From a virus: a DNA stretch of 49,875 nucleotides. Below, piece after piece: positions 1-49,875 of the stretch. The notes under the pieces are model-generated. The model saw nothing but the letters and a program-made list of their open reading frames with translations. It had not been told where the DNA came from and searched no databases. The stretch covers positions 1 to 49,875 of the IMG/VR virus record IMGVR_UViG_3300005511_000008; one strand, written 5' to 3'. The stretch's first letter is position 1. The number at the start of each line of letters is the position of its first letter. The position numbers and the translations under genes were made by a program.

Positions 1-2
1 CC

Positions 3-44
3 GAAGAATATCAAAAACTCGTCAGTAAATTGATGGAGGACTGA
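3..44 (+). CDS. 3' end of an upstream phage gene (partial)
   Basis: An open frame enters from the left edge and stops with TGA at 42-44. The last 13 residues are rich in Glu, Lys and Asp and end Met-Glu-Asp. The stop lies directly before the GTG start of the tape measure gene, and that gene's GGAGGA ribosome site lies inside this frame. By position it could be the tail-assembly chaperone that usually precedes a tape measure gene, but too little is visible to name it. Confidence 0.55.
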   Translation, partial: EEYQKLVSKLMED

Positions 45-45
45 C

Positions 46-3000
46 GTGGCGATCAAAGATGTCGAACTCGTAATTCGCGCAAAAGCCGAAGCCGCGAAAG
101 CAGTTCAATCCGTCACCGAAGCCCTCAAAGACCTGACCGCTGTTCAGGATCAAGTCGGCACCAGCGCTTCCCGAACAGACGGTCTGCTCGGGAAGCTCGC
201 TACTGAATTCGGTAACCTCAACAAACAGATTTCAGGTCTCGGTGCGCTCAACACCGTGGCCGATAAGATGGATAAAGCCGCGAACGCTATCTCGCGGCTC
301 GAACAGAACGCGGCGAAGGCGGCATCTGACGCTGCGAAGCTGAGCGCCGAATACGACAAGGCGACAACTGCGGTTGCCGGCCTGGCCGCGCGATCTCAAG
401 AGTCGGTGAGCGCCTTCAACGCGCAAAAGCAAGCCGTCGCTGGCGCCAAGTCCGAACATGCCCTTCTCAATGCGCAGGTTCGCGACGCCGAGTCCAACTA
501 CGCACGACTGTATCGAGCGGTTCAAGCTGCGAAGGCGCCGAGTGATGCGTTGAAGCAGTCACTCCGCGAACAGCGCGACGCGTTGATGTCGCTCTACAGT
601 CAGCAGCAGTCGTCCTCCGCAAACGTCGCAGCCCAACAGGCCGCGCTCACGGCCGCGCGCAACACCGCTCGTGAGAACCGTGAAGCCACAAACGCCGCGA
701 TAGCGAACCAGGCCGTGTTGCAGGCTGCAACGGATCGCGCCGCCCAATCCGCCGCTCGTGAAGCCTCGGCGCTCGCGACCGCCCGCGCCGCCATGGCCGA
801 AATGTCCGGCGTTGCCAACGCAGCGGCAACCGCTCTCGGCGGCGTGGCTGTGAGCCAGGACCAGATCGCCGCGGCTGCCGCCCGTGCGGCAAACGATTTG
901 AAGAACGTTTCGGCCGCCCTCGATCGACAGCGCGGCTCCGCGGCTGCGCCCTCCACTGTCACCGGCCCCGCAGCGACAGCGACCGCCGCCTACCGGGCGC
1001 AGGTACAAGCGGTTCAGGACGCTAAGGCCGCCTATCAGGCTGCAAGCGCTGAGGCGACCCGCCTGGGCGCGGCCCTGCGGACAACGAGCCAGCCAACCCG
1101 CGAGCTCCAAACCTCGTTCCTACTGTCTCAGGAGGCCTCGCGAGCCGCTAGGCAGGCCTATTTCGATCAGGCCGTCGCCCTCAATCAGTTGCGGGGACAG
1201 TCGCAAGGGTCCTTTCTGGCCTTCAGCCAGGCTGCGAGCCAAATGGCGACGTCGACAGTGGCCGTGCGCTCCGCGGCGGTCGCCGGCACGGAATCCCTGC
1301 GCTCGATCGCCAGCGCGGCTACTCAGGCCGGCGCGGCTGCTGGATCTGCAACTGCCGGCACATTCTCGCTACGCGACGCCTGGGCCTCCCTGACCGGCGG
1401 CGGACGCGAGTCTCTCTCGATATTCCAACGCATTCGCGGCGAGCTCTTGTCGCTTGCCGTGGGCTATCTTGGCGTTCAGGCAGCGATCAGCCGGCTCGGC
1501 GACGTGGTGACGACCTTCCGGACGCTGGAAGCGGCACAGAACCGCCTCAGCGCGGTATTCCAGCAAGACAAGGGCAAGACTGCTACCGAGCTCGAATTCC
1601 TGGCGCGCACCGCCAATCGGCTCGGCTTCAGCTTCGGCACCCTGGCCGACGAGTACGGCAAGTTCTCGGTAGCCGCCAGTACCGCAAACTTCACGATCGG
1701 AGAAACTAGGAAGGTATTCCTCGCGGTAGCCGAAGCCGCTCGAGTCAACAAGCTTTCGACCTCTGAGACGGAAGGCGTGTTCCTGGCGCTGAGCCAGATG
1801 CTCTCGAAGGGCAAAATCCAGTCGGAAGAATTGCGGCGCCAACTCGGCAACCGTCTGACCGGTGCTTTCCAAATCATGGCCGATGCACTCGGCATGACGT
1901 CTGCCCAACTCGATAAGGCGATGCAGAAGGGCGAAGTTCTCGCCAACCAAAGCACACTGCTGAAGTTCGCCGACGAGCTCAATAAGCGTTTCGGCGCACA
2001 GCTTCCGGAAGCGCTGACCTCACTTACGACCGAACTCGGCCGGTTCGAGAGCACACAGTTCATGGCCCGGCTGCTTGTCGCCACCGGGGGGTTCACAGAC
2101 GCCCTGAAGTCGGCGCTGAAAACGCTGAACGATCTGGCTGCCCAAAAGAGCACGCAAGACTTCTTCCTCGGCCTCGGCGCAGCGATGGGTCGCGTCGTCG
2201 AAGGCGGCGTGGTTCTGATCACCAACTTCAAATCGATCGTGAGCGCGATCGAAGTGCTGATTGCAGTGAAGATCGGAGCCACGTTTGCAGCGTGGGCGTC
2301 GCAGGCAGGCTTATTTGCTTCCGCGATGACTGCGATGCGCTCCGCCGCTATTGCAGCCGCCGTGTCGATCGAGTTGATCGGTCCCGCTGCGACGGCGGGC
2401 ACTATCGCAATGGGCGTTCTGCAAGGCGCCGCAGCTACGCTTCGTGCCGGCATGCTTGCGCTGTGGACCGCGATCGGAGGTCCGGTCGGCATCATCGCAG
2501 CCGCAACCGTGTTCTTCGGTGGCAATCTTCTGTTCAAGTGGTTGACGAGCGTCGACTCCGCAACGTCGGCCATGAGCGAGCACAAGCGCATCGTCGGTGA
2601 AGTCGCGGCAGCCTACGAGGCCGCTAGCGATAAGACCGACGCCTGGTCGAAGCGGGTAAAGAACGCCTCGTCGGTGGACATTCTCAACAATTTTAAGCAG
2701 CTTCAGGAAGAGCTCGCGACAGCGAAGCAACGGATCATAAACGCGGCAACCATCGATCAACAGTACCTGCTCGGTAGGAGTTCGCAGCAAAAAGATATCG
2801 ACGCTCTGGTGTCCGCATTCGTGCGCGGCCAAAAATCCGCGACCGAACTGCGAAACGAAGTCGATCAGATTTTCAAGACAACCAATAACGACGACGTTCG
2901 CGCCTACGCCGAGAACGTCATAAAGGCTGCCACAGCGTACGACAGCTTCTCTGTCGCGCTGGGTAAGACTGCCGTCATCGTTCAAGAGATGGGCATCAAG

Positions 3001-4950
3001 GCAGATGGTCTCGACAAAGCCCTCGAACAAAACCGTCAATCGATGCGCTCCGTGGTCGGTGCGGTCGACCAGGCCGGTGTCGGATTCCGCGCGGTAAAGT
3101 TCGACGTGGACGCGTTCAAGAAGGCATTTGAGGAAGTTCAGAATGTTATTCCCTCGGTCGCTACGGCGCTCGCCAATCTGAAAATTCAAACCGATCTCAA
3201 CAAGAACTCTTGGGAGGCTTTCACTCAAGCCGTTCGGTCTGGCGATTTTTCGAAGATTAAGGATGTTCTCGACACTACGAGCCGTGCCCAGATCGCCGCG
3301 AAGAACACGGCCGACACCGCTTTCGAAAAAAGCCTTCCCACTAACAACGATGCGATCAACGAACGCATCATCATGATCGAAAGCGGCGGCGATCCGAACG
3401 CTCGTCCGCGCCGCAAGGATGGCACGCTGGCGTCGAGCGCGGTCGGTCTGGGACAATTTACCGAAGAGACCTGGTTGGGCCTGTTCGACAAGGTGTTCCC
3501 TGCCTTGGCGGACATCAGCGACGCGGTCAAACTCGGTTACCGGACCGACGCCGACATTTCGAAGCAAATGCTGGCTGCGCTGACCACGCAGAACCAGGCC
3601 GCATTGGTCAGGGCCGGCATAACTCCCGACGCAACAAACACCTATCTCGCGCACTTCCTGGGCTCGGGCGGCGCGATCAAAATGCTGCTCGCCAACCCGA
3701 ATGAACTGGCGTCGGCCATTGCGAGCAAGGAAGCTGTAAAAGCCAACCCGACCATCCTCGGTAACGGCAAAACCGTTCAAGATGTCATTGATTACGCTGC
3801 CCGCAAGATGGGCGGTGGCGGGGCGCTCAACTCCACAGGCCGCACCCAGGGCGAGGTCACCCAGGGCGCCGTTAATGACGTTGTTCGGCAGAACGAACAA
3901 GAGCTCGAAATCCAGCGCCTAAAGAACGAAGGGCTCGATCGCGAAGCCGTCATTCAGGCGAAGATTAACGAGCTCCAGAAAGACGGCACGGTCCTCACTC
4001 AAGAGCAGATCGCGAAGATCCGCGAGACCACGGGTGCGCTGTACGACCAGCAGAATCAACGAAATGCCGAAAAGCAGGCCTTGCAAGAAGCGCAGGGGCT
4101 CTACGCCCGTCAGAAGCAGCTCATTGAAGAAATCAAGCAGGCGACCGTTCAAGGCGACACGGGGCGCGTCGGCACGCTTCGCGCCGAACTGACCAACGTC
4201 AACAAGGAATTGACGGAGGCCGTACAGAAAGCCCTCGCACTCGCTCAGGCTCTCGGTGACAACAAGGCTATCGCACAACTCAATGCGATGACCGCGAGCA
4301 TTTCTAACATTGGCGTCGCGCTTAAATCGCAGGTCGCCACTGCGCAGCAGATCAGCACGTCGATTGCCAACGGTTTGACCACCGCGCTCATGTCGTCGGT
4401 GGAGGCGATTGGCCAGGCTGCGCAAGGCACTAAGAGTTGGGGCGACGCTTTGAAGGGGGTCGGCCAGGCGTTTCTGAAGTTCGCTGCCGACTTCCTGCGC
4501 CAGATCGCCGAGATGATCATTAAGGCCGCGATCCTCAAAGCACTGCAATCGAGCGGCATCGGCGGCGGCATCGCGGGCGGAATCAATTCGCTGTTCAGCA
4601 CCGCGCACACGGGCGGCATCGTGGGCGCTAGATCGACAACGCGCACGGCCCCGACCGCGTGGTGGAACAACGCTGTGCGCTACCATTCGGGCGGCATGGT
4701 CGGCCTAGCTCCCGACGAGCGCGCGATCATCGCCAAGGCCAACGAAGAAGTCCTGACCGAGACCGATCCGCGTCATCGGTTCAACCTCGGCAAGGACGCG
4801 GCACCCGCGGCGACTGCCAACATCAAGGTCGTCAACACGATTGATCCCGGCGAATTCATGAGCGCGGGCCTCAGCAGCCGCGTCGGCGAGCAAGCCTTCC
4901 TCAACATGATCTCGGCAAACCGCACTACTCTGAAGCAGTTGTTGGCATGA
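46..4950 (+). CDS. Tail tape measure protein with embedded lytic transglycosylase domain
   Basis: A 1634-aa protein that sets tail length and probably passes through the host envelope at DNA entry. Residues 1-430 are Ala/Gln-rich and predicted coiled coil. Roughly 485-690 resemble the conserved tape measure domain, and 730-850 hold several hydrophobic stretches. An SLT-type lysozyme domain starts near residue 1105 with the Glu-Ser-Gly-Gly signature (catalytic Glu about 1112), followed by a Gly-Leu-Gly-Gln-Phe segment. A second coiled coil and a Gly-rich C-terminus follow. The start is GTG at 46 behind GGAGGA. At about 0.15 nm per residue the length implies a tail near 250 nm, suggesting a siphovirus. 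The 3' end overlaps the next gene by 4 bp. The catalytic domain is closely related to that of the endolysin at 19396. Confidence 0.93.
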   Translation: MAIKDVELVIRAKAEAAKAVQSVTEALKDLTAVQDQVGTSASRTDGLLGKLATEFGNLNKQISGLGALNTVADKMDKAANAISRLEQNAAKAASDAAKLSAEYDKATTAVAGLAARSQESVSAFNAQKQAVAGAKSEHALLNAQVRDAESNYARLYRAVQAAKAPSDALKQSLREQRDALMSLYSQQQSSSANVAAQQAALTAARNTARENREATNAAIANQAVLQAATDRAAQSAAREASALATARAAMAEMSGVANAAATALGGVAVSQDQIAAAAARAANDLKNVSAALDRQRGSAAAPSTVTGPAATATAAYRAQVQAVQDAKAAYQAASAEATRLGAALRTTSQPTRELQTSFLLSQEASRAARQAYFDQAVALNQLRGQSQGSFLAFSQAASQMATSTVAVRSAAVAGTESLRSIASAATQAGAAAGSATAGTFSLRDAWASLTGGGRESLSIFQRIRGELLSLAVGYLGVQAAISRLGDVVTTFRTLEAAQNRLSAVFQQDKGKTATELEFLARTANRLGFSFGTLADEYGKFSVAASTANFTIGETRKVFLAVAEAARVNKLSTSETEGVFLALSQMLSKGKIQSEELRRQLGNRLTGAFQIMADALGMTSAQLDKAMQKGEVLANQSTLLKFADELNKRFGAQLPEALTSLTTELGRFESTQFMARLLVATGGFTDALKSALKTLNDLAAQKSTQDFFLGLGAAMGRVVEGGVVLITNFKSIVSAIEVLIAVKIGATFAAWASQAGLFASAMTAMRSAAIAAAVSIELIGPAATAGTIAMGVLQGAAATLRAGMLALWTAIGGPVGIIAAATVFFGGNLLFKWLTSVDSATSAMSEHKRIVGEVAAAYEAASDKTDAWSKRVKNASSVDILNNFKQLQEELATAKQRIINAATIDQQYLLGRSSQQKDIDALVSAFVRGQKSATELRNEVDQIFKTTNNDDVRAYAENVIKAATAYDSFSVALGKTAVIVQEMGIKADGLDKALEQNRQSMRSVVGAVDQAGVGFRAVKFDVDAFKKAFEEVQNVIPSVATALANLKIQTDLNKNSWEAFTQAVRSGDFSKIKDVLDTTSRAQIAAKNTADTAFEKSLPTNNDAINERIIMIESGGDPNARPRRKDGTLASSAVGLGQFTEETWLGLFDKVFPALADISDAVKLGYRTDADISKQMLAALTTQNQAALVRAGITPDATNTYLAHFLGSGGAIKMLLANPNELASAIASKEAVKANPTILGNGKTVQDVIDYAARKMGGGGALNSTGRTQGEVTQGAVNDVVRQNEQELEIQRLKNEGLDREAVIQAKINELQKDGTVLTQEQIAKIRETTGALYDQQNQRNAEKQALQEAQGLYARQKQLIEEIKQATVQGDTGRVGTLRAELTNVNKELTEAVQKALALAQALGDNKAIAQLNAMTASISNIGVALKSQVATAQQISTSIANGLTTALMSSVEAIGQAAQGTKSWGDALKGVGQAFLKFAADFLRQIAEMIIKAAILKALQSSGIGGGIAGGINSLFSTAHTGGIVGARSTTRTAPTAWWNNAVRYHSGGMVGLAPDERAIIAKANEEVLTETDPRHRFNLGKDAAPAATANIKVVNTIDPGEFMSAGLSSRVGEQAFLNMISANRTTLKQLLA

Positions 4951-7900
4951 GCCTGAAGTTCGCCAGAGATTTGCCGGCGAAGCCGTTCAATACGACGCTG
5001 CCGCGCTTCGATCCCAAGTTTTGGACGGTTGATTTCAACAAGGAAATGCTTGCAACGATCATCCCGCTCTCGGGCGACACGTTCAAGGTCTCCGCTCAGT
5101 TTCGCAGCAACGCTGACTTTATCGGCGTGAAGTGGCAATCAGAAGATCGCTTCGATCACGACTACTTCAAATACGCGACCGACAACGACTACACCGACAC
5201 GATCCTTGCGTTTCGGCACAATCCGACAAACCCTAATCAGTTCACCGCGACGATCGGGGATAGCTCCTTCGCGTGGACATATCGTCTGGTGCCTTATGCC
5301 CTGGTTGGCGGGGAATATGTGCCGCTCGATCCGCTGTTCAATACGGGGAGGAAATATCCCGCCAGCGTCATCAAGCCGGCGGTCGAGTGGACAAGCATTC
5401 CCGGCGGTCTCGTGCCGTATCACGGTCGCACCGATTACATCTTCATTCTCGACTTCGACGACCTCCGCATCCTCCACTTCTACACGGGGAGGCAGATCGA
5501 CGCGCGCGGCATTCTTGAAATCTCCTTCGACACACTGTCCGGATCGCACGGCCTCGGCGAAGCGACCAACGTTGAGTCCATAGTTCAGTTCGGCACTAAC
5601 TTAGTGCAACTCACGATGAGCAACGTCCGCATCGGTGCAAAACTGGTGCCGGGCGACAAGTTGCAAGTCGTCTATCGTACCGCGCTGCGATTGGCGGGCC
5701 CTCATCAGGAGGAATTCGAAGTCGTCTCTTCGAGTGGCTTTGGAACCGGCTCGCTTACAGCCATCTGCAAGGGGAACGTGCTCGGCGGCGCCTTCCTCGT
5801 CGCCGATGCCTTCTATGGTCGCTTCCTGAAATCGATCTGCCCGGTAGCGCTACAGGACCACGAATTCTACTTCGCTGATCTCAAATGCAGCGGAAACCGC
5901 ACGACCATCTTGAAGCGCAGCCAACCGCAGGCGCCGCATTCGCTGATGATGACGAGCGGCTTCGACGACTCCTATTCGACCTCTGGCGCGCGCCAGGTGG
6001 AAATGGTTCACGCGCTAGGCTATCGCGGATTCTGGAACGTCTATGTCGGGATGTCCCATTACTTCAATGCCAGGACCGTTTGGCTCGATAATGAGACCAA
6101 CACGCAGATCCCGGTGGGGAACGACACGGCACACCAGATCTTGTTCGCCGGCAGCGTCGGCGCCGCGGCGCACTTCACGATCGGCAATGTGCCCAACCGC
6201 GGTATCGATAAATTCAAGGCCGACCTGGGCGCCCACTACGGTATTCCCGGGGGGCTGTTCAGCGTGGTCAACGGCGCGGTGGCAAACTCGGTCGTCGATC
6301 GCGCGTGCTCACCTGACCCGAACGACGCCGAGGGTTGGTATTGGTGGGACCTTGAGAACAGCAAGCCGGGACCCGCTCTCGAATACTGCGTGCTGAAGGC
6401 CGGAAAAAGTGCGCTCACGGCCATTCTGTGGTCCGCTGGCGAGCTCGACGCTGCGGCGCTAGAATTTCCCGCCGGCCGCGTCCCTGCCCCTAGCTATACC
6501 CGCCACGAGGCCTGTCTGCGCGCGATCTTCGCCTATATGCGCGCGCAATGGGGCGATCTTCCCATCATCATCCAAGACGTCGCGTGGGGATGGCGCGCGG
6601 CCAGCTTGGCGGCACCTAACGGCCAGCCGATCTATTTGAACGCCACGGCCAATTCCTGGGGCGACGTCGTTTTCACCTGGTTGTCCCTGCGCTTTAGCCC
6701 TGTTGGCCGCACTTACACCGTCGAGATCATGCCGCCCGTCGGCGAGACGCCCGTGCGAACCATCGTGATCGCGGGAAATCAGATCGACGGCGGTCTCATC
6801 TATGCTGACTATCCCGTCGAGCTCAACGTCGTCGATTGGGGATTCGTGCCGAGCTTCCTACGATGGCGGGTCCGCGATGACCTCGGGAATCTATCCGCGG
6901 AATGGGCCAACTTCGTTCAGATTGACAACCCGGCGATCGTCAAGCGTACCGTGCTCTTTGGCGGTCAGTCCAACGCGTTCGGTCACTTCAGCGAACTCTC
7001 AGGCGCCACGAAGGCCGCCTATTCGGCGGGCACCTTCCGCCGTCGCCTGGCCGACCTGCTCGGGCTGCGCCACGTTCAGGTGATGCCGGTGAACGCGTCC
7101 CTGGGCTCGTCGGCGATCGACCGCCAGGCGGACGATGATCCGGTGCACGGGACGAACTATTGGTGGGACCTTGGCAACGCGAGCTACAATGTCAACGCGC
7201 CCGGCCCGCGCACAACGGCGCTGATCAGCATCGTCAACGCGCTGGGCGTGCCGGTGCATCACTTAATTTGGGCCCAGGGCGAGAACGACGTCGGCGCCAT
7301 GGACCCGATCGCAGCGCCTCGCTTCTCGACCCCTCAGCGCTTCAAAGACGCCACCTTGCGAGTGTTCGCGGCGATCTCCACGGCGGTCGGCAATCCGAAC
7401 TTGCCGATCTGGATTCAAACCATCGGCCGCGGCTGGTGGGGCAACACACCGCCTCCTGAGCCGGGCGAAGTCGCAGGCGTCTACTACAAAGCCGCGCGTG
7501 ATGTGCAGAAGGATCTCGCCGCCAATTCTCAGCAACTCCGGATTGGTTCGTGGCCGGCAGGTCTCGCGCGCAGTCAGAACTACATCAAGGAAGCCGGTAA
7601 CTTTGGCTGGATTCACTACAAGAGCGCAGTGTATCACGCGGCTGCCACCGAGCTCGCAGAGTCCATCTTCAACAACGTCGATCTCGTCACTTCGGCGCCG
7701 GCATGGACGAGCTACGCGCCACCGCTCAACCTCCGTGTGACCAAGAGCGGCGCGACGGGCGACATTACGATCGCCTGGGACGATCCGAGCGGCTACGGTC
7801 GCACCTACGGCAGCAATTACGGGACGCTCAACGATGCCGGTTGGCGCGTCACGTCGCTCCACGTTGGTACCGGCGCAGTGGCTCGCGTTTGGACGACGAG

Positions 7901-8330
7901 CGGTAGGTCGCAGGTCTACACACTTGCCGAACAAACCGCAGACTACGGCTTTGGTGCTTCGTTCTGGTCGGGCAGCGTGCAGAGCTACGACGCGGTCAAC
8001 GACATCCTCGGTCCCGCTGCGAACTTCTCTGGCCCCGTCACCACGACTGGCGGGCCGATGCCGACCGGGTTGTCTGCAACGCATTCGGGCAGCGACGTGA
8101 TCTACGCGTGGAACGGCACGCCTGGCGCGCAATGGCGCGTGCGCAACTACAACGTGGCGACCGGCGCAATGTTTTCGGAGACCGTCGTTACTTCGATGTC
8201 CTACAACTTCACCGCAGCCATGCAGGTCGCCCAATACGGCTTTGCCGTGAGCTTCGTGCATTACAAGGTTTCGGAATTCGGCGGCGGTGAATGGGGCGCC
8301 GAGGCTGACTTTAGCGGGTCTGTAACGTGA
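4947..8330 (+). CDS. Tail tip protein with tandem SGNH/SASA-type esterase-like domains
   Basis: A 1127-aa protein, ATGA-coupled to the tape measure gene, in the distal tail position. Residues 665-900 match the carbohydrate esterase (sialate O-acetylesterase-like, CE6/SASA) plan: Gly-Gln-Ser-Asn with nucleophile candidate Ser 675, then Trp-Ala-Gln-Gly-Glu-Asn-Asp (Glu 779, Asp 781) and a late His 890. The usual Asp three residues before that His is Gly here. Residues 330-560 look like a diverged first copy: Gly-Phe-Asp-Asp-Ser around Ser 342 and Trp-Ser-Ala-Gly-Glu-Leu-Asp around Glu 499. About residues 915-1127 look like two beta-sandwich (fibronectin III-like) repeats. A likely role is removing acetyl groups from surface polysaccharide during adsorption. 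The fold is inferred from motifs only. Confidence 0.72.
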   Translation: MSLKFARDLPAKPFNTTLPRFDPKFWTVDFNKEMLATIIPLSGDTFKVSAQFRSNADFIGVKWQSEDRFDHDYFKYATDNDYTDTILAFRHNPTNPNQFTATIGDSSFAWTYRLVPYALVGGEYVPLDPLFNTGRKYPASVIKPAVEWTSIPGGLVPYHGRTDYIFILDFDDLRILHFYTGRQIDARGILEISFDTLSGSHGLGEATNVESIVQFGTNLVQLTMSNVRIGAKLVPGDKLQVVYRTALRLAGPHQEEFEVVSSSGFGTGSLTAICKGNVLGGAFLVADAFYGRFLKSICPVALQDHEFYFADLKCSGNRTTILKRSQPQAPHSLMMTSGFDDSYSTSGARQVEMVHALGYRGFWNVYVGMSHYFNARTVWLDNETNTQIPVGNDTAHQILFAGSVGAAAHFTIGNVPNRGIDKFKADLGAHYGIPGGLFSVVNGAVANSVVDRACSPDPNDAEGWYWWDLENSKPGPALEYCVLKAGKSALTAILWSAGELDAAALEFPAGRVPAPSYTRHEACLRAIFAYMRAQWGDLPIIIQDVAWGWRAASLAAPNGQPIYLNATANSWGDVVFTWLSLRFSPVGRTYTVEIMPPVGETPVRTIVIAGNQIDGGLIYADYPVELNVVDWGFVPSFLRWRVRDDLGNLSAEWANFVQIDNPAIVKRTVLFGGQSNAFGHFSELSGATKAAYSAGTFRRRLADLLGLRHVQVMPVNASLGSSAIDRQADDDPVHGTNYWWDLGNASYNVNAPGPRTTALISIVNALGVPVHHLIWAQGENDVGAMDPIAAPRFSTPQRFKDATLRVFAAISTAVGNPNLPIWIQTIGRGWWGNTPPPEPGEVAGVYYKAARDVQKDLAANSQQLRIGSWPAGLARSQNYIKEAGNFGWIHYKSAVYHAAATELAESIFNNVDLVTSAPAWTSYAPPLNLRVTKSGATGDITIAWDDPSGYGRTYGSNYGTLNDAGWRVTSLHVGTGAVARVWTTSGRSQVYTLAEQTADYGFGASFWSGSVQSYDAVNDILGPAANFSGPVTTTGGPMPTGLSATHSGSDVIYAWNGTPGAQWRVRNYNVATGAMFSETVVTSMSYNFTAAMQVAQYGFAVSFVHYKVSEFGGGEWGAEADFSGSVT

Positions 8331-10795
8331 AATATCCCTTCGACCCAACAACGCTCGTTACGCCTGGTGCCGCGCCCGATCCCGAGGTGGCGTCGGTCGA
8401 GCAACGTATCAAGATGCGTGAGATCGCCGCCACCGTCGCGGCCGATACCCCCGGCGTCACGGTCGCAGCGCATGTCGCAGATTATCCGATCCCGTCCTAT
8501 TTCCTCGACGTCAATGGGGACTTGACGACATTCAACGCCGAGACCAACCGGCTCATCGGTAGCGACCTGGCCGTGGCTTTTGAAGCAGACGTTCCGACCC
8601 TGCCTCCAACGCTGCTGCTGGAGGTCGACAATCCCGATCGCTATTCGATCCTGGGCGAGCTCTATCCGGCCGCCGATGCTGACGCGGTCTCCGCGCCGCC
8701 CATCAACGCCGCGACGATGGCGTGGTTCAACGCCTTCCTCGCGAAGCTCAATGAACTCGGCTACGAATACATCAACTCGGTGTCGTACGAAATCATTGAC
8801 TTCTATATGCCGCCGGAGTGGAAGCAGCGGGATTATCTCGGCCGCCCTGGCCTTTCAGGCTGGGTGCCCCCGTCGAGCTTCATCGTCCCGACCAACACCG
8901 AAACGCTCAACTACCTGGTGGAGGTTCAGAAGCAATTTCTGACCGCCGCCGTGGCCGCCGGCCACCCGCCGCGCTTTCAGATCGGCGAGCCCTGGTGGTG
9001 GGACGGCGCCTACTCCAATGGCGCGCCCTGCCTCTACGACGACTTCACGCGGGCGCTTTACGCGACCGAGACAGGATCGGCGGTGCCGACGCCTTGGATC
9101 GAGAGTATCTATCAGCCAGTCGCTCCCAATCAAGTCCCCTATCTCACCTGGCTCCGCGGCAAGCTTGGCGCGAGCACGTCCTATATTCGGGATCAGGTCA
9201 AAGCTGAATTCCCGACGGCGGAAGCGACCCTGCTGTTCTTCACTCCGCAGGTTTTGAATCTGAGCTCGGAAGTTACGAACCTCGTCAACTTTCCGATCGA
9301 GGACTGGAAATACCCCGCCTACGACTTCATGCAGATCGAGGACTACGATTGGATCATCGCCTCGCGATTGGATCTCGTCCCCCTCACCTTCGACGCTGCG
9401 CGCAACATCCTGCTTTACCCGCACTCGGTGGTGCACTACTTCGCCGGTTTCGTTCTCAACGCTCAAGATTATGAAATCTGGAAATGGGCCGAGACGGCGA
9501 TTCGAATGGCCCAGGAGGCCGACATGGCTTACATTTATGTTTGGTCTTACACGCAGGCGATCCGCGACAGCGTCCTCTATGATGATCTGCCGCCGGAGCC
9601 CTTGAACGTTCCAATTCTAAATTTGCCGCCGAATTGGGCCGACCCTTACAACGTGATCCTCGAATACAAGACCGAGATCATCACGAGCCGTTCCGGCAAG
9701 GAACAGCGTCGCGCGCTTCGCCGCACGCCGCGGAAGTCGCTCGAATACGGCATTACCCTGAGCGGCGCCGAGGCGCGACAATTCAACTCGGCGCTGTCCG
9801 CGTGGCAGGCCGGCAACTTCTTCACGCCCGAAATCACGCGCAACTGCAAGAGCACGACCGCGATGCCTGCCGTGGGCCTGGTTGTGACCGTCGACGCGCT
9901 GCCTGGTTGGCTTCAGTTGGGTACCGCGGTCATCATCAAGTCGGGAGACGAGCTCGACGGGCGTATCGTCGACCAGATTTCAGGCAACACCATAACCTTC
10001 ACGACTGCCAATAAGGCCAGTGACACTAGGACCTGGCCCATCGGCACGATCGTTCATCCGGCTCTGTTCGGGCGTCTGGCATCGCCCATGGCGACCCGCA
10101 GGCGCACCAGCAACGTGACCGAGGCGACGGTTCGCTTTAATGTCGCGCCAGCATCGGAACCCCCGCTTCTAAATCCCCCCGCCGCCGATCAAAGCTTCAA
10201 CGGGGTGGAAGTCCTGACCATTCGTCCCAATTGGGCAAAGCCCCTCGACGTTGAGCGCCGCTTCGACTCCGAGACGATCGATTACGGCTGGGGCAAGAGC
10301 CAGAACTTCTTTCCGACCAACTTTTCGCAACGCCTGATGAAGGCGACGTTCCTCGGCAAGACCCGAGCCGAGGCGGAGAAAGTCGTCGGCATCTTCAACC
10401 GCATGAAGGGGCAGCGCGGCGTCTTCTACATGCCCACCTACGAAAGGGATATGGACATTTCCCCGCTTGCCGTGGCCGGTGTGAACCTACGTCTGAGCGG
10501 AACGGAGATCGCCGATTGGCTCTCGGACGACAAGGTTTATCGCAACATCGCGATCGTCACGCGGGACAAGCAAATTCACTGCTACAACATTACGGCAGTT
10601 GCGAAGATCACCACGATCGATACTCTGTTGACGTTGTCGACCGCGGTGACGTCGAACGTTCTGTCGAATGCTGTGATCGTCTGCTGGCTTCCATTGTGCC
10701 GCTTCGCCACCGATGAATTGACGATTTCCTGGGTTACAGACAGCGTTGCGCAATTCGACCTCGCCATCAAGAGCATCCAAAAAGACGAGACCTGA
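8327..10795 (+). CDS. Distal tail protein with N-terminal TIM-barrel-like, glycosidase-like region
   Basis: An 822-aa protein, 4-bp overlap with the esterase gene. The first ~440 residues are rich in Trp and Tyr and read like a (beta/alpha)8 barrel. Two acidic candidates sit at the ends of likely strands: Ile-Gly-Glu-Pro-Trp-Trp (Glu 221) and Met-Gln-Ile-Glu-Asp-Tyr (Glu 338). The region after residue 440 starts with a segment around Ser-Arg-Ser-Gly-Lys-Glu-Gln-Arg, a pattern common in tail proteins placed between tape measure and hub, so this half probably sits in the tail tube or tip. The next gene starts 2 bp after the stop. No known glycoside hydrolase family is recognised, so enzymatic activity is a guess; a purely structural barrel is the alternative. 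Confidence 0.65.
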   Translation: MKYPFDPTTLVTPGAAPDPEVASVEQRIKMREIAATVAADTPGVTVAAHVADYPIPSYFLDVNGDLTTFNAETNRLIGSDLAVAFEADVPTLPPTLLLEVDNPDRYSILGELYPAADADAVSAPPINAATMAWFNAFLAKLNELGYEYINSVSYEIIDFYMPPEWKQRDYLGRPGLSGWVPPSSFIVPTNTETLNYLVEVQKQFLTAAVAAGHPPRFQIGEPWWWDGAYSNGAPCLYDDFTRALYATETGSAVPTPWIESIYQPVAPNQVPYLTWLRGKLGASTSYIRDQVKAEFPTAEATLLFFTPQVLNLSSEVTNLVNFPIEDWKYPAYDFMQIEDYDWIIASRLDLVPLTFDAARNILLYPHSVVHYFAGFVLNAQDYEIWKWAETAIRMAQEADMAYIYVWSYTQAIRDSVLYDDLPPEPLNVPILNLPPNWADPYNVILEYKTEIITSRSGKEQRRALRRTPRKSLEYGITLSGAEARQFNSALSAWQAGNFFTPEITRNCKSTTAMPAVGLVVTVDALPGWLQLGTAVIIKSGDELDGRIVDQISGNTITFTTANKASDTRTWPIGTIVHPALFGRLASPMATRRRTSNVTEATVRFNVAPASEPPLLNPPAADQSFNGVEVLTIRPNWAKPLDVERRFDSETIDYGWGKSQNFFPTNFSQRLMKATFLGKTRAEAEKVVGIFNRMKGQRGVFYMPTYERDMDISPLAVAGVNLRLSGTEIADWLSDDKVYRNIAIVTRDKQIHCYNITAVAKITTIDTLLTLSTAVTSNVLSNAVIVCWLPLCRFATDELTISWVTDSVAQFDLAIKSIQKDET

Positions 10796-10797
10796 TC

Positions 10798-11628
10798 ATG
10801 GCCTTTGATGACTACGAAGACAGTCGCCACAACGGCGAGCCGATCAACCTCTACAAGTTCATCTTCGGCGAGGCGCCGGAAGACAAGATTGGATACACCG
10901 ACGCCGAAACTGTCCGAGTGTTCGACAGTCTCAGCTACAAGCCCGTGGCCGTCTCGCGCGACAACATCAACTCCAACGGCACTCTCGACAAGGCAACGCT
11001 CACTCTGCGCATGCAGGGCGACATTCAGATGGCGGAACTGTTTCGCGTTTACCCGCCAAGCTACGTCATCGGTCTCGTCATTTATCAGGGCCACGCTGAC
11101 GACCCGTCGAACGAATTCCTCGCGATCTGGTCGGGGCGCGTCCTGAACTGCGCGCAGGCCGACAGCCAGGTCACGTTCACCTGCGAACCGACAACCACGG
11201 CGTTGAAGCGGACTGTGCTCCGTCGTAACTACCAGCGCGGCTGCGGCCATGCGCTATACGGTGCACAATGCAAAGCGCCAAAGGTGCTGATCGATAAGAC
11301 GGTGACTGCGATCTACACTCGCAACACCATCAGCGTGACCCCTTGGACTGAAAACATCAACGAATTCATCGGCGGGACCGTCGAGTGGACGTCGACCAAG
11401 GGGCGTCGAGAGATTGTCACCATTCGCACGGGCGACAACAACGGCAATATCCAGCTTTTCGGAACCCCCTCCGAGCTCACCGTTGGCGATGTCATCCGGT
11501 TCGCCCGCGGCTGCGACCACACCATGGGGCCGTTGGGGTGCAGTTTGCACGCCAACATCAACAATTTCGGCGGTCAGCCATGGATACCGTTCAAAAATCC
11601 CGTTGGCTTCAACTCGCCTTTCAGCTAA
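10798..11628 (+). CDS. DUF2163 / phage BR0599-type tail hub component
   Basis: A 276-aa protein matching the pattern of the DUF2163/BR0599 family of alphaproteobacterial phages and gene transfer agents. Seen directly: a conserved C-terminal Cys group (Gly-Cys-Gly-His-Ala-Leu-Tyr-Gly-Ala-Gln-Cys, later Arg-Gly-Cys-Asp-His and Gly-Cys-Ser) and a closing Gly-Gly-Gln-Pro-Trp-Ile-Pro segment. In gene transfer agents this family sits in the baseplate hub, and its cysteines are thought to hold an iron-sulfur cluster. The order tape measure, tail tip, DUF2163, hub agrees. The ATG lies 3 bp after the previous stop. An operator-like element follows the stop. Confidence 0.82.
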   Translation: MAFDDYEDSRHNGEPINLYKFIFGEAPEDKIGYTDAETVRVFDSLSYKPVAVSRDNINSNGTLDKATLTLRMQGDIQMAELFRVYPPSYVIGLVIYQGHADDPSNEFLAIWSGRVLNCAQADSQVTFTCEPTTTALKRTVLRRNYQRGCGHALYGAQCKAPKVLIDKTVTAIYTRNTISVTPWTENINEFIGGTVEWTSTKGRREIVTIRTGDNNGNIQLFGTPSELTVGDVIRFARGCDHTMGPLGCSLHANINNFGGQPWIPFKNPVGFNSPFS

Positions 11629-11631
11629 ATC

Positions 11632-11646
11632 TCAACCATCAGGTGA
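11632..11646 (+). promoter_or_regulatory. Operator/stoperator-like element in the late operon
   Basis: TCAACCATCAGGTGA lies 3 bp after the stop of the DUF2163 gene and 15 bp before the next start. It matches 13 of 15 bases of the site at 28098 and reads CTCAAC to GTGA in the direction of transcription, as do the other intercistronic copies. Its AGGTGA half could pass as a ribosome site but is too far from the ATG. Confidence 0.5.
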
Positions 11647-11661
11647 TTTGGACACTTTCAA

Positions 11662-11895
11662 ATGGGCATAGAGGCGCTAGTCGGACAACTGGTTATTGGC
11701 CTCGCTCTGGCTGCGCTGTCTTACGTGCTGATGCCAAAGCCGCAGCAGGAAAAGCCGCCGGCCGCGATGGACTTGGAGGCGCCTACCGCGGAAGCCGGTC
11801 GCACGATCCCCGTGGTATTCGGGACCATGCGGGTCAAGGGGCTTAACGTCCTCTGGTATGGCGACATTCAGACCTACGAATACGACACCGAATGA
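11662..11895 (+). CDS. N-terminal part of tail hub protein (split gene)
   Basis: A 77-aa protein with a hydrophobic segment (about residues 7-24, ending Tyr-Val-Leu-Met-Pro-Lys-Pro) and a C-terminal half reading Thr-Ile-Pro-Val-Val-Phe-Gly-Thr, then Val-Leu-Trp-Tyr-Gly-Asp. In many alphaproteobacterial phages and gene transfer agents this segment opens one long hub/tail-tip protein and is followed at once by the region that here starts the 780-aa gene at 12128. The protein stops just after Trp-Tyr-Gly-Asp. I read it as the first piece of a hub encoded in two genes. No convincing ribosome site precedes its ATG. It overlaps the next gene by 4 bp. Confidence 0.7.
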   Translation: MGIEALVGQLVIGLALAALSYVLMPKPQQEKPPAAMDLEAPTAEAGRTIPVVFGTMRVKGLNVLWYGDIQTYEYDTE

Positions 11896-12128
11896 GCGAA
11901 ATTGACACCCAGCAAGCGCCGACCGACGAAGACCCGATCATCACGGCGGACGACGCGATCAAGGCCGGGCATTGCGCAACCGGAGTTTATCGGTGGTTCA
12001 AGCAGCATGGCTTTGACGCGCGAAAGGCGATGCGGGAAGGCGTGAGACTGTCCGAGGCGCACGCCATCAATGATGCTTTCGGCAACCAGGTTATCGAGAG
12101 AACCCTTGCCCGCCGCAGGGGGCAGTAA
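11892..12128 (+). CDS. Small protein between the two hub pieces
   Basis: A 78-aa acidic-then-basic helical protein (N-terminal Asp/Glu-rich tail, then a segment around Tyr-Arg-Trp-Phe-Lys-Gln-His-Gly-Phe-Asp and an Arg-rich end). Small proteins with the pattern Trp-Phe-x-x-His-Gly-Phe-Asp occur in other alphaproteobacterial phage tail regions, but I know no assigned function. It overlaps the genes on both sides by 4 bp and 1 bp, so translation is tightly coupled with both hub pieces. An assembly chaperone or a structural plug is possible; neither is shown by the sequence. Confidence 0.7.
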   Translation: MSEIDTQQAPTDEDPIITADDAIKAGHCATGVYRWFKQHGFDARKAMREGVRLSEAHAINDAFGNQVIERTLARRRGQ

Positions 12129-14470
12129 TGGGAGTTTTCGGCGGGGGCAGCAGTAGCTCAAAGACCCATGTAGCCAAATACTTCATTTCCATCCACTACG
12201 GCATTTGCGCGGGCCCGGTGGACTCGATCAACAAGATGATAATCGACGATAAAACCGTCGACTGGGGCGGCTTTATCGTCAACACGAATTCCAGCACGGT
12301 CATCAACAACACCGAACTGTTCGGGGGCGTCAAAAAGCAAGGCGGTCTACAGGGTATCTTCGATTTCATGCTGGGCGGCCCCACCCAGCAGTTGACCGTC
12401 GAGGCTGCTGCGAAGCTCGGGGGGACACCGGACAGCCTGCCCGGCTTTCGAGGGATCGCGTCAATATTTGCACGCGGGAACATGGGACTCTTTGGCACGC
12501 TGACACAGGGCTTCTATTGGACCGCGAACAACCCTTACCTGTCCCCGCCGTCCGTCGAGGTTACCCGAATTCCAGTAGGCCCAAACGGCAAAGCCGCTAT
12601 CAACGGTAACCAAGCAAATTTCGCCGATATCATTTGGGAATGCCTGACCAACACCGATTGGGGCATGGGTTCTCCGGAAGGTCTACTCGATCGTGAGTCC
12701 TTCAAAAATGCCGCTGCGACCCTAGCCGCTGAAGGCTTCTGCGGTTCAATGATGTGGACGCGTCAGGACGTCGTCGAGAAGTTCGTCAACGAGGTCCTCG
12801 ATCATATCCAGGCGACCTTGTTCGCGCATCCGCGAACGGGATTGTTGACGCTGAAACTGTTGCGCGACGACTACGATCGCAACACCCTTCCGGTCTTCAC
12901 GCCCGACAACTGCAAGATCACAAAATTTCAGCGCAAAGTCTGGGGTGAAACCGCGAACGAAGTTATGACGTCGTGGACGAACCCGGAAAGCGAGGAATCG
13001 GAGACGGTTGTCGTCCATAACAACGCGAATATCTCGATCCAAGGCAGCGTCGTCAGCACGAGCAAGAACTATTACGCGGTTCGCGGCTCCGCGCTCGCGA
13101 CCAAGCTCGCGCTGCGGGATCTCACTCAGGTCTCCCAGCCCTTCTTGGCGCTCAATATCGAGGCAGACCGAACTGCTTGGACGCTCGTTCCCGGCGATAT
13201 GTGCAAGATCAAGTATCCGGAGCATGGCATCGGCGAAGCCTACATGCGCGTCGGCACCGTCGACTACGGCAAGCCTGGCGCATCTGTCATCAAAGCCGCG
13301 CTGCTGGAAGACATTTTCTCCTTTGGCACGTCGATCTTCGTGCCCGTCGGCGAGAGCCTTCCGCCGGTCATCCCCGAGCCCCCAACCGTCCCCGAGCCCG
13401 ATCCGCCGACGCCGCCCGACGTCCCGTGGGTCGATCCTGCCACCACGCCGACGTCGCTGGATCACGTCTTGATCCGCGATGTCCCGTTCTTTGTCCTCGC
13501 CCGCGTGATCGGCGACGCGGCGATACAGTCGATCGAGTACCCCTCGACCGGAAACATCGTACTCACTGCCGAGGATTCTCCGAACGTCTCGTCAATCGGA
13601 TATTGGACCCAGGTCTACGGGCCCACGGGCGACGCCTCGATTCAGCAGGTCGGCTTCCTCAATAATCGCAAGCGCGTGTTGCTCACCGCGCCGCTGGCCG
13701 CGGCTGGCATTTCGACCCTCGCCTTCTCCTCCCCCAATGGTGCGCCTGTCGAAGTCGGCAGCATCATGGAATTGGTCAGCGTGAGCAACCCCAACGTTTT
13801 CGAGATGGCCGCGGTGACGGCCGACAACGGAGACGGCACTTACGCCTTGACACGCGGCATTCTCGATACGACGCCTCTGCGTTGGAAAGTCGGCGACATC
13901 GTCTGGAACTATCCAGCGAACAGTTCGGTCATTGATCCCACCGGCCGCACTGACAATGTGGACGCCATCTACAAGTTCACACCTCGCACGCAGAAGGGCA
14001 TGTATTCAGTCAGCGCGGCGCCGCTGGTCACGCAGACCGCTCACGATCGCTTGTACCGTCCCTATCGCCCGGCAAATGTGAAGTTCAACGGCGACCTGTA
14101 CAGCCAACAGATCGTCGGCACGAGCGACATCATCGTCACCTGGTCACGACGCAACCGCCTGACCGAGAGCGCGCAACTCCTGGCATGGACTGACGCTGAC
14201 ACCTCGCCCGAGGCCGGACAGACGACCACCGTTGAAATTCTAAACGGCAGCGGCGCGGTCGCTTTCTCGCACACCGGCATCATCGGCACGACCTATACCG
14301 TCCTCGCGTCGGAGATTTCATCCGCGGCCGGCGCTGGCGGGAAGGCCTTCATCCGCGTCAAGGCGGTTCGCGACGGATTTGAAAGCCTCAACCCGGTCAC
14401 GCGCAAGGTCACAACGATCGGTCTTGGTGGCTACGGTTTCAACTACGGCAAGGATTACGGAGCAGTCTAA
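12128..14470 (+). CDS. Tail hub / tip attachment protein, C-terminal part (J-like)
   Basis: A 780-aa protein starting with a Gly/Ser-rich stretch, then a segment typical of the hub region where Ile-Cys-Ala-Gly-Pro-Val-Asp and later Ile-Ile-Asp-Asp occur. That region normally follows the part encoded at 11662. Residues 70-410 probably form the hub (phage tail 3-type) domain. A Pro-rich linker lies near 415-440, and the rest looks like beta-sandwich repeats used for receptor contact. The gene begins at the last base of the preceding stop codon and overlaps the next gene by 1 bp. Role: closing the tail tip and anchoring fibres. Confidence 0.82.
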   Translation: MGVFGGGSSSSKTHVAKYFISIHYGICAGPVDSINKMIIDDKTVDWGGFIVNTNSSTVINNTELFGGVKKQGGLQGIFDFMLGGPTQQLTVEAAAKLGGTPDSLPGFRGIASIFARGNMGLFGTLTQGFYWTANNPYLSPPSVEVTRIPVGPNGKAAINGNQANFADIIWECLTNTDWGMGSPEGLLDRESFKNAAATLAAEGFCGSMMWTRQDVVEKFVNEVLDHIQATLFAHPRTGLLTLKLLRDDYDRNTLPVFTPDNCKITKFQRKVWGETANEVMTSWTNPESEESETVVVHNNANISIQGSVVSTSKNYYAVRGSALATKLALRDLTQVSQPFLALNIEADRTAWTLVPGDMCKIKYPEHGIGEAYMRVGTVDYGKPGASVIKAALLEDIFSFGTSIFVPVGESLPPVIPEPPTVPEPDPPTPPDVPWVDPATTPTSLDHVLIRDVPFFVLARVIGDAAIQSIEYPSTGNIVLTAEDSPNVSSIGYWTQVYGPTGDASIQQVGFLNNRKRVLLTAPLAAAGISTLAFSSPNGAPVEVGSIMELVSVSNPNVFEMAAVTADNGDGTYALTRGILDTTPLRWKVGDIVWNYPANSSVIDPTGRTDNVDAIYKFTPRTQKGMYSVSAAPLVTQTAHDRLYRPYRPANVKFNGDLYSQQIVGTSDIIVTWSRRNRLTESAQLLAWTDADTSPEAGQTTTVEILNGSGAVAFSHTGIIGTTYTVLASEISSAAGAGGKAFIRVKAVRDGFESLNPVTRKVTTIGLGGYGFNYGKDYGAV

Positions 14471-15192
14471 TGGCATCGCGCACCCTACCAGGTCTTGGAC
14501 TAAAGGGCTTTTGGGGTTCCGGCTTCGACGGCTGGGATACCGAGATGGACATCAACCTTCTCACGGTGTCCGTCCTGCTGAACGGCATTGCAAAGTCGGC
14601 GACGACCGCGCTGCCGGGATCTCCGGTGAATGGCGACATCTACATCGTGAGGGTCGGCGACGCGAATGCCGGCAAGATCGCGGTGCGCGACAACGGCGCC
14701 TGGGTTTATATCACGCCGGCCCGTGGATGGCGCCTTTGGGTCGACGACGCCTTGCAGTATCGCATCTATGACGGCGCGGTCTGGGTGATCGAAGACGAGC
14801 TCGTTCCGGTCTCGGTCGCGCAAGGCTCGGCAGTAGCGCTGACGAACAACATCCCTGCAAATGCCATGAGCCTAGCGACGCTCCCGAAGGGCGATTGGGA
14901 AGTTTCGTTCAATGCCGCGTTCCTCCCCGCAGCGACGACGTCGGTTACCGAATTCCTGGCCTCGATCTCGACCACGTCCGCGACGCTCGACATGACCCCT
15001 GGCCGCTTCGATAGCCGCTCTATGGCGGCCTTCGTGCCCGGCGCCGTTCAGCAGAGCCTCGCCATCCCGCCCCACCGCATCAACCTGCCCGTCGCGACAA
15101 CGTTGTATCTTGTTACCAGGGCAAAATTCACGGTCACCACCAACATAGGGGTGTACGGGAGCTTCACCGCGCGTCGCGCGAAATTGGGCTAA
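14470..15192 (+). CDS. DUF2793 tail fibre-type protein
   Basis: A 240-aa protein whose N-terminal 110 residues match the DUF2793 pattern: Gly-Trp-Asp-Thr-Glu-Met-Asp-Ile-Asn, a Pro-Gly-Ser-Pro-x-x-Gly-Asp-x-Tyr-Ile-Val segment, a Gly-Ala-Trp-Val strand and a Gly-Trp-Arg-Leu-Trp-Val-Asp-Asp motif. In this family the domain usually forms the attachment end of a tail fibre or collar protein. The C-terminal half is beta-rich with no recognised domain and probably makes the exposed part. The start overlaps the hub stop codon. Confidence 0.8.
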   Translation: MASRTLPGLGLKGFWGSGFDGWDTEMDINLLTVSVLLNGIAKSATTALPGSPVNGDIYIVRVGDANAGKIAVRDNGAWVYITPARGWRLWVDDALQYRIYDGAVWVIEDELVPVSVAQGSAVALTNNIPANAMSLATLPKGDWEVSFNAAFLPAATTSVTEFLASISTTSATLDMTPGRFDSRSMAAFVPGAVQQSLAIPPHRINLPVATTLYLVTRAKFTVTTNIGVYGSFTARRAKLG

Positions 15193-15214
15193 CGTTTCTG
15201 GAAAGAATATTGCG

Positions 15215-16051
15215 ATGCCGATTAGCTCCGTCGACGACATCATTGCAGCGGTTGCCGATCAACCCGCGCGCTTTTTCATGAAGGCGCAACCGGTATCGAT
15301 GATTGGCGGCCGACCGATCTCGACCTGGCCGCTTGCTGGCATTCCGGGCGCGGGGGTGCAGGACACGAATGGGCTAAATGGCACTGTCTGGTCATCCGGT
15401 TCGAATGCGTCGCCGACGCCCGTGAGCGGGCAGCTTCCCTTCCTCGCTGCTGCGGGTGGGCTGTCGTCCTATCTCGCTCGACTTGTCGGCTCGATGCCGA
15501 ACGGCGGCGTCTTTCTCTTGTGCGATCGGCTTTGGTCGAACAGTGGCATGAGCATGACGTCGACCTCGTCGCAGGCCATTTCGTCGCCGACGTTCCCCGC
15601 TCGCGACAGCAATCAATCGACCAACGGCGAAGGTGTCTTTTTAGGCCTAGAACTGACAGGCACAACCGGCGCCGGAACGCCGACAATTACCGTCGGCTAC
15701 ACGAACAGCGGCGGTGCCGCCGGCCGTTCCGCAACGAACATCAACCCGACCAGTGCGGCGCAAGGTGTTGGTTCGTTTTACCCGATCGGACAGCAAGCGC
15801 CGGATTTGGGAGTCCGTTCGGTTCAATCAGTTCAGCTTTCCGCCACTTGGAGCGGCGGCGCGGCATCGCTGGTCGCCTATCGCGTGATCGCTAGCCTCGA
15901 CATCGGCTCTGCACAGTCCGGTGCGGCGCTTGATCCGGTCACGGGGGGTCTACCGCAGATTTTCAACGGTTCGGTGCCTTTCATCATCTACGTTCCGGCG
16001 AGCAATGGCACCGGGCCCGTTTTCGGCGCGATGACGGTGGGCAAAAAATGA
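15215..16051 (+). CDS. Virion surface/fibre-like protein, tandem copy 1
   Basis: A 278-aa Ser/Thr/Gly-rich, beta-rich protein. It and its neighbour at 16048 share a framework: a Tyr-Leu-Ala-Arg-Leu segment, Leu-Cys-Asp-Arg-Leu-Trp (Ile-Cys-Asp-Arg-Leu-Trp in copy 2), Phe-Pro-Ala-Arg-Asp, Ser-Thr-Asn-Gly, Gly-Val-Arg-Ser-Val-Gln-Ser, Leu-Val-Ala-Tyr-Arg and a closing Asp-Pro-Val-Thr-Gly. Position after a DUF2793 gene suggests a fibre, spike or decoration protein. GGAAAG 15 bp upstream of the ATG may serve as a weak ribosome site. Confidence 0.75.
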   Translation: MPISSVDDIIAAVADQPARFFMKAQPVSMIGGRPISTWPLAGIPGAGVQDTNGLNGTVWSSGSNASPTPVSGQLPFLAAAGGLSSYLARLVGSMPNGGVFLLCDRLWSNSGMSMTSTSSQAISSPTFPARDSNQSTNGEGVFLGLELTGTTGAGTPTITVGYTNSGGAAGRSATNINPTSAAQGVGSFYPIGQQAPDLGVRSVQSVQLSATWSGGAASLVAYRVIASLDIGSAQSGAALDPVTGGLPQIFNGSVPFIIYVPASNGTGPVFGAMTVGKK

Positions 16052-16878
16052 GCTTTTCATCTATTGCCGCCGTGAAGGCCGGGCTTCGACCGCCGCAGTT
16101 CTTCCCTCGATCGTTCTTTAGCAACGCCGCAAATGCGACGGGGCATATCAAGACGAGCTGGCCCGGCGCACCTTCAAACGGCACCTATGATACGACGCTC
16201 CCTGGCGTCGCACTGAGCGGACCTCACTCGGCGGGCATTCTTCTTCCTGCGCCTCCCTCCGGATTGAAGAATTATCTCGCTCGGCTCTCAATGGCGTCGT
16301 CGCAAAGTAGCACCGCCACGAGTTGGCTCTGTCTGATTTGCGACCGTCTTTGGCACAATGGGGGCATCAACAGCGGCATTACCACAGCGCAGGCCGTCAA
16401 CTCCGTTGCGTTCCCGGCGCGAGATGAAAACGGATCGACTAACGGGGTCGGCGTTTTCCTTGCCGTGGAGCATTCGACGAGCCAGACGATAGGGTCCGTG
16501 CCTGTTACCACGGTTAGCTATACAAACAGCGCCGGCGTCTCTGGTCGCACGGCGACCAATTCGTTACACCCATTCGCTGCGCACTCTCAAACTGCGACGA
16601 CGTTTCTCGATCTTCAATCGGGCGACGTAGGAGTTCGGTCGGTTCAATCGATCACGATCAATCCAGCCTACACTACGGGAACGCTCAACCTCGTCGCCTA
16701 TCGCCTAATCGCCGCGGTTCCTGTGATCGGCGGCGTAGGGCTTATCGATCCGGTGACTGGCTGTTTGCCAAAAGTGTTCGACGATGCGGTGTTGTTCTAT
16801 TACTCGATCACCGGATCGTCGAATGCCGATGGCTCTCTCGGGTCGATGACAAACCGACTCGATCTTGCTGCGGGTTAA
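16048..16878 (+). CDS. Virion surface/fibre-like protein, tandem copy 2
   Basis: A 276-aa paralogue of the preceding gene with a 4-bp ATGA overlap. The conserved framework (Leu-Ala-Arg-Leu, Cys-Asp-Arg-Leu-Trp, Phe-Pro-Ala-Arg-Asp, Gly-Val-Arg-Ser-Val-Gln-Ser, Asp-Pro-Val-Thr-Gly) is kept, while the first ~75 residues and the loops between strands differ strongly. That is the pattern expected of duplicated surface proteins that have taken on different binding or stacking roles. No known domain is recognised. Confidence 0.75.
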   Translation: MSFSSIAAVKAGLRPPQFFPRSFFSNAANATGHIKTSWPGAPSNGTYDTTLPGVALSGPHSAGILLPAPPSGLKNYLARLSMASSQSSTATSWLCLICDRLWHNGGINSGITTAQAVNSVAFPARDENGSTNGVGVFLAVEHSTSQTIGSVPVTTVSYTNSAGVSGRTATNSLHPFAAHSQTATTFLDLQSGDVGVRSVQSITINPAYTTGTLNLVAYRLIAAVPVIGGVGLIDPVTGCLPKVFDDAVLFYYSITGSSNADGSLGSMTNRLDLAAG

Positions 16879-16883
16879 CTCTC

Positions 16884-18161
16884 ATGATTTGGAGCGGCCG
16901 GGACCCATTTAGATCGGCGCTGACGTGGGCGGCCTGGAAGCGGGGTGGAGGGGCGGCCCTCACGCCTGACATTCGATACGAAACGGATCTCCAACCCGTC
17001 TGGGTCAATTGGTTCTTCGACTCAGCGCCAGGCGCGATCTACAACGAAAGCGTCGCGCTATCGATCGTCGGCGCTGCCGCCTTCGCCCATGTTGCAAATC
17101 GCAACGCAGACACCCCATTGAGTGCGACCATGGGGCAATCATCATCCGGTCGCGCTCTCTTCTCGGCCTCAACCGCCTCCCCTGTTGCCGCAGCCTTCGC
17201 TTCTTCTTCGGCTGCGGCGCTCGCGCCAGCCGTGTCTCTGCTATCCGCGCTCGGCTTTTCCCCTGCTGCACGACAATCCGTTCTTTCGGCTTTAGCACTG
17301 CCTACCGCCGTCGGGGCGCTCACTTCCGGGGCAATAGCCAGCCGCACGTTCAACGACTCGATGACTCTCTCGACCGCGGCCCTGCTGACCAGCGCTGCAA
17401 AACGGACGTCCAACATCTCGATCTCATTCGAAGCTACAGGGGCCCTTTCGATCGACGCGCGCGCGCAAGTGGCTGCCGTGGTCAACCAGGCAGTGTCCGC
17501 GGGCCTCGTATCCGGCCTGGCTGCGCAGGCGATTACCGGGGCTATCGGGCTTACCGCAGCAATGCTCGCGACCGCGGCTGCTCGAACCAGTTCGACCGTC
17601 GTGGTTCCTTTGCCGGTCGCGGCGACCCTTGAAGCCCAAAGCCGCGCGATCATGTTGGTTTCCGAGGTTCTAAATGCAGCGGTGTCTCAGGGAGTATCAG
17701 GCGTGCTGTCGATCGCCAGAGGCATTTCGATATCTACTTCCACGGCAGTTAACGCCAGCGGCGGGCTTCGGGTTAATGGAACTATCGGGCTCCCGGCTGG
17801 GCTCGGCGCCGCGGCTGCGCAGCAGGTGGTTCTACCTTCCTATCTCAGCTTTGTCGCGACCTTCGACTCCACTGTTAGTGGACGAATCACCGCGAAGATG
17901 GCAACTGCTATTGCCACCCAGCTTGCGTTGCAGGTGTCAACTGAAAGCATCATTCCCGTTCGAGATTCGATCAGCTTGGATGGGCTCGTTGTTCGCTCGA
18001 TCGACTTGAATGGCACTCGCATTGGACCGCTCGACTTGAACGGCATTCGAATTGCAACGGTCGACTTGCATGGCGTTCGAACGGCGACGGTCGACCTAGA
18101 CGGAATTCGAATTGGGACGATCGACCTCGCCGGCACTGTGCATTTGTCAATCACAAATTAG
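16884..18161 (+). CDS. Ala/Ser-rich fibre-like protein with C-terminal decapeptide repeats
   Basis: A 425-aa low-complexity protein. The first ~60 residues look globular (Trp-rich, Val-Trp-Val-Asn-Trp-Phe-Phe-Asp), residues 60-340 are dominated by Ala, Ser, Thr and Val in irregular repeats, and the last ~60 residues consist of 10-residue repeats of the form Val-Asp-Leu-x-Gly-Ile-Arg-Ile-x-Thr encoded by 30-bp DNA repeats. Such short regular repeats can form a beta-solenoid tip. Position between surface proteins and a tail/decoration family gene makes a fibre or spike likely. No family is recognised. Confidence 0.65.
   Translation: MIWSGRDPFRSALTWAAWKRGGGAALTPDIRYETDLQPVWVNWFFDSAPGAIYNESVALSIVGAAAFAHVANRNADTPLSATMGQSSSGRALFSASTASPVAAAFASSSAAALAPAVSLLSALGFSPAARQSVLSALALPTAVGALTSGAIASRTFNDSMTLSTAALLTSAAKRTSNISISFEATGALSIDARAQVAAVVNQAVSAGLVSGLAAQAITGAIGLTAAMLATAAARTSSTVVVPLPVAATLEAQSRAIMLVSEVLNAAVSQGVSGVLSIARGISISTSTAVNASGGLRVNGTIGLPAGLGAAAAQQVVLPSYLSFVATFDSTVSGRITAKMATAIATQLALQVSTESIIPVRDSISLDGLVVRSIDLNGTRIGPLDLNGIRIATVDLHGVRTATVDLDGIRIGTIDLAGTVHLSITN
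17971..18150 (+). repeat. Six 30-bp in-frame tandem repeats
   Basis: Units start at 17971, 18001, 18031, 18061, 18091 and 18121 in exact 30-bp register. The first and last are degenerate; the middle four open with TCGACYT and carry a GGCATTCGAATT-like core. Each unit codes for one decapeptide of the fibre-like protein. Confidence 0.9.
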
Positions 18162-18172
18162 GAATCTAGTCG

Positions 18173-18736
18173 ATGATGAAACGCCTCGTGAGCCACCTGA
18201 TGAAGTCGACCGCACGCGTGGGCGCTTCTGCTGCATTGAACGCATTTGCGAGCGGCAAGGTGCAGATGAAGACCAATCACAAAGTCGAGTGCTATGGCGC
18301 CGACGGGAAATTGAAGTGGGTCGAAGAAATCCACAACCTGGTCGTAGACGTCGGACTGAACGACCTGCTCTCAAAATACTTCAAGGGCGCCTCGTACACC
18401 GCGGCCTTCTTCGTAGGCCTCAAGCTGACCGGTACCGTTGCTGCCGGCGACACCATGGCCTCCCATGCCGGCTGGGCCGAGAGCTCTGCCTACTCGCAGG
18501 CGAACCGCCCTGCCCTGGTTCTGGGTACCGTGGCTGCGAAATCGGTGGACAACTCAGCTTCGGTGGCCGTGTTCTCGATCAACGGCACTGCGACCATTAC
18601 GGGCGCCTTCGTCACGACCGATAACGCCAAGGGCGGCACGGCCGGCATTCTTTACGGAGCCTCAGACTTTTCCGCCTCGCGCGCGGTGGTCCCCGGCGAC
18701 ACTTTGAACGTGACGGTCACGCTTTCCGCAAGCTGA
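18173..18736 (+). CDS. Phage structural protein, probable tail/decoration family
   Basis: A 187-aa protein. Residues 30-80 contain a recurring phage pattern: Gly-Lys-Leu-Lys-Trp, then His-Asn-Leu-Val-Val, then Leu-Leu-Ser-Lys-Tyr-Phe-Lys-Gly and Phe-Phe-Val-Gly-Leu. The rest is Ala/Ser/Thr-rich beta structure ending in a short Val-Thr-Val-Thr strand. I have seen this family next to tail genes in many proteobacterial phages but do not know a proven function. A basic N-terminal ~25 residues precede it, so the true start may be internal. Confidence 0.7.
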   Translation: MMKRLVSHLMKSTARVGASAALNAFASGKVQMKTNHKVECYGADGKLKWVEEIHNLVVDVGLNDLLSKYFKGASYTAAFFVGLKLTGTVAAGDTMASHAGWAESSAYSQANRPALVLGTVAAKSVDNSASVAVFSINGTATITGAFVTTDNAKGGTAGILYGASDFSASRAVVPGDTLNVTVTLSAS

Positions 18737-18755
18737 TCTTCGCTCGCCTCTTCTC

Positions 18756-18770
18756 TCAACTAACGGGTGA
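18756..18770 (+). promoter_or_regulatory. Operator/stoperator-like element before the 82-aa gene
   Basis: TCAACTAACGGGTGA, one base different from the copy at 32681 and from that at 31409 when each is read in its own transcription direction. It ends 3 bp before an ATG, so its GGGTGA part probably also serves as the ribosome site. Confidence 0.6.
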
Positions 18771-18773
18771 TTT

Positions 18774-19022
18774 ATGCCGGCAATTCGAATGAAGCAGACC
18801 GTCGAGACGAAAATCTATTTTCCGATCGAAGACGGGGGGCCGCCCGTTCAGATCAATACGGTCGGCGAACGGATCATTTGCTTGTCGAGTGTCGAGAGCC
18901 GGCCAGAGCGCGGCGTCGCGGAGTTTCAGACCATCTGGCGGCTGCCGGAAGGCGCCGAACTGGATGTCGACGCCGAAGTCTCGGCCGAGCTCGTGGGGCA
19001 CGGATACGCTGAGGCAATCTGA
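18774..19022 (+). CDS. Small acidic late protein, unknown
   Basis: An 82-aa beta-rich protein with Gly-Gly-Pro-Pro and a Glu/Asp-rich C-terminus. I do not recognise it. Its ATG lies 3 bp after an operator-like element, and its last base overlaps the ATG of the next gene, so the two are translated together. Confidence 0.6.
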   Translation: MPAIRMKQTVETKIYFPIEDGGPPVQINTVGERIICLSSVESRPERGVAEFQTIWRLPEGAELDVDAEVSAELVGHGYAEAI

Positions 19023-19396
19023 TGCTGCTCGATAAGACGAAGGACGTCGAGCTAAAGGCGGGTCGAACTCTCGATATTCGGGTGTTCGTCCGCAACGTTG
19101 ACGGTTCGATTCCAAATCTCGCCGGCCTGACCGCGAGATGGTGGATGGGCCGAAACGCGCAGGCCACCGGAGCCGACATCTTCGTCAAGAAGGACGTCAA
19201 CTCCGGCGTCACAGTCGTCATCACCGACCCGTCGAAGCCCTACGTGCTCATCTCGCTCGCAGAGGCCGACACCATGAATGTCGAGCCCGGCGATTGGTAT
19301 CACGAGTGCGTTCTGTTCGGACCAGGCGCGAGCAGCGCTGTCGTCATTTCCGGCCGCTTCATCCTCAAACCTTCACTTGTCCGGGAGCCCTACTGA
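19022..19396 (+). CDS. Small beta-sandwich baseplate-like protein
   Basis: A 124-aa protein that opens with a Lys-rich segment, followed by Leu-Asp-Ile-Arg-Val-Phe-Val-Arg-Asn and Asn-Leu-Ala-Gly-Leu-Thr-Ala-Arg-Trp-Trp. This resembles the BppU-like or immunoglobulin-like domain common in phage proteins that begin with a diminutive 'gradient of absorption' strand pattern. Its family is not certain. It is coupled to both neighbours by 1-bp overlaps and sits between fibre genes and the lysis cassette. Confidence 0.6.
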   Translation: MLLDKTKDVELKAGRTLDIRVFVRNVDGSIPNLAGLTARWWMGRNAQATGADIFVKKDVNSGVTVVITDPSKPYVLISLAEADTMNVEPGDWYHECVLFGPGASSAVVISGRFILKPSLVREPY

Positions 19397-20259
19397 TGCC
19401 GTATAGTGTGAGCCGCACAGTCTCCGACGAGACTCTGAGTTCGATCATTCAAATCGAGAGCGGTGGCCGGCCGACCATCAAGGCTCGGACGTCGACCGCA
19501 ACGGGCCTCGGTCAATTCCTCAACAAGACCTGGCTCGATACTGTCAAAGTCCATCGCCCCGACGTGATGAAGGGGAGGACGCAAGCGCAGATCCTCGCGT
19601 TGCGTACCGAACCGCGGTTTGCGGTCGAGATGCTTGCACGCTTCACCGAGGACAATCAGCGCGTCGTCGGTATGTCCTGCACTCCGGGCGATCTCTATCT
19701 CGCGCACTTCCTCGGCGCCGAGACCGCTCAGCGCGTTTACGCCGCAGATCCAAACGCGGACGTTGAACCCCTGGTTGGCAAGTCCGCCGTCAACGCCAAT
19801 GCCAGTGTCTTGAAGGGAAAGACCGCCGGACAGGTACGCGCCTGGGCGGCGAGACGCATGAGGGAGTCCGCGGGCCGAGGTTGGGTTCAGAAATACTACG
19901 TCGGCGGTGAATTGGCCGAAGAAGTCGAAGAGCCAATCGAAGCGGACAAGGGCGTGCGTGTCGAAAAGACCATGAGCACGTCGCGGATCGCCCAGGGCAC
20001 CGTCGTAACGGGCGGCCTAACCGTCGTCGGCACGGCAGCCCAGATCGCGCAGTACGCGCAGTCGACGGCGGACACCGTGAGTGTGGCAAAGGGTGCCGCC
20101 GACAACGTGATCACCGTCGTCCAAACTGTGAAGCCGTTCCTCGGTCTCATGCCGGGGACCTGGATGGGGATCGCGATCGGCTGCGGCGTCGCTGCGCTGA
20201 TCGGCTGCGTCTTCGTCGGTTGGGAACGCTACAAGAAGCTGCGCGACCAGGGCGTCTGA
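19396..20259 (+). CDS. Endolysin: SLT lytic transglycosylase with C-terminal membrane anchor
   Basis: A 287-aa protein; ATG at 19396 overlaps the previous TGA. Residues 12-160 form an SLT-type lysozyme domain with Ile-Glu-Ser-Gly-Gly (catalytic Glu 21), Gly-Leu-Gly-Gln-Phe, and Tyr-Leu-Ala-His-Phe-Leu-Gly. The same string of motifs occurs in the tape measure protein at residues 1105-1260. A charged linker follows, then a single hydrophobic helix near residues 253-275 and a Lys/Arg-rich tail, so the enzyme is probably tethered to the inner membrane. There is no N-terminal signal peptide. Context with spanins downstream supports a lysis role. Confidence 0.85.
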   Translation: MPYSVSRTVSDETLSSIIQIESGGRPTIKARTSTATGLGQFLNKTWLDTVKVHRPDVMKGRTQAQILALRTEPRFAVEMLARFTEDNQRVVGMSCTPGDLYLAHFLGAETAQRVYAADPNADVEPLVGKSAVNANASVLKGKTAGQVRAWAARRMRESAGRGWVQKYYVGGELAEEVEEPIEADKGVRVEKTMSTSRIAQGTVVTGGLTVVGTAAQIAQYAQSTADTVSVAKGAADNVITVVQTVKPFLGLMPGTWMGIAIGCGVAALIGCVFVGWERYKKLRDQGV

Positions 20260-20546
20260 TGAAACGGGTCGCGGCAATCATCGTTCCCGATATCGATTAC
20301 GCCACACTTACCCCCGGCGCGATCGAGCTCCATGACGACGGTCTCTATTACGTCTGTCCGTGCGGCTGCAAAGCCGTGAGCTATTTACCGTTTAAGCCGG
20401 CGCCGTCGCCCTCGTGGTCATGGGATGGCAATCGAGAGCGCCCGACGCTCGAACCCTCGGTGCACCATCGGTTGCGAGATGCCGACGGCAAGCTAGGCGA
20501 AACTCACTGGCATGGCTGGCTACGTGCCGGCGTTTGGATGGCCTGA
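20259..20546 (+). CDS. DUF6527-like small protein
   Basis: A 95-aa protein with Tyr-Tyr-Val-Cys-Pro-Cys-Gly-Cys, Trp-Ser-Trp-Asp-Gly-Asn-Arg-Glu-Arg-Pro-Thr-Leu, Pro-Ser-Val, and His-Trp-His-Gly-Trp-Leu-Arg-x-Gly-Val-Trp. This order matches DUF6527, a short Cys/His-rich and possibly metal-binding family often found beside phage lysis genes. Function unknown. It starts within the stop codon of the endolysin. Confidence 0.78.
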   Translation: MKRVAAIIVPDIDYATLTPGAIELHDDGLYYVCPCGCKAVSYLPFKPAPSPSWSWDGNRERPTLEPSVHHRLRDADGKLGETHWHGWLRAGVWMA

Positions 20547-20548
20547 CG

Positions 20549-20812
20549 ATGCCCCTACTTCTCACGATCGCAAAGCTGCTCGGCATCAACGTTCCCCGCC
20601 TCACCGCCTACGCGGCAGTCGTCGCCCTGGTAGTCGGCGGCTATTTCGCTGTGCGTCAGCACTTCATCAACGTTGGTCGAGCCCAGGTCGTCAACGAAAT
20701 CGCGAGCAACAATAGGGAGACCCTTCAAGATGTCGATTCAGCGAAGTCGAAGGTTGACGATTGCCGCCTGCGCGGTGGCGTGTGGAGCACTATTGACGGG
20801 GTGTGCGAATAA
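20549..20812 (+). CDS. Inner-membrane spanin-like protein (Rz-like)
   Basis: An 87-aa protein starting at ATG 20549, just after the DUF6527 stop. A transmembrane helix near residues 18-35 is followed by a periplasmic charged helix. An embedded lipoprotein gene begins inside it in another frame, the arrangement typical of i-spanin/o-spanin pairs. The C-terminal domain is shorter than in lambda Rz and has a Cys pair (Asp-Asp-Cys and Gly-Val-Cys-Glu at the end). A small membrane protein of other function remains possible. Confidence 0.6.
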   Translation: MPLLLTIAKLLGINVPRLTAYAAVVALVVGGYFAVRQHFINVGRAQVVNEIASNNRETLQDVDSAKSKVDDCRLRGGVWSTIDGVCE

Positions 20813-21116
20813 GAGTGGCTTCACCACTTTCGGCGGCCAGGTCGACGGTGTCGAGCTCGGCGGCGTCTGCCAGGCCTTTCCGCGACCGGAATATCAGATT
20901 AAGGGCGCCACGCCCTACGATCAGGAATGGGCCGACAAGACGACCGAGGCAGGTGTCGCCGGCTGCAACTGGCAGCGCCCGGAGGCACGCCCGGCGCACC
21001 TGGCGGTCGATCCGCAGGCTCTCGTGAAGTTCGAGCCGCCCGTGCCGGCGAAGCCCAAGAAGAAATCCTTGTGGAAGCGCTTGAAGCAAAAAATCCGCCC
21101 CTCTGCGACGTCCTGA
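20730..21116 (+). CDS. Outer-membrane lipoprotein spanin-like (Rz1-like)
   Basis: A 128-aa protein. ATG at 20730 has AGGGAGA upstream. A Lys/Arg-rich start and hydrophobic core end in a lipobox Leu-Leu-Thr-Gly-Cys (Cys about 24). The mature part ends in a Pro/Lys-rich basic tail. It overlaps the upstream membrane gene by 83 bp in a different frame, like Rz/Rz1, but is longer than usual o-spanins and carries extra Cys residues. Role: probably joins the membranes at the last lysis step. Confidence 0.62.
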   Translation: MSIQRSRRLTIAACAVACGALLTGCANKSGFTTFGGQVDGVELGGVCQAFPRPEYQIKGATPYDQEWADKTTEAGVAGCNWQRPEARPAHLAVDPQALVKFEPPVPAKPKKKSLWKRLKQKIRPSATS

Positions 21117-21120
21117 GCCG

Positions 21121-21537
21121 ATGCCCGATACCGCAACAATATCGCTCATCATTTCCGCGGCTCTGTTTGCGCTGACGGTCTTCGATCGTGTTTGGGGCGG
21201 GGGCAGCCGCGCCGCCACGGCGCAGGCCGACATGAAACGCTATGTTGATCTTGAGGTGGCGGCGCTCCGGAAAGACGTGTTTCTGAAGCACGACACCAGC
21301 GAGGGAAATGTCGGCCAGGCGCTTCAAGCATTGAAGGATACCGCTCATCGAATGGAGCTCGAAGCGATGCAGTTTCGCGCTGTGTCGGCTGAGACTTACA
21401 TGCGGCGCGATAGCTACTACAAAGCGATGGGAGAGCTCAAAGCCGACGTGAAGGATGCGTTCGAGAAGATAGACAAACGACTCGAACGCATGGAAGACAC
21501 GATGGCCGCCAACCGTAAATCGGACAAGGGCGGCTGA
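21121..21537 (+). CDS. Membrane-anchored coiled-coil protein, holin candidate
   Basis: A 138-aa protein with one N-terminal hydrophobic helix (about residues 6-24) followed by a long charged coiled coil ending Lys-Gly-Gly. It is the last gene of the late operon, 4 bp after the spanin-like gene. A pinholin or a regulator of the membrane-tethered endolysin fits the position; a structural role is also possible. Nothing in the sequence identifies a known holin family. Confidence 0.6.
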   Translation: MPDTATISLIISAALFALTVFDRVWGGGSRAATAQADMKRYVDLEVAALRKDVFLKHDTSEGNVGQALQALKDTAHRMELEAMQFRAVSAETYMRRDSYYKAMGELKADVKDAFEKIDKRLERMEDTMAANRKSDKGG

Positions 21538-21720
21538 CTAGGTCACTCGCTGTGGCGACGACTCGGGCACGTACTCATAAGTTCGCCTCACGTCTGCTTT
21601 GAGGCGCAACCGGAAAACGTTAGCTCACTCTGAGCTTTACCGCTTTTGACCCGAAACGGACTTCCCCCAACTTGGCGGTACTGTCCCTCTCATTGCTATC
21701 GGGCAGTGTCAGCGCGGTTG

Positions 21721-21744
21721 GCGCCGGCGCCGAAGCGCCGGCGC
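21721..21744 (-). terminator. GC-rich hairpin with UUCG loop behind DUF1254 gene
   Basis: Two perfect 10-bp arms (GCGCCGGCGC) flank CGAA; read on the - strand the loop is UUCG closed by C-G. It lies 9 bp past the end of the minus-strand gene at 21754 and also between convergent transcripts. No U tract follows on the - strand; on the + strand a short T run follows after 7 bp. Confidence 0.55.
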
Positions 21745-21753
21745 GATCAACTT

Positions 21754-23202
21754 TTATTGGGCCGAACCCACCGTTGTTTGCGACTTCACGACCGGCGGCG
21801 GATTCCATTTGCCGGTCAGCGCTTCCGACTTCGGCGCGTACAGGCGCATCGTCAGATTGAATGGCGCCTTTGGCGCGGGAAGCCAGTTGGCTTCGAGCTC
21901 CTTGCCGGGGCTCGCGTTCTGGAAATAGAGGTCGAGCGAACCATCGGCATTGTACTTGAACGGCATCCAGCTGGAGACCGCAAAGCGGTTCAGCGTGTTA
22001 CCGACCTGGAAGCCCTCCTGATCGTAGAGCGTGATCGACCAGAACGCATTGACCGGCGGCGTGGCGCCCTTCTCGAAGGTGATGGTGTATTTGTTTGCGC
22101 CATCGAGCGGCTTGCCGGATTCATCGGCGAGATTGAGCGGATAGATGGCATCCTCGACCACGTTCGCGCCCAGCCCCTGCTGCGAGAGAATGGCCCGCTT
22201 CAGGTAGTAGTTGCCATAGACGCCCACCGTATCGGTGTTCATCGACCAGCCGTTGGCAACCCGCGCCAGCGTCGGCAGCTTCCAGGCCATCAGCTTCTGC
22301 GCATCCTGCGGTGCGGTTTCCACCGCCCTCTGCACGGTGGGATCGAGCTTGCCGATGTCAAAGCTCTTGCCGACCTCGATGCCGATTTTCTTCATCTGCG
22401 CGAGGATCGGCTCGTCGGTGATATGAGGCGGATGCAGCTTGAGCAGCTCTGCCGCATTGGCGAAATAGACGCCCGCCGACATCGTATCGACCTGGACCTT
22501 TGGCGGCGTCTTCATGTCGACGCTTGGGTCGGGCTTGAATTCGACCGGCTTGGGCGGTTTGCCATACTCGGAAAGAAGCGTGACCTTGTAGCCGGCCTGG
22601 ATCTTGTGAACTGCAGGATAGTCCGGCGGGCCGTCGGTCTTGGTTCGGCCGATCAGCCAGACGTAGGGTGTTGGCGCGTTGATGCGCTGGGTGTCTTTCG
22701 GAAGCTTGAACTCCTCGGCGAATCTGTCGCGCAGATCCGGCCGCCAGCCTGGGGGCGTCACCAGAAACGTCCCGGCCTTGGTGCCCGTCGTGCGCCAGCC
22801 TGGCGACGCAAAAACATCGGTCCACATGTCGAGCATTGGCAGCAAATAATAGCGTCCATCGGTATCCGGCGCCGAGATGACGACGGGCTCCTTGGTCATA
22901 TCCAGCCACGAGGCGGAATACAGCGTATCGAAGTTGGAGCGCACCACGCCTTTGAAATCCGCCGGCGGGTATTCGGCCACGTTCACGAACGTGTTCATCG
23001 GCCCCTTGAAATCGGTGGTGCCGTTGGTGAACTGCTTGCGGGATACGTCCATCGACAGCAGCGGGTAGAAATAAACATAGGCGTCGACAGCGATGGCGTG
23101 CGCCTCCTGTTCGGTGATGGGCGCTACCGATTGGGCTAGCGCCGTAGGTGCTGTCGCACCAAGGCAGAGAGATAACGTCAGTGGCAGGATTCCTCGAAAC
23201 AT
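21754..23202 (-). CDS. Secreted DUF1254/DUF1214 protein
   Basis: A 482-aa protein with a clear signal peptide (cut near Ala-Leu-Ala-Gln, about residue 24). The N-terminal half matches DUF1254 (Asp-Ala-Tyr-Val-Tyr-Phe-Tyr-Pro, Arg-Ser-Asn-Phe-Asp-Thr-Leu-Tyr-Ser, Tyr-Tyr-Leu-Leu-Pro-Met-Leu-Asp-Met-Trp). The C-terminal half matches DUF1214 (Phe-Trp-Ser-Ile-Thr-Leu-Tyr-Asp, Asn-Ala-Asp-Gly-Ser-Leu, Asn-Trp-Leu-Pro-Ala-Pro). The family is widespread in rhizobia and its biochemical role is not settled. In a prophage it sits as cargo beyond the lysis genes on the opposite strand. An AGGAGG-like site (revcomp of cctcctttt) precedes the start. Confidence 0.92.
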   Translation of the reverse strand: MFRGILPLTLSLCLGATAPTALAQSVAPITEQEAHAIAVDAYVYFYPLLSMDVSRKQFTNGTTDFKGPMNTFVNVAEYPPADFKGVVRSNFDTLYSASWLDMTKEPVVISAPDTDGRYYLLPMLDMWTDVFASPGWRTTGTKAGTFLVTPPGWRPDLRDRFAEEFKLPKDTQRINAPTPYVWLIGRTKTDGPPDYPAVHKIQAGYKVTLLSEYGKPPKPVEFKPDPSVDMKTPPKVQVDTMSAGVYFANAAELLKLHPPHITDEPILAQMKKIGIEVGKSFDIGKLDPTVQRAVETAPQDAQKLMAWKLPTLARVANGWSMNTDTVGVYGNYYLKRAILSQQGLGANVVEDAIYPLNLADESGKPLDGANKYTITFEKGATPPVNAFWSITLYDQEGFQVGNTLNRFAVSSWMPFKYNADGSLDLYFQNASPGKELEANWLPAPKAPFNLTMRLYAPKSEALTGKWNPPPVVKSQTTVGSAQ

Positions 23203-23297
23203 GTCGAACCTCCTTTTCTGATTTGTTGATTTTTGAAGTCGTCGCGCACGGCCTCGCTCAGACCTCCTTCTTTACCGCCGGAGATTTCCACGAGCCG

Positions 23298-23522
23298 TTA
23301 AGGATCGATTGTCCTGGGCCAATACATCCGCAGCATCGGAAGAAAGTCGCCCTTCGGAGCCGGTAGCCAGTTGGCTTCCTTGTCCACGCTCGGCGACTCG
23401 TTCTGAAAGTAAAGCGTCAACGATCCGTCGGCGTTAGGCTTCGGATTGTCGCGCGCGCTGACGGTGAATTTGTTGGTTACGGCGAGCATTCCGAAAATCT
23501 GATTCAATATTGAGGTGCGCAT
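23298..23522 (-). pseudogene. Truncated second DUF1214 gene
   Basis: About 75 codons that resemble only the C-terminal part of DUF1214: Asn-Lys-Phe-Thr-Val-Ser-Ala-Arg-Asp, Asn-Ala-Asp-Gly-Ser-Leu-Thr-Leu-Tyr-Phe-Gln, Asn-Trp-Leu-Pro-Ala-Pro-Lys-Gly. The N-terminal DUF1254 region is gone and the closing Trp-Pro-Pro segment is missing. It lies directly upstream of the intact gene on the same strand, so a former tandem pair or a failed exchange is likely. Confidence 0.8.
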
Positions 23523-23879
23523 GACATCATTCCTTATACAAAAAACGACGGAACGACTTGAAGCATTCACGCTTGGGCGCCGCGAGGGCGCGTATTTGCA
23601 GGAGAAGGTGCAACGTTGCCGCATCTAACACCAAGTGGCGCATGCGGAATCGAATTAGGCGTGGTGAAAAAGATTGCTATGAGGCGATATTGGATACTTC
23701 TTGATACCTCCTCGCGAGGGGAACTATAGCACAACCTAACAATGAGGGCCAGCCATGATCACTGCTTGGGCCTCAACCGCCAAAACCGGACAACCGGCAT
23801 TTCCGTGATTGCGCTGGACATCCAAAATCGGACGCGAATGGCACAAAGCAGCGGTCCAGGATTGTCCGCTCTAGGCCCG
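23523..23879 (-). other. Stretch with no gene seen
   Basis: No convincing coding frame on either strand. The frames here are short and lack a ribosome site. The segment may hold decayed N-terminal sequence of the truncated DUF1214 gene, but I cannot recognise any. Confidence 0.4.
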
Positions 23880-24188
23880 CTACTGAGGGCCAAGCGGACG
23901 TTCCTCCCTACTTTTGTGATACACGGCCTGGGAAGTCACGCGCTCCGCAATCGCTTGAAAGAAGCCACACTCGATGCCGCTAAACGGCGCGCTACTCCGG
24001 TGCATCGCTTCGACGACCGCGAACAGTAAGGCCGGATTGTCGTTGCTGTTCATATAGGCGATGCAGGCCTCACCGTGGGATCGTCCGATCTTGTTGTCGG
24101 CCGCCCAATTTCCCGTGGACTTTACATTCCAACAATTAGTTGTGTCGTCGCTGATTAAAACGAAAGGTAGCATTCCTAAATAGTCCAC
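23880..24188 (-). CDS. Small conserved-looking protein, unknown
   Basis: A 102-aa protein with a segment around Asn-Cys-Trp-Asn-Val-Lys-Ser-Thr-Gly-Asn-Trp and Gly-Glu-Ala-Cys-Ile-Ala-Tyr-Met, then Phe-Phe-Gln-Ala-Ile-Ala-Glu-Arg. It looks like a normal globular alpha/beta protein rather than a random frame, and I suspect it is a rhizobial hypothetical carried with the DUF1254 gene. The start codon is uncertain. Confidence 0.5.
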   Translation of the reverse strand: MDYLGMLPFVLISDDTTNCWNVKSTGNWAADNKIGRSHGEACIAYMNSNDNPALLFAVVEAMHRSSAPFSGIECGFFQAIAERVTSQAVYHKSREERPLGPQ

Positions 24189-24396
24189 GGCCCCGCACTC
24201 CCTTTAGCATACGCAACTTCTGATCTAATTTCTGATTATCAGAATTTCCATCCTAGTTTCGTTGGAGTCAACACATTTGTTCTCGCTCCGTTCTTTTCGA
24301 TCTTACCGTGATTTCGAGGATCAATGTTTTCGCCGCAAGGCTGAAAGTCGACAGCTAAGCTATTGTTCTTTAAAGGCATTTAAGACGGCCTGAGAC

Positions 24397-24741
24397 CTAC
24401 AGATTGCGAAAGTCGATCGGGATTCCGTTGAACTCAGCCGTTCTGATCGCGGTGGCCATGCCAGGCGAGATGCCGAGATCCTGGTAAACCACCATGCGGT
24501 CGGCTTTACGCAGCCAGGCGTGGCCGGCGTTGATCCCTGTGGCTCGCTGAACAGGATCATTGTCGTCGAGCACGCCGGGCTGCGTGAACAGCAGATGCGG
24601 CGCGATCGGCGCCTCCTGGTTGATGATCGCGCAGGCACGCAGGCACGCGCGCGCATAAGCGACGTTGCGCTCGATCTCGCCGGCATAAGGAGACTCGAGC
24701 ACGACGAGCGGCATGGCGTGGGGAGGTCGGAGAAGCGTCAT
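24397..24741 (-). CDS. DUF7768 / nucleoside deoxyribosyltransferase-like protein
   Basis: A 114-aa protein with Val-Leu-Glu-Ser-Pro-Tyr-Ala-Gly-Glu-Ile-Glu-Arg-Asn-Val, Leu-Phe-Thr-Gln-Pro-Gly-Val-Leu-Asp-Asp, Gly-Ile-Asn-Ala-Gly and Asp-Leu-Gly-Ile-Ser-Pro-Gly-Met. This is the pattern of a small phage family (DUF7768) related to nucleoside 2-deoxyribosyltransferases, which act on nucleotides or their glycosidic bond. It is the last gene of the leftward early operon and overlaps the methyltransferase stop by 4 bp. It lacks the Leu-Leu-Gly tail of its neighbours. Confidence 0.78.
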   Translation of the reverse strand: MTLLRPPHAMPLVVLESPYAGEIERNVAYARACLRACAIINQEAPIAPHLLFTQPGVLDDNDPVQRATGINAGHAWLRKADRMVVYQDLGISPGMATAIRTAEFNGIPIDFRNL

Positions 24742-25430
24742 CCTAGCAATTCCTCTAAATCGCTCGGCGCACCGAGCAGCGTGTCGACGTCATCCATGAG
24801 CCCGAGCAAACCGCGCACATCGACGGGGTCAAACTTTCCGGCGTCGTCGCCCCATGCGGTCCAACCCGGCCGTGACTCGCGCGAGAAGAGCTCGATATAA
24901 GGACCGTCGACCAATGCCTCGATCCGCTCAAAAAGTTCGTCGGGCTTGCGCGAGTGCTCGCGTCGCGGGGTCATGATCAGACGCTCGACATTCTTGGCGC
25001 GACGCTTTGGAGCACCTATCGTCGATAGCAACCATTGGTGCCCAGAATCTTCCCCGTTTGCGTCGACGCCCACTAAGCATTGCTCAGGGTTCGCGCGCGT
25101 CCAATAGCCCATGCCAATGAAGGAGGAGCCAGCCCTGTTTGTCTTAGCCCAATAGAACCCGACAGTCTTGTATCGGAAGCCCCAACTACGGATTACATCC
25201 GTAGCGATCTCAAGGTGCGTATCGGTCACCCACATGAACAGCACGCAGTTCTTCGCGGCTAGGTCGGCGACGGGCAGGTTCTTGATGTCTTCGATCGACA
25301 TCACTTTGTATTTCGGTGACCGCGCTGCCCCCTTGTTCGACCTAACGGCGAACTTCCATGGGGGATCTGCCAAGATCACCTGATAGTGCTGGCGCCTTAA
25401 TCCAGCGAATGGTCCCGAATTGATGATCAC
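24738..25430 (-). CDS. MT-A70 family DNA adenine methyltransferase
   Basis: A 230-aa protein with the catalytic Asp-Pro-Pro-Trp (about residue 22), an Ile-x-x-Leu-Pro-Val segment, a Phe-Met-Trp-Val-Thr strand and the C-terminal Glu-Leu-Phe-Ser-Arg-Glu-Ser-Arg-Pro-Gly-Trp typical of phage MT-A70 proteins. It uses S-adenosylmethionine to methylate the N6 of adenine, and in phages often guards against restriction. After the catalytic domain an ~25-residue acidic tail holds two copies of a Leu-Leu-Gly motif (Asp-Asp-Val-Asp-Thr-Leu-Leu-Gly and Asp-Leu-Glu-Glu-Leu-Leu-Gly at the very end). The start is GTG, 2 bp after the previous stop. Confidence 0.9.
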   Translation of the reverse strand: MIINSGPFAGLRRQHYQVILADPPWKFAVRSNKGAARSPKYKVMSIEDIKNLPVADLAAKNCVLFMWVTDTHLEIATDVIRSWGFRYKTVGFYWAKTNRAGSSFIGMGYWTRANPEQCLVGVDANGEDSGHQWLLSTIGAPKRRAKNVERLIMTPRREHSRKPDELFERIEALVDGPYIELFSRESRPGWTAWGDDAGKFDPVDVRGLLGLMDDVDTLLGAPSDLEELLG

Positions 25431-25432
25431 GA

Positions 25433-25780
25433 TCAGCCCAGTAGCTCGTCGACTTCGGCGATGGGGTCCGCGAGCCCGAGCAGGTCTTCGCCCGCATCAG
25501 TGGCCTTTGGCTGATAGGTCTCCCAATTCGGTATCTTCTCGCCCGGCAGGTACATGAAGCCTTTCGATCGCCGTAGGGTCGGAAACCGCCTCAGAGCGTT
25601 TTCCAGCGCTTCCGCCATCGCGTCATGGGCAGTGTCGGCAATCGCGTATTCGAAGATCATCGAGTCGAGAGAACGTACGTTCCCCAGCCAGAGGCCATCG
25701 GTGCGCCGAAACAGGTTGTTCAACCTGAAGCCGGTTGTCTCAATTTCTGACACTAGCTCTTCGAACGTTTTCATCGTCAC
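25433..25780 (-). CDS. Small early protein with two Leu-Leu-Gly tail motifs
   Basis: A 115-aa protein of unknown function. The first ~75 residues form an alpha/beta unit with Asp-Gly-Leu-Trp-Leu-Gly-Asn-Val and Ala-Met-Ala-Glu-Ala-Leu-Glu-Asn-Ala-Leu; a similar plan is found in the next gene upstream, so the two may be paralogues. A linker then carries Gly-Glu-Asp-Leu-Leu-Gly, and the protein ends Val-Asp-Glu-Leu-Leu-Gly. GTG 25780 or ATG 25774 may be the start; GTG gives the 4-bp overlap seen throughout this operon. Confidence 0.78.
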   Translation of the reverse strand: MTMKTFEELVSEIETTGFRLNNLFRRTDGLWLGNVRSLDSMIFEYAIADTAHDAMAEALENALRRFPTLRRSKGFMYLPGEKIPNWETYQPKATDAGEDLLGLADPIAEVDELLG

Positions 25781-26106
25781 CCCAGCAAATCGTCTACGTC
25801 AGCAGAGACTTTCGCAGCGGGCGCTTTGGTTGCCGCTACCGGCGCATTGGTCGTAATTGCCGGAGCGCCGACAACGTGTCCGTGCCTTATATCGTAGTCC
25901 TCGCAGGCCAGCAGTCGTTCAAGCGCCTTGGCGATGGACTCACTCGGCGATGCGGCGCATTGCGCAGAGTAACCGTTCGTGCGTCCCAATTTGATATAGG
26001 TCTGCCAACGATCTCCGACACGGATCGTGTTGATCATCGCAATACGGCCTTCGCTGGCCAATGAGTCGAGTTGCGCGAGGTCGGCGGCGACAAAGTTGTC
26101 CGGCAT
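25777..26106 (-). CDS. Small early protein ending in acidic Leu-Leu-Gly motif
   Basis: A 109-aa protein. Residues 20-70 have the same alpha/beta plan as the gene at 25433 (Asp-Arg-Trp-Gln-Thr-Tyr-Ile, then Ser-Ile-Ala-Lys-Ala-Leu-Glu-Arg-Leu-Leu). An Ala/Pro/Thr-rich linker follows, and the end is Ala-Asp-Val-Asp-Asp-Leu-Leu-Gly. A disordered linker plus a short end motif suggests a peptide that docks on another protein. Its function is unknown. Confidence 0.78.
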   Translation of the reverse strand: MPDNFVAADLAQLDSLASEGRIAMINTIRVGDRWQTYIKLGRTNGYSAQCAASPSESIAKALERLLACEDYDIRHGHVVGAPAITTNAPVAATKAPAAKVSADVDDLLG

Positions 26107-26424
26107 TTAAATCATTCCCAGCGCGAGCATGTAGGTTTCCAGGATAGTTTCCTGTTCCTGCCGCTCGTTTGCATCTTGCTTTCGAATTTTAACGATCGTC
26201 TTCAGCGCCTTGACGTCGAAGCCGTTGCCCTTCGCCTCGGCGTAAATATCTTTGATGTCGTCGGCGATGGTTTTCTTTTCTTGTTCAAGGCGTTCGACGC
26301 GCTCGATAATCGCCTTCAGTTGCTCTTTGGCGTAAATTGTAGCGTTATGGCCCGGAGGAATAGCGTCGTCGTCGAGCAAATCGACGGTTGTAGACTCTTG
26401 TTCATTGCCCTTTTTCTTGCCCAC
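26107..26424 (-). CDS. GapR-like nucleoid protein (DUF2312)
   Basis: The C-terminal ~80 residues match the GapR/DUF2312 family, with Ile-Glu-Arg-Val-Glu-Arg-Leu-Glu, then [18 protein letters not shown] and a closing Ala-Leu-Gly-Met. Caulobacter GapR binds overtwisted DNA ahead of replication and transcription and stimulates type II topoisomerases. I chose GTG 26424 (GGAG 7 bp upstream; 105 aa), which fits the family's usual length. A start at 26478 would overlap the previous stop as elsewhere in the operon but adds 18 atypical residues. A basic Gly-Lys-Lys-Lys stretch near the start is followed by an acidic one. Confidence 0.88.
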
Positions 26425-26474
26425 AGTATTGCTCCGTGCGAGGATTGCATTGTTGCAACGCCGCCAGTGACTCG

Positions 26475-26672
26475 TCAACTCGTAGTTGATGTTTGCGACA
26501 TTAATTTTTCAAAGTTCGTTTCGATCACCTGGGCCGGATATCCTGCGCGATGCAACGCCATCAATTGCGCCAATGGACTGAGATCAGCCGCTCGATCTCG
26601 ATACTCGGTGAGACACTGCCGCATTGCCTTCAGATAGACGCGATTTTCCACGCTAAGCGGCGCCGCACTCAT
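26475..26672 (-). CDS. Small helical early protein, unknown
   Basis: A 65-aa predicted all-helical protein with a central Tyr-Arg-Asp-Arg-Ala-Ala-Asp-Leu segment. It overlaps the upstream gene by 4 bp. I do not recognise a family. Confidence 0.6.
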
Positions 26673-26863
26673 GACGGCGTCACCGTCATTTCGAACGTGC
26701 GTCCGATGAAATACGCGCGCCGGCTCTGATCGGTCAAAGGCAAACTAAATTCGATCGAAACCACCGGCACCCAATCTGCACGGCCGATCGCATGGCCCTG
26801 CGCGGTGATCTTCACCCTGTCTCCGAGGTCGTCGAGGGCCGTGACGTGCGCCTTAACTTTCAT
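26669..26863 (-). CDS. Small beta-rich early protein, unknown
   Basis: A 64-aa protein with Val-Lys-Ala-His-Val-Thr-Ala-Leu, Val-Lys-Ile-Thr-Ala-Gln-Gly and Phe-Glu-Met-Thr-Val-Thr strands, suggesting a small barrel. It overlaps the upstream gene by 11 bp and the downstream one by 4 bp. Function unknown. Confidence 0.6.
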   Translation of the reverse strand: MKVKAHVTALDDLGDRVKITAQGHAIGRADWVPVVSIEFSLPLTDQSRRAYFIGRTFEMTVTPS

Positions 26864-27110
26864 GCCCCTCCCCCATCGCTTCAGAAAATAGAACGCCTTG
26901 CGGATCTTGCTCTACGCGCGGCTTGCCGACGCTGGCGCCGTGAATGCTCTTATCGCTGTAGTCGAACCCGCACCGGATGCAGATGCCCCGCGCCAGTTCG
27001 GTCATCTCGTGGTGCGTCAGCTTTGATGTGTAGCCGCCTGCCGAGGGACGTCGACCGTTTGCAATTCGACGCAAAATTTCGACAACGTCCCCGGGCAGCG
27101 GCTCTGACAT
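26853..27110 (-). CDS. Small early protein, unknown
   Basis: An 85-aa protein with Gly-Asp-Val-Val-Glu-Ile-Leu-Arg-Arg-Ile near the start and a single Cys pair, Gly-Ile-Cys-Ile-Arg-Cys-Gly-Phe. One Cys-x-x-Cys is not enough to call a zinc finger. Its ATG overlaps the stop of the coiled-coil gene. Confidence 0.6.
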   Translation of the reverse strand: MSEPLPGDVVEILRRIANGRRPSAGGYTSKLTHHEMTELARGICIRCGFDYSDKSIHGASVGKPRVEQDPQGVLFSEAMGEGHES

Positions 27111-27598
27111 TACGCGGCAGCAGCGGTTTCGTTGGTGATGCTCGCCAGGAGTTCTTCGTCCTCCGGGCTTAGTTGCTCCAACTTCGGCGCGACGATCGGC
27201 TTGGCGTAGGCGTCCAATGCGGCGTCGTTCATGGTCGCAACCCGCGAGTCCTGCACGATACGAAGGGCCTGCTCGCCGAAATCCCGCAACCGAACCGTCT
27301 GCTGGATACCCAAAGTCTTGAAGACGTCGCGCTCGCGGGTCAGTGTGGCAAGAAGCTCATCCTTGGCCGCGAGCTCGGCCGAATGCTTCGCTAAGGCTTC
27401 GTTCATGGCCTTGTCGTGCGAAGCTTTAACGCGGGCGATCTCGTTGTCCGCCTCGACGATCGCGTTGTTCAGACGACCGTTTTCCTCTTTCGTCTGCGCG
27501 AGTTCGTCTTTTGTCAGCATCAGATCACGGTTGAGCTCATCCCATTTGATCTGGGCGGTAACAAAAGGGTTTTCCAGCGACGCTTCGGCTCTGGTCAC
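27110..27598 (-). CDS. Coiled-coil early protein
   Basis: A 162-aa protein if translation starts at GTG 27598, which has AAAGGAAA 6 bp upstream; a longer frame to 27742 exists but would run through the lipoprotein gene at 27625. Residues 20-100 form a charged coiled coil rich in Glu, Lys and Ala. The C-terminal region has Ser-Pro-Glu-Asp-Glu-Glu-Leu-Leu-Ala-Ser, a degenerate form of the acidic Leu-Leu motif found at the ends of neighbouring proteins. Function unknown. Confidence 0.65.
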   Translation of the reverse strand: MTRAEASLENPFVTAQIKWDELNRDLMLTKDELAQTKEENGRLNNAIVEADNEIARVKASHDKAMNEALAKHSAELAAKDELLATLTRERDVFKTLGIQQTVRLRDFGEQALRIVQDSRVATMNDAALDAYAKPIVAPKLEQLSPEDEELLASITNETAAAA

Positions 27599-27624
27599 GG
27601 CGACTTTCCTTTCGATGAATTTGT

Positions 27625-27756
27625 TCAGTCGAGTTTTGACGCGTCGGCGCCAGGGCGGCCTTGCAACTGCGATCTCAGGCGGTCGCCTGTGCACGACGAA
27701 AGTAGGTGCAGGAGGGAGAGCAGTCCGATGAGCGATTTCCATTTGCTGGCACTCAT
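27625..27756 (-). CDS. Short lipoprotein
   Basis: A 43-aa product: basic start, hydrophobic core, lipobox Leu-Leu-Ser-Ser-Cys (Cys about 20) and a short charged mature part. The ATG overlaps the stop of the membrane gene by 4 bp. A small lipoprotein read just after a membrane protein from an early, repressible promoter suggests a cell-surface or superinfection-exclusion role; this is inference. Confidence 0.55.
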   Translation of the reverse strand: MSASKWKSLIGLLSLLHLLSSCTGDRLRSQLQGRPGADASKLD

Positions 27757-28028
27757 CGCTTCATTTTCTTGTAGATGGCAAAACCAACGATGACCGGTAT
27801 GCCGAGCGGCCAAATTGCGACCAGCGCGAAATCGAAATCGTTGTCCTCAGTGATCGTGGGAAGAAGGTCGCCCGTTCGAGGCCGGCCGAGGTCCTGTACT
27901 AGCCTGGCTGCGACCACGACACCCGCTGTCCAAATGACGAGGAACGCAAGCGCGCCAAATGGGCCGGCTTTGATTCCTGCGACGACCAGGCCAAGAACGA
28001 CGAGAACCAGCGCTAACGAAGCAATCAT
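27753..28028 (-). CDS. Small early membrane protein
   Basis: A 91-aa protein with about three hydrophobic helices (residues 2-18, 24-43 and 67-85) and a polar loop carrying Asp-Leu-Leu-Pro-Thr. The start at ATG 28028 is chosen because the longer frame adds a non-hydrophobic Arg/Ser/Asp leader. It is the first gene after the leftward early promoter. No family recognised. Confidence 0.6.
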   Translation of the reverse strand: MIASLALVLVVLGLVVAGIKAGPFGALAFLVIWTAGVVVAARLVQDLGRPRTGDLLPTITEDNDFDFALVAIWPLGIPVIVGFAIYKKMKR

Positions 28029-28090
28029 AGTCGTGTCCGATCTTGTCTCATTAGCCGACGCTGCAGGGTGGCGCCGTCTCAACTTTGGAA

Positions 28091-28120
28091 AACATAATCA
28101 ACTATTAGGTGACTCGTCAA
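28091..28120 (-). promoter_or_regulatory. Leftward early promoter with operator in the spacer
   Basis: On the - strand: -35 TTGACG at 28120-28115, an 18-bp spacer, -10 TATGTT at 28096-28091. The 15-bp operator fills most of the spacer. It drives the operon from 28028 to 24397. Confidence 0.65.
28098..28112. promoter_or_regulatory. Operator, leftward early promoter
   Basis: TCAACTATTAGGTGA. The same 15-mer occurs at 37054-37068 on the opposite strand. Binding here would block RNA polymerase at the leftward early promoter. Confidence 0.7.
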
Positions 28121-28276
28121 CGTAAATTCGCTCTGACCCCCCTTTGATTTTTCAAAAAGGCGAAACCGAAAATGAAAATTCGTTTTTCAGGATTCTTTTC
28201 CCGAGAGATTCTTGAATCTTTAGCGGCATAATAAGAAATCTGTGGTGCTACGATTCGCACCGCTCGGGACTCTTCC

Positions 28277-28444
28277 ATGGTCTCAACCATCTTCGACGAC
28301 TATCGCAACGGCTCGCCTCGGATCGCTGCCTGGTACGCGCACTACCTCGCAAAGGGCTGCTCGACCACCAAGGCCGACTCTGTCGCTCGTCGGAAGGTGT
28401 CGCAGTCGCACACCTGGCCGCCCGGGACCGTCGCTAAACCCTAA
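28277..28444 (+). CDS. Short protein, unknown
   Basis: A 55-aa product with ATG at 28277 and TAA at 28442. It reads as an ordered protein: Phe-Asp-Asp-Tyr-Arg-Asn-Gly, Ala-Ala-Trp-Tyr-Ala-His-Tyr-Leu, Lys-Gly-Cys-Ser-Thr-Thr-Lys-Ala and Ser-His-Thr-Trp-Pro-Pro-Gly. It lies on the opposite strand to its neighbours. The overlapping longer frame starting at 28242 is Pro/Arg/Ser-rich and looks spurious. Confidence 0.5.
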   Translation: MVSTIFDDYRNGSPRIAAWYAHYLAKGCSTTKADSVARRKVSQSHTWPPGTVAKP

Positions 28445-28458
28445 GTCATTAAAGGAAA

Positions 28459-28866
28459 CTACTTCGCGAGCGCGCGACCGGCCGCGGCTGCCTCGTCGAG
28501 CTTGTGCTTGAAGCAATAGAACTGCTCGACCCAATCGGTGTTGGATTCCGGCGATCGAACGGCCTTGTTCTGACAGACCTTGTCAAATAGTCGCATGGTG
28601 TCGGACGTGCGCCGATCGGAGGGATCTCCGGTGTAGTGCAGCTTCCACATCTGAGCTCTCAGCTTGTCGACGCCGGCTTTGCCGATCTGCTGCTTCTCGA
28701 TGCAGACCTCCTGATAGTGCGCGGAATAGGGAAAGCGGTTCTCGCAAAGGCTGACGATTTGCTGCCTGGTCAGCGCTTCGATCGCGGCCCCCGCATCGGC
28801 CCTCGCCGCTCGATCGGAGGCGAACAAACCCAGGGCGAGAGCGACCATCAAGCCGAGAATTCGCAT
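28459..28866 (-). CDS. Small secreted protein, unknown
   Basis: A 135-aa protein with a signal peptide (about residues 1-23, Ala-Arg-Ala-Asp). The mature part has four Cys residues (Leu-Cys-Glu-Asn-Arg, Val-Cys-Ile-Glu-Lys, Val-Cys-Gln-Asn, Phe-Tyr-Cys-Phe) that could form two disulfides, and ends basic. A TGAGG site precedes the ATG by 7 bp. Not a family I know; it may be a periplasmic cargo protein. Confidence 0.65.
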   Translation of the reverse strand: MRILGLMVALALGLFASDRAARADAGAAIEALTRQQIVSLCENRFPYSAHYQEVCIEKQQIGKAGVDKLRAQMWKLHYTGDPSDRRTSDTMRLFDKVCQNKAVRSPESNTDWVEQFYCFKHKLDEAAAAGRALAK

Positions 28867-29203
28867 TTCAAAACCTCACATCATTCCTCGTCTCGTTTAT
28901 CAACTTTTGGTTGGTCTCGCAAGAATATGGATTCTTGAGTGGAAATCTTCCGAAATAGCGATTCTTGAGTCCAAAGCCCCAAAGTAAAATAGCGCGCGTG
29001 CCGATCCGTCTGAACGCCACCACTGGTTGAAGCCGTCGGCGCGCGATCGAGCGCCGGCAGAAAAATTTCTCGCGAGCGCGCGGCGCCGATCGAACGCGAG
29101 TTGATCGCATACGAACTAATCGCGCTATTTCGTCGCGGCAACGGGCAAAGAAAAACCCGCCTGGTTTGGCGGGGCTTTCGAGTTCAAGAGATGAGAGGCG
29201 GGC
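28867..29203 (-). other. Intergenic stretch with a terminator at one end
   Basis: No gene seen. The left half leads into the secreted-protein gene and contains an AGTTGATAAACGAG stretch (- strand, about 28892-28905) that resembles only half of an operator. The right end holds the terminator of the HerA group. Confidence 0.45.
29148..29180 (-). terminator. Rho-independent terminator behind HerA-like gene
   Basis: Read on the - strand: CCCGCC, a 6-base loop AAACCA, GGCGGG, then TTTTTCTTT. It lies about 25 bp downstream of the gene ending at 29204. Confidence 0.8.
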
Positions 29204-30580
29204 TTAAAACAGCATGCGCCAAAGCGCGCGGGCCCCGTAGAACGCCGCGGCGCCTAGTGCGGACAATATCAACAGTCCGCCGGCCCAACCCGCGGCGAGC
29301 GCTAACAGGCCTTGCAAATAGAGCCCCCATGATATCGGCCGCGCGGATCTCGCGACGCTGACGGGCGCGAAATGCTCGGCCCTCTTTTCGGTCGAGATGG
29401 CCCCCAACGCGCAAGCCGGCAGATTGACCCGGGCGAGCTCGCAAGGTTGCGGCGTTCCATTCGCCCCGACAAACGAGACTAAGGCCTGCCCTGGCGCCAT
29501 GGTCGCGATGAGCTCGGCCGCGTCTAGTCGCGGGTTGCGCGGCAACGTCTCGGCCGCGGCGCGAATCTCTTTCGCGTCTTTGCCCGTGGCAGCCCTCAAC
29601 GCATGCTGAACCCGGTTTGCCAATTGGCCGGCCACGGTCGACGGAATATCAGCGGGCGATTGCGTCGCGAAATAGACTCCAACGCCTTTCGATCGGACAA
29701 GCCGAATTATCTGCTCTATCCGCTGCAACAGAGCGGGCGGACAATTGTCAAAAAGCAGGTGCGACTCGTCGAATATGAAAACGAGGCGGGGCCGGTCGAG
29801 GTCCCCTACTTCCGGCATTCTGTCGAATAGATCGGATAACAGCCAAAGCAAAACCGTTGCGTAAACGTCTGGGGTTTTGATGAGCTCATCGGCCGCTAGG
29901 ATCGATATCAGGCCTTTCCCGTCTCGCGTTTCGATGAGCGACGCAGGATCAAAGCCGGGCGGTTCAAAGACGCTAACCGCTGAACTTAGACGCAATAGCG
30001 CGCGCTGAATCACGCCAATGGAGGCAGGCGAGACTTGCCCTAGCGTCGCGGATATCATCTCGCGTTGCGCCAGCATTTGCCCTAGGATCTTGCGAAAGTC
30101 TTTGATGCTTTCCAGCCTCGCGCCCGTGGCTGTGGCATATGCAAAAGCGATATCAACAACTAACGCCTGAACGTCGCTTAGGCCTAGCGTTCGCGAAAGC
30201 ATAGCCGGCCCCATTGCAGCGATTGAGATGCGCAACGGGCTGCCCTGCTTTCCGTAGCAGTCAAGAAATTGAACGGGACTAGGGCCTGTCGCGAGGCCCG
30301 CTATATCGCCTTTGACGTCCGCGAGGAAAACCGGAACGCCGATTTTAGAAAAGCCTTCCGCCAACGTTTGCAGCGTCACGGTTTTGCCGCTACCCGTGGC
30401 GCCCGCGATCAACCCATGGCGGTTAGCATATCGCCCCCGCAAAAAAATGCCGGGGGCGAGCTCAACCGATTTAGACGCATGCGCCGCGGCTATCTCATCG
30501 GGCGATAGATAGCGGGCCCCGCCCGTGGTTGCGTTGTCATGCGCAACCTTTTCCGCGACGCTGAAAAAACGCTTGCCCAT
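29204..30580 (-). CDS. HerA-like (DUF853) ATPase with C-terminal membrane anchor
   Basis: A 458-aa protein of the HerA/FtsK-type ATPase superfamily. Walker A is Gly-Ala-Thr-Gly-Ser-Gly-Lys-Thr near residue 60, followed by Phe-Leu-Ala-Asp-Val-Lys-Gly-Asp. Walker B is Leu-Val-Phe-Ile-Phe-Asp-Glu-Ser-His-Leu, and a sensor region Tyr-Phe-Ala-Thr-Gln-Ser-Pro-Ala-Asp follows, as in DUF853 proteins. HerA-type enzymes are hexameric DNA translocases. After residue ~400 two hydrophobic helices follow (Gly-Leu-Tyr-Leu-Gln-Gly-Leu-Leu and Gly-Leu-Leu-Ile-Leu-Ser-Ala-Leu), an addition I do not know from the family. Bacterial HerA is usually linked to NurA; no NurA-like gene is adjacent. A terminator follows. 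Confidence 0.85.
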   Translation of the reverse strand: MGKRFFSVAEKVAHDNATTGGARYLSPDEIAAAHASKSVELAPGIFLRGRYANRHGLIAGATGSGKTVTLQTLAEGFSKIGVPVFLADVKGDIAGLATGPSPVQFLDCYGKQGSPLRISIAAMGPAMLSRTLGLSDVQALVVDIAFAYATATGARLESIKDFRKILGQMLAQREMISATLGQVSPASIGVIQRALLRLSSAVSVFEPPGFDPASLIETRDGKGLISILAADELIKTPDVYATVLLWLLSDLFDRMPEVGDLDRPRLVFIFDESHLLFDNCPPALLQRIEQIIRLVRSKGVGVYFATQSPADIPSTVAGQLANRVQHALRAATGKDAKEIRAAAETLPRNPRLDAAELIATMAPGQALVSFVGANGTPQPCELARVNLPACALGAISTEKRAEHFAPVSVARSARPISWGLYLQGLLALAAGWAGGLLILSALGAAAFYGARALWRMLF

Positions 30581-30582
30581 GA

Positions 30583-31038
30583 TTACCTGTAAAACGTCGC
30601 TTTCGGGTATTGCTTGCGGATCTCGGCTTTCGCCTGGTCGCGCGTTGCTGCCCTAAAAAATCGATCGATAGTACCGCAATCCGAACCCGCCCAATAGAGG
30701 GGCTGCCCGATTCCCCAATAGGCCCCGCCGCTGTCATAGCCGCCGGAGTTAATCGGGATTTTGCGAAGCGAGACCTTAACCGCTGTTTGCACCGTGTTAG
30801 CCAATGCAAAGGCTTGCGCGCGCAATCGTTGTGCTTCTGCGTGACATTCGTCCGCGTCAGAATGTTCGGCATAGCGGCGCAGCCGTCCCGCGCGTTCCTC
30901 TAACTCGCGGGCTTCCTTTACAAGCCTTTCGGCCTCTTCTTTAGGATCGGTCCCTTTAGAAGGTCTGCCCATGCTGGCGCCATACTTCAGCGGTCCGCCA
31001 TTCCAGCCGCGCGGGGCTAGATTCGGTTGTGCAGTCAT
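30583..31038 (-). CDS. Basic helical protein, unknown
   Basis: A 151-aa protein if it starts at ATG 31038, which has GAGGAAT 6 bp upstream. The N-terminal part has Trp-Asn-Gly-Gly-Pro-Leu-Lys-Tyr-Gly, then an Arg/Glu-rich helix, and the C-terminal half is aromatic and Gly-rich (Gly-Gly-Ala-Tyr-Trp-Gly-Ile-Gly-Gln-Pro). It lies 2 bp upstream of the HerA-like gene, so the two are probably made together; a partner or loader of the ATPase is possible. No family recognised. Confidence 0.65.
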   Translation of the reverse strand: MTAQPNLAPRGWNGGPLKYGASMGRPSKGTDPKEEAERLVKEARELEERAGRLRRYAEHSDADECHAEAQRLRAQAFALANTVQTAVKVSLRKIPINSGGYDSGGAYWGIGQPLYWAGSDCGTIDRFFRAATRDQAKAEIRKQYPKATFYR

Positions 31039-31049
31039 TGGTTTATTCC

Positions 31050-31064
31050 TCATCTGAGAGTTGA
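31050..31064 (-). promoter_or_regulatory. Operator/stoperator-like element
   Basis: TCAACTCTCAGATGA on the - strand, 4 bp after a stop codon and overlapping the ribosome site of the gene starting at 31038. It matches the family less well in the centre, but keeps CTCAAC at the upstream side and ATGA at the downstream side. Confidence 0.45.
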
Positions 31065-31068
31065 GATT

Positions 31069-31287
31069 TTAGGCGTAGTACCGCAGGCCATCGTCTGCGG
31101 CCTTGAACCATCGCTTTTTGACTCGCGTTCCCTTGTGACAACATTCCTCAACCGGGAACGTCCGGTAATGCGTCGCACCGTGGCCGAAATTGATTTCGCC
31201 CTTTGTCGGGGGCCGATGATATTTGCACTCGGTTACATCCGGACGGACCGGAAGATAACCGCCAGCGTCTAGGCGAACTTTGGCCAT
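31069..31287 (-). CDS. Small Cys/His-containing protein, unknown
   Basis: A 72-aa protein with His-Tyr-Arg-Thr-Phe-Pro-Val-Glu-Glu-Cys-Cys-His-Lys, one earlier Cys (Glu-Cys-Lys-Tyr-His) and a Lys/Arg-rich segment; a small metal-binding fold is possible. AAAGG precedes the ATG. It lies 3 bp after the 37-aa gene and shares the leader region that carries the operator element at 31409. Confidence 0.6.
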   Translation of the reverse strand: MAKVRLDAGGYLPVRPDVTECKYHRPPTKGEINFGHGATHYRTFPVEECCHKGTRVKKRWFKAADDGLRYYA

Positions 31288-31290
31288 TGC

Positions 31291-31404
31291 CTAGCCTTTC
31301 AAAACGATGGCCCAAACGCCGATCATTCCGACAAAGCCCGCGATAGCTGCGAACTCGATTAGGTCGAAAAGCCCGGCTAGGGCGACTGCATAAATCCGCT
31401 TCAT
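31291..31404 (-). CDS. Short membrane peptide
   Basis: A 37-aa product that is nearly all hydrophobic (Ala-Val-Ala-Leu-Ala-Gly-Leu-Phe; Ala-Gly-Phe-Val-Gly-Met-Ile-Gly-Val-Trp). It starts at ATG 31404 right behind the operator-like element at 31409, whose GAGTGA could serve as ribosome site. Its position before the 72-aa gene is conserved in spacing with a normal operon. Confidence 0.5.
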   Translation of the reverse strand: MKRIYAVALAGLFDLIEFAAIAGFVGMIGVWAIVLKG

Positions 31405-31408
31405 CGAC

Positions 31409-31423
31409 TCACTCGTTAGTTGA
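31409..31423 (-). promoter_or_regulatory. Operator/stoperator-like element
   Basis: TCAACTAACGAGTGA on the - strand, 11 bp after a stop codon and 4 bp before the next ATG. One base different from the element at 18756. A TACAAT hexamer lies directly upstream on the - strand, so an internal promoter is possible, without a good -35. Confidence 0.6.
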
Positions 31424-31434
31424 GATTGTAGACA

Positions 31435-32373
31435 CTATTCGGGCTTTGGTGCCATCCCTTCCGGGGACCAAAGAAAACCCGTGCTTTCGATCGCCGCGCG
31501 GAATTCGGCGATGAGGGCCGGCAAGCGTTCAATCAATTTTTCTTTGAGCTCAACCGATTCAACGGATAGTTGGGCATTTGTCGCACCGTGCCAGATGGCC
31601 GCGTTGCGGGCCTTTTCGAATTCCCGTTCTTTCCCCTCGCCCCATGCTGTGGCGACGCGGACGAATTTGGGATTACACATTTGCAGGGCGTACAGGAAAT
31701 CTAGGGCCGATTGCTCGCTATCAAACGGGCATTCATGCCAGCGTTCCGCAAAGCCCCCGAACGTGTATTTCGGCCCATACTGATGCTTTCCCGGCTTGCC
31801 CTGGTCGCTGTGATAGATCGCCAAAACCTCAAAGTCATAGCCGGACGAATTCCCCGGGAACGGTTTGCACGACTCGAGCCATTTAACGAACTTGCGGCCG
31901 GGGGCGTGCTTTATGGGATTGTCCCCGAATTGAACGAAGGTATCAAAAGAACGGGCCTCGCCCTTGCGCTTGCCGTAGTGGTCGCGGTCCCCGGCAAAAT
32001 AGACCGTGTTAGCGAGGTAATGCATGGGGCCATCTGTGCTGCACAAATGCCATTTGATGAGCGGGGCGAGCTCGGGAAACACGCGCGTGATGTCGTCATG
32101 CAAACAACCGCAAGCCTCAACGTCGCGGCGCCCTGGTACGCGGACCTCGCCCGTTATCGCGAAAGTGTTGTGGCCGTTACCGCATTCGTCATCAAAACGC
32201 ATTTCCGCGCGTAGCTGTGCGCCGTGGCCGTAGCCCTGGATTGGTCGCTGGGTCGATATCCAAACTTGCTTGAACCAAAGCCCCGGCGCTTGCCCTGGTT
32301 TCGTTGTCCGATGTGTTAGGCGCCCGGTAACGCCCAAAACGGTCAATTCCCTATCGCTGTCAAATGTCGGCAT
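31435..32373 (-). CDS. Conserved phage protein, unknown function
   Basis: A 312-aa protein. I placed the start at ATG 32373 because GAGG lies 9 bp upstream and a near-identical leader (GAGGAATAAAC) precedes the gene at 31038. Motifs: Cys-Gly-Cys-Leu-His-Asp-Asp, Val-Phe-Pro-Glu-Leu-Ala-Pro-Leu-Ile-Lys-Trp-His, Ser-Thr-Asp-Gly-Pro-Met-His-Tyr-Leu-Ala-Asn-Thr, and a Glu/Arg-rich C-terminal half. The combination Lys-Trp-His-Leu-x-Ser-Thr-Asp-Gly-Pro-Met-His occurs in many tailed phages of proteobacteria, but I know no tested function. Confidence 0.75.
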   Translation of the reverse strand: MPTFDSDRELTVLGVTGRLTHRTTKPGQAPGLWFKQVWISTQRPIQGYGHGAQLRAEMRFDDECGNGHNTFAITGEVRVPGRRDVEACGCLHDDITRVFPELAPLIKWHLCSTDGPMHYLANTVYFAGDRDHYGKRKGEARSFDTFVQFGDNPIKHAPGRKFVKWLESCKPFPGNSSGYDFEVLAIYHSDQGKPGKHQYGPKYTFGGFAERWHECPFDSEQSALDFLYALQMCNPKFVRVATAWGEGKEREFEKARNAAIWHGATNAQLSVESVELKEKLIERLPALIAEFRAAIESTGFLWSPEGMAPKPE

Positions 32374-32468
32374 TTGTTTATTCCTCAGTTGTTCGGCTCT
32401 TGTCACGATTATTCTCAATGCTTAAGATCGGAGTGGAGGCGGGAATTTCTCCCCGCCTCCGGCTACAG

Positions 32469-32558
32469 CTAAGCGAACCAGCGGAGGGTTAGGCGGAACC
32501 AGCGCCTAGCCCTTTTGCTTTTCCATCTCAGCCGCAGCACCAAGCGCAGCTTTCGCAT
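32469..32558 (-). CDS. Arg-rich mini-ORF (tentative)
   Basis: A 29-aa frame starting at ATG 32558 behind an unusually good GGAGGA site. The product is very basic (Arg, Lys, Trp, Leu). It overlaps the 54-aa frame at 32506 in another frame; at most one is the main product. It might be a leader or a membrane-active peptide, or nothing. Confidence 0.3.
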   Translation of the reverse strand: MRKLRLVLRLRWKSKRARRWFRLTLRWFA

Positions 32559-32670
32559 TGCTCAGTCCTCCGATTCCGACACGCGGGATTGCGTGCGGGG
32601 TGCAAGCGCACCGCTCATGACACCGCGCGGCTGTCATGGAGGCTGCGCTGGCGTTATCGGCGAATCTCAT
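32506..32670 (-). CDS. Short ORF behind an operator element (tentative)
   Basis: A 54-aa frame from ATG 32670. AGGTGAG, which is part of the operator-like element at 32681, sits 9 bp upstream and could be its ribosome site. The product is Ala-rich with a few Cys and His residues and resembles nothing I know. Confidence 0.4.
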   Translation of the reverse strand: MRFADNASAASMTAARCHERCACTPHAIPRVGIGGLSNAKAALGAAAEMEKQKG

Positions 32671-32680
32671 TGTAGAAATC

Positions 32681-32695
32681 TCACCTGTTAGTTGA
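32681..32695 (-). promoter_or_regulatory. Operator/stoperator-like element
   Basis: TCAACTAACAGGTGA on the - strand, directly after the stop codon of the gene at 32697. One base differs from the copy at 18756 in the late operon. Reads CTCAAC to GTGA with transcription. Confidence 0.62.
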
Positions 32696-32696
32696 G

Positions 32697-32954
32697 TTAT
32701 TGGGCAAGGCTAGGGCGCGATTGATCCTGCGAGACTGCACAGGAAACGACGCGATAGAATTGGCGGGAATGCCGCAACTTACCTTCCCCGCTACCACGGT
32801 TGCCGAATGCAAGGCGCCGATACATAGCCTCGAAAGCATCTTCCGGTGAGCGCAGCCAGAGTCGCGCAGTCCAATCGCAACCGGTCAACGTTGAACGAAA
32901 ACAGATATCGTAAGCCTTGCGCGGTGCGGGCTTGCCGACGGGCTTAAAGTTCAT
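32697..32954 (-). CDS. Small protein at the head of the second leftward group
   Basis: An 85-aa protein with Cys-Asp-Trp-Thr-Ala-Arg-Leu-Trp-Leu-Arg-Ser-Pro-Glu-Asp-Ala, and basic ends. Not a known family. It has CCGGAG before the ATG and lies just downstream of the promoter at 32985-33012, so it is the first gene under that operator. Confidence 0.55.
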   Translation of the reverse strand: MNFKPVGKPAPRKAYDICFRSTLTGCDWTARLWLRSPEDAFEAMYRRLAFGNRGSGEGKLRHSRQFYRVVSCAVSQDQSRPSLAQ

Positions 32955-32984
32955 AGCGGCGACTCCGGTTTGTTCAATTATTCG

Positions 32985-33012
32985 ACTATGAACCTTGCGG
33001 GCTATAAGTCAA
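32985..33012 (-). promoter_or_regulatory. Leftward promoter, -35 overlapping operator
   Basis: On the - strand: -35 TTGACT (33012-33007), 16-bp spacer, -10 CATAGT (32990-32985). The -35 hexamer overlaps the operator at 33009-33023. It would serve the group from 32954 leftward. Confidence 0.5.
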
Positions 33013-33023
33013 CTGATAGTTGA
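33009..33023. promoter_or_regulatory. Operator, perfect dyad
   Basis: TCAACTGATAGTTGA, a perfect 6-3-6 palindrome and the cleanest copy of the element in the window. Confidence 0.7.
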
Positions 33024-33768
33024 TAAAATAGCCATCGGTTCTTGCGATTATTTTTGCGCCCGTTTGGCGTCTCGGCTCAAAGCCTTGACAGCGCTGGCGC
33101 CTGGTTGGACTCGAGCGATCTGCCGGCCCTGGTCGACGATAGCGGACAACCCTTGCAGCCCCTCGCCCTAGTCGAGAATTCCCATTTAGGAATTGCCTGC
33201 GATCGATTGCACGGGCTGCCCTGATCCATAGGCCTGCCCGTGGTTAGGATGGCAGGGCTGCCCCTCATCTCTCGCCCTATGGCAGGCGCCTAGCCGGCTT
33301 GCCCTGTGCGTTAATCTAGGATCGAAGCGGACAAGGGCGCGCATGATCGGCAGGCCTATGACTGCCCTGCCTACGGGCTGCCCTACTATTCTGCGTTACC
33401 TGGTAGCGATTGCAGTGCACAGGGGCAGGCCTGACCCAATGGCATAGGACAATGTGAGACAGATAATATTCCTATGTATCACAGCGTGTCAGTGCCTCAG
33501 GATCATAGGGCGCCAAACGTGTCTCGGCTTGTGTCATCGGGTATCAGGTTGGCTACGGGTCCCTCCCCCTGCAGTCGCGTTCCGCGGGGGGCGCAGAGCC
33601 GGGGTTTTCGAGAATTTTGGGAATTTCGTCATAGGACACCCGGTGTTTTTCGTAGCGACTTTGAATGTTTTTATCAGGTTGTCTCAGATGCCGGCGTAAG
33701 CGAAAGTCGGAGCGCAGGGCTCGACGCTTAGCGGTAAGCCGCCTCTGCAAGAGAACGGGGGTTTCGTC
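33024..33768. other. Non-coding region with repeated CTGCC/GGCAG words
   Basis: No convincing gene in 745 bp. Short + strand frames exist (for example around 33454-33731), but they have poor starts and odd composition. The middle is full of short GC-rich words in both orientations (see the repeat entry at 33211). It may hold regulatory sequence or an origin-associated region beside the GGTCAC cluster that begins at 33969. Confidence 0.5.
33211..33432. repeat. Dispersed GC-rich repeats, direct and inverted
   Basis: ACGGGCTGCCCT occurs at 33211-33222 and again at 33373-33384, with a near copy at 33254-33263. ATAGGCCTGCC (33228-33238) and GGCAGGCCTAT (33349-33359) are exact inverted copies; GGCAGGCCT recurs at 33424-33432. 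The pattern suggests multiple protein-binding sites or folded RNA. Confidence 0.6.
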
Positions 33769-33951
33769 ATGAAGGATTATCAGAAGCACCTGGAAAAACT
33801 CAGAACGGACGCCGCTGAATGCAGACTGATCTGCGATCTCGCCACAGACCCGGCAAAGCGTGAACTCTTCGACAGACTGGCTCACCATCTCACCACCCTT
33901 GCGGATCTTGTTGAGCAGGAAATGCTGAAGCGAACGCCAATGACCGGCTAA
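33769..33951 (+). CDS. Small helical protein of a rhizobial type
   Basis: A 60-aa all-helical protein with Tyr-Gln-Lys-His-Leu-Glu-Lys-Leu-Arg, Asp-Ala-Ala-Glu-Cys, Leu-Ala-Thr-Asp-Pro-Ala-Lys-Arg, and Leu-Ala-Asp-Leu-Val-Glu-Gln-Glu. I associate small proteins of this pattern with Bradyrhizobium genomes, where many copies occur; function unknown. Its origin may be host rather than phage, carried between the two non-coding blocks. Confidence 0.6.
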   Translation: MKDYQKHLEKLRTDAAECRLICDLATDPAKRELFDRLAHHLTTLADLVEQEMLKRTPMTG

Positions 33952-34275
33952 TTCAACCCGGGACGGGTGGTCACAGCACGGCAAATTTCGCCACGGTGCC
34001 GTGACCGGCTCGAAGCATCTGATTTTATTTTATTATTTGTGGATGGTCACAGTGGTCATAGTGGTCACAGCACATATCCCGCGTATGCGCGCGCTCGTGG
34101 AGGGGTCTGATCCGTAACCGAACGACGTCTGTACGACTCTGGGAAATTTTCGGCCCGCTTTTCCGTGACCACCGTGACCAGGTGTCTTTTTTGACGGCAT
34201 GGCAATGATTTACGCCGGTCACAGCAAGCAAAAACTGCTGTGACCGGTCATAGCAATGCTGTGACCAGGGCGGAT
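33952..34275. other. Candidate replication origin: GGTCAC iteron-like cluster and AT-rich stretch
   Basis: About eleven copies of GGTCAC/GGTCAT occur on both strands in 324 bp (33969, 34001, 34045, 34054, 34063, 34165, 34174, 34217, 34238, 34246, 34259). Some are in 9-bp steps: three in a row at 34045-34070 and two at 34163-34180. Two are in an inverted pair with 12-bp arms, 34215-34226 and 34236-34247. An AT-only run, close to 19 bp, lies at 34021-34039, where strand opening could begin. The primase-helicase gene ends at the right edge. No coding frame is convincing. Confidence 0.6.
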
Positions 34276-36669
34276 TTAGCCTAACAAATCGTCGTCTTCG
34301 GGGACTTCTGAGGCCCATTCAATCGGGCTGCCGACCATTTTTTCGAACTCGGCGCGGCACTCCGCAAGGCGCGGAATCACGTAGAAAAGGTGCCGATTTT
34401 CACCCGTTCGAGGGCGCATTTTTCTGATCGACGGGAAAATCTGATGAACGCGACGTCCGAAAGTCGCGGCGTTGAGCGGATCACCCTGATATCGGCGTCG
34501 TCTCAGCCAGTCCTCGTAATTGAGACGGAAGTCGTCGGTCGTGACCTTGATCGAGGCGTCCTCCCACGTCACTTCGACGTCCTCGAACATCGAATCCCCA
34601 GGCGCGCGGCCGGAAGACAGGATTTCGAACAGCCATTGCTCGATGCCGCGGAGCGAGGCGATTTTCTGATCGCGTAGGCCGGTGGTCATCGGCGGGTTGC
34701 GCACGTCGAAGCCAGTCAGATCGAGGTCGAGCAGATGGTGCAGCAGCGCGGCGCGACCGCCGCGGTGCATTTCCTCGCGCAGCTTGGCAAAGTAGACGGT
34801 GTCGCGCGCCCTGGTGTCGGCCACATTGAGCACGCAGAAACGGCGCTCGTCGAAAGTCGCTGGCACGATCCAGTCTTCGTTCGAACTGATCACGATCCGC
34901 AGCACCGACAGAACTTGAAACGCGTTGATGCCCTTGCTCTCGATCATCACCTGCTCGGACGTGATCAGGTGCTTCAGTTGTCCCTCGGCCTTCTTGTCGC
35001 CGGCCCAGAAGCCTTCTTCGACGTGCAGCAGTAGGGTTTTTTCCTGATGCGCGTTGAAACGACCGATGAGATGTTCGGGGTTCGAGATTTTGGTGTGATG
35101 GTGCGGGAAAAGGCCGCCGACGTAGTCGCCGATCGTGTCTTTGCCCGCGCCTTTGCGGCCCTTCATCACGAGCGCGGTGCCGGGCTTCTCCCACGGGCGT
35201 TGAACCATGTGGGCGAACCAGCGGATCACCCATTGATAGGCGTTTTCGTCGCCGGCACATACGTTTTCGCGCAGGTGGTCGAGGAAGCGCGCGCAGGATG
35301 ACGACGGATCGGGCTCGACAGCGAAGCCCTGCCAATGGTTGTAGGCGCCTTCGGGCCCGCCTTGCGGAGCAAACACGATCCCGTTCGGATAGCTGCGACG
35401 AGCCTTGTGCCGCATCCAAGCCTTGGTGACCGGCTCGGTGGACTTCTCAGTCGCGACCCGATCGTTTTCGTAATAGTTATAGACGTCATGCACCGATCCG
35501 TAGGATGTGGTGCCGTCTTTTTCGAAGGTGAGGATCACCGTCTTGCCTTTTACGAAGGCAACGGCGTGTTGTTTGTTCAGCTTTGCGATCCGCTTCGGCA
35601 CATGGCCGAGCTCGTGATGCACTTCAGCCTGTTTGAGCTTGCGAACGCGCTCCGGCTGCTCGGTAATCGTGCCGGCGCCCTCCCCGAGCAGATCGTCAAC
35701 GTCGTCCGCGACCTCGGGATTCTCGACGTCGTCGCCTTGGTCATCCTCATCGCCGAGATCGTCGAAGGCGTTCATCAATCGAACTTCCTTCGCGGCCGAC
35801 AACAGGGTCGCCATGCGAACGGGTTTGCTCGATTGCCGAAATGAACGCCAAACTCGGCGTTGATCTTCGGGATCGTATTTGTCGGAGGCGGCCGAGAACT
35901 CGACCCAGGCCCTGTAACCCTCTTTGCCGCCGTTGAACTCGTGGTGCAACGCCATGCCGACCTGTAGCCAGCCGTCGCGGTCCTCGCGCCAGGTGTCGGT
36001 CGGCAGGTCCGCCAGGATCTCCTTTGCCTCGGCGATCGAGAGGCCGAGCGCATTGGTGCGGACGTCGGTTTCATCTCTGCTCGGCGGCTCCCAGCCGGCG
36101 ATGCGCGCAGCAGGAATGATCGGGCCGACGCCGAGCTCGACGAGATCCGCGGGCCATTCACGCTCCCATTTGTAGCGCTTGCCGGTGTCGGGGTGGATCG
36201 AGGGCGGCACGACGACCTGCTTGCCAGTGCCGAAGCGCTCGATTTCCCAGGCCCAATGCGCCTTTTTGTCCTTCCCGATGATTTTCTCGGTCGAGTGACG
36301 CAGCTTTTTCGACGGGAATGGTCGATCGGTCAGGAAATATAGATGCCGGCTCTCACCCATCGAGCCCGAGATGACAGATGGCAGCGAACGCGCTCCCGGA
36401 ATGAGTTCGAGCAGCGCGTGCCAGGCCTCATCGGCCTTGTCCGGATCGCGGATGTCGAGGTCGATGCAGTGAAGGTATAAATCGCTGAAAAACGACGGCT
36501 CGCCAAGGCGAACGCCGAGATTATAGCCATCCCGATAGGTCTTCGTGAGGGTGGCGAGTGAAGCGACGCGTTCTGTCGACCAGCTATCGTTGACCGGCGC
36601 TTTCGAACGCGGCCTTAGCCAGTGTAGAGCGAATCCCCAACTCGACAGCCGTTCGGCTTGGTCGAGCAC
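34276..36669 (-). CDS. Primase-polymerase / SF3-type helicase
   Basis: A 797-aa protein. Residues 1-190 look like an archaeo-eukaryotic primase-polymerase (Cys-Ile-Asp-Leu-Asp-Ile-Arg catalytic acids; His-Leu-Tyr-Phe). Residues 205-290 match a PriCT-2 linker domain (Gly-Trp-Leu-Gln-Val-Gly-Met-Ala-Leu). Residues ~440-660 match a DUF5906/D5-type SF3 helicase with Walker A Gly-Arg-Lys-Gly-Ala-Gly-Lys-Asp and a Ser-Ser-Asn-Glu-Asp sensor. A linker between primase and helicase has Asp-Asp-Val-Asp-Asp-Leu-Leu-Gly, and the protein ends Glu-Asp-Asp-Asp-Leu-Leu-Gly. It makes primers and unwinds DNA at the fork. Confidence 0.93.
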   Translation of the reverse strand: MLDQAERLSSWGFALHWLRPRSKAPVNDSWSTERVASLATLTKTYRDGYNLGVRLGEPSFFSDLYLHCIDLDIRDPDKADEAWHALLELIPGARSLPSVISGSMGESRHLYFLTDRPFPSKKLRHSTEKIIGKDKKAHWAWEIERFGTGKQVVVPPSIHPDTGKRYKWEREWPADLVELGVGPIIPAARIAGWEPPSRDETDVRTNALGLSIAEAKEILADLPTDTWREDRDGWLQVGMALHHEFNGGKEGYRAWVEFSAASDKYDPEDQRRVWRSFRQSSKPVRMATLLSAAKEVRLMNAFDDLGDEDDQGDDVENPEVADDVDDLLGEGAGTITEQPERVRKLKQAEVHHELGHVPKRIAKLNKQHAVAFVKGKTVILTFEKDGTTSYGSVHDVYNYYENDRVATEKSTEPVTKAWMRHKARRSYPNGIVFAPQGGPEGAYNHWQGFAVEPDPSSSCARFLDHLRENVCAGDENAYQWVIRWFAHMVQRPWEKPGTALVMKGRKGAGKDTIGDYVGGLFPHHHTKISNPEHLIGRFNAHQEKTLLLHVEEGFWAGDKKAEGQLKHLITSEQVMIESKGINAFQVLSVLRIVISSNEDWIVPATFDERRFCVLNVADTRARDTVYFAKLREEMHRGGRAALLHHLLDLDLTGFDVRNPPMTTGLRDQKIASLRGIEQWLFEILSSGRAPGDSMFEDVEVTWEDASIKVTTDDFRLNYEDWLRRRRYQGDPLNAATFGRRVHQIFPSIRKMRPRTGENRHLFYVIPRLAECRAEFEKMVGSPIEWASEVPEDDDLLG

Positions 36670-36678
36670 GCGGCAGCC

Positions 36679-36984
36679 TTATTTCTTGAAGACGAATGGA
36701 TAAAATTCTTCGATCGTGACGCGCCCGCGGGCCTTTTCCACAATCAGCATCGCCAGCGCTGGCACGCAATGATTCGTGCGGACCGGCTTGCAGATGCCTT
36801 CATGAGTGTAGCCCAGCTTTCCTGCGACAGCTTTCAGGTCGAGCATCCTAGTCCCGCTCTTGCGAACCAGGTTCGGAAAAGCCTTCTTCAGCACATCGTA
36901 AAGCGGGCCGCGCGAGTATTCCCCGGTTTCCGGATCGAGGGTGACGATCGCCACCAATCCGGACTTTTTCTTAGGTTTGGTCAT
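36679..36984 (-). CDS. Small basic protein upstream of the primase-helicase
   Basis: A 101-aa protein: Lys-rich start, a Thr-Leu-Asp-Pro-Glu-Thr-Gly-Glu-Tyr segment, and a helix rich in Arg and Lys followed by an Asp-Leu-Lys-Ala-Val-Ala-Gly-Lys-Leu-Gly-Tyr stretch that could be a helix-turn-helix. It lacks the Leu-Leu-Gly tail. AGGAG precedes the ATG. It is read from the divergent control region near 37.05 kb; a regulator or origin-binding protein fits. Confidence 0.7.
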   Translation of the reverse strand: MTKPKKKSGLVAIVTLDPETGEYSRGPLYDVLKKAFPNLVRKSGTRMLDLKAVAGKLGYTHEGICKPVRTNHCVPALAMLIVEKARGRVTIEEFYPFVFKK

Positions 36985-37053
36985 TCCCGACTCCTGGATA
37001 GTGCGCAGACGCTAGTTGAACACTGTCGAACGAGTCAACCTCGATATTTTTTA

Positions 37054-37068
37054 TCACCTAATAGTTGA
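37054..37068. promoter_or_regulatory. Operator in the divergent replication control region
   Basis: TCACCTAATAGTTGA; on the - strand identical to the operator at 28098. It lies between the genes starting leftward at 36984 and rightward at 37133. TTGACA overlaps its right end, but I see no good -10 partner. Confidence 0.65.
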
Positions 37069-37132
37069 CACTAGGCATTCGATCGTGGTCATGTCGTCTC
37101 ACTGCAAATCACATCACCCGGAGAATCGTCGC

Positions 37133-37600
37133 ATGTCCCTTGAGGCAGCACTCGCCAAACTGACTGAGACTATCGAGAAGAACAATACGCTCCTTGCTGC
37201 CGCCAATGCGCGCGGTGACAAGGCGCTCGCTGCCATCGGTGCCGGCAAGGATACCGGCAAGGACGCGGCCGGCGGCAAGGGTTCCGGCAAGGGCGCCACC
37301 GGCAAGGATTCCGGCAAGGACCCCGCGGGCGGCAAGGAAATCGAAGAGGACGCGTTCAACAAGGCCCTCGCCAAGTATCTCGGCACGGACGACGAAAAGC
37401 TACTCGCCACTCGCAAGGCGTTCTTCAAGAGCGTGCTTGCCAAGGTCGACGCGGCCAACGCGAAGAAGATCAACGCGTCCGATCGCGCCCAGGTCATCGA
37501 ATGGGTCAAGGCCAGCATCAAGGACCCGGAATTCGCGATCCCGAGCGACGAAGCGGGCGACGGCGGCAGTGAGGAAGAGGAAGACGATCTGCTGTCGTAA
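37133..37600 (+). CDS. Acidic-tailed protein with Gly-Lys repeat linker
   Basis: A 155-aa protein; ATG 37133 has GGAGAA upstream. Residues 1-35 form a helix rich in Ala and Glu. About 36-68 is a low-complexity linker built from Gly-Lys-Asp and Gly-Gly-Lys units. The C-terminal part is helical, then ends Ser-Glu-Glu-Glu-Glu-Asp-Asp-Leu-Leu-Ser, close to the Leu-Leu-Gly motif of other early proteins. It is the first gene of the rightward early operon; function unknown, but a DNA-linked role is plausible. Confidence 0.75.
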   Translation: MSLEAALAKLTETIEKNNTLLAAANARGDKALAAIGAGKDTGKDAAGGKGSGKGATGKDSGKDPAGGKEIEEDAFNKALAKYLGTDDEKLLATRKAFFKSVLAKVDAANAKKINASDRAQVIEWVKASIKDPEFAIPSDEAGDGGSEEEEDDLLS

Positions 37601-37603
37601 ATC

Positions 37604-37618
37604 TCAACTGTTTGTTGA
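37604..37618. promoter_or_regulatory. Operator-like element right after a stop codon
   Basis: TCAACTGTTTGTTGA, flanked to a 9-bp perfect inverted repeat AATCTCAAC...GTTGAGATT (37600-37622). It starts at the last base of the preceding stop codon and lies just before a terminator-like hairpin. Confidence 0.6.
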
Positions 37619-37630
37619 GATTCGAGAGGT

Positions 37631-37655
37631 TCCCCGGTGCGGCCGGGGGACTTTT
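37631..37655 (+). terminator. Terminator-like hairpin
   Basis: CCCCGG and CCGGGG arms around TGCGG, followed by GACTTTT. It follows the gene ending at 37600 and the operator-like element at 37604. Confidence 0.5.
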
Positions 37656-37742
37656 CGGCGGAAGGCTGGATACGGGAGAGCGGTCCCTAATCAGCCCTGC
37701 TCGGCGCCCGCGCGGAGCGGGCCGGCCTTCCGCCGAAAAGTC
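37649..37742. repeat. 18-bp perfect inverted repeat with 58-bp interior
   Basis: Arm GACTTTTCGGCGGAAGGC at 37649-37666 and its exact reverse complement at 37725-37742. The interior holds a smaller GC hairpin (GCCCGC/GCGGGC). It has no coding frame of note and sits in the gap between operon genes; a structured RNA, a cruciform or a remnant of a small mobile element are all possible. Confidence 0.75.
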
Positions 37743-37760
37743 GAGAACAGGAGTGGTCAT

Positions 37761-37886
37761 TTGATCGTAGTCGCTTGCGCTGCTGCGCTGGTCGCCGCCG
37801 GCGCCCTACTCACCGAGTCTAAGCGCTTGTTCTTTACGAGCGCGGGCATCGCCGTCGTCATGCTCTGCATGAAATTCCTGCCGTAG
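37761..37886 (+). CDS. Short membrane protein
   Basis: A 41-aa product from TTG 37761 with CAGGAG 7 bp upstream. Two hydrophobic stretches (Ala-Ala-Ala-Leu-Val-Ala-Ala-Gly and Ala-Gly-Ile-Ala-Val-Val-Met-Leu) flank a short Thr-Glu-Ser-Lys-Arg loop. No family recognised. Confidence 0.6.
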   Translation: MIVVACAAALVAAGALLTESKRLFFTSAGIAVVMLCMKFLP

Positions 37887-37900
37887 CGAAGGGGACCCCG

Positions 37901-38134
37901 ATGGAACGCGTTAAAGTCATCAAGAACGCCGAGAAGCCCGAGAGCAAGGAAATCCTTGCCGAGGCGATAGTGCGGATCGGCAAGGCGTTCGACGACCTGC
38001 GCAAGAGCGGTCTCAACGAGCAGGCGATCGTCGTTCTGATCCATCACGAAACCAAAATTTCCATGCGGGACATCCGTACCGTTCTGAAAGCGCTGTCGCA
38101 AATGCGCGGCTGGTACTGCCGTAATCCGTCGTGA
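37901..38134 (+). CDS. Small helical early protein, unknown
   Basis: A 77-aa protein with Lys-Ala-Phe-Asp-Asp-Leu-Arg-Lys-Ser-Gly-Leu-Asn-Glu and Val-Leu-Lys-Ala-Leu-Ser-Gln-Met. The latter part could be a short helix-turn-helix (Ile-Ser-Met-Arg-Asp-Ile-Arg-Thr-Val). Overlaps the next gene by 4 bp. Confidence 0.65.
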   Translation: MERVKVIKNAEKPESKEILAEAIVRIGKAFDDLRKSGLNEQAIVVLIHHETKISMRDIRTVLKALSQMRGWYCRNPS

Positions 38135-38322
38135 ACATTCAGTGGGGCAAGCAGGTTTCGAAGTTGGAGCGGCTTTTGCGCGAACTGCAAGAGGTCGAGA
38201 GCGCTGCTTCGGAAATGCTTCAACGCCCCGACTGCAAACACGGCATCAAGATCGACATGAGCCGGCGACGAATTCGAGACTCGATTTTGTACGTGCAGGC
38301 CTCAATAGCGGAAAGCAAATGA
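38131..38322 (+). CDS. Small helical early protein, unknown
   Basis: A 63-aa charged helical protein (Leu-Glu-Arg-Leu-Leu-Arg-Glu-Leu-Gln-Glu-Val-Glu) from a GTG start that overlaps the previous stop by 4 bp. Not recognised. Confidence 0.6.
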   Translation: MNIQWGKQVSKLERLLRELQEVESAASEMLQRPDCKHGIKIDMSRRRIRDSILYVQASIAESK

Positions 38323-38564
38323 CGCAACTGCTTCTCATCCCGTTGATGCTGGCTCTCGGCGGCTGGGCTTCGCAAGACACGCACGCCGAAAGGCGCCTCC
38401 AAGAGAGGGAACGCGATCGTCCGAAGTTCGAACGGCTGCTCGATCAAGAACTAATCGATCGAGATCGTCTCTACGAGTTCTACATCGAGCAGCAGCACCG
38501 GGAGCGCGAATTGCGATGTCAGAAGCGTTCGATTCGATATCGGTGCCCGGAGGCATATGAATGA
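38319..38564 (+). CDS. Small secreted or membrane-anchored charged protein
   Basis: An 81-aa protein from ATG 38319, 4 bp overlap with the previous gene. The first ~20 residues are hydrophobic and look like a signal peptide or anchor (Leu-Leu-Leu-Ile-Pro-Leu-Met-Leu-Ala-Leu). The rest is highly charged helix rich in Arg and Glu with two Cys near the end (Leu-Arg-Cys-Gln-Lys, Tyr-Arg-Cys-Pro). Function unknown. Confidence 0.6.
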   Translation: MTQLLLIPLMLALGGWASQDTHAERRLQERERDRPKFERLLDQELIDRDRLYEFYIEQQHRERELRCQKRSIRYRCPEAYE

Positions 38565-38788
38565 GACGTTGGCACATTCGCATTCAGCGACGCTGCAACT
38601 ACAACGGCATGTTTCCGCGGAACGATTGGCGCGCCTATCGGGAATTTCTGGTCTGGCCGAAGACGTTCTCGACTAGCGCTGAAGCCGAAGAGTTCATGGA
38701 GCGCTGCTTCACTTTCAAGGGCATCTATGGTCGCAAGATGAGCGCTTCGGTCGTTGACCGCACTATTCCAACGACGGGAGTTCGCTGA
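38561..38788 (+). CDS. Small basic early protein, unknown
   Basis: A 75-aa protein with Arg-Arg-Trp-His-Ile-Arg-Ile-Gln-Arg-Arg-Cys-Asn-Tyr-Asn near the start and Glu-Glu-Phe-Met-Glu-Arg-Cys-Phe in the middle. Overlaps the upstream gene by 4 bp and precedes the DUF2800 gene by 2 bp. No family recognised. Confidence 0.62.
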   Translation: MRRWHIRIQRRCNYNGMFPRNDWRAYREFLVWPKTFSTSAEAEEFMERCFTFKGIYGRKMSASVVDRTIPTTGVR

Positions 38789-38790
38789 TC

Positions 38791-39996
38791 GTGTCCGAAG
38801 GTCACTCCGAACACGCTCCGTCGGGGGCCGACTCGTGGATGGTCTGCAAGGGCTATATCAATGCCACCCGTGGCCTCCCCGACAAGGCGACGATCTTTGC
38901 CGCCGAAGGGACCTGCGCGCACACGATCCACGAGACTTGCCTGCTGCTCGGTTGCGATCCCGATATTTTCCTCGGACGGAAGATGTCGGCCGACGGGTAC
39001 GATTTCGTTGTGGAGCCGGCATGGGTGCGAGCGCTGCAACCCGGTATCGATCGCGTCCGCGAGTTTGCCGGCAAGATGTTCGTCGAGTATCGCGTCGATA
39101 CTACTCGATGGGTTGGTCTCGATCGCAAGGGGCGGCGCCAGGGCGGAACCCTCGACACCGGCATCGTTGGTAAGAAGCTTGTCGTCATCAAAGATCTCAA
39201 GTTCGGCGCCGGGGTGCCGGTGTCGCCCGTGCGCAATCGTCAAATGATGATCTACGCCCTCGGCTTCTGGGACAACGTTGCTCGGCATCTGACTAATGCG
39301 ACGGATTTCCTGCTCATCGTCGATCAGCCGCGATGCGCTGGCGGTGGCGGAGAATGGGAATGCACTCTCGACGAGCTCCTGGCGTTTGGCGAGGAAGTCA
39401 AAGAGGCGGCCGAAGCAACCCGCGATCCTAATGCACCACGCACCGCCTCGGAGAAGGGCTGCAAGTTCTGCCCCGCCGCGAGAACCGGTTGCGACGAGTA
39501 CGATCGCTTCCAACTCGATATCGTGAGCCAGCTATTCGACGATCTGGATTCCGACGAGCCGCCGAACCTTCCAAGGAAGCTGACGCCGGAGCGTCGCAGC
39601 TACGTGGTTCACCATCGCGCCATGTTCACCAAATGGCTCGAACAACTTCATGCGGATTGCTTGACCGACGCCCTAGCCGGCGATCCCACGCCAGGTCTCA
39701 AAGCCGTCATGGGGCGTAAGGGCGATCGGCGGTGGCTCGATCCCGCGGTGGCCGAGGCGTTCCTCCTCAAGCGGCTTTCGGCTGACAAAGCTTTCATCAA
39801 AAAGTTGATATCCGCACCGCAAGCCGAGAATCTGCTTGCGACGAAGGACTGGAAGCTCGCCACCAAACTAATCACGCAGGACCCCGGCAAACCGATGTTG
39901 GTCCCTGACACCGATGAGCGGCCGGCGATCACGCCGACTGCCGATCTGTTCGACGATCTCGATGAGGTCGGCGAAACGAGCGATCTGCTCGGCTAA
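38791..39996 (+). CDS. DUF2800 protein, RecB/Cas4-like nuclease fold
   Basis: A 401-aa protein from a GTG start, 2 bp after the previous gene. Its pattern is DUF2800: N-terminal His-x-Gly-Ala-Asp-Ser-Trp, Gly-Thr-Leu-Asp-Thr-Gly-Ile-Val, then Ile-Lys-Asp-Leu-Lys-Phe-Gly-Ala-Gly with candidate Asp and Lys of a PD-(D/E)xK nuclease site, and a Cys cluster Gly-Cys-Lys-Phe-Cys-Pro-Ala-Ala-Arg-Thr-Gly-Cys as in Cas4-type iron-sulfur nucleases. In phages it is paired with DUF2815 and probably works in recombination or DNA end processing. The C-terminus reads Glu-Thr-Ser-Asp-Leu-Leu-Gly. Confidence 0.9.
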   Translation: MSEGHSEHAPSGADSWMVCKGYINATRGLPDKATIFAAEGTCAHTIHETCLLLGCDPDIFLGRKMSADGYDFVVEPAWVRALQPGIDRVREFAGKMFVEYRVDTTRWVGLDRKGRRQGGTLDTGIVGKKLVVIKDLKFGAGVPVSPVRNRQMMIYALGFWDNVARHLTNATDFLLIVDQPRCAGGGGEWECTLDELLAFGEEVKEAAEATRDPNAPRTASEKGCKFCPAARTGCDEYDRFQLDIVSQLFDDLDSDEPPNLPRKLTPERRSYVVHHRAMFTKWLEQLHADCLTDALAGDPTPGLKAVMGRKGDRRWLDPAVAEAFLLKRLSADKAFIKKLISAPQAENLLATKDWKLATKLITQDPGKPMLVPDTDERPAITPTADLFDDLDEVGETSDLLG

Positions 39997-40015
39997 ACAT
40001 GAAAGGTATGGCCCT

Positions 40016-40663
40016 ATGGCTAAAGAAAGCACCAATGTTCAAGTGCGTCTCGAAAACGTCCGTCTGTCTTTTGCCCATGTGTTTCGTGCACAGAAGCCGA
40101 AGCCGGACAAGGACGGCAATGTCGGAGCCGCGAAGTTCAACTGTTCGTTCCTGCTCGATAAAAAGAGCGCGACCGGAAAGAAGAACATCGAAAAGATGAA
40201 AGCGGCGATGGTTCAGGCGCGCGACAACAAGTGGCCGAAAAATCCCCCGAAAATCAAACCCGACAAGATGTGTATGCGGGATGGTGATCAGGAAGATTGG
40301 GACGGCTACGAAGGTATGTATTACGTCTCTGCGTCCAACTCTAAACGCCCGAAAATTCTCGATCGGGACAAGACGCCGCTGACCGAAGAAGACGGAAAAA
40401 TCTATTCCGGCTGCTACGTGAACGGCATCGTGAACGTTTGGTGTCAGGACAACGAACACGGCAAGCGCATCAATGCCTCTCTTGAAGGCATCCAGTTCGT
40501 GAAAAACGGCGAAGCGTTTGGCGCGGCTCCCCTCGACGATGACGCTTTTGACGACCTCGGCCAGGATGAGGACGACGATGAGAGCGATGGGAAAGGGAGT
40601 TCGGCCCGGCGGGGCCGGTCTCTCGACGACGATGACGGGGATGGTGACGACCTTCTCGGCTAA
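40016..40663 (+). CDS. DUF2815 ssDNA-binding-like protein
   Basis: A 215-aa protein starting at ATG 40016 (AAAGG nearby). The N-terminal ~165 residues match DUF2815, a phage family treated as OB-fold ssDNA-binding (Arg-Leu-Ser-Phe-Ala-His-Val-Phe, Met-Arg-Asp-Gly-Asp, Tyr-Ser-Gly-Cys-Tyr-Val-Asn). The last 50 residues are an extreme acidic tail with repeated Asp and Glu ending Asp-Asp-Leu-Leu-Gly. In bacterial SSB a similar acidic tail ends in hydrophobic residues that bind partner proteins. A terminator follows. Confidence 0.9.
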   Translation: MAKESTNVQVRLENVRLSFAHVFRAQKPKPDKDGNVGAAKFNCSFLLDKKSATGKKNIEKMKAAMVQARDNKWPKNPPKIKPDKMCMRDGDQEDWDGYEGMYYVSASNSKRPKILDRDKTPLTEEDGKIYSGCYVNGIVNVWCQDNEHGKRINASLEGIQFVKNGEAFGAAPLDDDAFDDLGQDEDDDESDGKGSSARRGRSLDDDDGDGDDLLG

Positions 40664-40672
40664 TCGAACCTT

Positions 40673-40705
40673 CGGGGTGTTGGGCGACCGACACCCCGCT
40701 TTTCT
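40673..40705 (+). terminator. Rho-independent terminator after DUF2815
   Basis: CGGGGTGT and ACACCCCG arms (8 bp perfect) with a 10-base loop, followed by CTTTTCT. The polymerase gene starts at 40722, so the hairpin may set the ratio of ssDNA-binding protein to polymerase. Confidence 0.8.
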
Positions 40706-40721
40706 CTGACCACGTCAGCCA

Positions 40722-42641
40722 ATGAAAACGTCGCTCGCGGACGCTGCGCTGTTCGATACCGAAGTGTATTGGAACTACTTTCTCGCAGCCTTCAAATCGG
40801 TGAAGACCGGCAAAGTGCTTCGGTTGGAGAAGTCCGACCGATGCGTCCTCGATCGCAAGAAGCTGCGCCAGGTGCTCAACGAATACTGCACCGTCGGCTT
40901 CAACTCCATTCCGTTCGATATTCCGATCGTGTCGGCCGCCCTCGCCGGCTTCAGCAACAAGGCGCTGAAGCAGATCGCCAACGAGATCATTAAGGACGAC
41001 GCCAAACCCTGGGAAATCTCGCGCACCTACGATTTTGAATTGATCGAGTGCGATCATGTCGACCTGATCGAGATCGCACCAGGGCAGAACAGCCTCAAGA
41101 TTTACAACGGCAAAATGCACGGCAGGCGCATGCAAGACCTGCCCGTGGACGAGAATGCCGTGCTGACGCACGACGAGATGGACGTCGTTTCGAACTATTG
41201 CGTCAATGACCTAGACGCCACCGGCCTGCTGATGCAGACGCTCAAGGAGCAATTGGCTCTCCGCGAACAGATGACCAAGCAGTACGGCGTGGATCTCCGC
41301 TCCAAATCGGATGCACAGATTGCCGAGGCCGTAATCAAGAAGGAGTTGAAGCGGCTGACCGGTGAAGAACCGAAGAAGCCGAAGATCGTGCCGGGCAAGC
41401 GGTACAAATACAGGGTCCCCGACTTCATCCGCTACGAGTCGCCCGAGCTCAAGGAAGTGCTCGCAAACGTCCAATCCGCCGATTTCGCCATTTCGTCGAG
41501 CGGCAAGGTCTTGATGCCCGACGTCTTGAAGAAGGCCAAGATCAGGATCGGCGGTTCGGTCTTTCGCATGGGCATCGGCGGACTGCACTCGTCGGAAAAG
41601 AGCATTGCGCACCGGGCAGACGGCTCCACCAGGATCGTCGACCGCGACGTCCGCGGCTACTACCCGCAGATCATTCTCAACCTTGGGCTCTATCCTAAGC
41701 ATCTCGGGCCGGTGTTCCTACGAGTGTTCAGGTCGTCGGTTGAGCGGCGCAACAAAGCGAAAGACCGCGTTGACGAGCTCAAGAAGCTGGTCAAGTGCGC
41801 GAACGATGAAGCGACGCTGCCGAAACAGGAATTGAAGACCAATGAGGACGTCTCCGGCAGCTTGAAGATCGTCAACAACGGCGCCTTCGGCAAGCTGGGC
41901 TCGAAATGGTCCGTTCTGTTTGCGCCCGATCTGATGATTCAGGTGACGATCGGCGGCCAACTGTCCCTGCTGATGCTGATCGAGATGGTCGAGCTCGCCG
42001 GCTTCCGCGTGATCAGCGCCAACACCGACGGCATTGTCATCGTCTGTCCGAATGCGCGCCAGGCGCGACTCGAGGCCGTTATCGCGGAATGGGAGAAGCG
42101 GACCGGATTCGAGACCGAGGAAACCGAGTATCGCGCGCTCTATTCCCGCGACGTGAACAATTACTTCGCCGTGAAGACCGATGGCTCTGTCAAGAAAAAG
42201 GGGGCATACGCGGAGCCCAAGATCGTCGCGAGCTCGTGGCCGTCCCCGCTCAACGAAGTCTGCTCCGACGCGGTGGTTTCCTTCCTAACGAAGGGGGTAC
42301 CGCTCCATCAGACGATCCACGCTTGCACGGACATTCGACGCTTCGTCACGATCCGCACCGTGAAGGGCGGCGCTGTCAAGAACGGAATGTATCTCGGCAA
42401 GGCGATCCGCTGGTACTACTCGACGGATGGCAGCGGCTCCATCAACTACAAACTGAACGGCAACAAGGTAGCGCGCACTGACGGCGCGAAGCCGCTCATG
42501 GAATTGCCCGACACCTTCCCCGAAGACGTCGATTACGATTGGTACATTCGCGAGGCAGAAAGCATCCTCGACGACATCGGCTACCGCTGTGCTCGGCCTT
42601 CGTCTTCCTCCCCCGAACTGCTGTTGGCAGCCCTTCTATGA
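40722..42641 (+). CDS. Family B DNA polymerase
   Basis: A 639-aa protein. N-terminal 3'-5' exonuclease: Asp-Thr-Glu near residue 12 and Asn-Tyr-Cys-Val-Asn-Asp-Leu-Asp-Ala-Thr near 165. Polymerase motif A: Asp-Arg-Asp-Val-Arg-Gly-Tyr-Tyr-Pro-Gln (about residue 308). Motif B: Lys-Ile-Val-Asn-Asn-Gly-Ala-Phe-Gly-Lys. Motif C: Asn-Thr-Asp-Gly (Asp about 436). It replicates the phage DNA with proofreading. The next gene overlaps the stop by 4 bp. The C-terminus (Pro-Glu-Leu-Leu-Leu-Ala-Ala-Leu-Leu) has no Gly and is not the tail motif of its neighbours. Confidence 0.95.
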   Translation: MKTSLADAALFDTEVYWNYFLAAFKSVKTGKVLRLEKSDRCVLDRKKLRQVLNEYCTVGFNSIPFDIPIVSAALAGFSNKALKQIANEIIKDDAKPWEISRTYDFELIECDHVDLIEIAPGQNSLKIYNGKMHGRRMQDLPVDENAVLTHDEMDVVSNYCVNDLDATGLLMQTLKEQLALREQMTKQYGVDLRSKSDAQIAEAVIKKELKRLTGEEPKKPKIVPGKRYKYRVPDFIRYESPELKEVLANVQSADFAISSSGKVLMPDVLKKAKIRIGGSVFRMGIGGLHSSEKSIAHRADGSTRIVDRDVRGYYPQIILNLGLYPKHLGPVFLRVFRSSVERRNKAKDRVDELKKLVKCANDEATLPKQELKTNEDVSGSLKIVNNGAFGKLGSKWSVLFAPDLMIQVTIGGQLSLLMLIEMVELAGFRVISANTDGIVIVCPNARQARLEAVIAEWEKRTGFETEETEYRALYSRDVNNYFAVKTDGSVKKKGAYAEPKIVASSWPSPLNEVCSDAVVSFLTKGVPLHQTIHACTDIRRFVTIRTVKGGAVKNGMYLGKAIRWYYSTDGSGSINYKLNGNKVARTDGAKPLMELPDTFPEDVDYDWYIREAESILDDIGYRCARPSSSSPELLLAALL

Positions 42642-42901
42642 TTGAAAGCGAAATCGAGCGCATCGTTTGCGAGCATGCCGAGGCCGTGGGCTGGCTGGTG
42701 CGGAAGTTCAAGTATATCGGCCGGCGCGCAGCCGCCGATCGCCTGCTTATCCGTAACGGTCGAGTAGTCTTCATCGAATTCAAGCAGGCGGGAAAGACGG
42801 CTCGCGAAGGTCAGGCGCGCGAGCACGCACGGCTGAAGGGGCACGGCGCCGAGGTCTACCTAATCGATAGTATCGAGGCCGGTTTTGACGTTCTCCGCTG
42901 A
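42638..42901 (+). CDS. VRR-NUC domain nuclease
   Basis: An 87-aa protein with the VRR-NUC arrangement: Glu near residue 5, Asp-Arg-Leu-Leu-Ile-Arg-Asn-Gly-Arg, Phe-Ile-Glu-Phe-Lys, and Ala-Arg-Glu-His-Ala-Arg-Leu. VRR-NUC enzymes cut structured or branched DNA. ATGA overlap with the polymerase gene and about 17 bp overlap with the helicase gene point to one translation unit. Confidence 0.9.
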   Translation: MIESEIERIVCEHAEAVGWLVRKFKYIGRRAAADRLLIRNGRVVFIEFKQAGKTAREGQAREHARLKGHGAEVYLIDSIEAGFDVLR

Positions 42902-44402
42902 CACCGACATCGCCATTCTGCTCGGGCACAATGGCGGCCCTCCCCTCATCGATATCGCCACACTGCTCGGCGACACGGTCGCGCAGGTTCGTGATCGAGA
43001 GGACCTACGTCATTATCAGAAATACCTCGCCGACACCGTTTTCGAGATGGAAGCGGTCATGCTGGCCGTCGACATGGGACTCGGCAAGACGGCCGCCACG
43101 CTCACCGCGATCCGAAAGCTTATCGACTTCTTTATCGTGAAGCGCGTTCTGATCGTTGCGCCGCTGCGCGTTGCCAACGAGACCTGGCCTGACGAGATCG
43201 CAGCATGGAAGCACACTCGGGTCCTTTCCTACGAGCTATTGACCGGAGCCGAAGCGCAACGTCGCGCACGCGCCCAAATCCCGGCCGACATCCACATTAT
43301 CAATCGAGAGAACATCCGCTGGTTGTGGGCCCTCTGGGGCGATCAATGGCCCTACGATATGGTGGTGTGGGACGAGTCGAGCCGTTTGAAAGCTTGGAAG
43401 AAGCGGACCGCGAAGAAGCACCCGAAGACCGGCAAGCGGGCCCTCACAGAATTTGGGGCGATGGCGCAGGCGCGCCCCTATGTTGATCGCTTTGTCGAGC
43501 TCACCGGCACGCCTTCGCCCAACGGCGTCAAGGATCTCGGCGGTCAGATTTACATGCTCGACGGCGGCCGGCGGCTCGGTGCAAACAAGACCGCGTTCGA
43601 GCAGCGATGGTTCGACAGCGATTATATGGGCTACAAGCTCGAACCGAAGCCGTACGCCCAGGATCAGATCATGACCCTGGTTAAAGACATCATGATCGGC
43701 ATGCGCGCGGAAGACTATATCGAGCTCCCTCCATTCGTACCCAACATCATCAAGGTCGATCTGCCCGACAAGGCGATGCGAGAATACAAGCGGTTCGAAC
43801 GAACCCTAGTCTCGGAAGCCTACGACGTTGAGGCCGTCAGCCGCGGCGTCCTCACGAACAAGCTGCTGCAATTCGCGAACGGCAGCATGTATCAAGAGGC
43901 AGAATTCGATGAGATCACCGGTCGCAAAGTTCGTCCGCCTGCAGTTCCGATTCACGACGCGAAATTGGAGCCGCTCGATCGGATCATTGAGGAAGCCGCT
44001 GGCGAGTCCGTCCTAGTAGCGTATAGCTTCCGCTTCGATCTCGACAGGATTCGGAAGGCGTTCCCGAATGCGGTGATCTTCGATGAGGAACCGAACTTCG
44101 TAAAACTGTGGAATGCAAAGAAGATCGGCATCGGGCTCGCGCACCCAGCTTCTATCGGCCATGGACTGAACATGCAGTTCGGCGGCCATATCTGCGTGTG
44201 GTACGGGATGACTTGGAGCTTAGAATTATACCAGCAGTTCAATAAGCGTCTCCCCCGCCCAGGGCAGCCTCACCCCCTAGTGACCGGTCATCATATCCTC
44301 GCCCGTGGAACCATGGACGAAAACGCCTACGCAACAATGAATTCGAAAGGCGTCACGCAAGATGCTGTTAATGAAGCTGTTCGAGTAAAGCTGCTTTCTT
44401 GA
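42885..44402 (+). CDS. SNF2-type DEAD/DEAH helicase
   Basis: A 505-aa superfamily 2 helicase. Walker A: Asp-Met-Gly-Leu-Gly-Lys-Thr (Lys about 68). DEAH-like box: Val-Val-Trp-Asp-Glu-Ser-Ser. Gly-Thr-Pro-Ser-Pro-Asn-Gly and C-terminal Gln-Phe-Asn-Lys-Arg-Leu-Pro-Arg-Pro-Gly-Gln match phage SNF2-like proteins, which often follow VRR-NUC genes. The start TTG 42885 overlaps the nuclease gene by 17 bp with GAGG upstream. It may remodel forks or recombination intermediates. It ends the rightward early operon. Confidence 0.92.
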   Translation: MTFSADTDIAILLGHNGGPPLIDIATLLGDTVAQVRDREDLRHYQKYLADTVFEMEAVMLAVDMGLGKTAATLTAIRKLIDFFIVKRVLIVAPLRVANETWPDEIAAWKHTRVLSYELLTGAEAQRRARAQIPADIHIINRENIRWLWALWGDQWPYDMVVWDESSRLKAWKKRTAKKHPKTGKRALTEFGAMAQARPYVDRFVELTGTPSPNGVKDLGGQIYMLDGGRRLGANKTAFEQRWFDSDYMGYKLEPKPYAQDQIMTLVKDIMIGMRAEDYIELPPFVPNIIKVDLPDKAMREYKRFERTLVSEAYDVEAVSRGVLTNKLLQFANGSMYQEAEFDEITGRKVRPPAVPIHDAKLEPLDRIIEEAAGESVLVAYSFRFDLDRIRKAFPNAVIFDEEPNFVKLWNAKKIGIGLAHPASIGHGLNMQFGGHICVWYGMTWSLELYQQFNKRLPRPGQPHPLVTGHHILARGTMDENAYATMNSKGVTQDAVNEAVRVKLLS

Positions 44403-44432
44403 ATTGTGTCGAGAAGACGACATAAGTCAGTA

Positions 44433-44461
44433 TTGACAGCATGTTAGCTGTTAGTTATTTT
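44433..44461 (+). promoter_or_regulatory. Repressor promoter with operator in the spacer
   Basis: TTGACA (44433-44438), 17-bp spacer, TATTTT (44456-44461). The operator at 44444-44458 covers the spacer and a second lies just downstream, so the repressor likely controls its own synthesis. Confidence 0.75.
44444..44458. promoter_or_regulatory. Operator in repressor promoter (weak copy)
   Basis: TTAGCTGTTAGTTAT, 11 of 15 matches to TCAACTGTTAGTTGA. Its half TTAGTT is kept. Probably lower affinity than the second site. Confidence 0.5.
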
Positions 44462-44462
44462 G

Positions 44463-44477
44463 TCAACTATTAGTTGG
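44463..44477. promoter_or_regulatory. Operator downstream of the repressor promoter
   Basis: TCAACTATTAGTTGG, 14 of 15 to a perfect dyad. It lies directly behind the -10 element. Confidence 0.7.
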
Positions 44478-44517
44478 ATGTTAACCCGACGCGGCAGTTA
44501 CCGCAGAGTACGGTGAA

Positions 44518-45207
44518 ATGACTGATAGTCCAAAGCGATTGAGCGACACGGCCTTTGCCAAACGCCTTGATCAAGCTTGCGATCAGCACGGCAGGGTCCC
44601 GCCCTTCAACAAAGGGCGCCAGGCTTGGCTTGCTGAAAAATTGGACGTCTCGGTTGAGACCTCCCGCAAATGGTTTTCCGGGGAGGCGCGACCTCGACCG
44701 GAAAAAATGGCAAAGCTCGCGGAAGTGCTCCGGGCCGACGAAAGCTGGTTGTCACTCGGCTTCGTCCCAGATAAGGGGCCGGTCGAGAAGTCCCAGCGCA
44801 ACGCCGCTGCCCCGGGTGCTGTGAACCTCGTAGCGGGCCTGATCCAGTTGGCCGGAGGTGCGCCGGCATTCTTCAAGGAGGACGATCCACGGGCCGCTTA
44901 TGCCGACCTCCTGGCGATCATCCGGGGATCTCACCACGAGATATCCGTGCCCCTCGGTCACGTCGACGACAATAAGGTTCGGTTTACCGTGCCGGCCGGT
45001 CACGAGAATGCCTTTGTGGTAGGCGTGGTGATGACGGGCCCGCTCAGCTTCGATCTGCTGGGAATGCCTTCGAACCTGATCGTCAAGCACGGGCGGAAGC
45101 GAGGCGGCTATATCGACCTACAGATCGACAAGGCTCGAACCAAGTATTGGAGTGAGGGTGACGAGTGGCCGCGGATTGAGAGCTTCGAAAAGGCCTTGAT
45201 CCAGTAA
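44518..45207 (+). CDS. HTH repressor, probably lysogeny repressor
   Basis: A 229-aa protein. The N-terminal ~75 residues form a helix-turn-helix unit (Gln-Ala-Trp-Leu-Ala-Glu-Lys-Leu-Asp-Val-Ser-Val-Glu-Thr-Ser-Arg-Lys-Trp, recognition helix near 45-55), like XRE/CI-type domains. The C-terminal half has no Ser-Lys LexA/S24 protease signature that I can see, so RecA-driven self-cleavage is not suggested. Two copies of the window-wide operator lie at its promoter, so this gene is the natural candidate for the protein that binds them. Confidence 0.82.
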   Translation: MTDSPKRLSDTAFAKRLDQACDQHGRVPPFNKGRQAWLAEKLDVSVETSRKWFSGEARPRPEKMAKLAEVLRADESWLSLGFVPDKGPVEKSQRNAAAPGAVNLVAGLIQLAGGAPAFFKEDDPRAAYADLLAIIRGSHHEISVPLGHVDDNKVRFTVPAGHENAFVVGVVMTGPLSFDLLGMPSNLIVKHGRKRGGYIDLQIDKARTKYWSEGDEWPRIESFEKALIQ

Positions 45208-45314
45208 CTTGTTCCGGATATGTTCTCTTTGACTGAGAGAGAAGTGAGATAAGTCAAGGAATTCCGTCCTGAAGAACGAAACAGGGCCGTCCTTACCCGG
45301 TTGTCGGGAACAAT

Positions 45315-45542
45315 ATGAAATTCGACCCTGACAACGACCCGAACGACGCCTACGAAGTCAAACGCGTCCCCGCGGAAATGGGAGGTCCCCCGCCCGACTG
45401 GTGGATGGTGACCAGCCATGGGATTCCGGTTTACTTCTTCTCACCGAACCGGGAAGCTGAGGCTCATCGCTACGCGACCGACCCTGAATATCGGCGCAGT
45501 CGTATCGTCGTGAAGCTCCACGATCGGGAACGACCCGTCTAG
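45315..45542 (+). CDS. Small protein, unknown
   Basis: A 75-aa protein with Pro-Asp-Asn-Asp-Pro-Asn-Asp, Pro-Pro-Pro-Asp-Trp-Trp-Met-Val-Thr and Arg-Tyr-Ala-Thr-Asp-Pro-Glu-Tyr-Arg. It starts the stretch that looks chromosomal. No family recognised; the prophage border could be just before or after it. Confidence 0.6.
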   Translation: MKFDPDNDPNDAYEVKRVPAEMGGPPPDWWMVTSHGIPVYFFSPNREAEAHRYATDPEYRRSRIVVKLHDRERPV

Positions 45543-45575
45543 CAGATGGAAGCCTCGCAAAAAGCCCAGAGACAT

Positions 45576-45941
45576 ATGATCAAGCTAGCAGCGGTAGTTG
45601 GTACCCTCTTTGCGCTTCTATCGCCCGTCCACGCTGAGTCATGGTCCTGCACCTATGCAGGATTTGGCACAGGAGGGGATGTAACAGTCGCCTTTGCCAT
45701 CAAAGGAAACAAGATTGAATCCGGCAGGTTCGGAGTGCCTGTCTACGACATCCTAGAAAACAATGAACACGCATTGATTGGGGTTGATCACTACTCCAAG
45801 TTTGACACGGTGAAGGGCACAGTTCGCGTCTATGCCGCTACTGTCATTATTGAGAAGCAGTTCGGCCGCTTCATGTATTCCATTACCGAGATCGGTTCGC
45901 AGCCGGGTCAGCGAACAGGGCAATGCAGCAAGAACTTATGA
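45576..45941 (+). CDS. Small secreted protein
   Basis: A 121-aa protein from ATG 45576, a start that gives a normal signal peptide (Leu-Phe-Ala-Leu-Leu-Ser-Pro-Val-His-Ala). The mature part is beta-rich with two Cys (Trp-Ser-Cys-Thr-Tyr and Gln-Cys-Ser). A start at 45546 adds ten polar residues. No known family; probably host. Confidence 0.65.
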   Translation: MIKLAAVVGTLFALLSPVHAESWSCTYAGFGTGGDVTVAFAIKGNKIESGRFGVPVYDILENNEHALIGVDHYSKFDTVKGTVRVYAATVIIEKQFGRFMYSITEIGSQPGQRTGQCSKNL

Positions 45942-45956
45942 ACCTGGCCGAACGCG

Positions 45957-46562
45957 TCACAAGAAGCTTTCCTTGACTCGCGTCATTGCCGGATGCTCGG
46001 GGTTTTTTACCTTGATCCAGTCGCGCGAGGTGCCGCTGCGGTAACGGCTGTCGCTGCGTTTCGAGACCATGCCCTCCAGGCCCATCAGGCAGGCGTGCCG
46101 AAACAGGTCAGGCCCGATCTCGCCCTGTTCGAAGTCACTCAGGAAGATGCCGTCCACGCGCCGCGCCAGTAGCCGGGAAAGGCTGGACTTTCGCATGCTG
46201 AGCGGCAGGGACCGGATGTCCTGGCCGTCGCTGACAAGCATGTCGAACGCGTAGAATTGGACCTCATCGTCATGCTTCCTGCTATGCAGGCCATCGAAGT
46301 CAGACCGGCCATCCACGCCGAGCAGCACCGCCTCTCCGTCGATTACAAAAGAGCTATGGCGGTTTCGCAGCGCAGCCTCGACGATGAGCGGATAACGGTG
46401 GCTCCAATCGTACCCGTTGCGGGTGAATAGGCGGACTCGCCTGCCTTCACGTTGAATAATTAGCCGATAGCCGTCATGCTTGATTTCGTGAAACCACTCC
46501 GGCCGATCAGGGACCTTCGTCCCGCGCGTCGGAATGCAGGGATCAAACACGGACTTGGGCAT
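45957..46562 (-). CDS. One-domain ATP-dependent DNA ligase
   Basis: A 201-aa protein with the adenylation-domain motifs: Glu-Ile-Lys-His-Asp-Gly-Tyr-Arg (the active Lys), Asp-Gly-Glu-Ala-Val-Leu-Leu, Phe-Tyr-Ala-Phe-Asp-Met-Leu, Glu-Gly-Met-Val-Ser-Lys-Arg and Trp-Ile-Lys-Val-Lys-Asn. It lacks the OB-fold domain of typical ligases; LigD-family enzymes carry it. Such short versions occur in rhizobia; whether they seal nicks alone is not something I can say from sequence. Confidence 0.88.
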   Translation of the reverse strand: MPKSVFDPCIPTRGTKVPDRPEWFHEIKHDGYRLIIQREGRRVRLFTRNGYDWSHRYPLIVEAALRNRHSSFVIDGEAVLLGVDGRSDFDGLHSRKHDDEVQFYAFDMLVSDGQDIRSLPLSMRKSSLSRLLARRVDGIFLSDFEQGEIGPDLFRHACLMGLEGMVSKRSDSRYRSGTSRDWIKVKNPEHPAMTRVKESFL

Positions 46563-46602
46563 GCGGGAAAAATAGGCATTAGCCCGCCAAATGCGAGTCC
46601 GT

Positions 46603-46956
46603 TTAACCCAACCGTAAGGTCAATTGGCGCCGATCCGACCCTTCATGGCGATCAACAAAATCTGAGAGCGAAGATGGCAGATCACACATCTGTAGATCGC
46701 TGCGTCGGCGCAACTCGCGAGCCACATCCTCGGAAACATCTTCCGACCAGCGTTCGGCGGTATTGAACGCGACGACACGGATCGGGTTGGTGTATTGGCC
46801 GGTCAGCAGGTCTTGAATGAGCGTTTCGAGGTCTGTCGCTTCATAGTCGGCTTCGCGCCATGCCCGCCCAAGACGACCGAAATCATCTGCCACCAAGTAG
46901 ACCGTCTCATCATTGTCGTTCGGGACAATCGACGGCGTCCAAGTCGACCTACGCAT
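46603..46956 (-). CDS. Conserved rhizobial protein, unknown
   Basis: About 117 aa from ATG 46956 (Met-Arg-Arg-Ser-Thr-Trp-Thr-Pro-Ser-Ile-Val-Pro), which I prefer to the longer frame. Motifs Asp-Asp-Phe-Gly-Arg-Leu-Gly-Arg-Ala-Trp and Val-Val-Ala-Phe-Asn-Thr-Ala-Glu are those of a protein common in Bradyrhizobium. Function unknown to me. Confidence 0.72.
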   Translation of the reverse strand: MRRSTWTPSIVPNDNDETVYLVADDFGRLGRAWREADYEATDLETLIQDLLTGQYTNPIRVVAFNTAERWSEDVSEDVARELRRRSDLQMCDLPSSLSDFVDRHEGSDRRQLTLRLG

Positions 46957-47082
46957 TTCATGAACTCCACGCCACACAGAAAGCAGATTCAAATTCAGCT
47001 AAGCAGTATCGTTCCGGCAGACCGGGGAAGGAACCCGGCGCCATCATGGCGCGTTGCTGACGAGAAGTGGAGGTATCTCAGG

Positions 47083-47268
47083 ATGGCGAAGGCAACGAAG
47101 AAATCCAGCCGTGGGCGCAAACAAGATCGGGCGAAGGTCGCAGGCGGTCAGGATTACGAGGTTCGCTATACGGCGAAAAAAACCAAGAGGTCGGCGAGCG
47201 CGGTAAAGAAGGCGGTCAAGAAGGTGGGCAGTAGCCGCAAGCGCGTTGAGCGACGGCTCGGGCGTTAG
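47083..47268 (+). CDS. DUF3606-type lysine-rich protein
   Basis: A 61-aa very basic protein: Met-Ala-Lys-Ala-Thr-Lys-Lys, then Val-Ala-Gly-Gly-Gln-Asp-Tyr-Glu-Val-Arg-Tyr, an Ala-Val-Lys-Lys-Ala-Val-Lys-Lys-Val-Gly segment, and Arg-Lys-Arg-Val-Glu-Arg-Arg-Leu-Gly-Arg at the end. This is the DUF3606 plan, a small nucleoid-like family of rhizobia. It is followed by a terminator. Confidence 0.82.
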   Translation: MAKATKKSSRGRKQDRAKVAGGQDYEVRYTAKKTKRSASAVKKAVKKVGSSRKRVERRLGR

Positions 47269-47330
47269 GAGCGCACGTCAGGGAAGTGGGTTGATCCGCG
47301 TCGCGCCCCCCAGCGACACCTCAGCCCGAG

Positions 47331-47361
47331 AGGGCCTCAGCGCAGTCCGCTGGGGCCCTTT
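47331..47361 (+). terminator. Terminator behind DUF3606 gene
   Basis: AGGGCCTCAGCG and CGCTGGGGCCCT arms (12 bp with one G-U pair), 5-base loop, then TTT. It lies 60 bp past the gene end. Confidence 0.7.
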
Positions 47362-47518
47362 GGCTTGAGGAGCTACATCGCGAATAAAAGCACACATATT
47401 GCGCCGACCGAGAGTGCCAGGGTGGCTGCAAGAATCAGTGTGTCACTCGGATCGGTCCGCGACATCCGAATAGCAAGAGGCAGCGGCAGTAAGGAGTGTT
47501 GACATAGGTCAAGGGTGG

Positions 47519-47581
47519 ACGACCGGCGGGCAGAAGGTCGACACGGGCCGCAAGCGGGTGGAGCGTCGGCTCGGACGTTAG
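47519..47581 (+). pseudogene. 3' fragment of a second DUF3606 gene
   Basis: About 20 codons ending Arg-Lys-Arg-Val-Glu-Arg-Arg-Leu-Gly-Arg, the exact C-terminus of the intact gene at 47083, then a stop. No start or N-terminal part precedes it. It marks a duplication or recombination event in the flank. Confidence 0.7.
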
Positions 47582-47659
47582 GAACGTGCCCCGAGGGCGG
47601 TGAGTTATCCTCCTCCGCACGTCCCCTGTGGGAGGCCGCGCGCCACCTGGTGATCGCGC

Positions 47660-47851
47660 ATGATCACGAAAGAACAAGTCAAGCAGGTCATGGACGAGGT
47701 TGACGCTCTCGACCTGTCGGACGGCGCGCATTGGGCGCTCGTCCATGAACGGCTCGGCCTTGCGTACGGGAAGGTATTCGACATTATTGCAGAACATCCG
47801 GAATTCTTCGGTGTGATGGGCGTTTCGAACGAGAGGCAACTTGATGAGTGA
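47660..47851 (+). CDS. Small protein, unknown
   Basis: A 63-aa acidic protein (Glu-Gln-Val-Lys-Gln-Val-Met-Asp-Glu-Val-Asp-Ala-Leu-Asp, Asp-Ile-Ile-Ala-Glu-His-Pro-Glu-Phe). Not a family I know. It sits in the host-like flank. Confidence 0.6.
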   Translation: MITKEQVKQVMDEVDALDLSDGAHWALVHERLGLAYGKVFDIIAEHPEFFGVMGVSNERQLDE

Positions 47852-47884
47852 CGCGCCTGCTCGAAGTCGAACGGATACCCGACC

Positions 47885-48145
47885 TTACGCGAACAGTTCC
47901 GCTCCTGCGGGCGTGAACGCCACGTAGGTCCCGGATTCGTGCATCTCCAGCCAGCCGCGTTCGATGGCCAGCTTCATGCCGGCGCTATACTCAGCCGGAC
48001 TTGCGCGGTCGCTAAACAGAAACGGGCCGTTGATTTTCTCGATGTGGATGCGCCCGTGAATCGGCTCGACCGTATTGGCGATTTCGAGGATACGGCGAGC
48101 GGCTTTTTCTGGGTCGGCATACGGGCGGGCGGTCGCGTATTTCAT
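47885..48145 (-). CDS. Small conserved protein, unknown
   Basis: An 86-aa protein with Asp-Pro-Glu-Lys-Ala-Ala-Arg-Arg-Ile-Leu-Glu-Ile-Ala-Asn and Ala-Gly-Met-Lys-Leu-Ala-Ile-Glu-Arg-Gly-Trp-Leu, then Tyr-Val-Ala-Phe-Thr-Pro-Ala-Gly-Ala; the second half may be a winged helix. Likely a chromosomal rhizobial gene. Confidence 0.65.
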   Translation of the reverse strand: MKYATARPYADPEKAARRILEIANTVEPIHGRIHIEKINGPFLFSDRASPAEYSAGMKLAIERGWLEMHESGTYVAFTPAGAELFA

Positions 48146-48160
48146 GCGGAGAGATGCCAG

Positions 48161-48817
48161 TCACAGATTTTCGCTAACAAATCGCTCAACCTCGTTGATC
48201 ATTCCGGAAACGTCGTCAGCGTTGAATTCGCCTGATTTTCCGTGAGCGGCGCTATTTCTGATGCCCGCCAGCGCAGTAATTCGTTTCTGAACAAGAGTAT
48301 TGTAGTAGCCAACCTTGGCCAGATCCGCGTTCATCTTGTCAAGCTTTCCAACCTGAATGCCTTGGTCGATGCAGAGCTGGCGTAACGTGGTTTCTAGAAC
48401 GACGCCAGCAATAACGGCAGCCGCGGTGAAGTAATTGCCACGCAGCAGTTCTTTCGCCTGTTCCAATTCAGTGTCAAACACCTCGGCTTGAATCAGACTG
48501 CGCACTGAATTTAGGTATCCTCCCTCGTAGTCTTCCTTCGCAGCCAGGAAAACCGCGTCTAGCAGCTTAAATCTCTCGTGCAGTGTTTGCAGGCTTTTGG
48601 GCTCTTCGTGGGTTAGGAACAGTCTGTAGTGCTCGGATTCTGTTCCACACGCCATCGCGAGAAGGTTACGCACCTTCACGCTCCAATTAAGAAGTGTGTG
48701 CTCGTCGACCGTAAGCCCGCTGCCAAAGCCACCGTCGAAATGCCTCTTGGTCCCCTCCACCTTCTTGCTTTGCTCAGCGAGCTCCGAAAAGCGTTGCGTT
48801 AACAGAGTGGTTTTCAT
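48161..48817 (-). CDS. HEPN-like domain protein
   Basis: A 218-aa helical protein whose C-terminal region contains Arg-Asn-Ser-Ala-Ala-His (Arg 187, His 192), the Arg-x4-His signature of HEPN domains. HEPN proteins are often RNases in toxin-antitoxin or abortive infection systems. The N-terminal ~100 residues are helical and charged with no known domain. No clear nucleotidyltransferase (MNT) antitoxin gene is adjacent, so a housekeeping HEPN role is also possible. Confidence 0.65.
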   Translation of the reverse strand: MKTTLLTQRFSELAEQSKKVEGTKRHFDGGFGSGLTVDEHTLLNWSVKVRNLLAMACGTESEHYRLFLTHEEPKSLQTLHERFKLLDAVFLAAKEDYEGGYLNSVRSLIQAEVFDTELEQAKELLRGNYFTAAAVIAGVVLETTLRQLCIDQGIQVGKLDKMNADLAKVGYYNTLVQKRITALAGIRNSAAHGKSGEFNADDVSGMINEVERFVSENL

Positions 48818-49291
48818 GGATACCTACGGATCTCAATGTTCGTCACGGTCAAGATTAGGAAGTCACAGAGGGACGCCCGGAATCAATGGCGCTCCCTAGC
48901 TTAGCCCCACTACCGGAAAACCCCGGTGAAAAATGTTGCAGCACGGCTACATCACCCGGTAGGGCAGACCGTATCATTGCGAGGTGGAGGCCCTCAGCAT
49001 GACTATTGCATTGCATTGTGAAGTCGCTCGCGTGTCCAATCAGTGCATGTGCTGATGGTGATTCGCGACCGGAAGCTGTGGCTCCGACTTCTGAGTATTT
49101 GTCAACACTGCAGAAGGCTGGTCGTCCTAGGTCGCCTATCCAGTCCACAATGCCCGTTTTGGATAACATCGAGAATTATCCAATTTTTGCAAACGGCGGC
49201 TTGACGAAATGGATAGGCGTGCATAATACAGGCTAACGGCGGGCCAGCAAGAAGGCGAAGGGTCTTCTACAACCAGGATTGGGGCTGTCAG
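48818..49291. other. Stretch with no gene seen
   Basis: 474 bp between the HEPN-like gene and the gene running off the right edge. The frames on both strands are short or of odd composition. No repeat or hairpin of note was found. Confidence 0.45.
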
Positions 49292-49875
49292 ATGTCTAGT
49301 GACAATGTGACCAATGTTGCGGAGGCGATGCAGGACGACGTGGATAGCCGTCAGCGATCGAGCATCGGGTTCCCGTACAATCATTTGGGGGACGCCATGG
49401 AAGTCGCCCAAGCCATTCACACGAATGTTGGCACGGGAGAGTGCCACGACTCCCAGTTGTCCGCGTGGATGAATGTCAGCCCGAAGAGTAGCGGTTATCG
49501 GATTCAGATCTCCGCTGCGCGCATGTTCGGTCTCGTAGAAACCGTTAGCGGAAATCACAAACTCAGCCCGCTGGGGCGCGCGATTGTAGATCCGCAGCAG
49601 GAGCGCGCCGCACGAGCGAACGCATTCCTCAACGTGCCCCTCTACAGGGCGATTTACGAAAAGTACAAGGGTGGTGTTCTGCCTCCGCCGGCTGCACTGG
49701 AAAGGGACATCATCGGACTTGGCGTCGCTGAAAAGCAGACCGGCCGCGCCCGACAGGTCTTTGAGCGGTCAGCGGAGCAAGCGAACTACTTCGAGCATGG
49801 CAAGAACCGATTGGTCATGCCGGCGGTGGCGGTGCGAGAGAGCCAGCCGGAAAAGCTCGAGGAAAAAGGTAAAAA
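49292..49875 (+). CDS. Partial gene running off the right edge; conserved, unknown
   Basis: About 194 codons from ATG 49292 with no stop before the end of the window. It opens with an acidic stretch and continues with Ser-Ile-Gly-Phe-Pro-Tyr-Asn-His-Leu-Gly-Asp-Ala-Met-Glu-Val-Ala and Leu-Val-Glu-Thr-Val-Ser-Gly-Asn-His-Lys-Leu-Ser-Pro-Leu-Gly-Arg, reading like a winged-helix protein found in several bacteria. No name is certain. Confidence 0.68.
   Translation, partial: MSSDNVTNVAEAMQDDVDSRQRSSIGFPYNHLGDAMEVAQAIHTNVGTGECHDSQLSAWMNVSPKSSGYRIQISAARMFGLVETVSGNHKLSPLGRAIVDPQQERAARANAFLNVPLYRAIYEKYKGGVLPPPAALERDIIGLGVAEKQTGRARQVFERSAEQANYFEHGKNRLVMPAVAVRESQPEKLEEKGK

Follow-up and report, generated by a model that had tools for sequence, protein, structure and literature searches.

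In E. coli, the origin of the PICI EcCICFT073 allows plasmids to be maintained in a rep- and ori-dependent manner (PMC6092414). SaPI Rep and SCCmec Cch2 use C-terminal domains to bind iterons located 3' of the respective genes (PMC7581432). In P4, crr is located 3' of the alpha gene and both of its strands carry short sites spaced in 9-bp steps, and the primase-helicase has a C-terminal winged helix (PMC4234260). pRN1 depends on a stem-loop of 100 nt situated 3' of the Prim-Pol gene (PMC4234260). For BIP-1, to which BPP-1 is nearly identical, Berkner et al. found no iteron origin and proposed a stem-loop (PMC4234260). On inspection, the EcCICFT073 origin showed the site order FF R FFF | RR F RR, with the word GGTAGA mostly in 9-bp steps.

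An iteron array was analysed in a 49,875-nt stretch of viral DNA (IMG/VR virus record IMGVR_UViG_3300005511_000008, positions 1 to 49,875; referred to as the window). Sequence comparison makes it very probable that this array is the phage's replication origin, of the PICI/P4 kind, bound by the C-terminus of the neighbouring Prim-Pol protein and loading two opposed hexamers. The interval 33952-34275 contained 11 GGTCAY sites spanning 33969-34266, namely nine exact GGTCAC matches (33969+, 34001-, 34045+, 34063+, 34165-, 34174-, 34217+, 34240-, 34261-) and two GGTCAT matches (34054+, 34246+). A twelfth site, GGTCAT at 33940 (-), was located just beyond the left edge. The count of about eleven GGTCAC motifs in the original prediction was right, against approximately 0.5 GGTCAY sites expected: 2000 dinucleotide shuffles of the interval gave on average 0.29 GGTCAC (maximum 4) and 0.53 GGTCAY (maximum 4). 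Away from the array, every 324-bp segment of the 49.9 kb had at most a few such sites.

Along the strand of the helicase gene (-), the sites followed the order FRFRFF|RRRFRF, with six on each side of 34110. The whole candidate origin (33940..34266) thus comprises two half-origins that face inward, each with six of the 12 iterons. The inner part of half-origin 1 is a forward pair in a 9-bp step, TGGTCACGG TGGTCACGG (34165..34179, -), and its outer iterons occupy 34217..34266 (34261-, 34246+, 34240-, 34217+). The inner part of half-origin 2 is an inverted triplet in 9-bp steps, GGTCACAGT GGTCATAGT GGTCACAGC (34045..34068, +), and its outer iterons occupy 33940..34006 (34001-, 33969+ and 33940-, the last as GGTCAT). 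The 9-bp direct-repeat steps noted earlier were confirmed (34045/34054/34063 and 34165/34174), as were the inverted pairs (34215-34226/34236-34247, with 12-nt perfect arms, and 34044-34058/34166-34180) and the position just 3' of the primase-helicase gene 34276-36669 (-), the end of which is 9 bp from the array. Searching the origin with blastn against phages and plasmids gave no match, and no Rfam family or tRNA was found in it. The DnaA box TTWTNCACA was absent from the array and had its sole match in the window at 36734. An iteron plasmid origin of the DnaA/Rep type was rejected, since the array has no DnaA boxes and the initiator is of Prim-Pol/SF3 type, not RepA type. Coding sequence was rejected because gaps of 1-2 nt separate the arrays of the window and L001.

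The proposed initiator (34276..36669, -; 797 aa) consists of a Prim-Pol domain (residues 11-175), PriCT_2 (216-293) and a DUF5906 NrS-1-like SF3-type helicase (502-610). The AlphaFold2 model had a mean pLDDT of 85. Its helicase half matched the C-terminal region of the hexameric NrS-1 polymerase, the closest solved structure (E 7.6e-19), and SaPI5 Pri-Rep. A C-terminal winged helix was predicted at residues 707-779 (34333..34551, -). Its best PDB match was the RFX DNA-binding domain with E-values of 0.004-0.03; the fold class is likely RFX-like, and kinship with RFX is unproven. Residues 730-774 form the recognition helix and wing in the model. This winged helix is likely the iteron binder. 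A 101-aa protein encoded upstream of the initiator (36679..36984, -) had matches in only three of the relatives covered, L001, L002 and L086, and is unlikely to be the common iteron binder. The rest of the replication module (38791..44402, +) encodes a DUF2800 exonuclease, an Enc34-type ssDNA-binding protein, a PolA-type DNA polymerase and a SNF2/DEAD helicase. A HerA-like helicase gene (29204-30580; PF05872, E 1e-128) was found in the accessory region left of the origin.

Between the inner blocks lies a central alternating purine/pyrimidine tract, CGCGTATGCGCGCGC (34080..34094), with the core CGCGCGCATA. Only three alternating runs of at least 14 occurred in the window. In 36 non-redundant origins, the number on which all spacer statistics rest, the longest alternating run in the central spacer averaged 14.4, compared to 7.6 in dinucleotide shuffles and 5.8 in flanks. 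Tracts of at least 10 bp were present in 32 of these 36 spacers versus 1 of 67 flanks, and the empirical p against windows from the same locus was at most 0.05 in 25 of 35. The runs, largely (CG)n plus TA/CA steps, may form Z-DNA or allow the strands to separate easily. The central spacer of the window was only 42% A+T and thus is not the AT-rich region that separates the sets in PICI/SaPI origins. The A/T-only run of the original prediction was found (34022..34038, 17 nt), flanked by the inverted triplet on one side and the next single iteron on the other, and an A/T-rich block was retained in relatives. Since this run is outside both convergent blocks and the conserved centre is the alternating tract, the candidate opening element may or may not have that role.

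The array was also present 3' of primases 87-100% identical to the window protein; in L001 it is displaced by 1 kb through an inserted stretch. Scanning IMG/VR for GGTCAC pairs with a 9-bp step yielded 75 contigs, 58 with fewer than 7 sites and 17 with dense clusters, and 16 of the 17 dense clusters were directly beside a VapE or DUF5906 helicase gene. The dense cluster of L035, a one-strand repeat run with no helicase gene next to it, was rejected. Matches from a scan for GGTCCA triplets were also rejected as origins, because, among the matches listed, nearly all of the 80 loci examined had no SF3-type helicase nearby. Their 9-bp period would fit Gly-Pro-X (collagen-like) coding. For both reasons, DNA-pattern matches alone were not counted.

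A protein-first set of 160 IMG/VR loci was collected from helicase proteins. De novo clusters of repeated 7-mers (at least 6 per 400 bp) were found in 80 of 162 regions 3' of related helicases versus 4 of 143 upstream regions. For the layout itself, a detector of a forward run facing an inverted run was used, with shuffles and upstream regions as controls. It scored downstream of 136 of 183 related helicase genes, in 0 of 178 shuffles and in 9 of 148 upstream controls, and 104 scores exceeded every control; the set is redundant, with one VapE family dominating, and some loci that seeded the two profile searches had originally been picked up by DNA patterns. In the window, the two facing sets were found with a score of 29, and no shuffle scored at all. 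The iteron words vary by phage (GGTCAC, GGTCCA, GTCCCAC, TAGGACA and others) while the arrangement persists. The median site number was 12 and the mode 6|6 (28 non-redundant cases with non-palindromic words). The half-origins of the window depart from the commonest order by an extra inverted site and, on one side, a pair instead of a triplet.

The full origin type was also present in the isolated phages LPPA36, U5 and PS3, in stretches without annotated genes. The 3' flanks of RHph_X2_30, L088 and L089, which are Prim-Pol relatives from other lineages, contained no such array, and MP1412, MW2, Sonora, DLP4, Mallos, RcSimone-Hastad and RDJL6 gave no or merely a weak detector match. The link between primase and array is therefore not universal. 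Acidovorax phage Aval had weak FF|RR pairs (score 14) and was left unclassified. Paenibacillus phage Bob, which has a Gram-positive host, carries a CTGCAAC iteron array 3' of its VapE helicase gene (L390, 3600-4400) in a different arrangement, also unclassified, and an alternating GCGCATATACGTGTGCGTG stretch outside that array. GC skew, suggested earlier as a check, gave a divided picture: the window minimum (32582) is 1.5 kb from the array, but the skew extremes of LPPA36, U5, PS3 and BPP-1 are not at the arrays.

In five related Bradyrhizobium prophages (L087, L090-L093), TTCCTGTAC-type sites occupy the positions of GGTCAC in the window. The switch includes single sites outside the main stem. 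Despite it, the central CGCGCGCATA is invariant, and the A/T block and flanks are unchanged. The helicase core of L087, L092 and L093 is 93-96% identical to that of the window protein, as is most of L091, and that of L090 is 85% identical; residues 721-760, where alignable in frame, are only 60-62% identical in the switched relatives. Over 49 DUF5906-type loci, a partial Mantel test, which controls shared ancestry only partly, correlated winged helix with motif given the core (r=0.45, p=0.0005) and not core with motif given the winged helix (r=-0.08, p=0.87). In a sliding window, the correlation with word similarity peaked at residues 730-774, the best iteron predictors. By these sequence correlations, the iteron word tracks only the C-terminal winged helix, not the helicase core. 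The primase reading frames of L087, L091 and L093 are broken, and these prophages look like remnants. L092 contains a local 9-bp iteron expansion (2720-3140) with TTCCTATAC repeated, which suggests slippage as a source of changes in iteron number.

The predicted iteron-type phage origin beside the primase-helicase is strongly supported by comparison: the convergent layout recurs, the site word co-varies with the winged helix, and the tested EcCICFT073 origin has an identical layout. In this reading, the Prim-Pol/SF3-type protein encoded next to the array would bind iterons of about 9 bp through its C-terminal winged helix. As the six sites on either side of the centre make two opposed half-origins, each is probably where one helicase hexamer is loaded. 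These rings would face each other over a centre of 45-185 bp with the alternating tract, and with A/T-rich DNA in or near it. They would melt the centre, the Prim-Pol domain would prime, and two forks would be launched, with SSB and PolA of the phage itself extending them. The sequences show the sites and their order, the recurring layout, its match to the tested PICI origin and the co-variation of word and winged helix; for this locus we infer iteron binding, a single subunit on every site, loading of a double hexamer, central melting and bidirectional forks.

It is improbable that the sites are instead operators of a phage regulator, a repressor or the 101-aa protein at 36679, that control transcription and not replication. 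Operators, too, typically show clustered inverted and direct repeats, and two sigma-70-like matches were found within the array on the - strand. However, the array keeps its place 3' of the helicase gene in differing gene contexts, with the separation in L001 due to an inserted stretch, and the site word tracks the winged helix of the helicase protein. The restricted occurrence of the 101-aa protein and the identical layout of the EcCICFT073 origin also argue against operators.

Slightly less probable still is a large hairpin or cruciform as the functional element, as proposed for pRN1 and BIP-1 (Berkner 2014), with the iterons merely its stem. The convergent blocks are inverted repeats, single-strand folding of the array was better than in shuffles (z=-4.7), and the stem-loop needed by pRN1 is likewise 3' of a Prim-Pol gene. 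Hairpin potential therefore exists, but the window has 12 iterons, unlike an iteron-free stem-loop origin of the pRN1 type, and single sites beyond the main stem share the word and switch along with it. The site sequence also follows the winged helix, and in BPP-1 two iteron pairs face each other. The least probable reading takes the repeats as places where the Prim-Pol domain primes, instead of protein-loading iterons: although each GGTCAC is GTGACC on the opposite strand, NrS-1 polymerase uses 5'-GTGA/GTGG (PMC8718748), pRN1 ORF904 primes at GTG and CCPol-MP primes inside iterons (PMC7581432), GTG or CAC occurs in only 12 of 49 iteron consensuses, and the word tracks the C-terminal winged helix.

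The origin reading was further compared with each known system. Like PICI/SaPI origins, the array is directly 3' of a helicase/primase gene and has two opposed iteron sets, and the window protein shares with the SaPI initiator a C-terminal DNA-binding domain, predicted in the former. The EcCICFT073 spacer is approximately 22 bp without an alternating tract, whereas the phage centres are 45-185 bp with one; the iteron words also differ (GGTCAC versus GGTAGA). Unlike PICI/SaPI origins, the window type occurs in tailed phages and with a fused AEP Prim-Pol. With a DNA polymerase, an SSB and helicases of its own, the window differs from a helper-mobilised satellite. P4 crr resembles the array in its place 3' of a primase-helicase gene, 9-bp steps, sites on both strands and an initiator with a C-terminal winged helix. 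However, the 120-bp direct repeats of crr form a tandem duplication without an alternating tract, and no duplicated block was found in 32500-35000, which holds a single dyad. The primase of P4 alpha is of the Toprim type, whereas the window protein has a Prim-Pol; P4 also has a second, distant ori. NrS-1 polymerase has the same domain order as the window protein. In NrS-1, however, a single 8-nt priming site occurs twice and no iteron array has been described, compared to 12 iterons here; the NrS-1 tail was described as a novel fold (PMC7102993), whereas that of the window protein is a predicted RFX-like winged helix.

The replication module of BPP-1 has the same gene set and orientation as the window, with the Prim-Pol gene opposite an exonuclease/SSB/PolA/helicase block. 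A candidate FF|RR arrangement of GCCTCGTTT in 9-bp steps around CATACGTGTACATG was found between bbp27 and bbp28 (NC_005357.1, 26559-26739; L377/L388), 0.45 kb 3' of the Prim-Pol gene. The centre is alternating, and there are only two sites per side. BPP-1 thus probably shares the phage origin grammar, and its candidate convergent iteron origin differs from the stem-loop proposed for its near-twin BIP-1.

New here are the EcCICFT073-like site-order grammar in tailed phages (the isolated LPPA36, U5 and PS3, probably BPP-1) and the conserved alternating central tract, which is unreported for this origin type in the open PMC papers covered; an earlier description in subscription journals is possible. 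We tentatively suggest, with somewhat more doubt than confidence, that such arrays form a widespread and so far undescribed class of phage origin whose grammar is fixed. Six iterons would make up each of the two opposed half-origins, every site would take one subunit of the two helicase rings, a conserved alternating (Z-DNA-prone) tract would act in opening, and words would be freely re-coded together with the winged helix of the initiator. That many tailed phages, isolated ones included, share this site order links satellite and phage replicons, and a layout shared under differing words shows how such start sites evolve. This recurrence offers a ready way to locate origins in phages with Prim-Pol or VapE helicases, where the origins examined lack annotation. 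The 6+6 count is a simple testable code for double-hexamer loading, and natural re-coding of iterons with one winged helix provides protein-site pairs for specificity work.

Repeats had also been predicted in the non-coding stretch to the left, a part of the prediction with weaker backing. CATAGG occurred 7 times in 32955-33768, exceeding all 300 shuffles for 6-mers, whereas 7-, 8- and 10-mers stayed within the shuffles. Within 33190-33450, CATAGG and CTGCCC/GGCAGG words recurred in both orientations, with longer words within shuffles. The non-coding segment 33287-33638 was 81% conserved in L087, L091 and L093, although the iterons that separate it from the primase had switched. This segment, which includes a G+C-rich box, TTCCGCGGGGGGCGCAGAGCCGGGG, may serve as a cos or packaging site.
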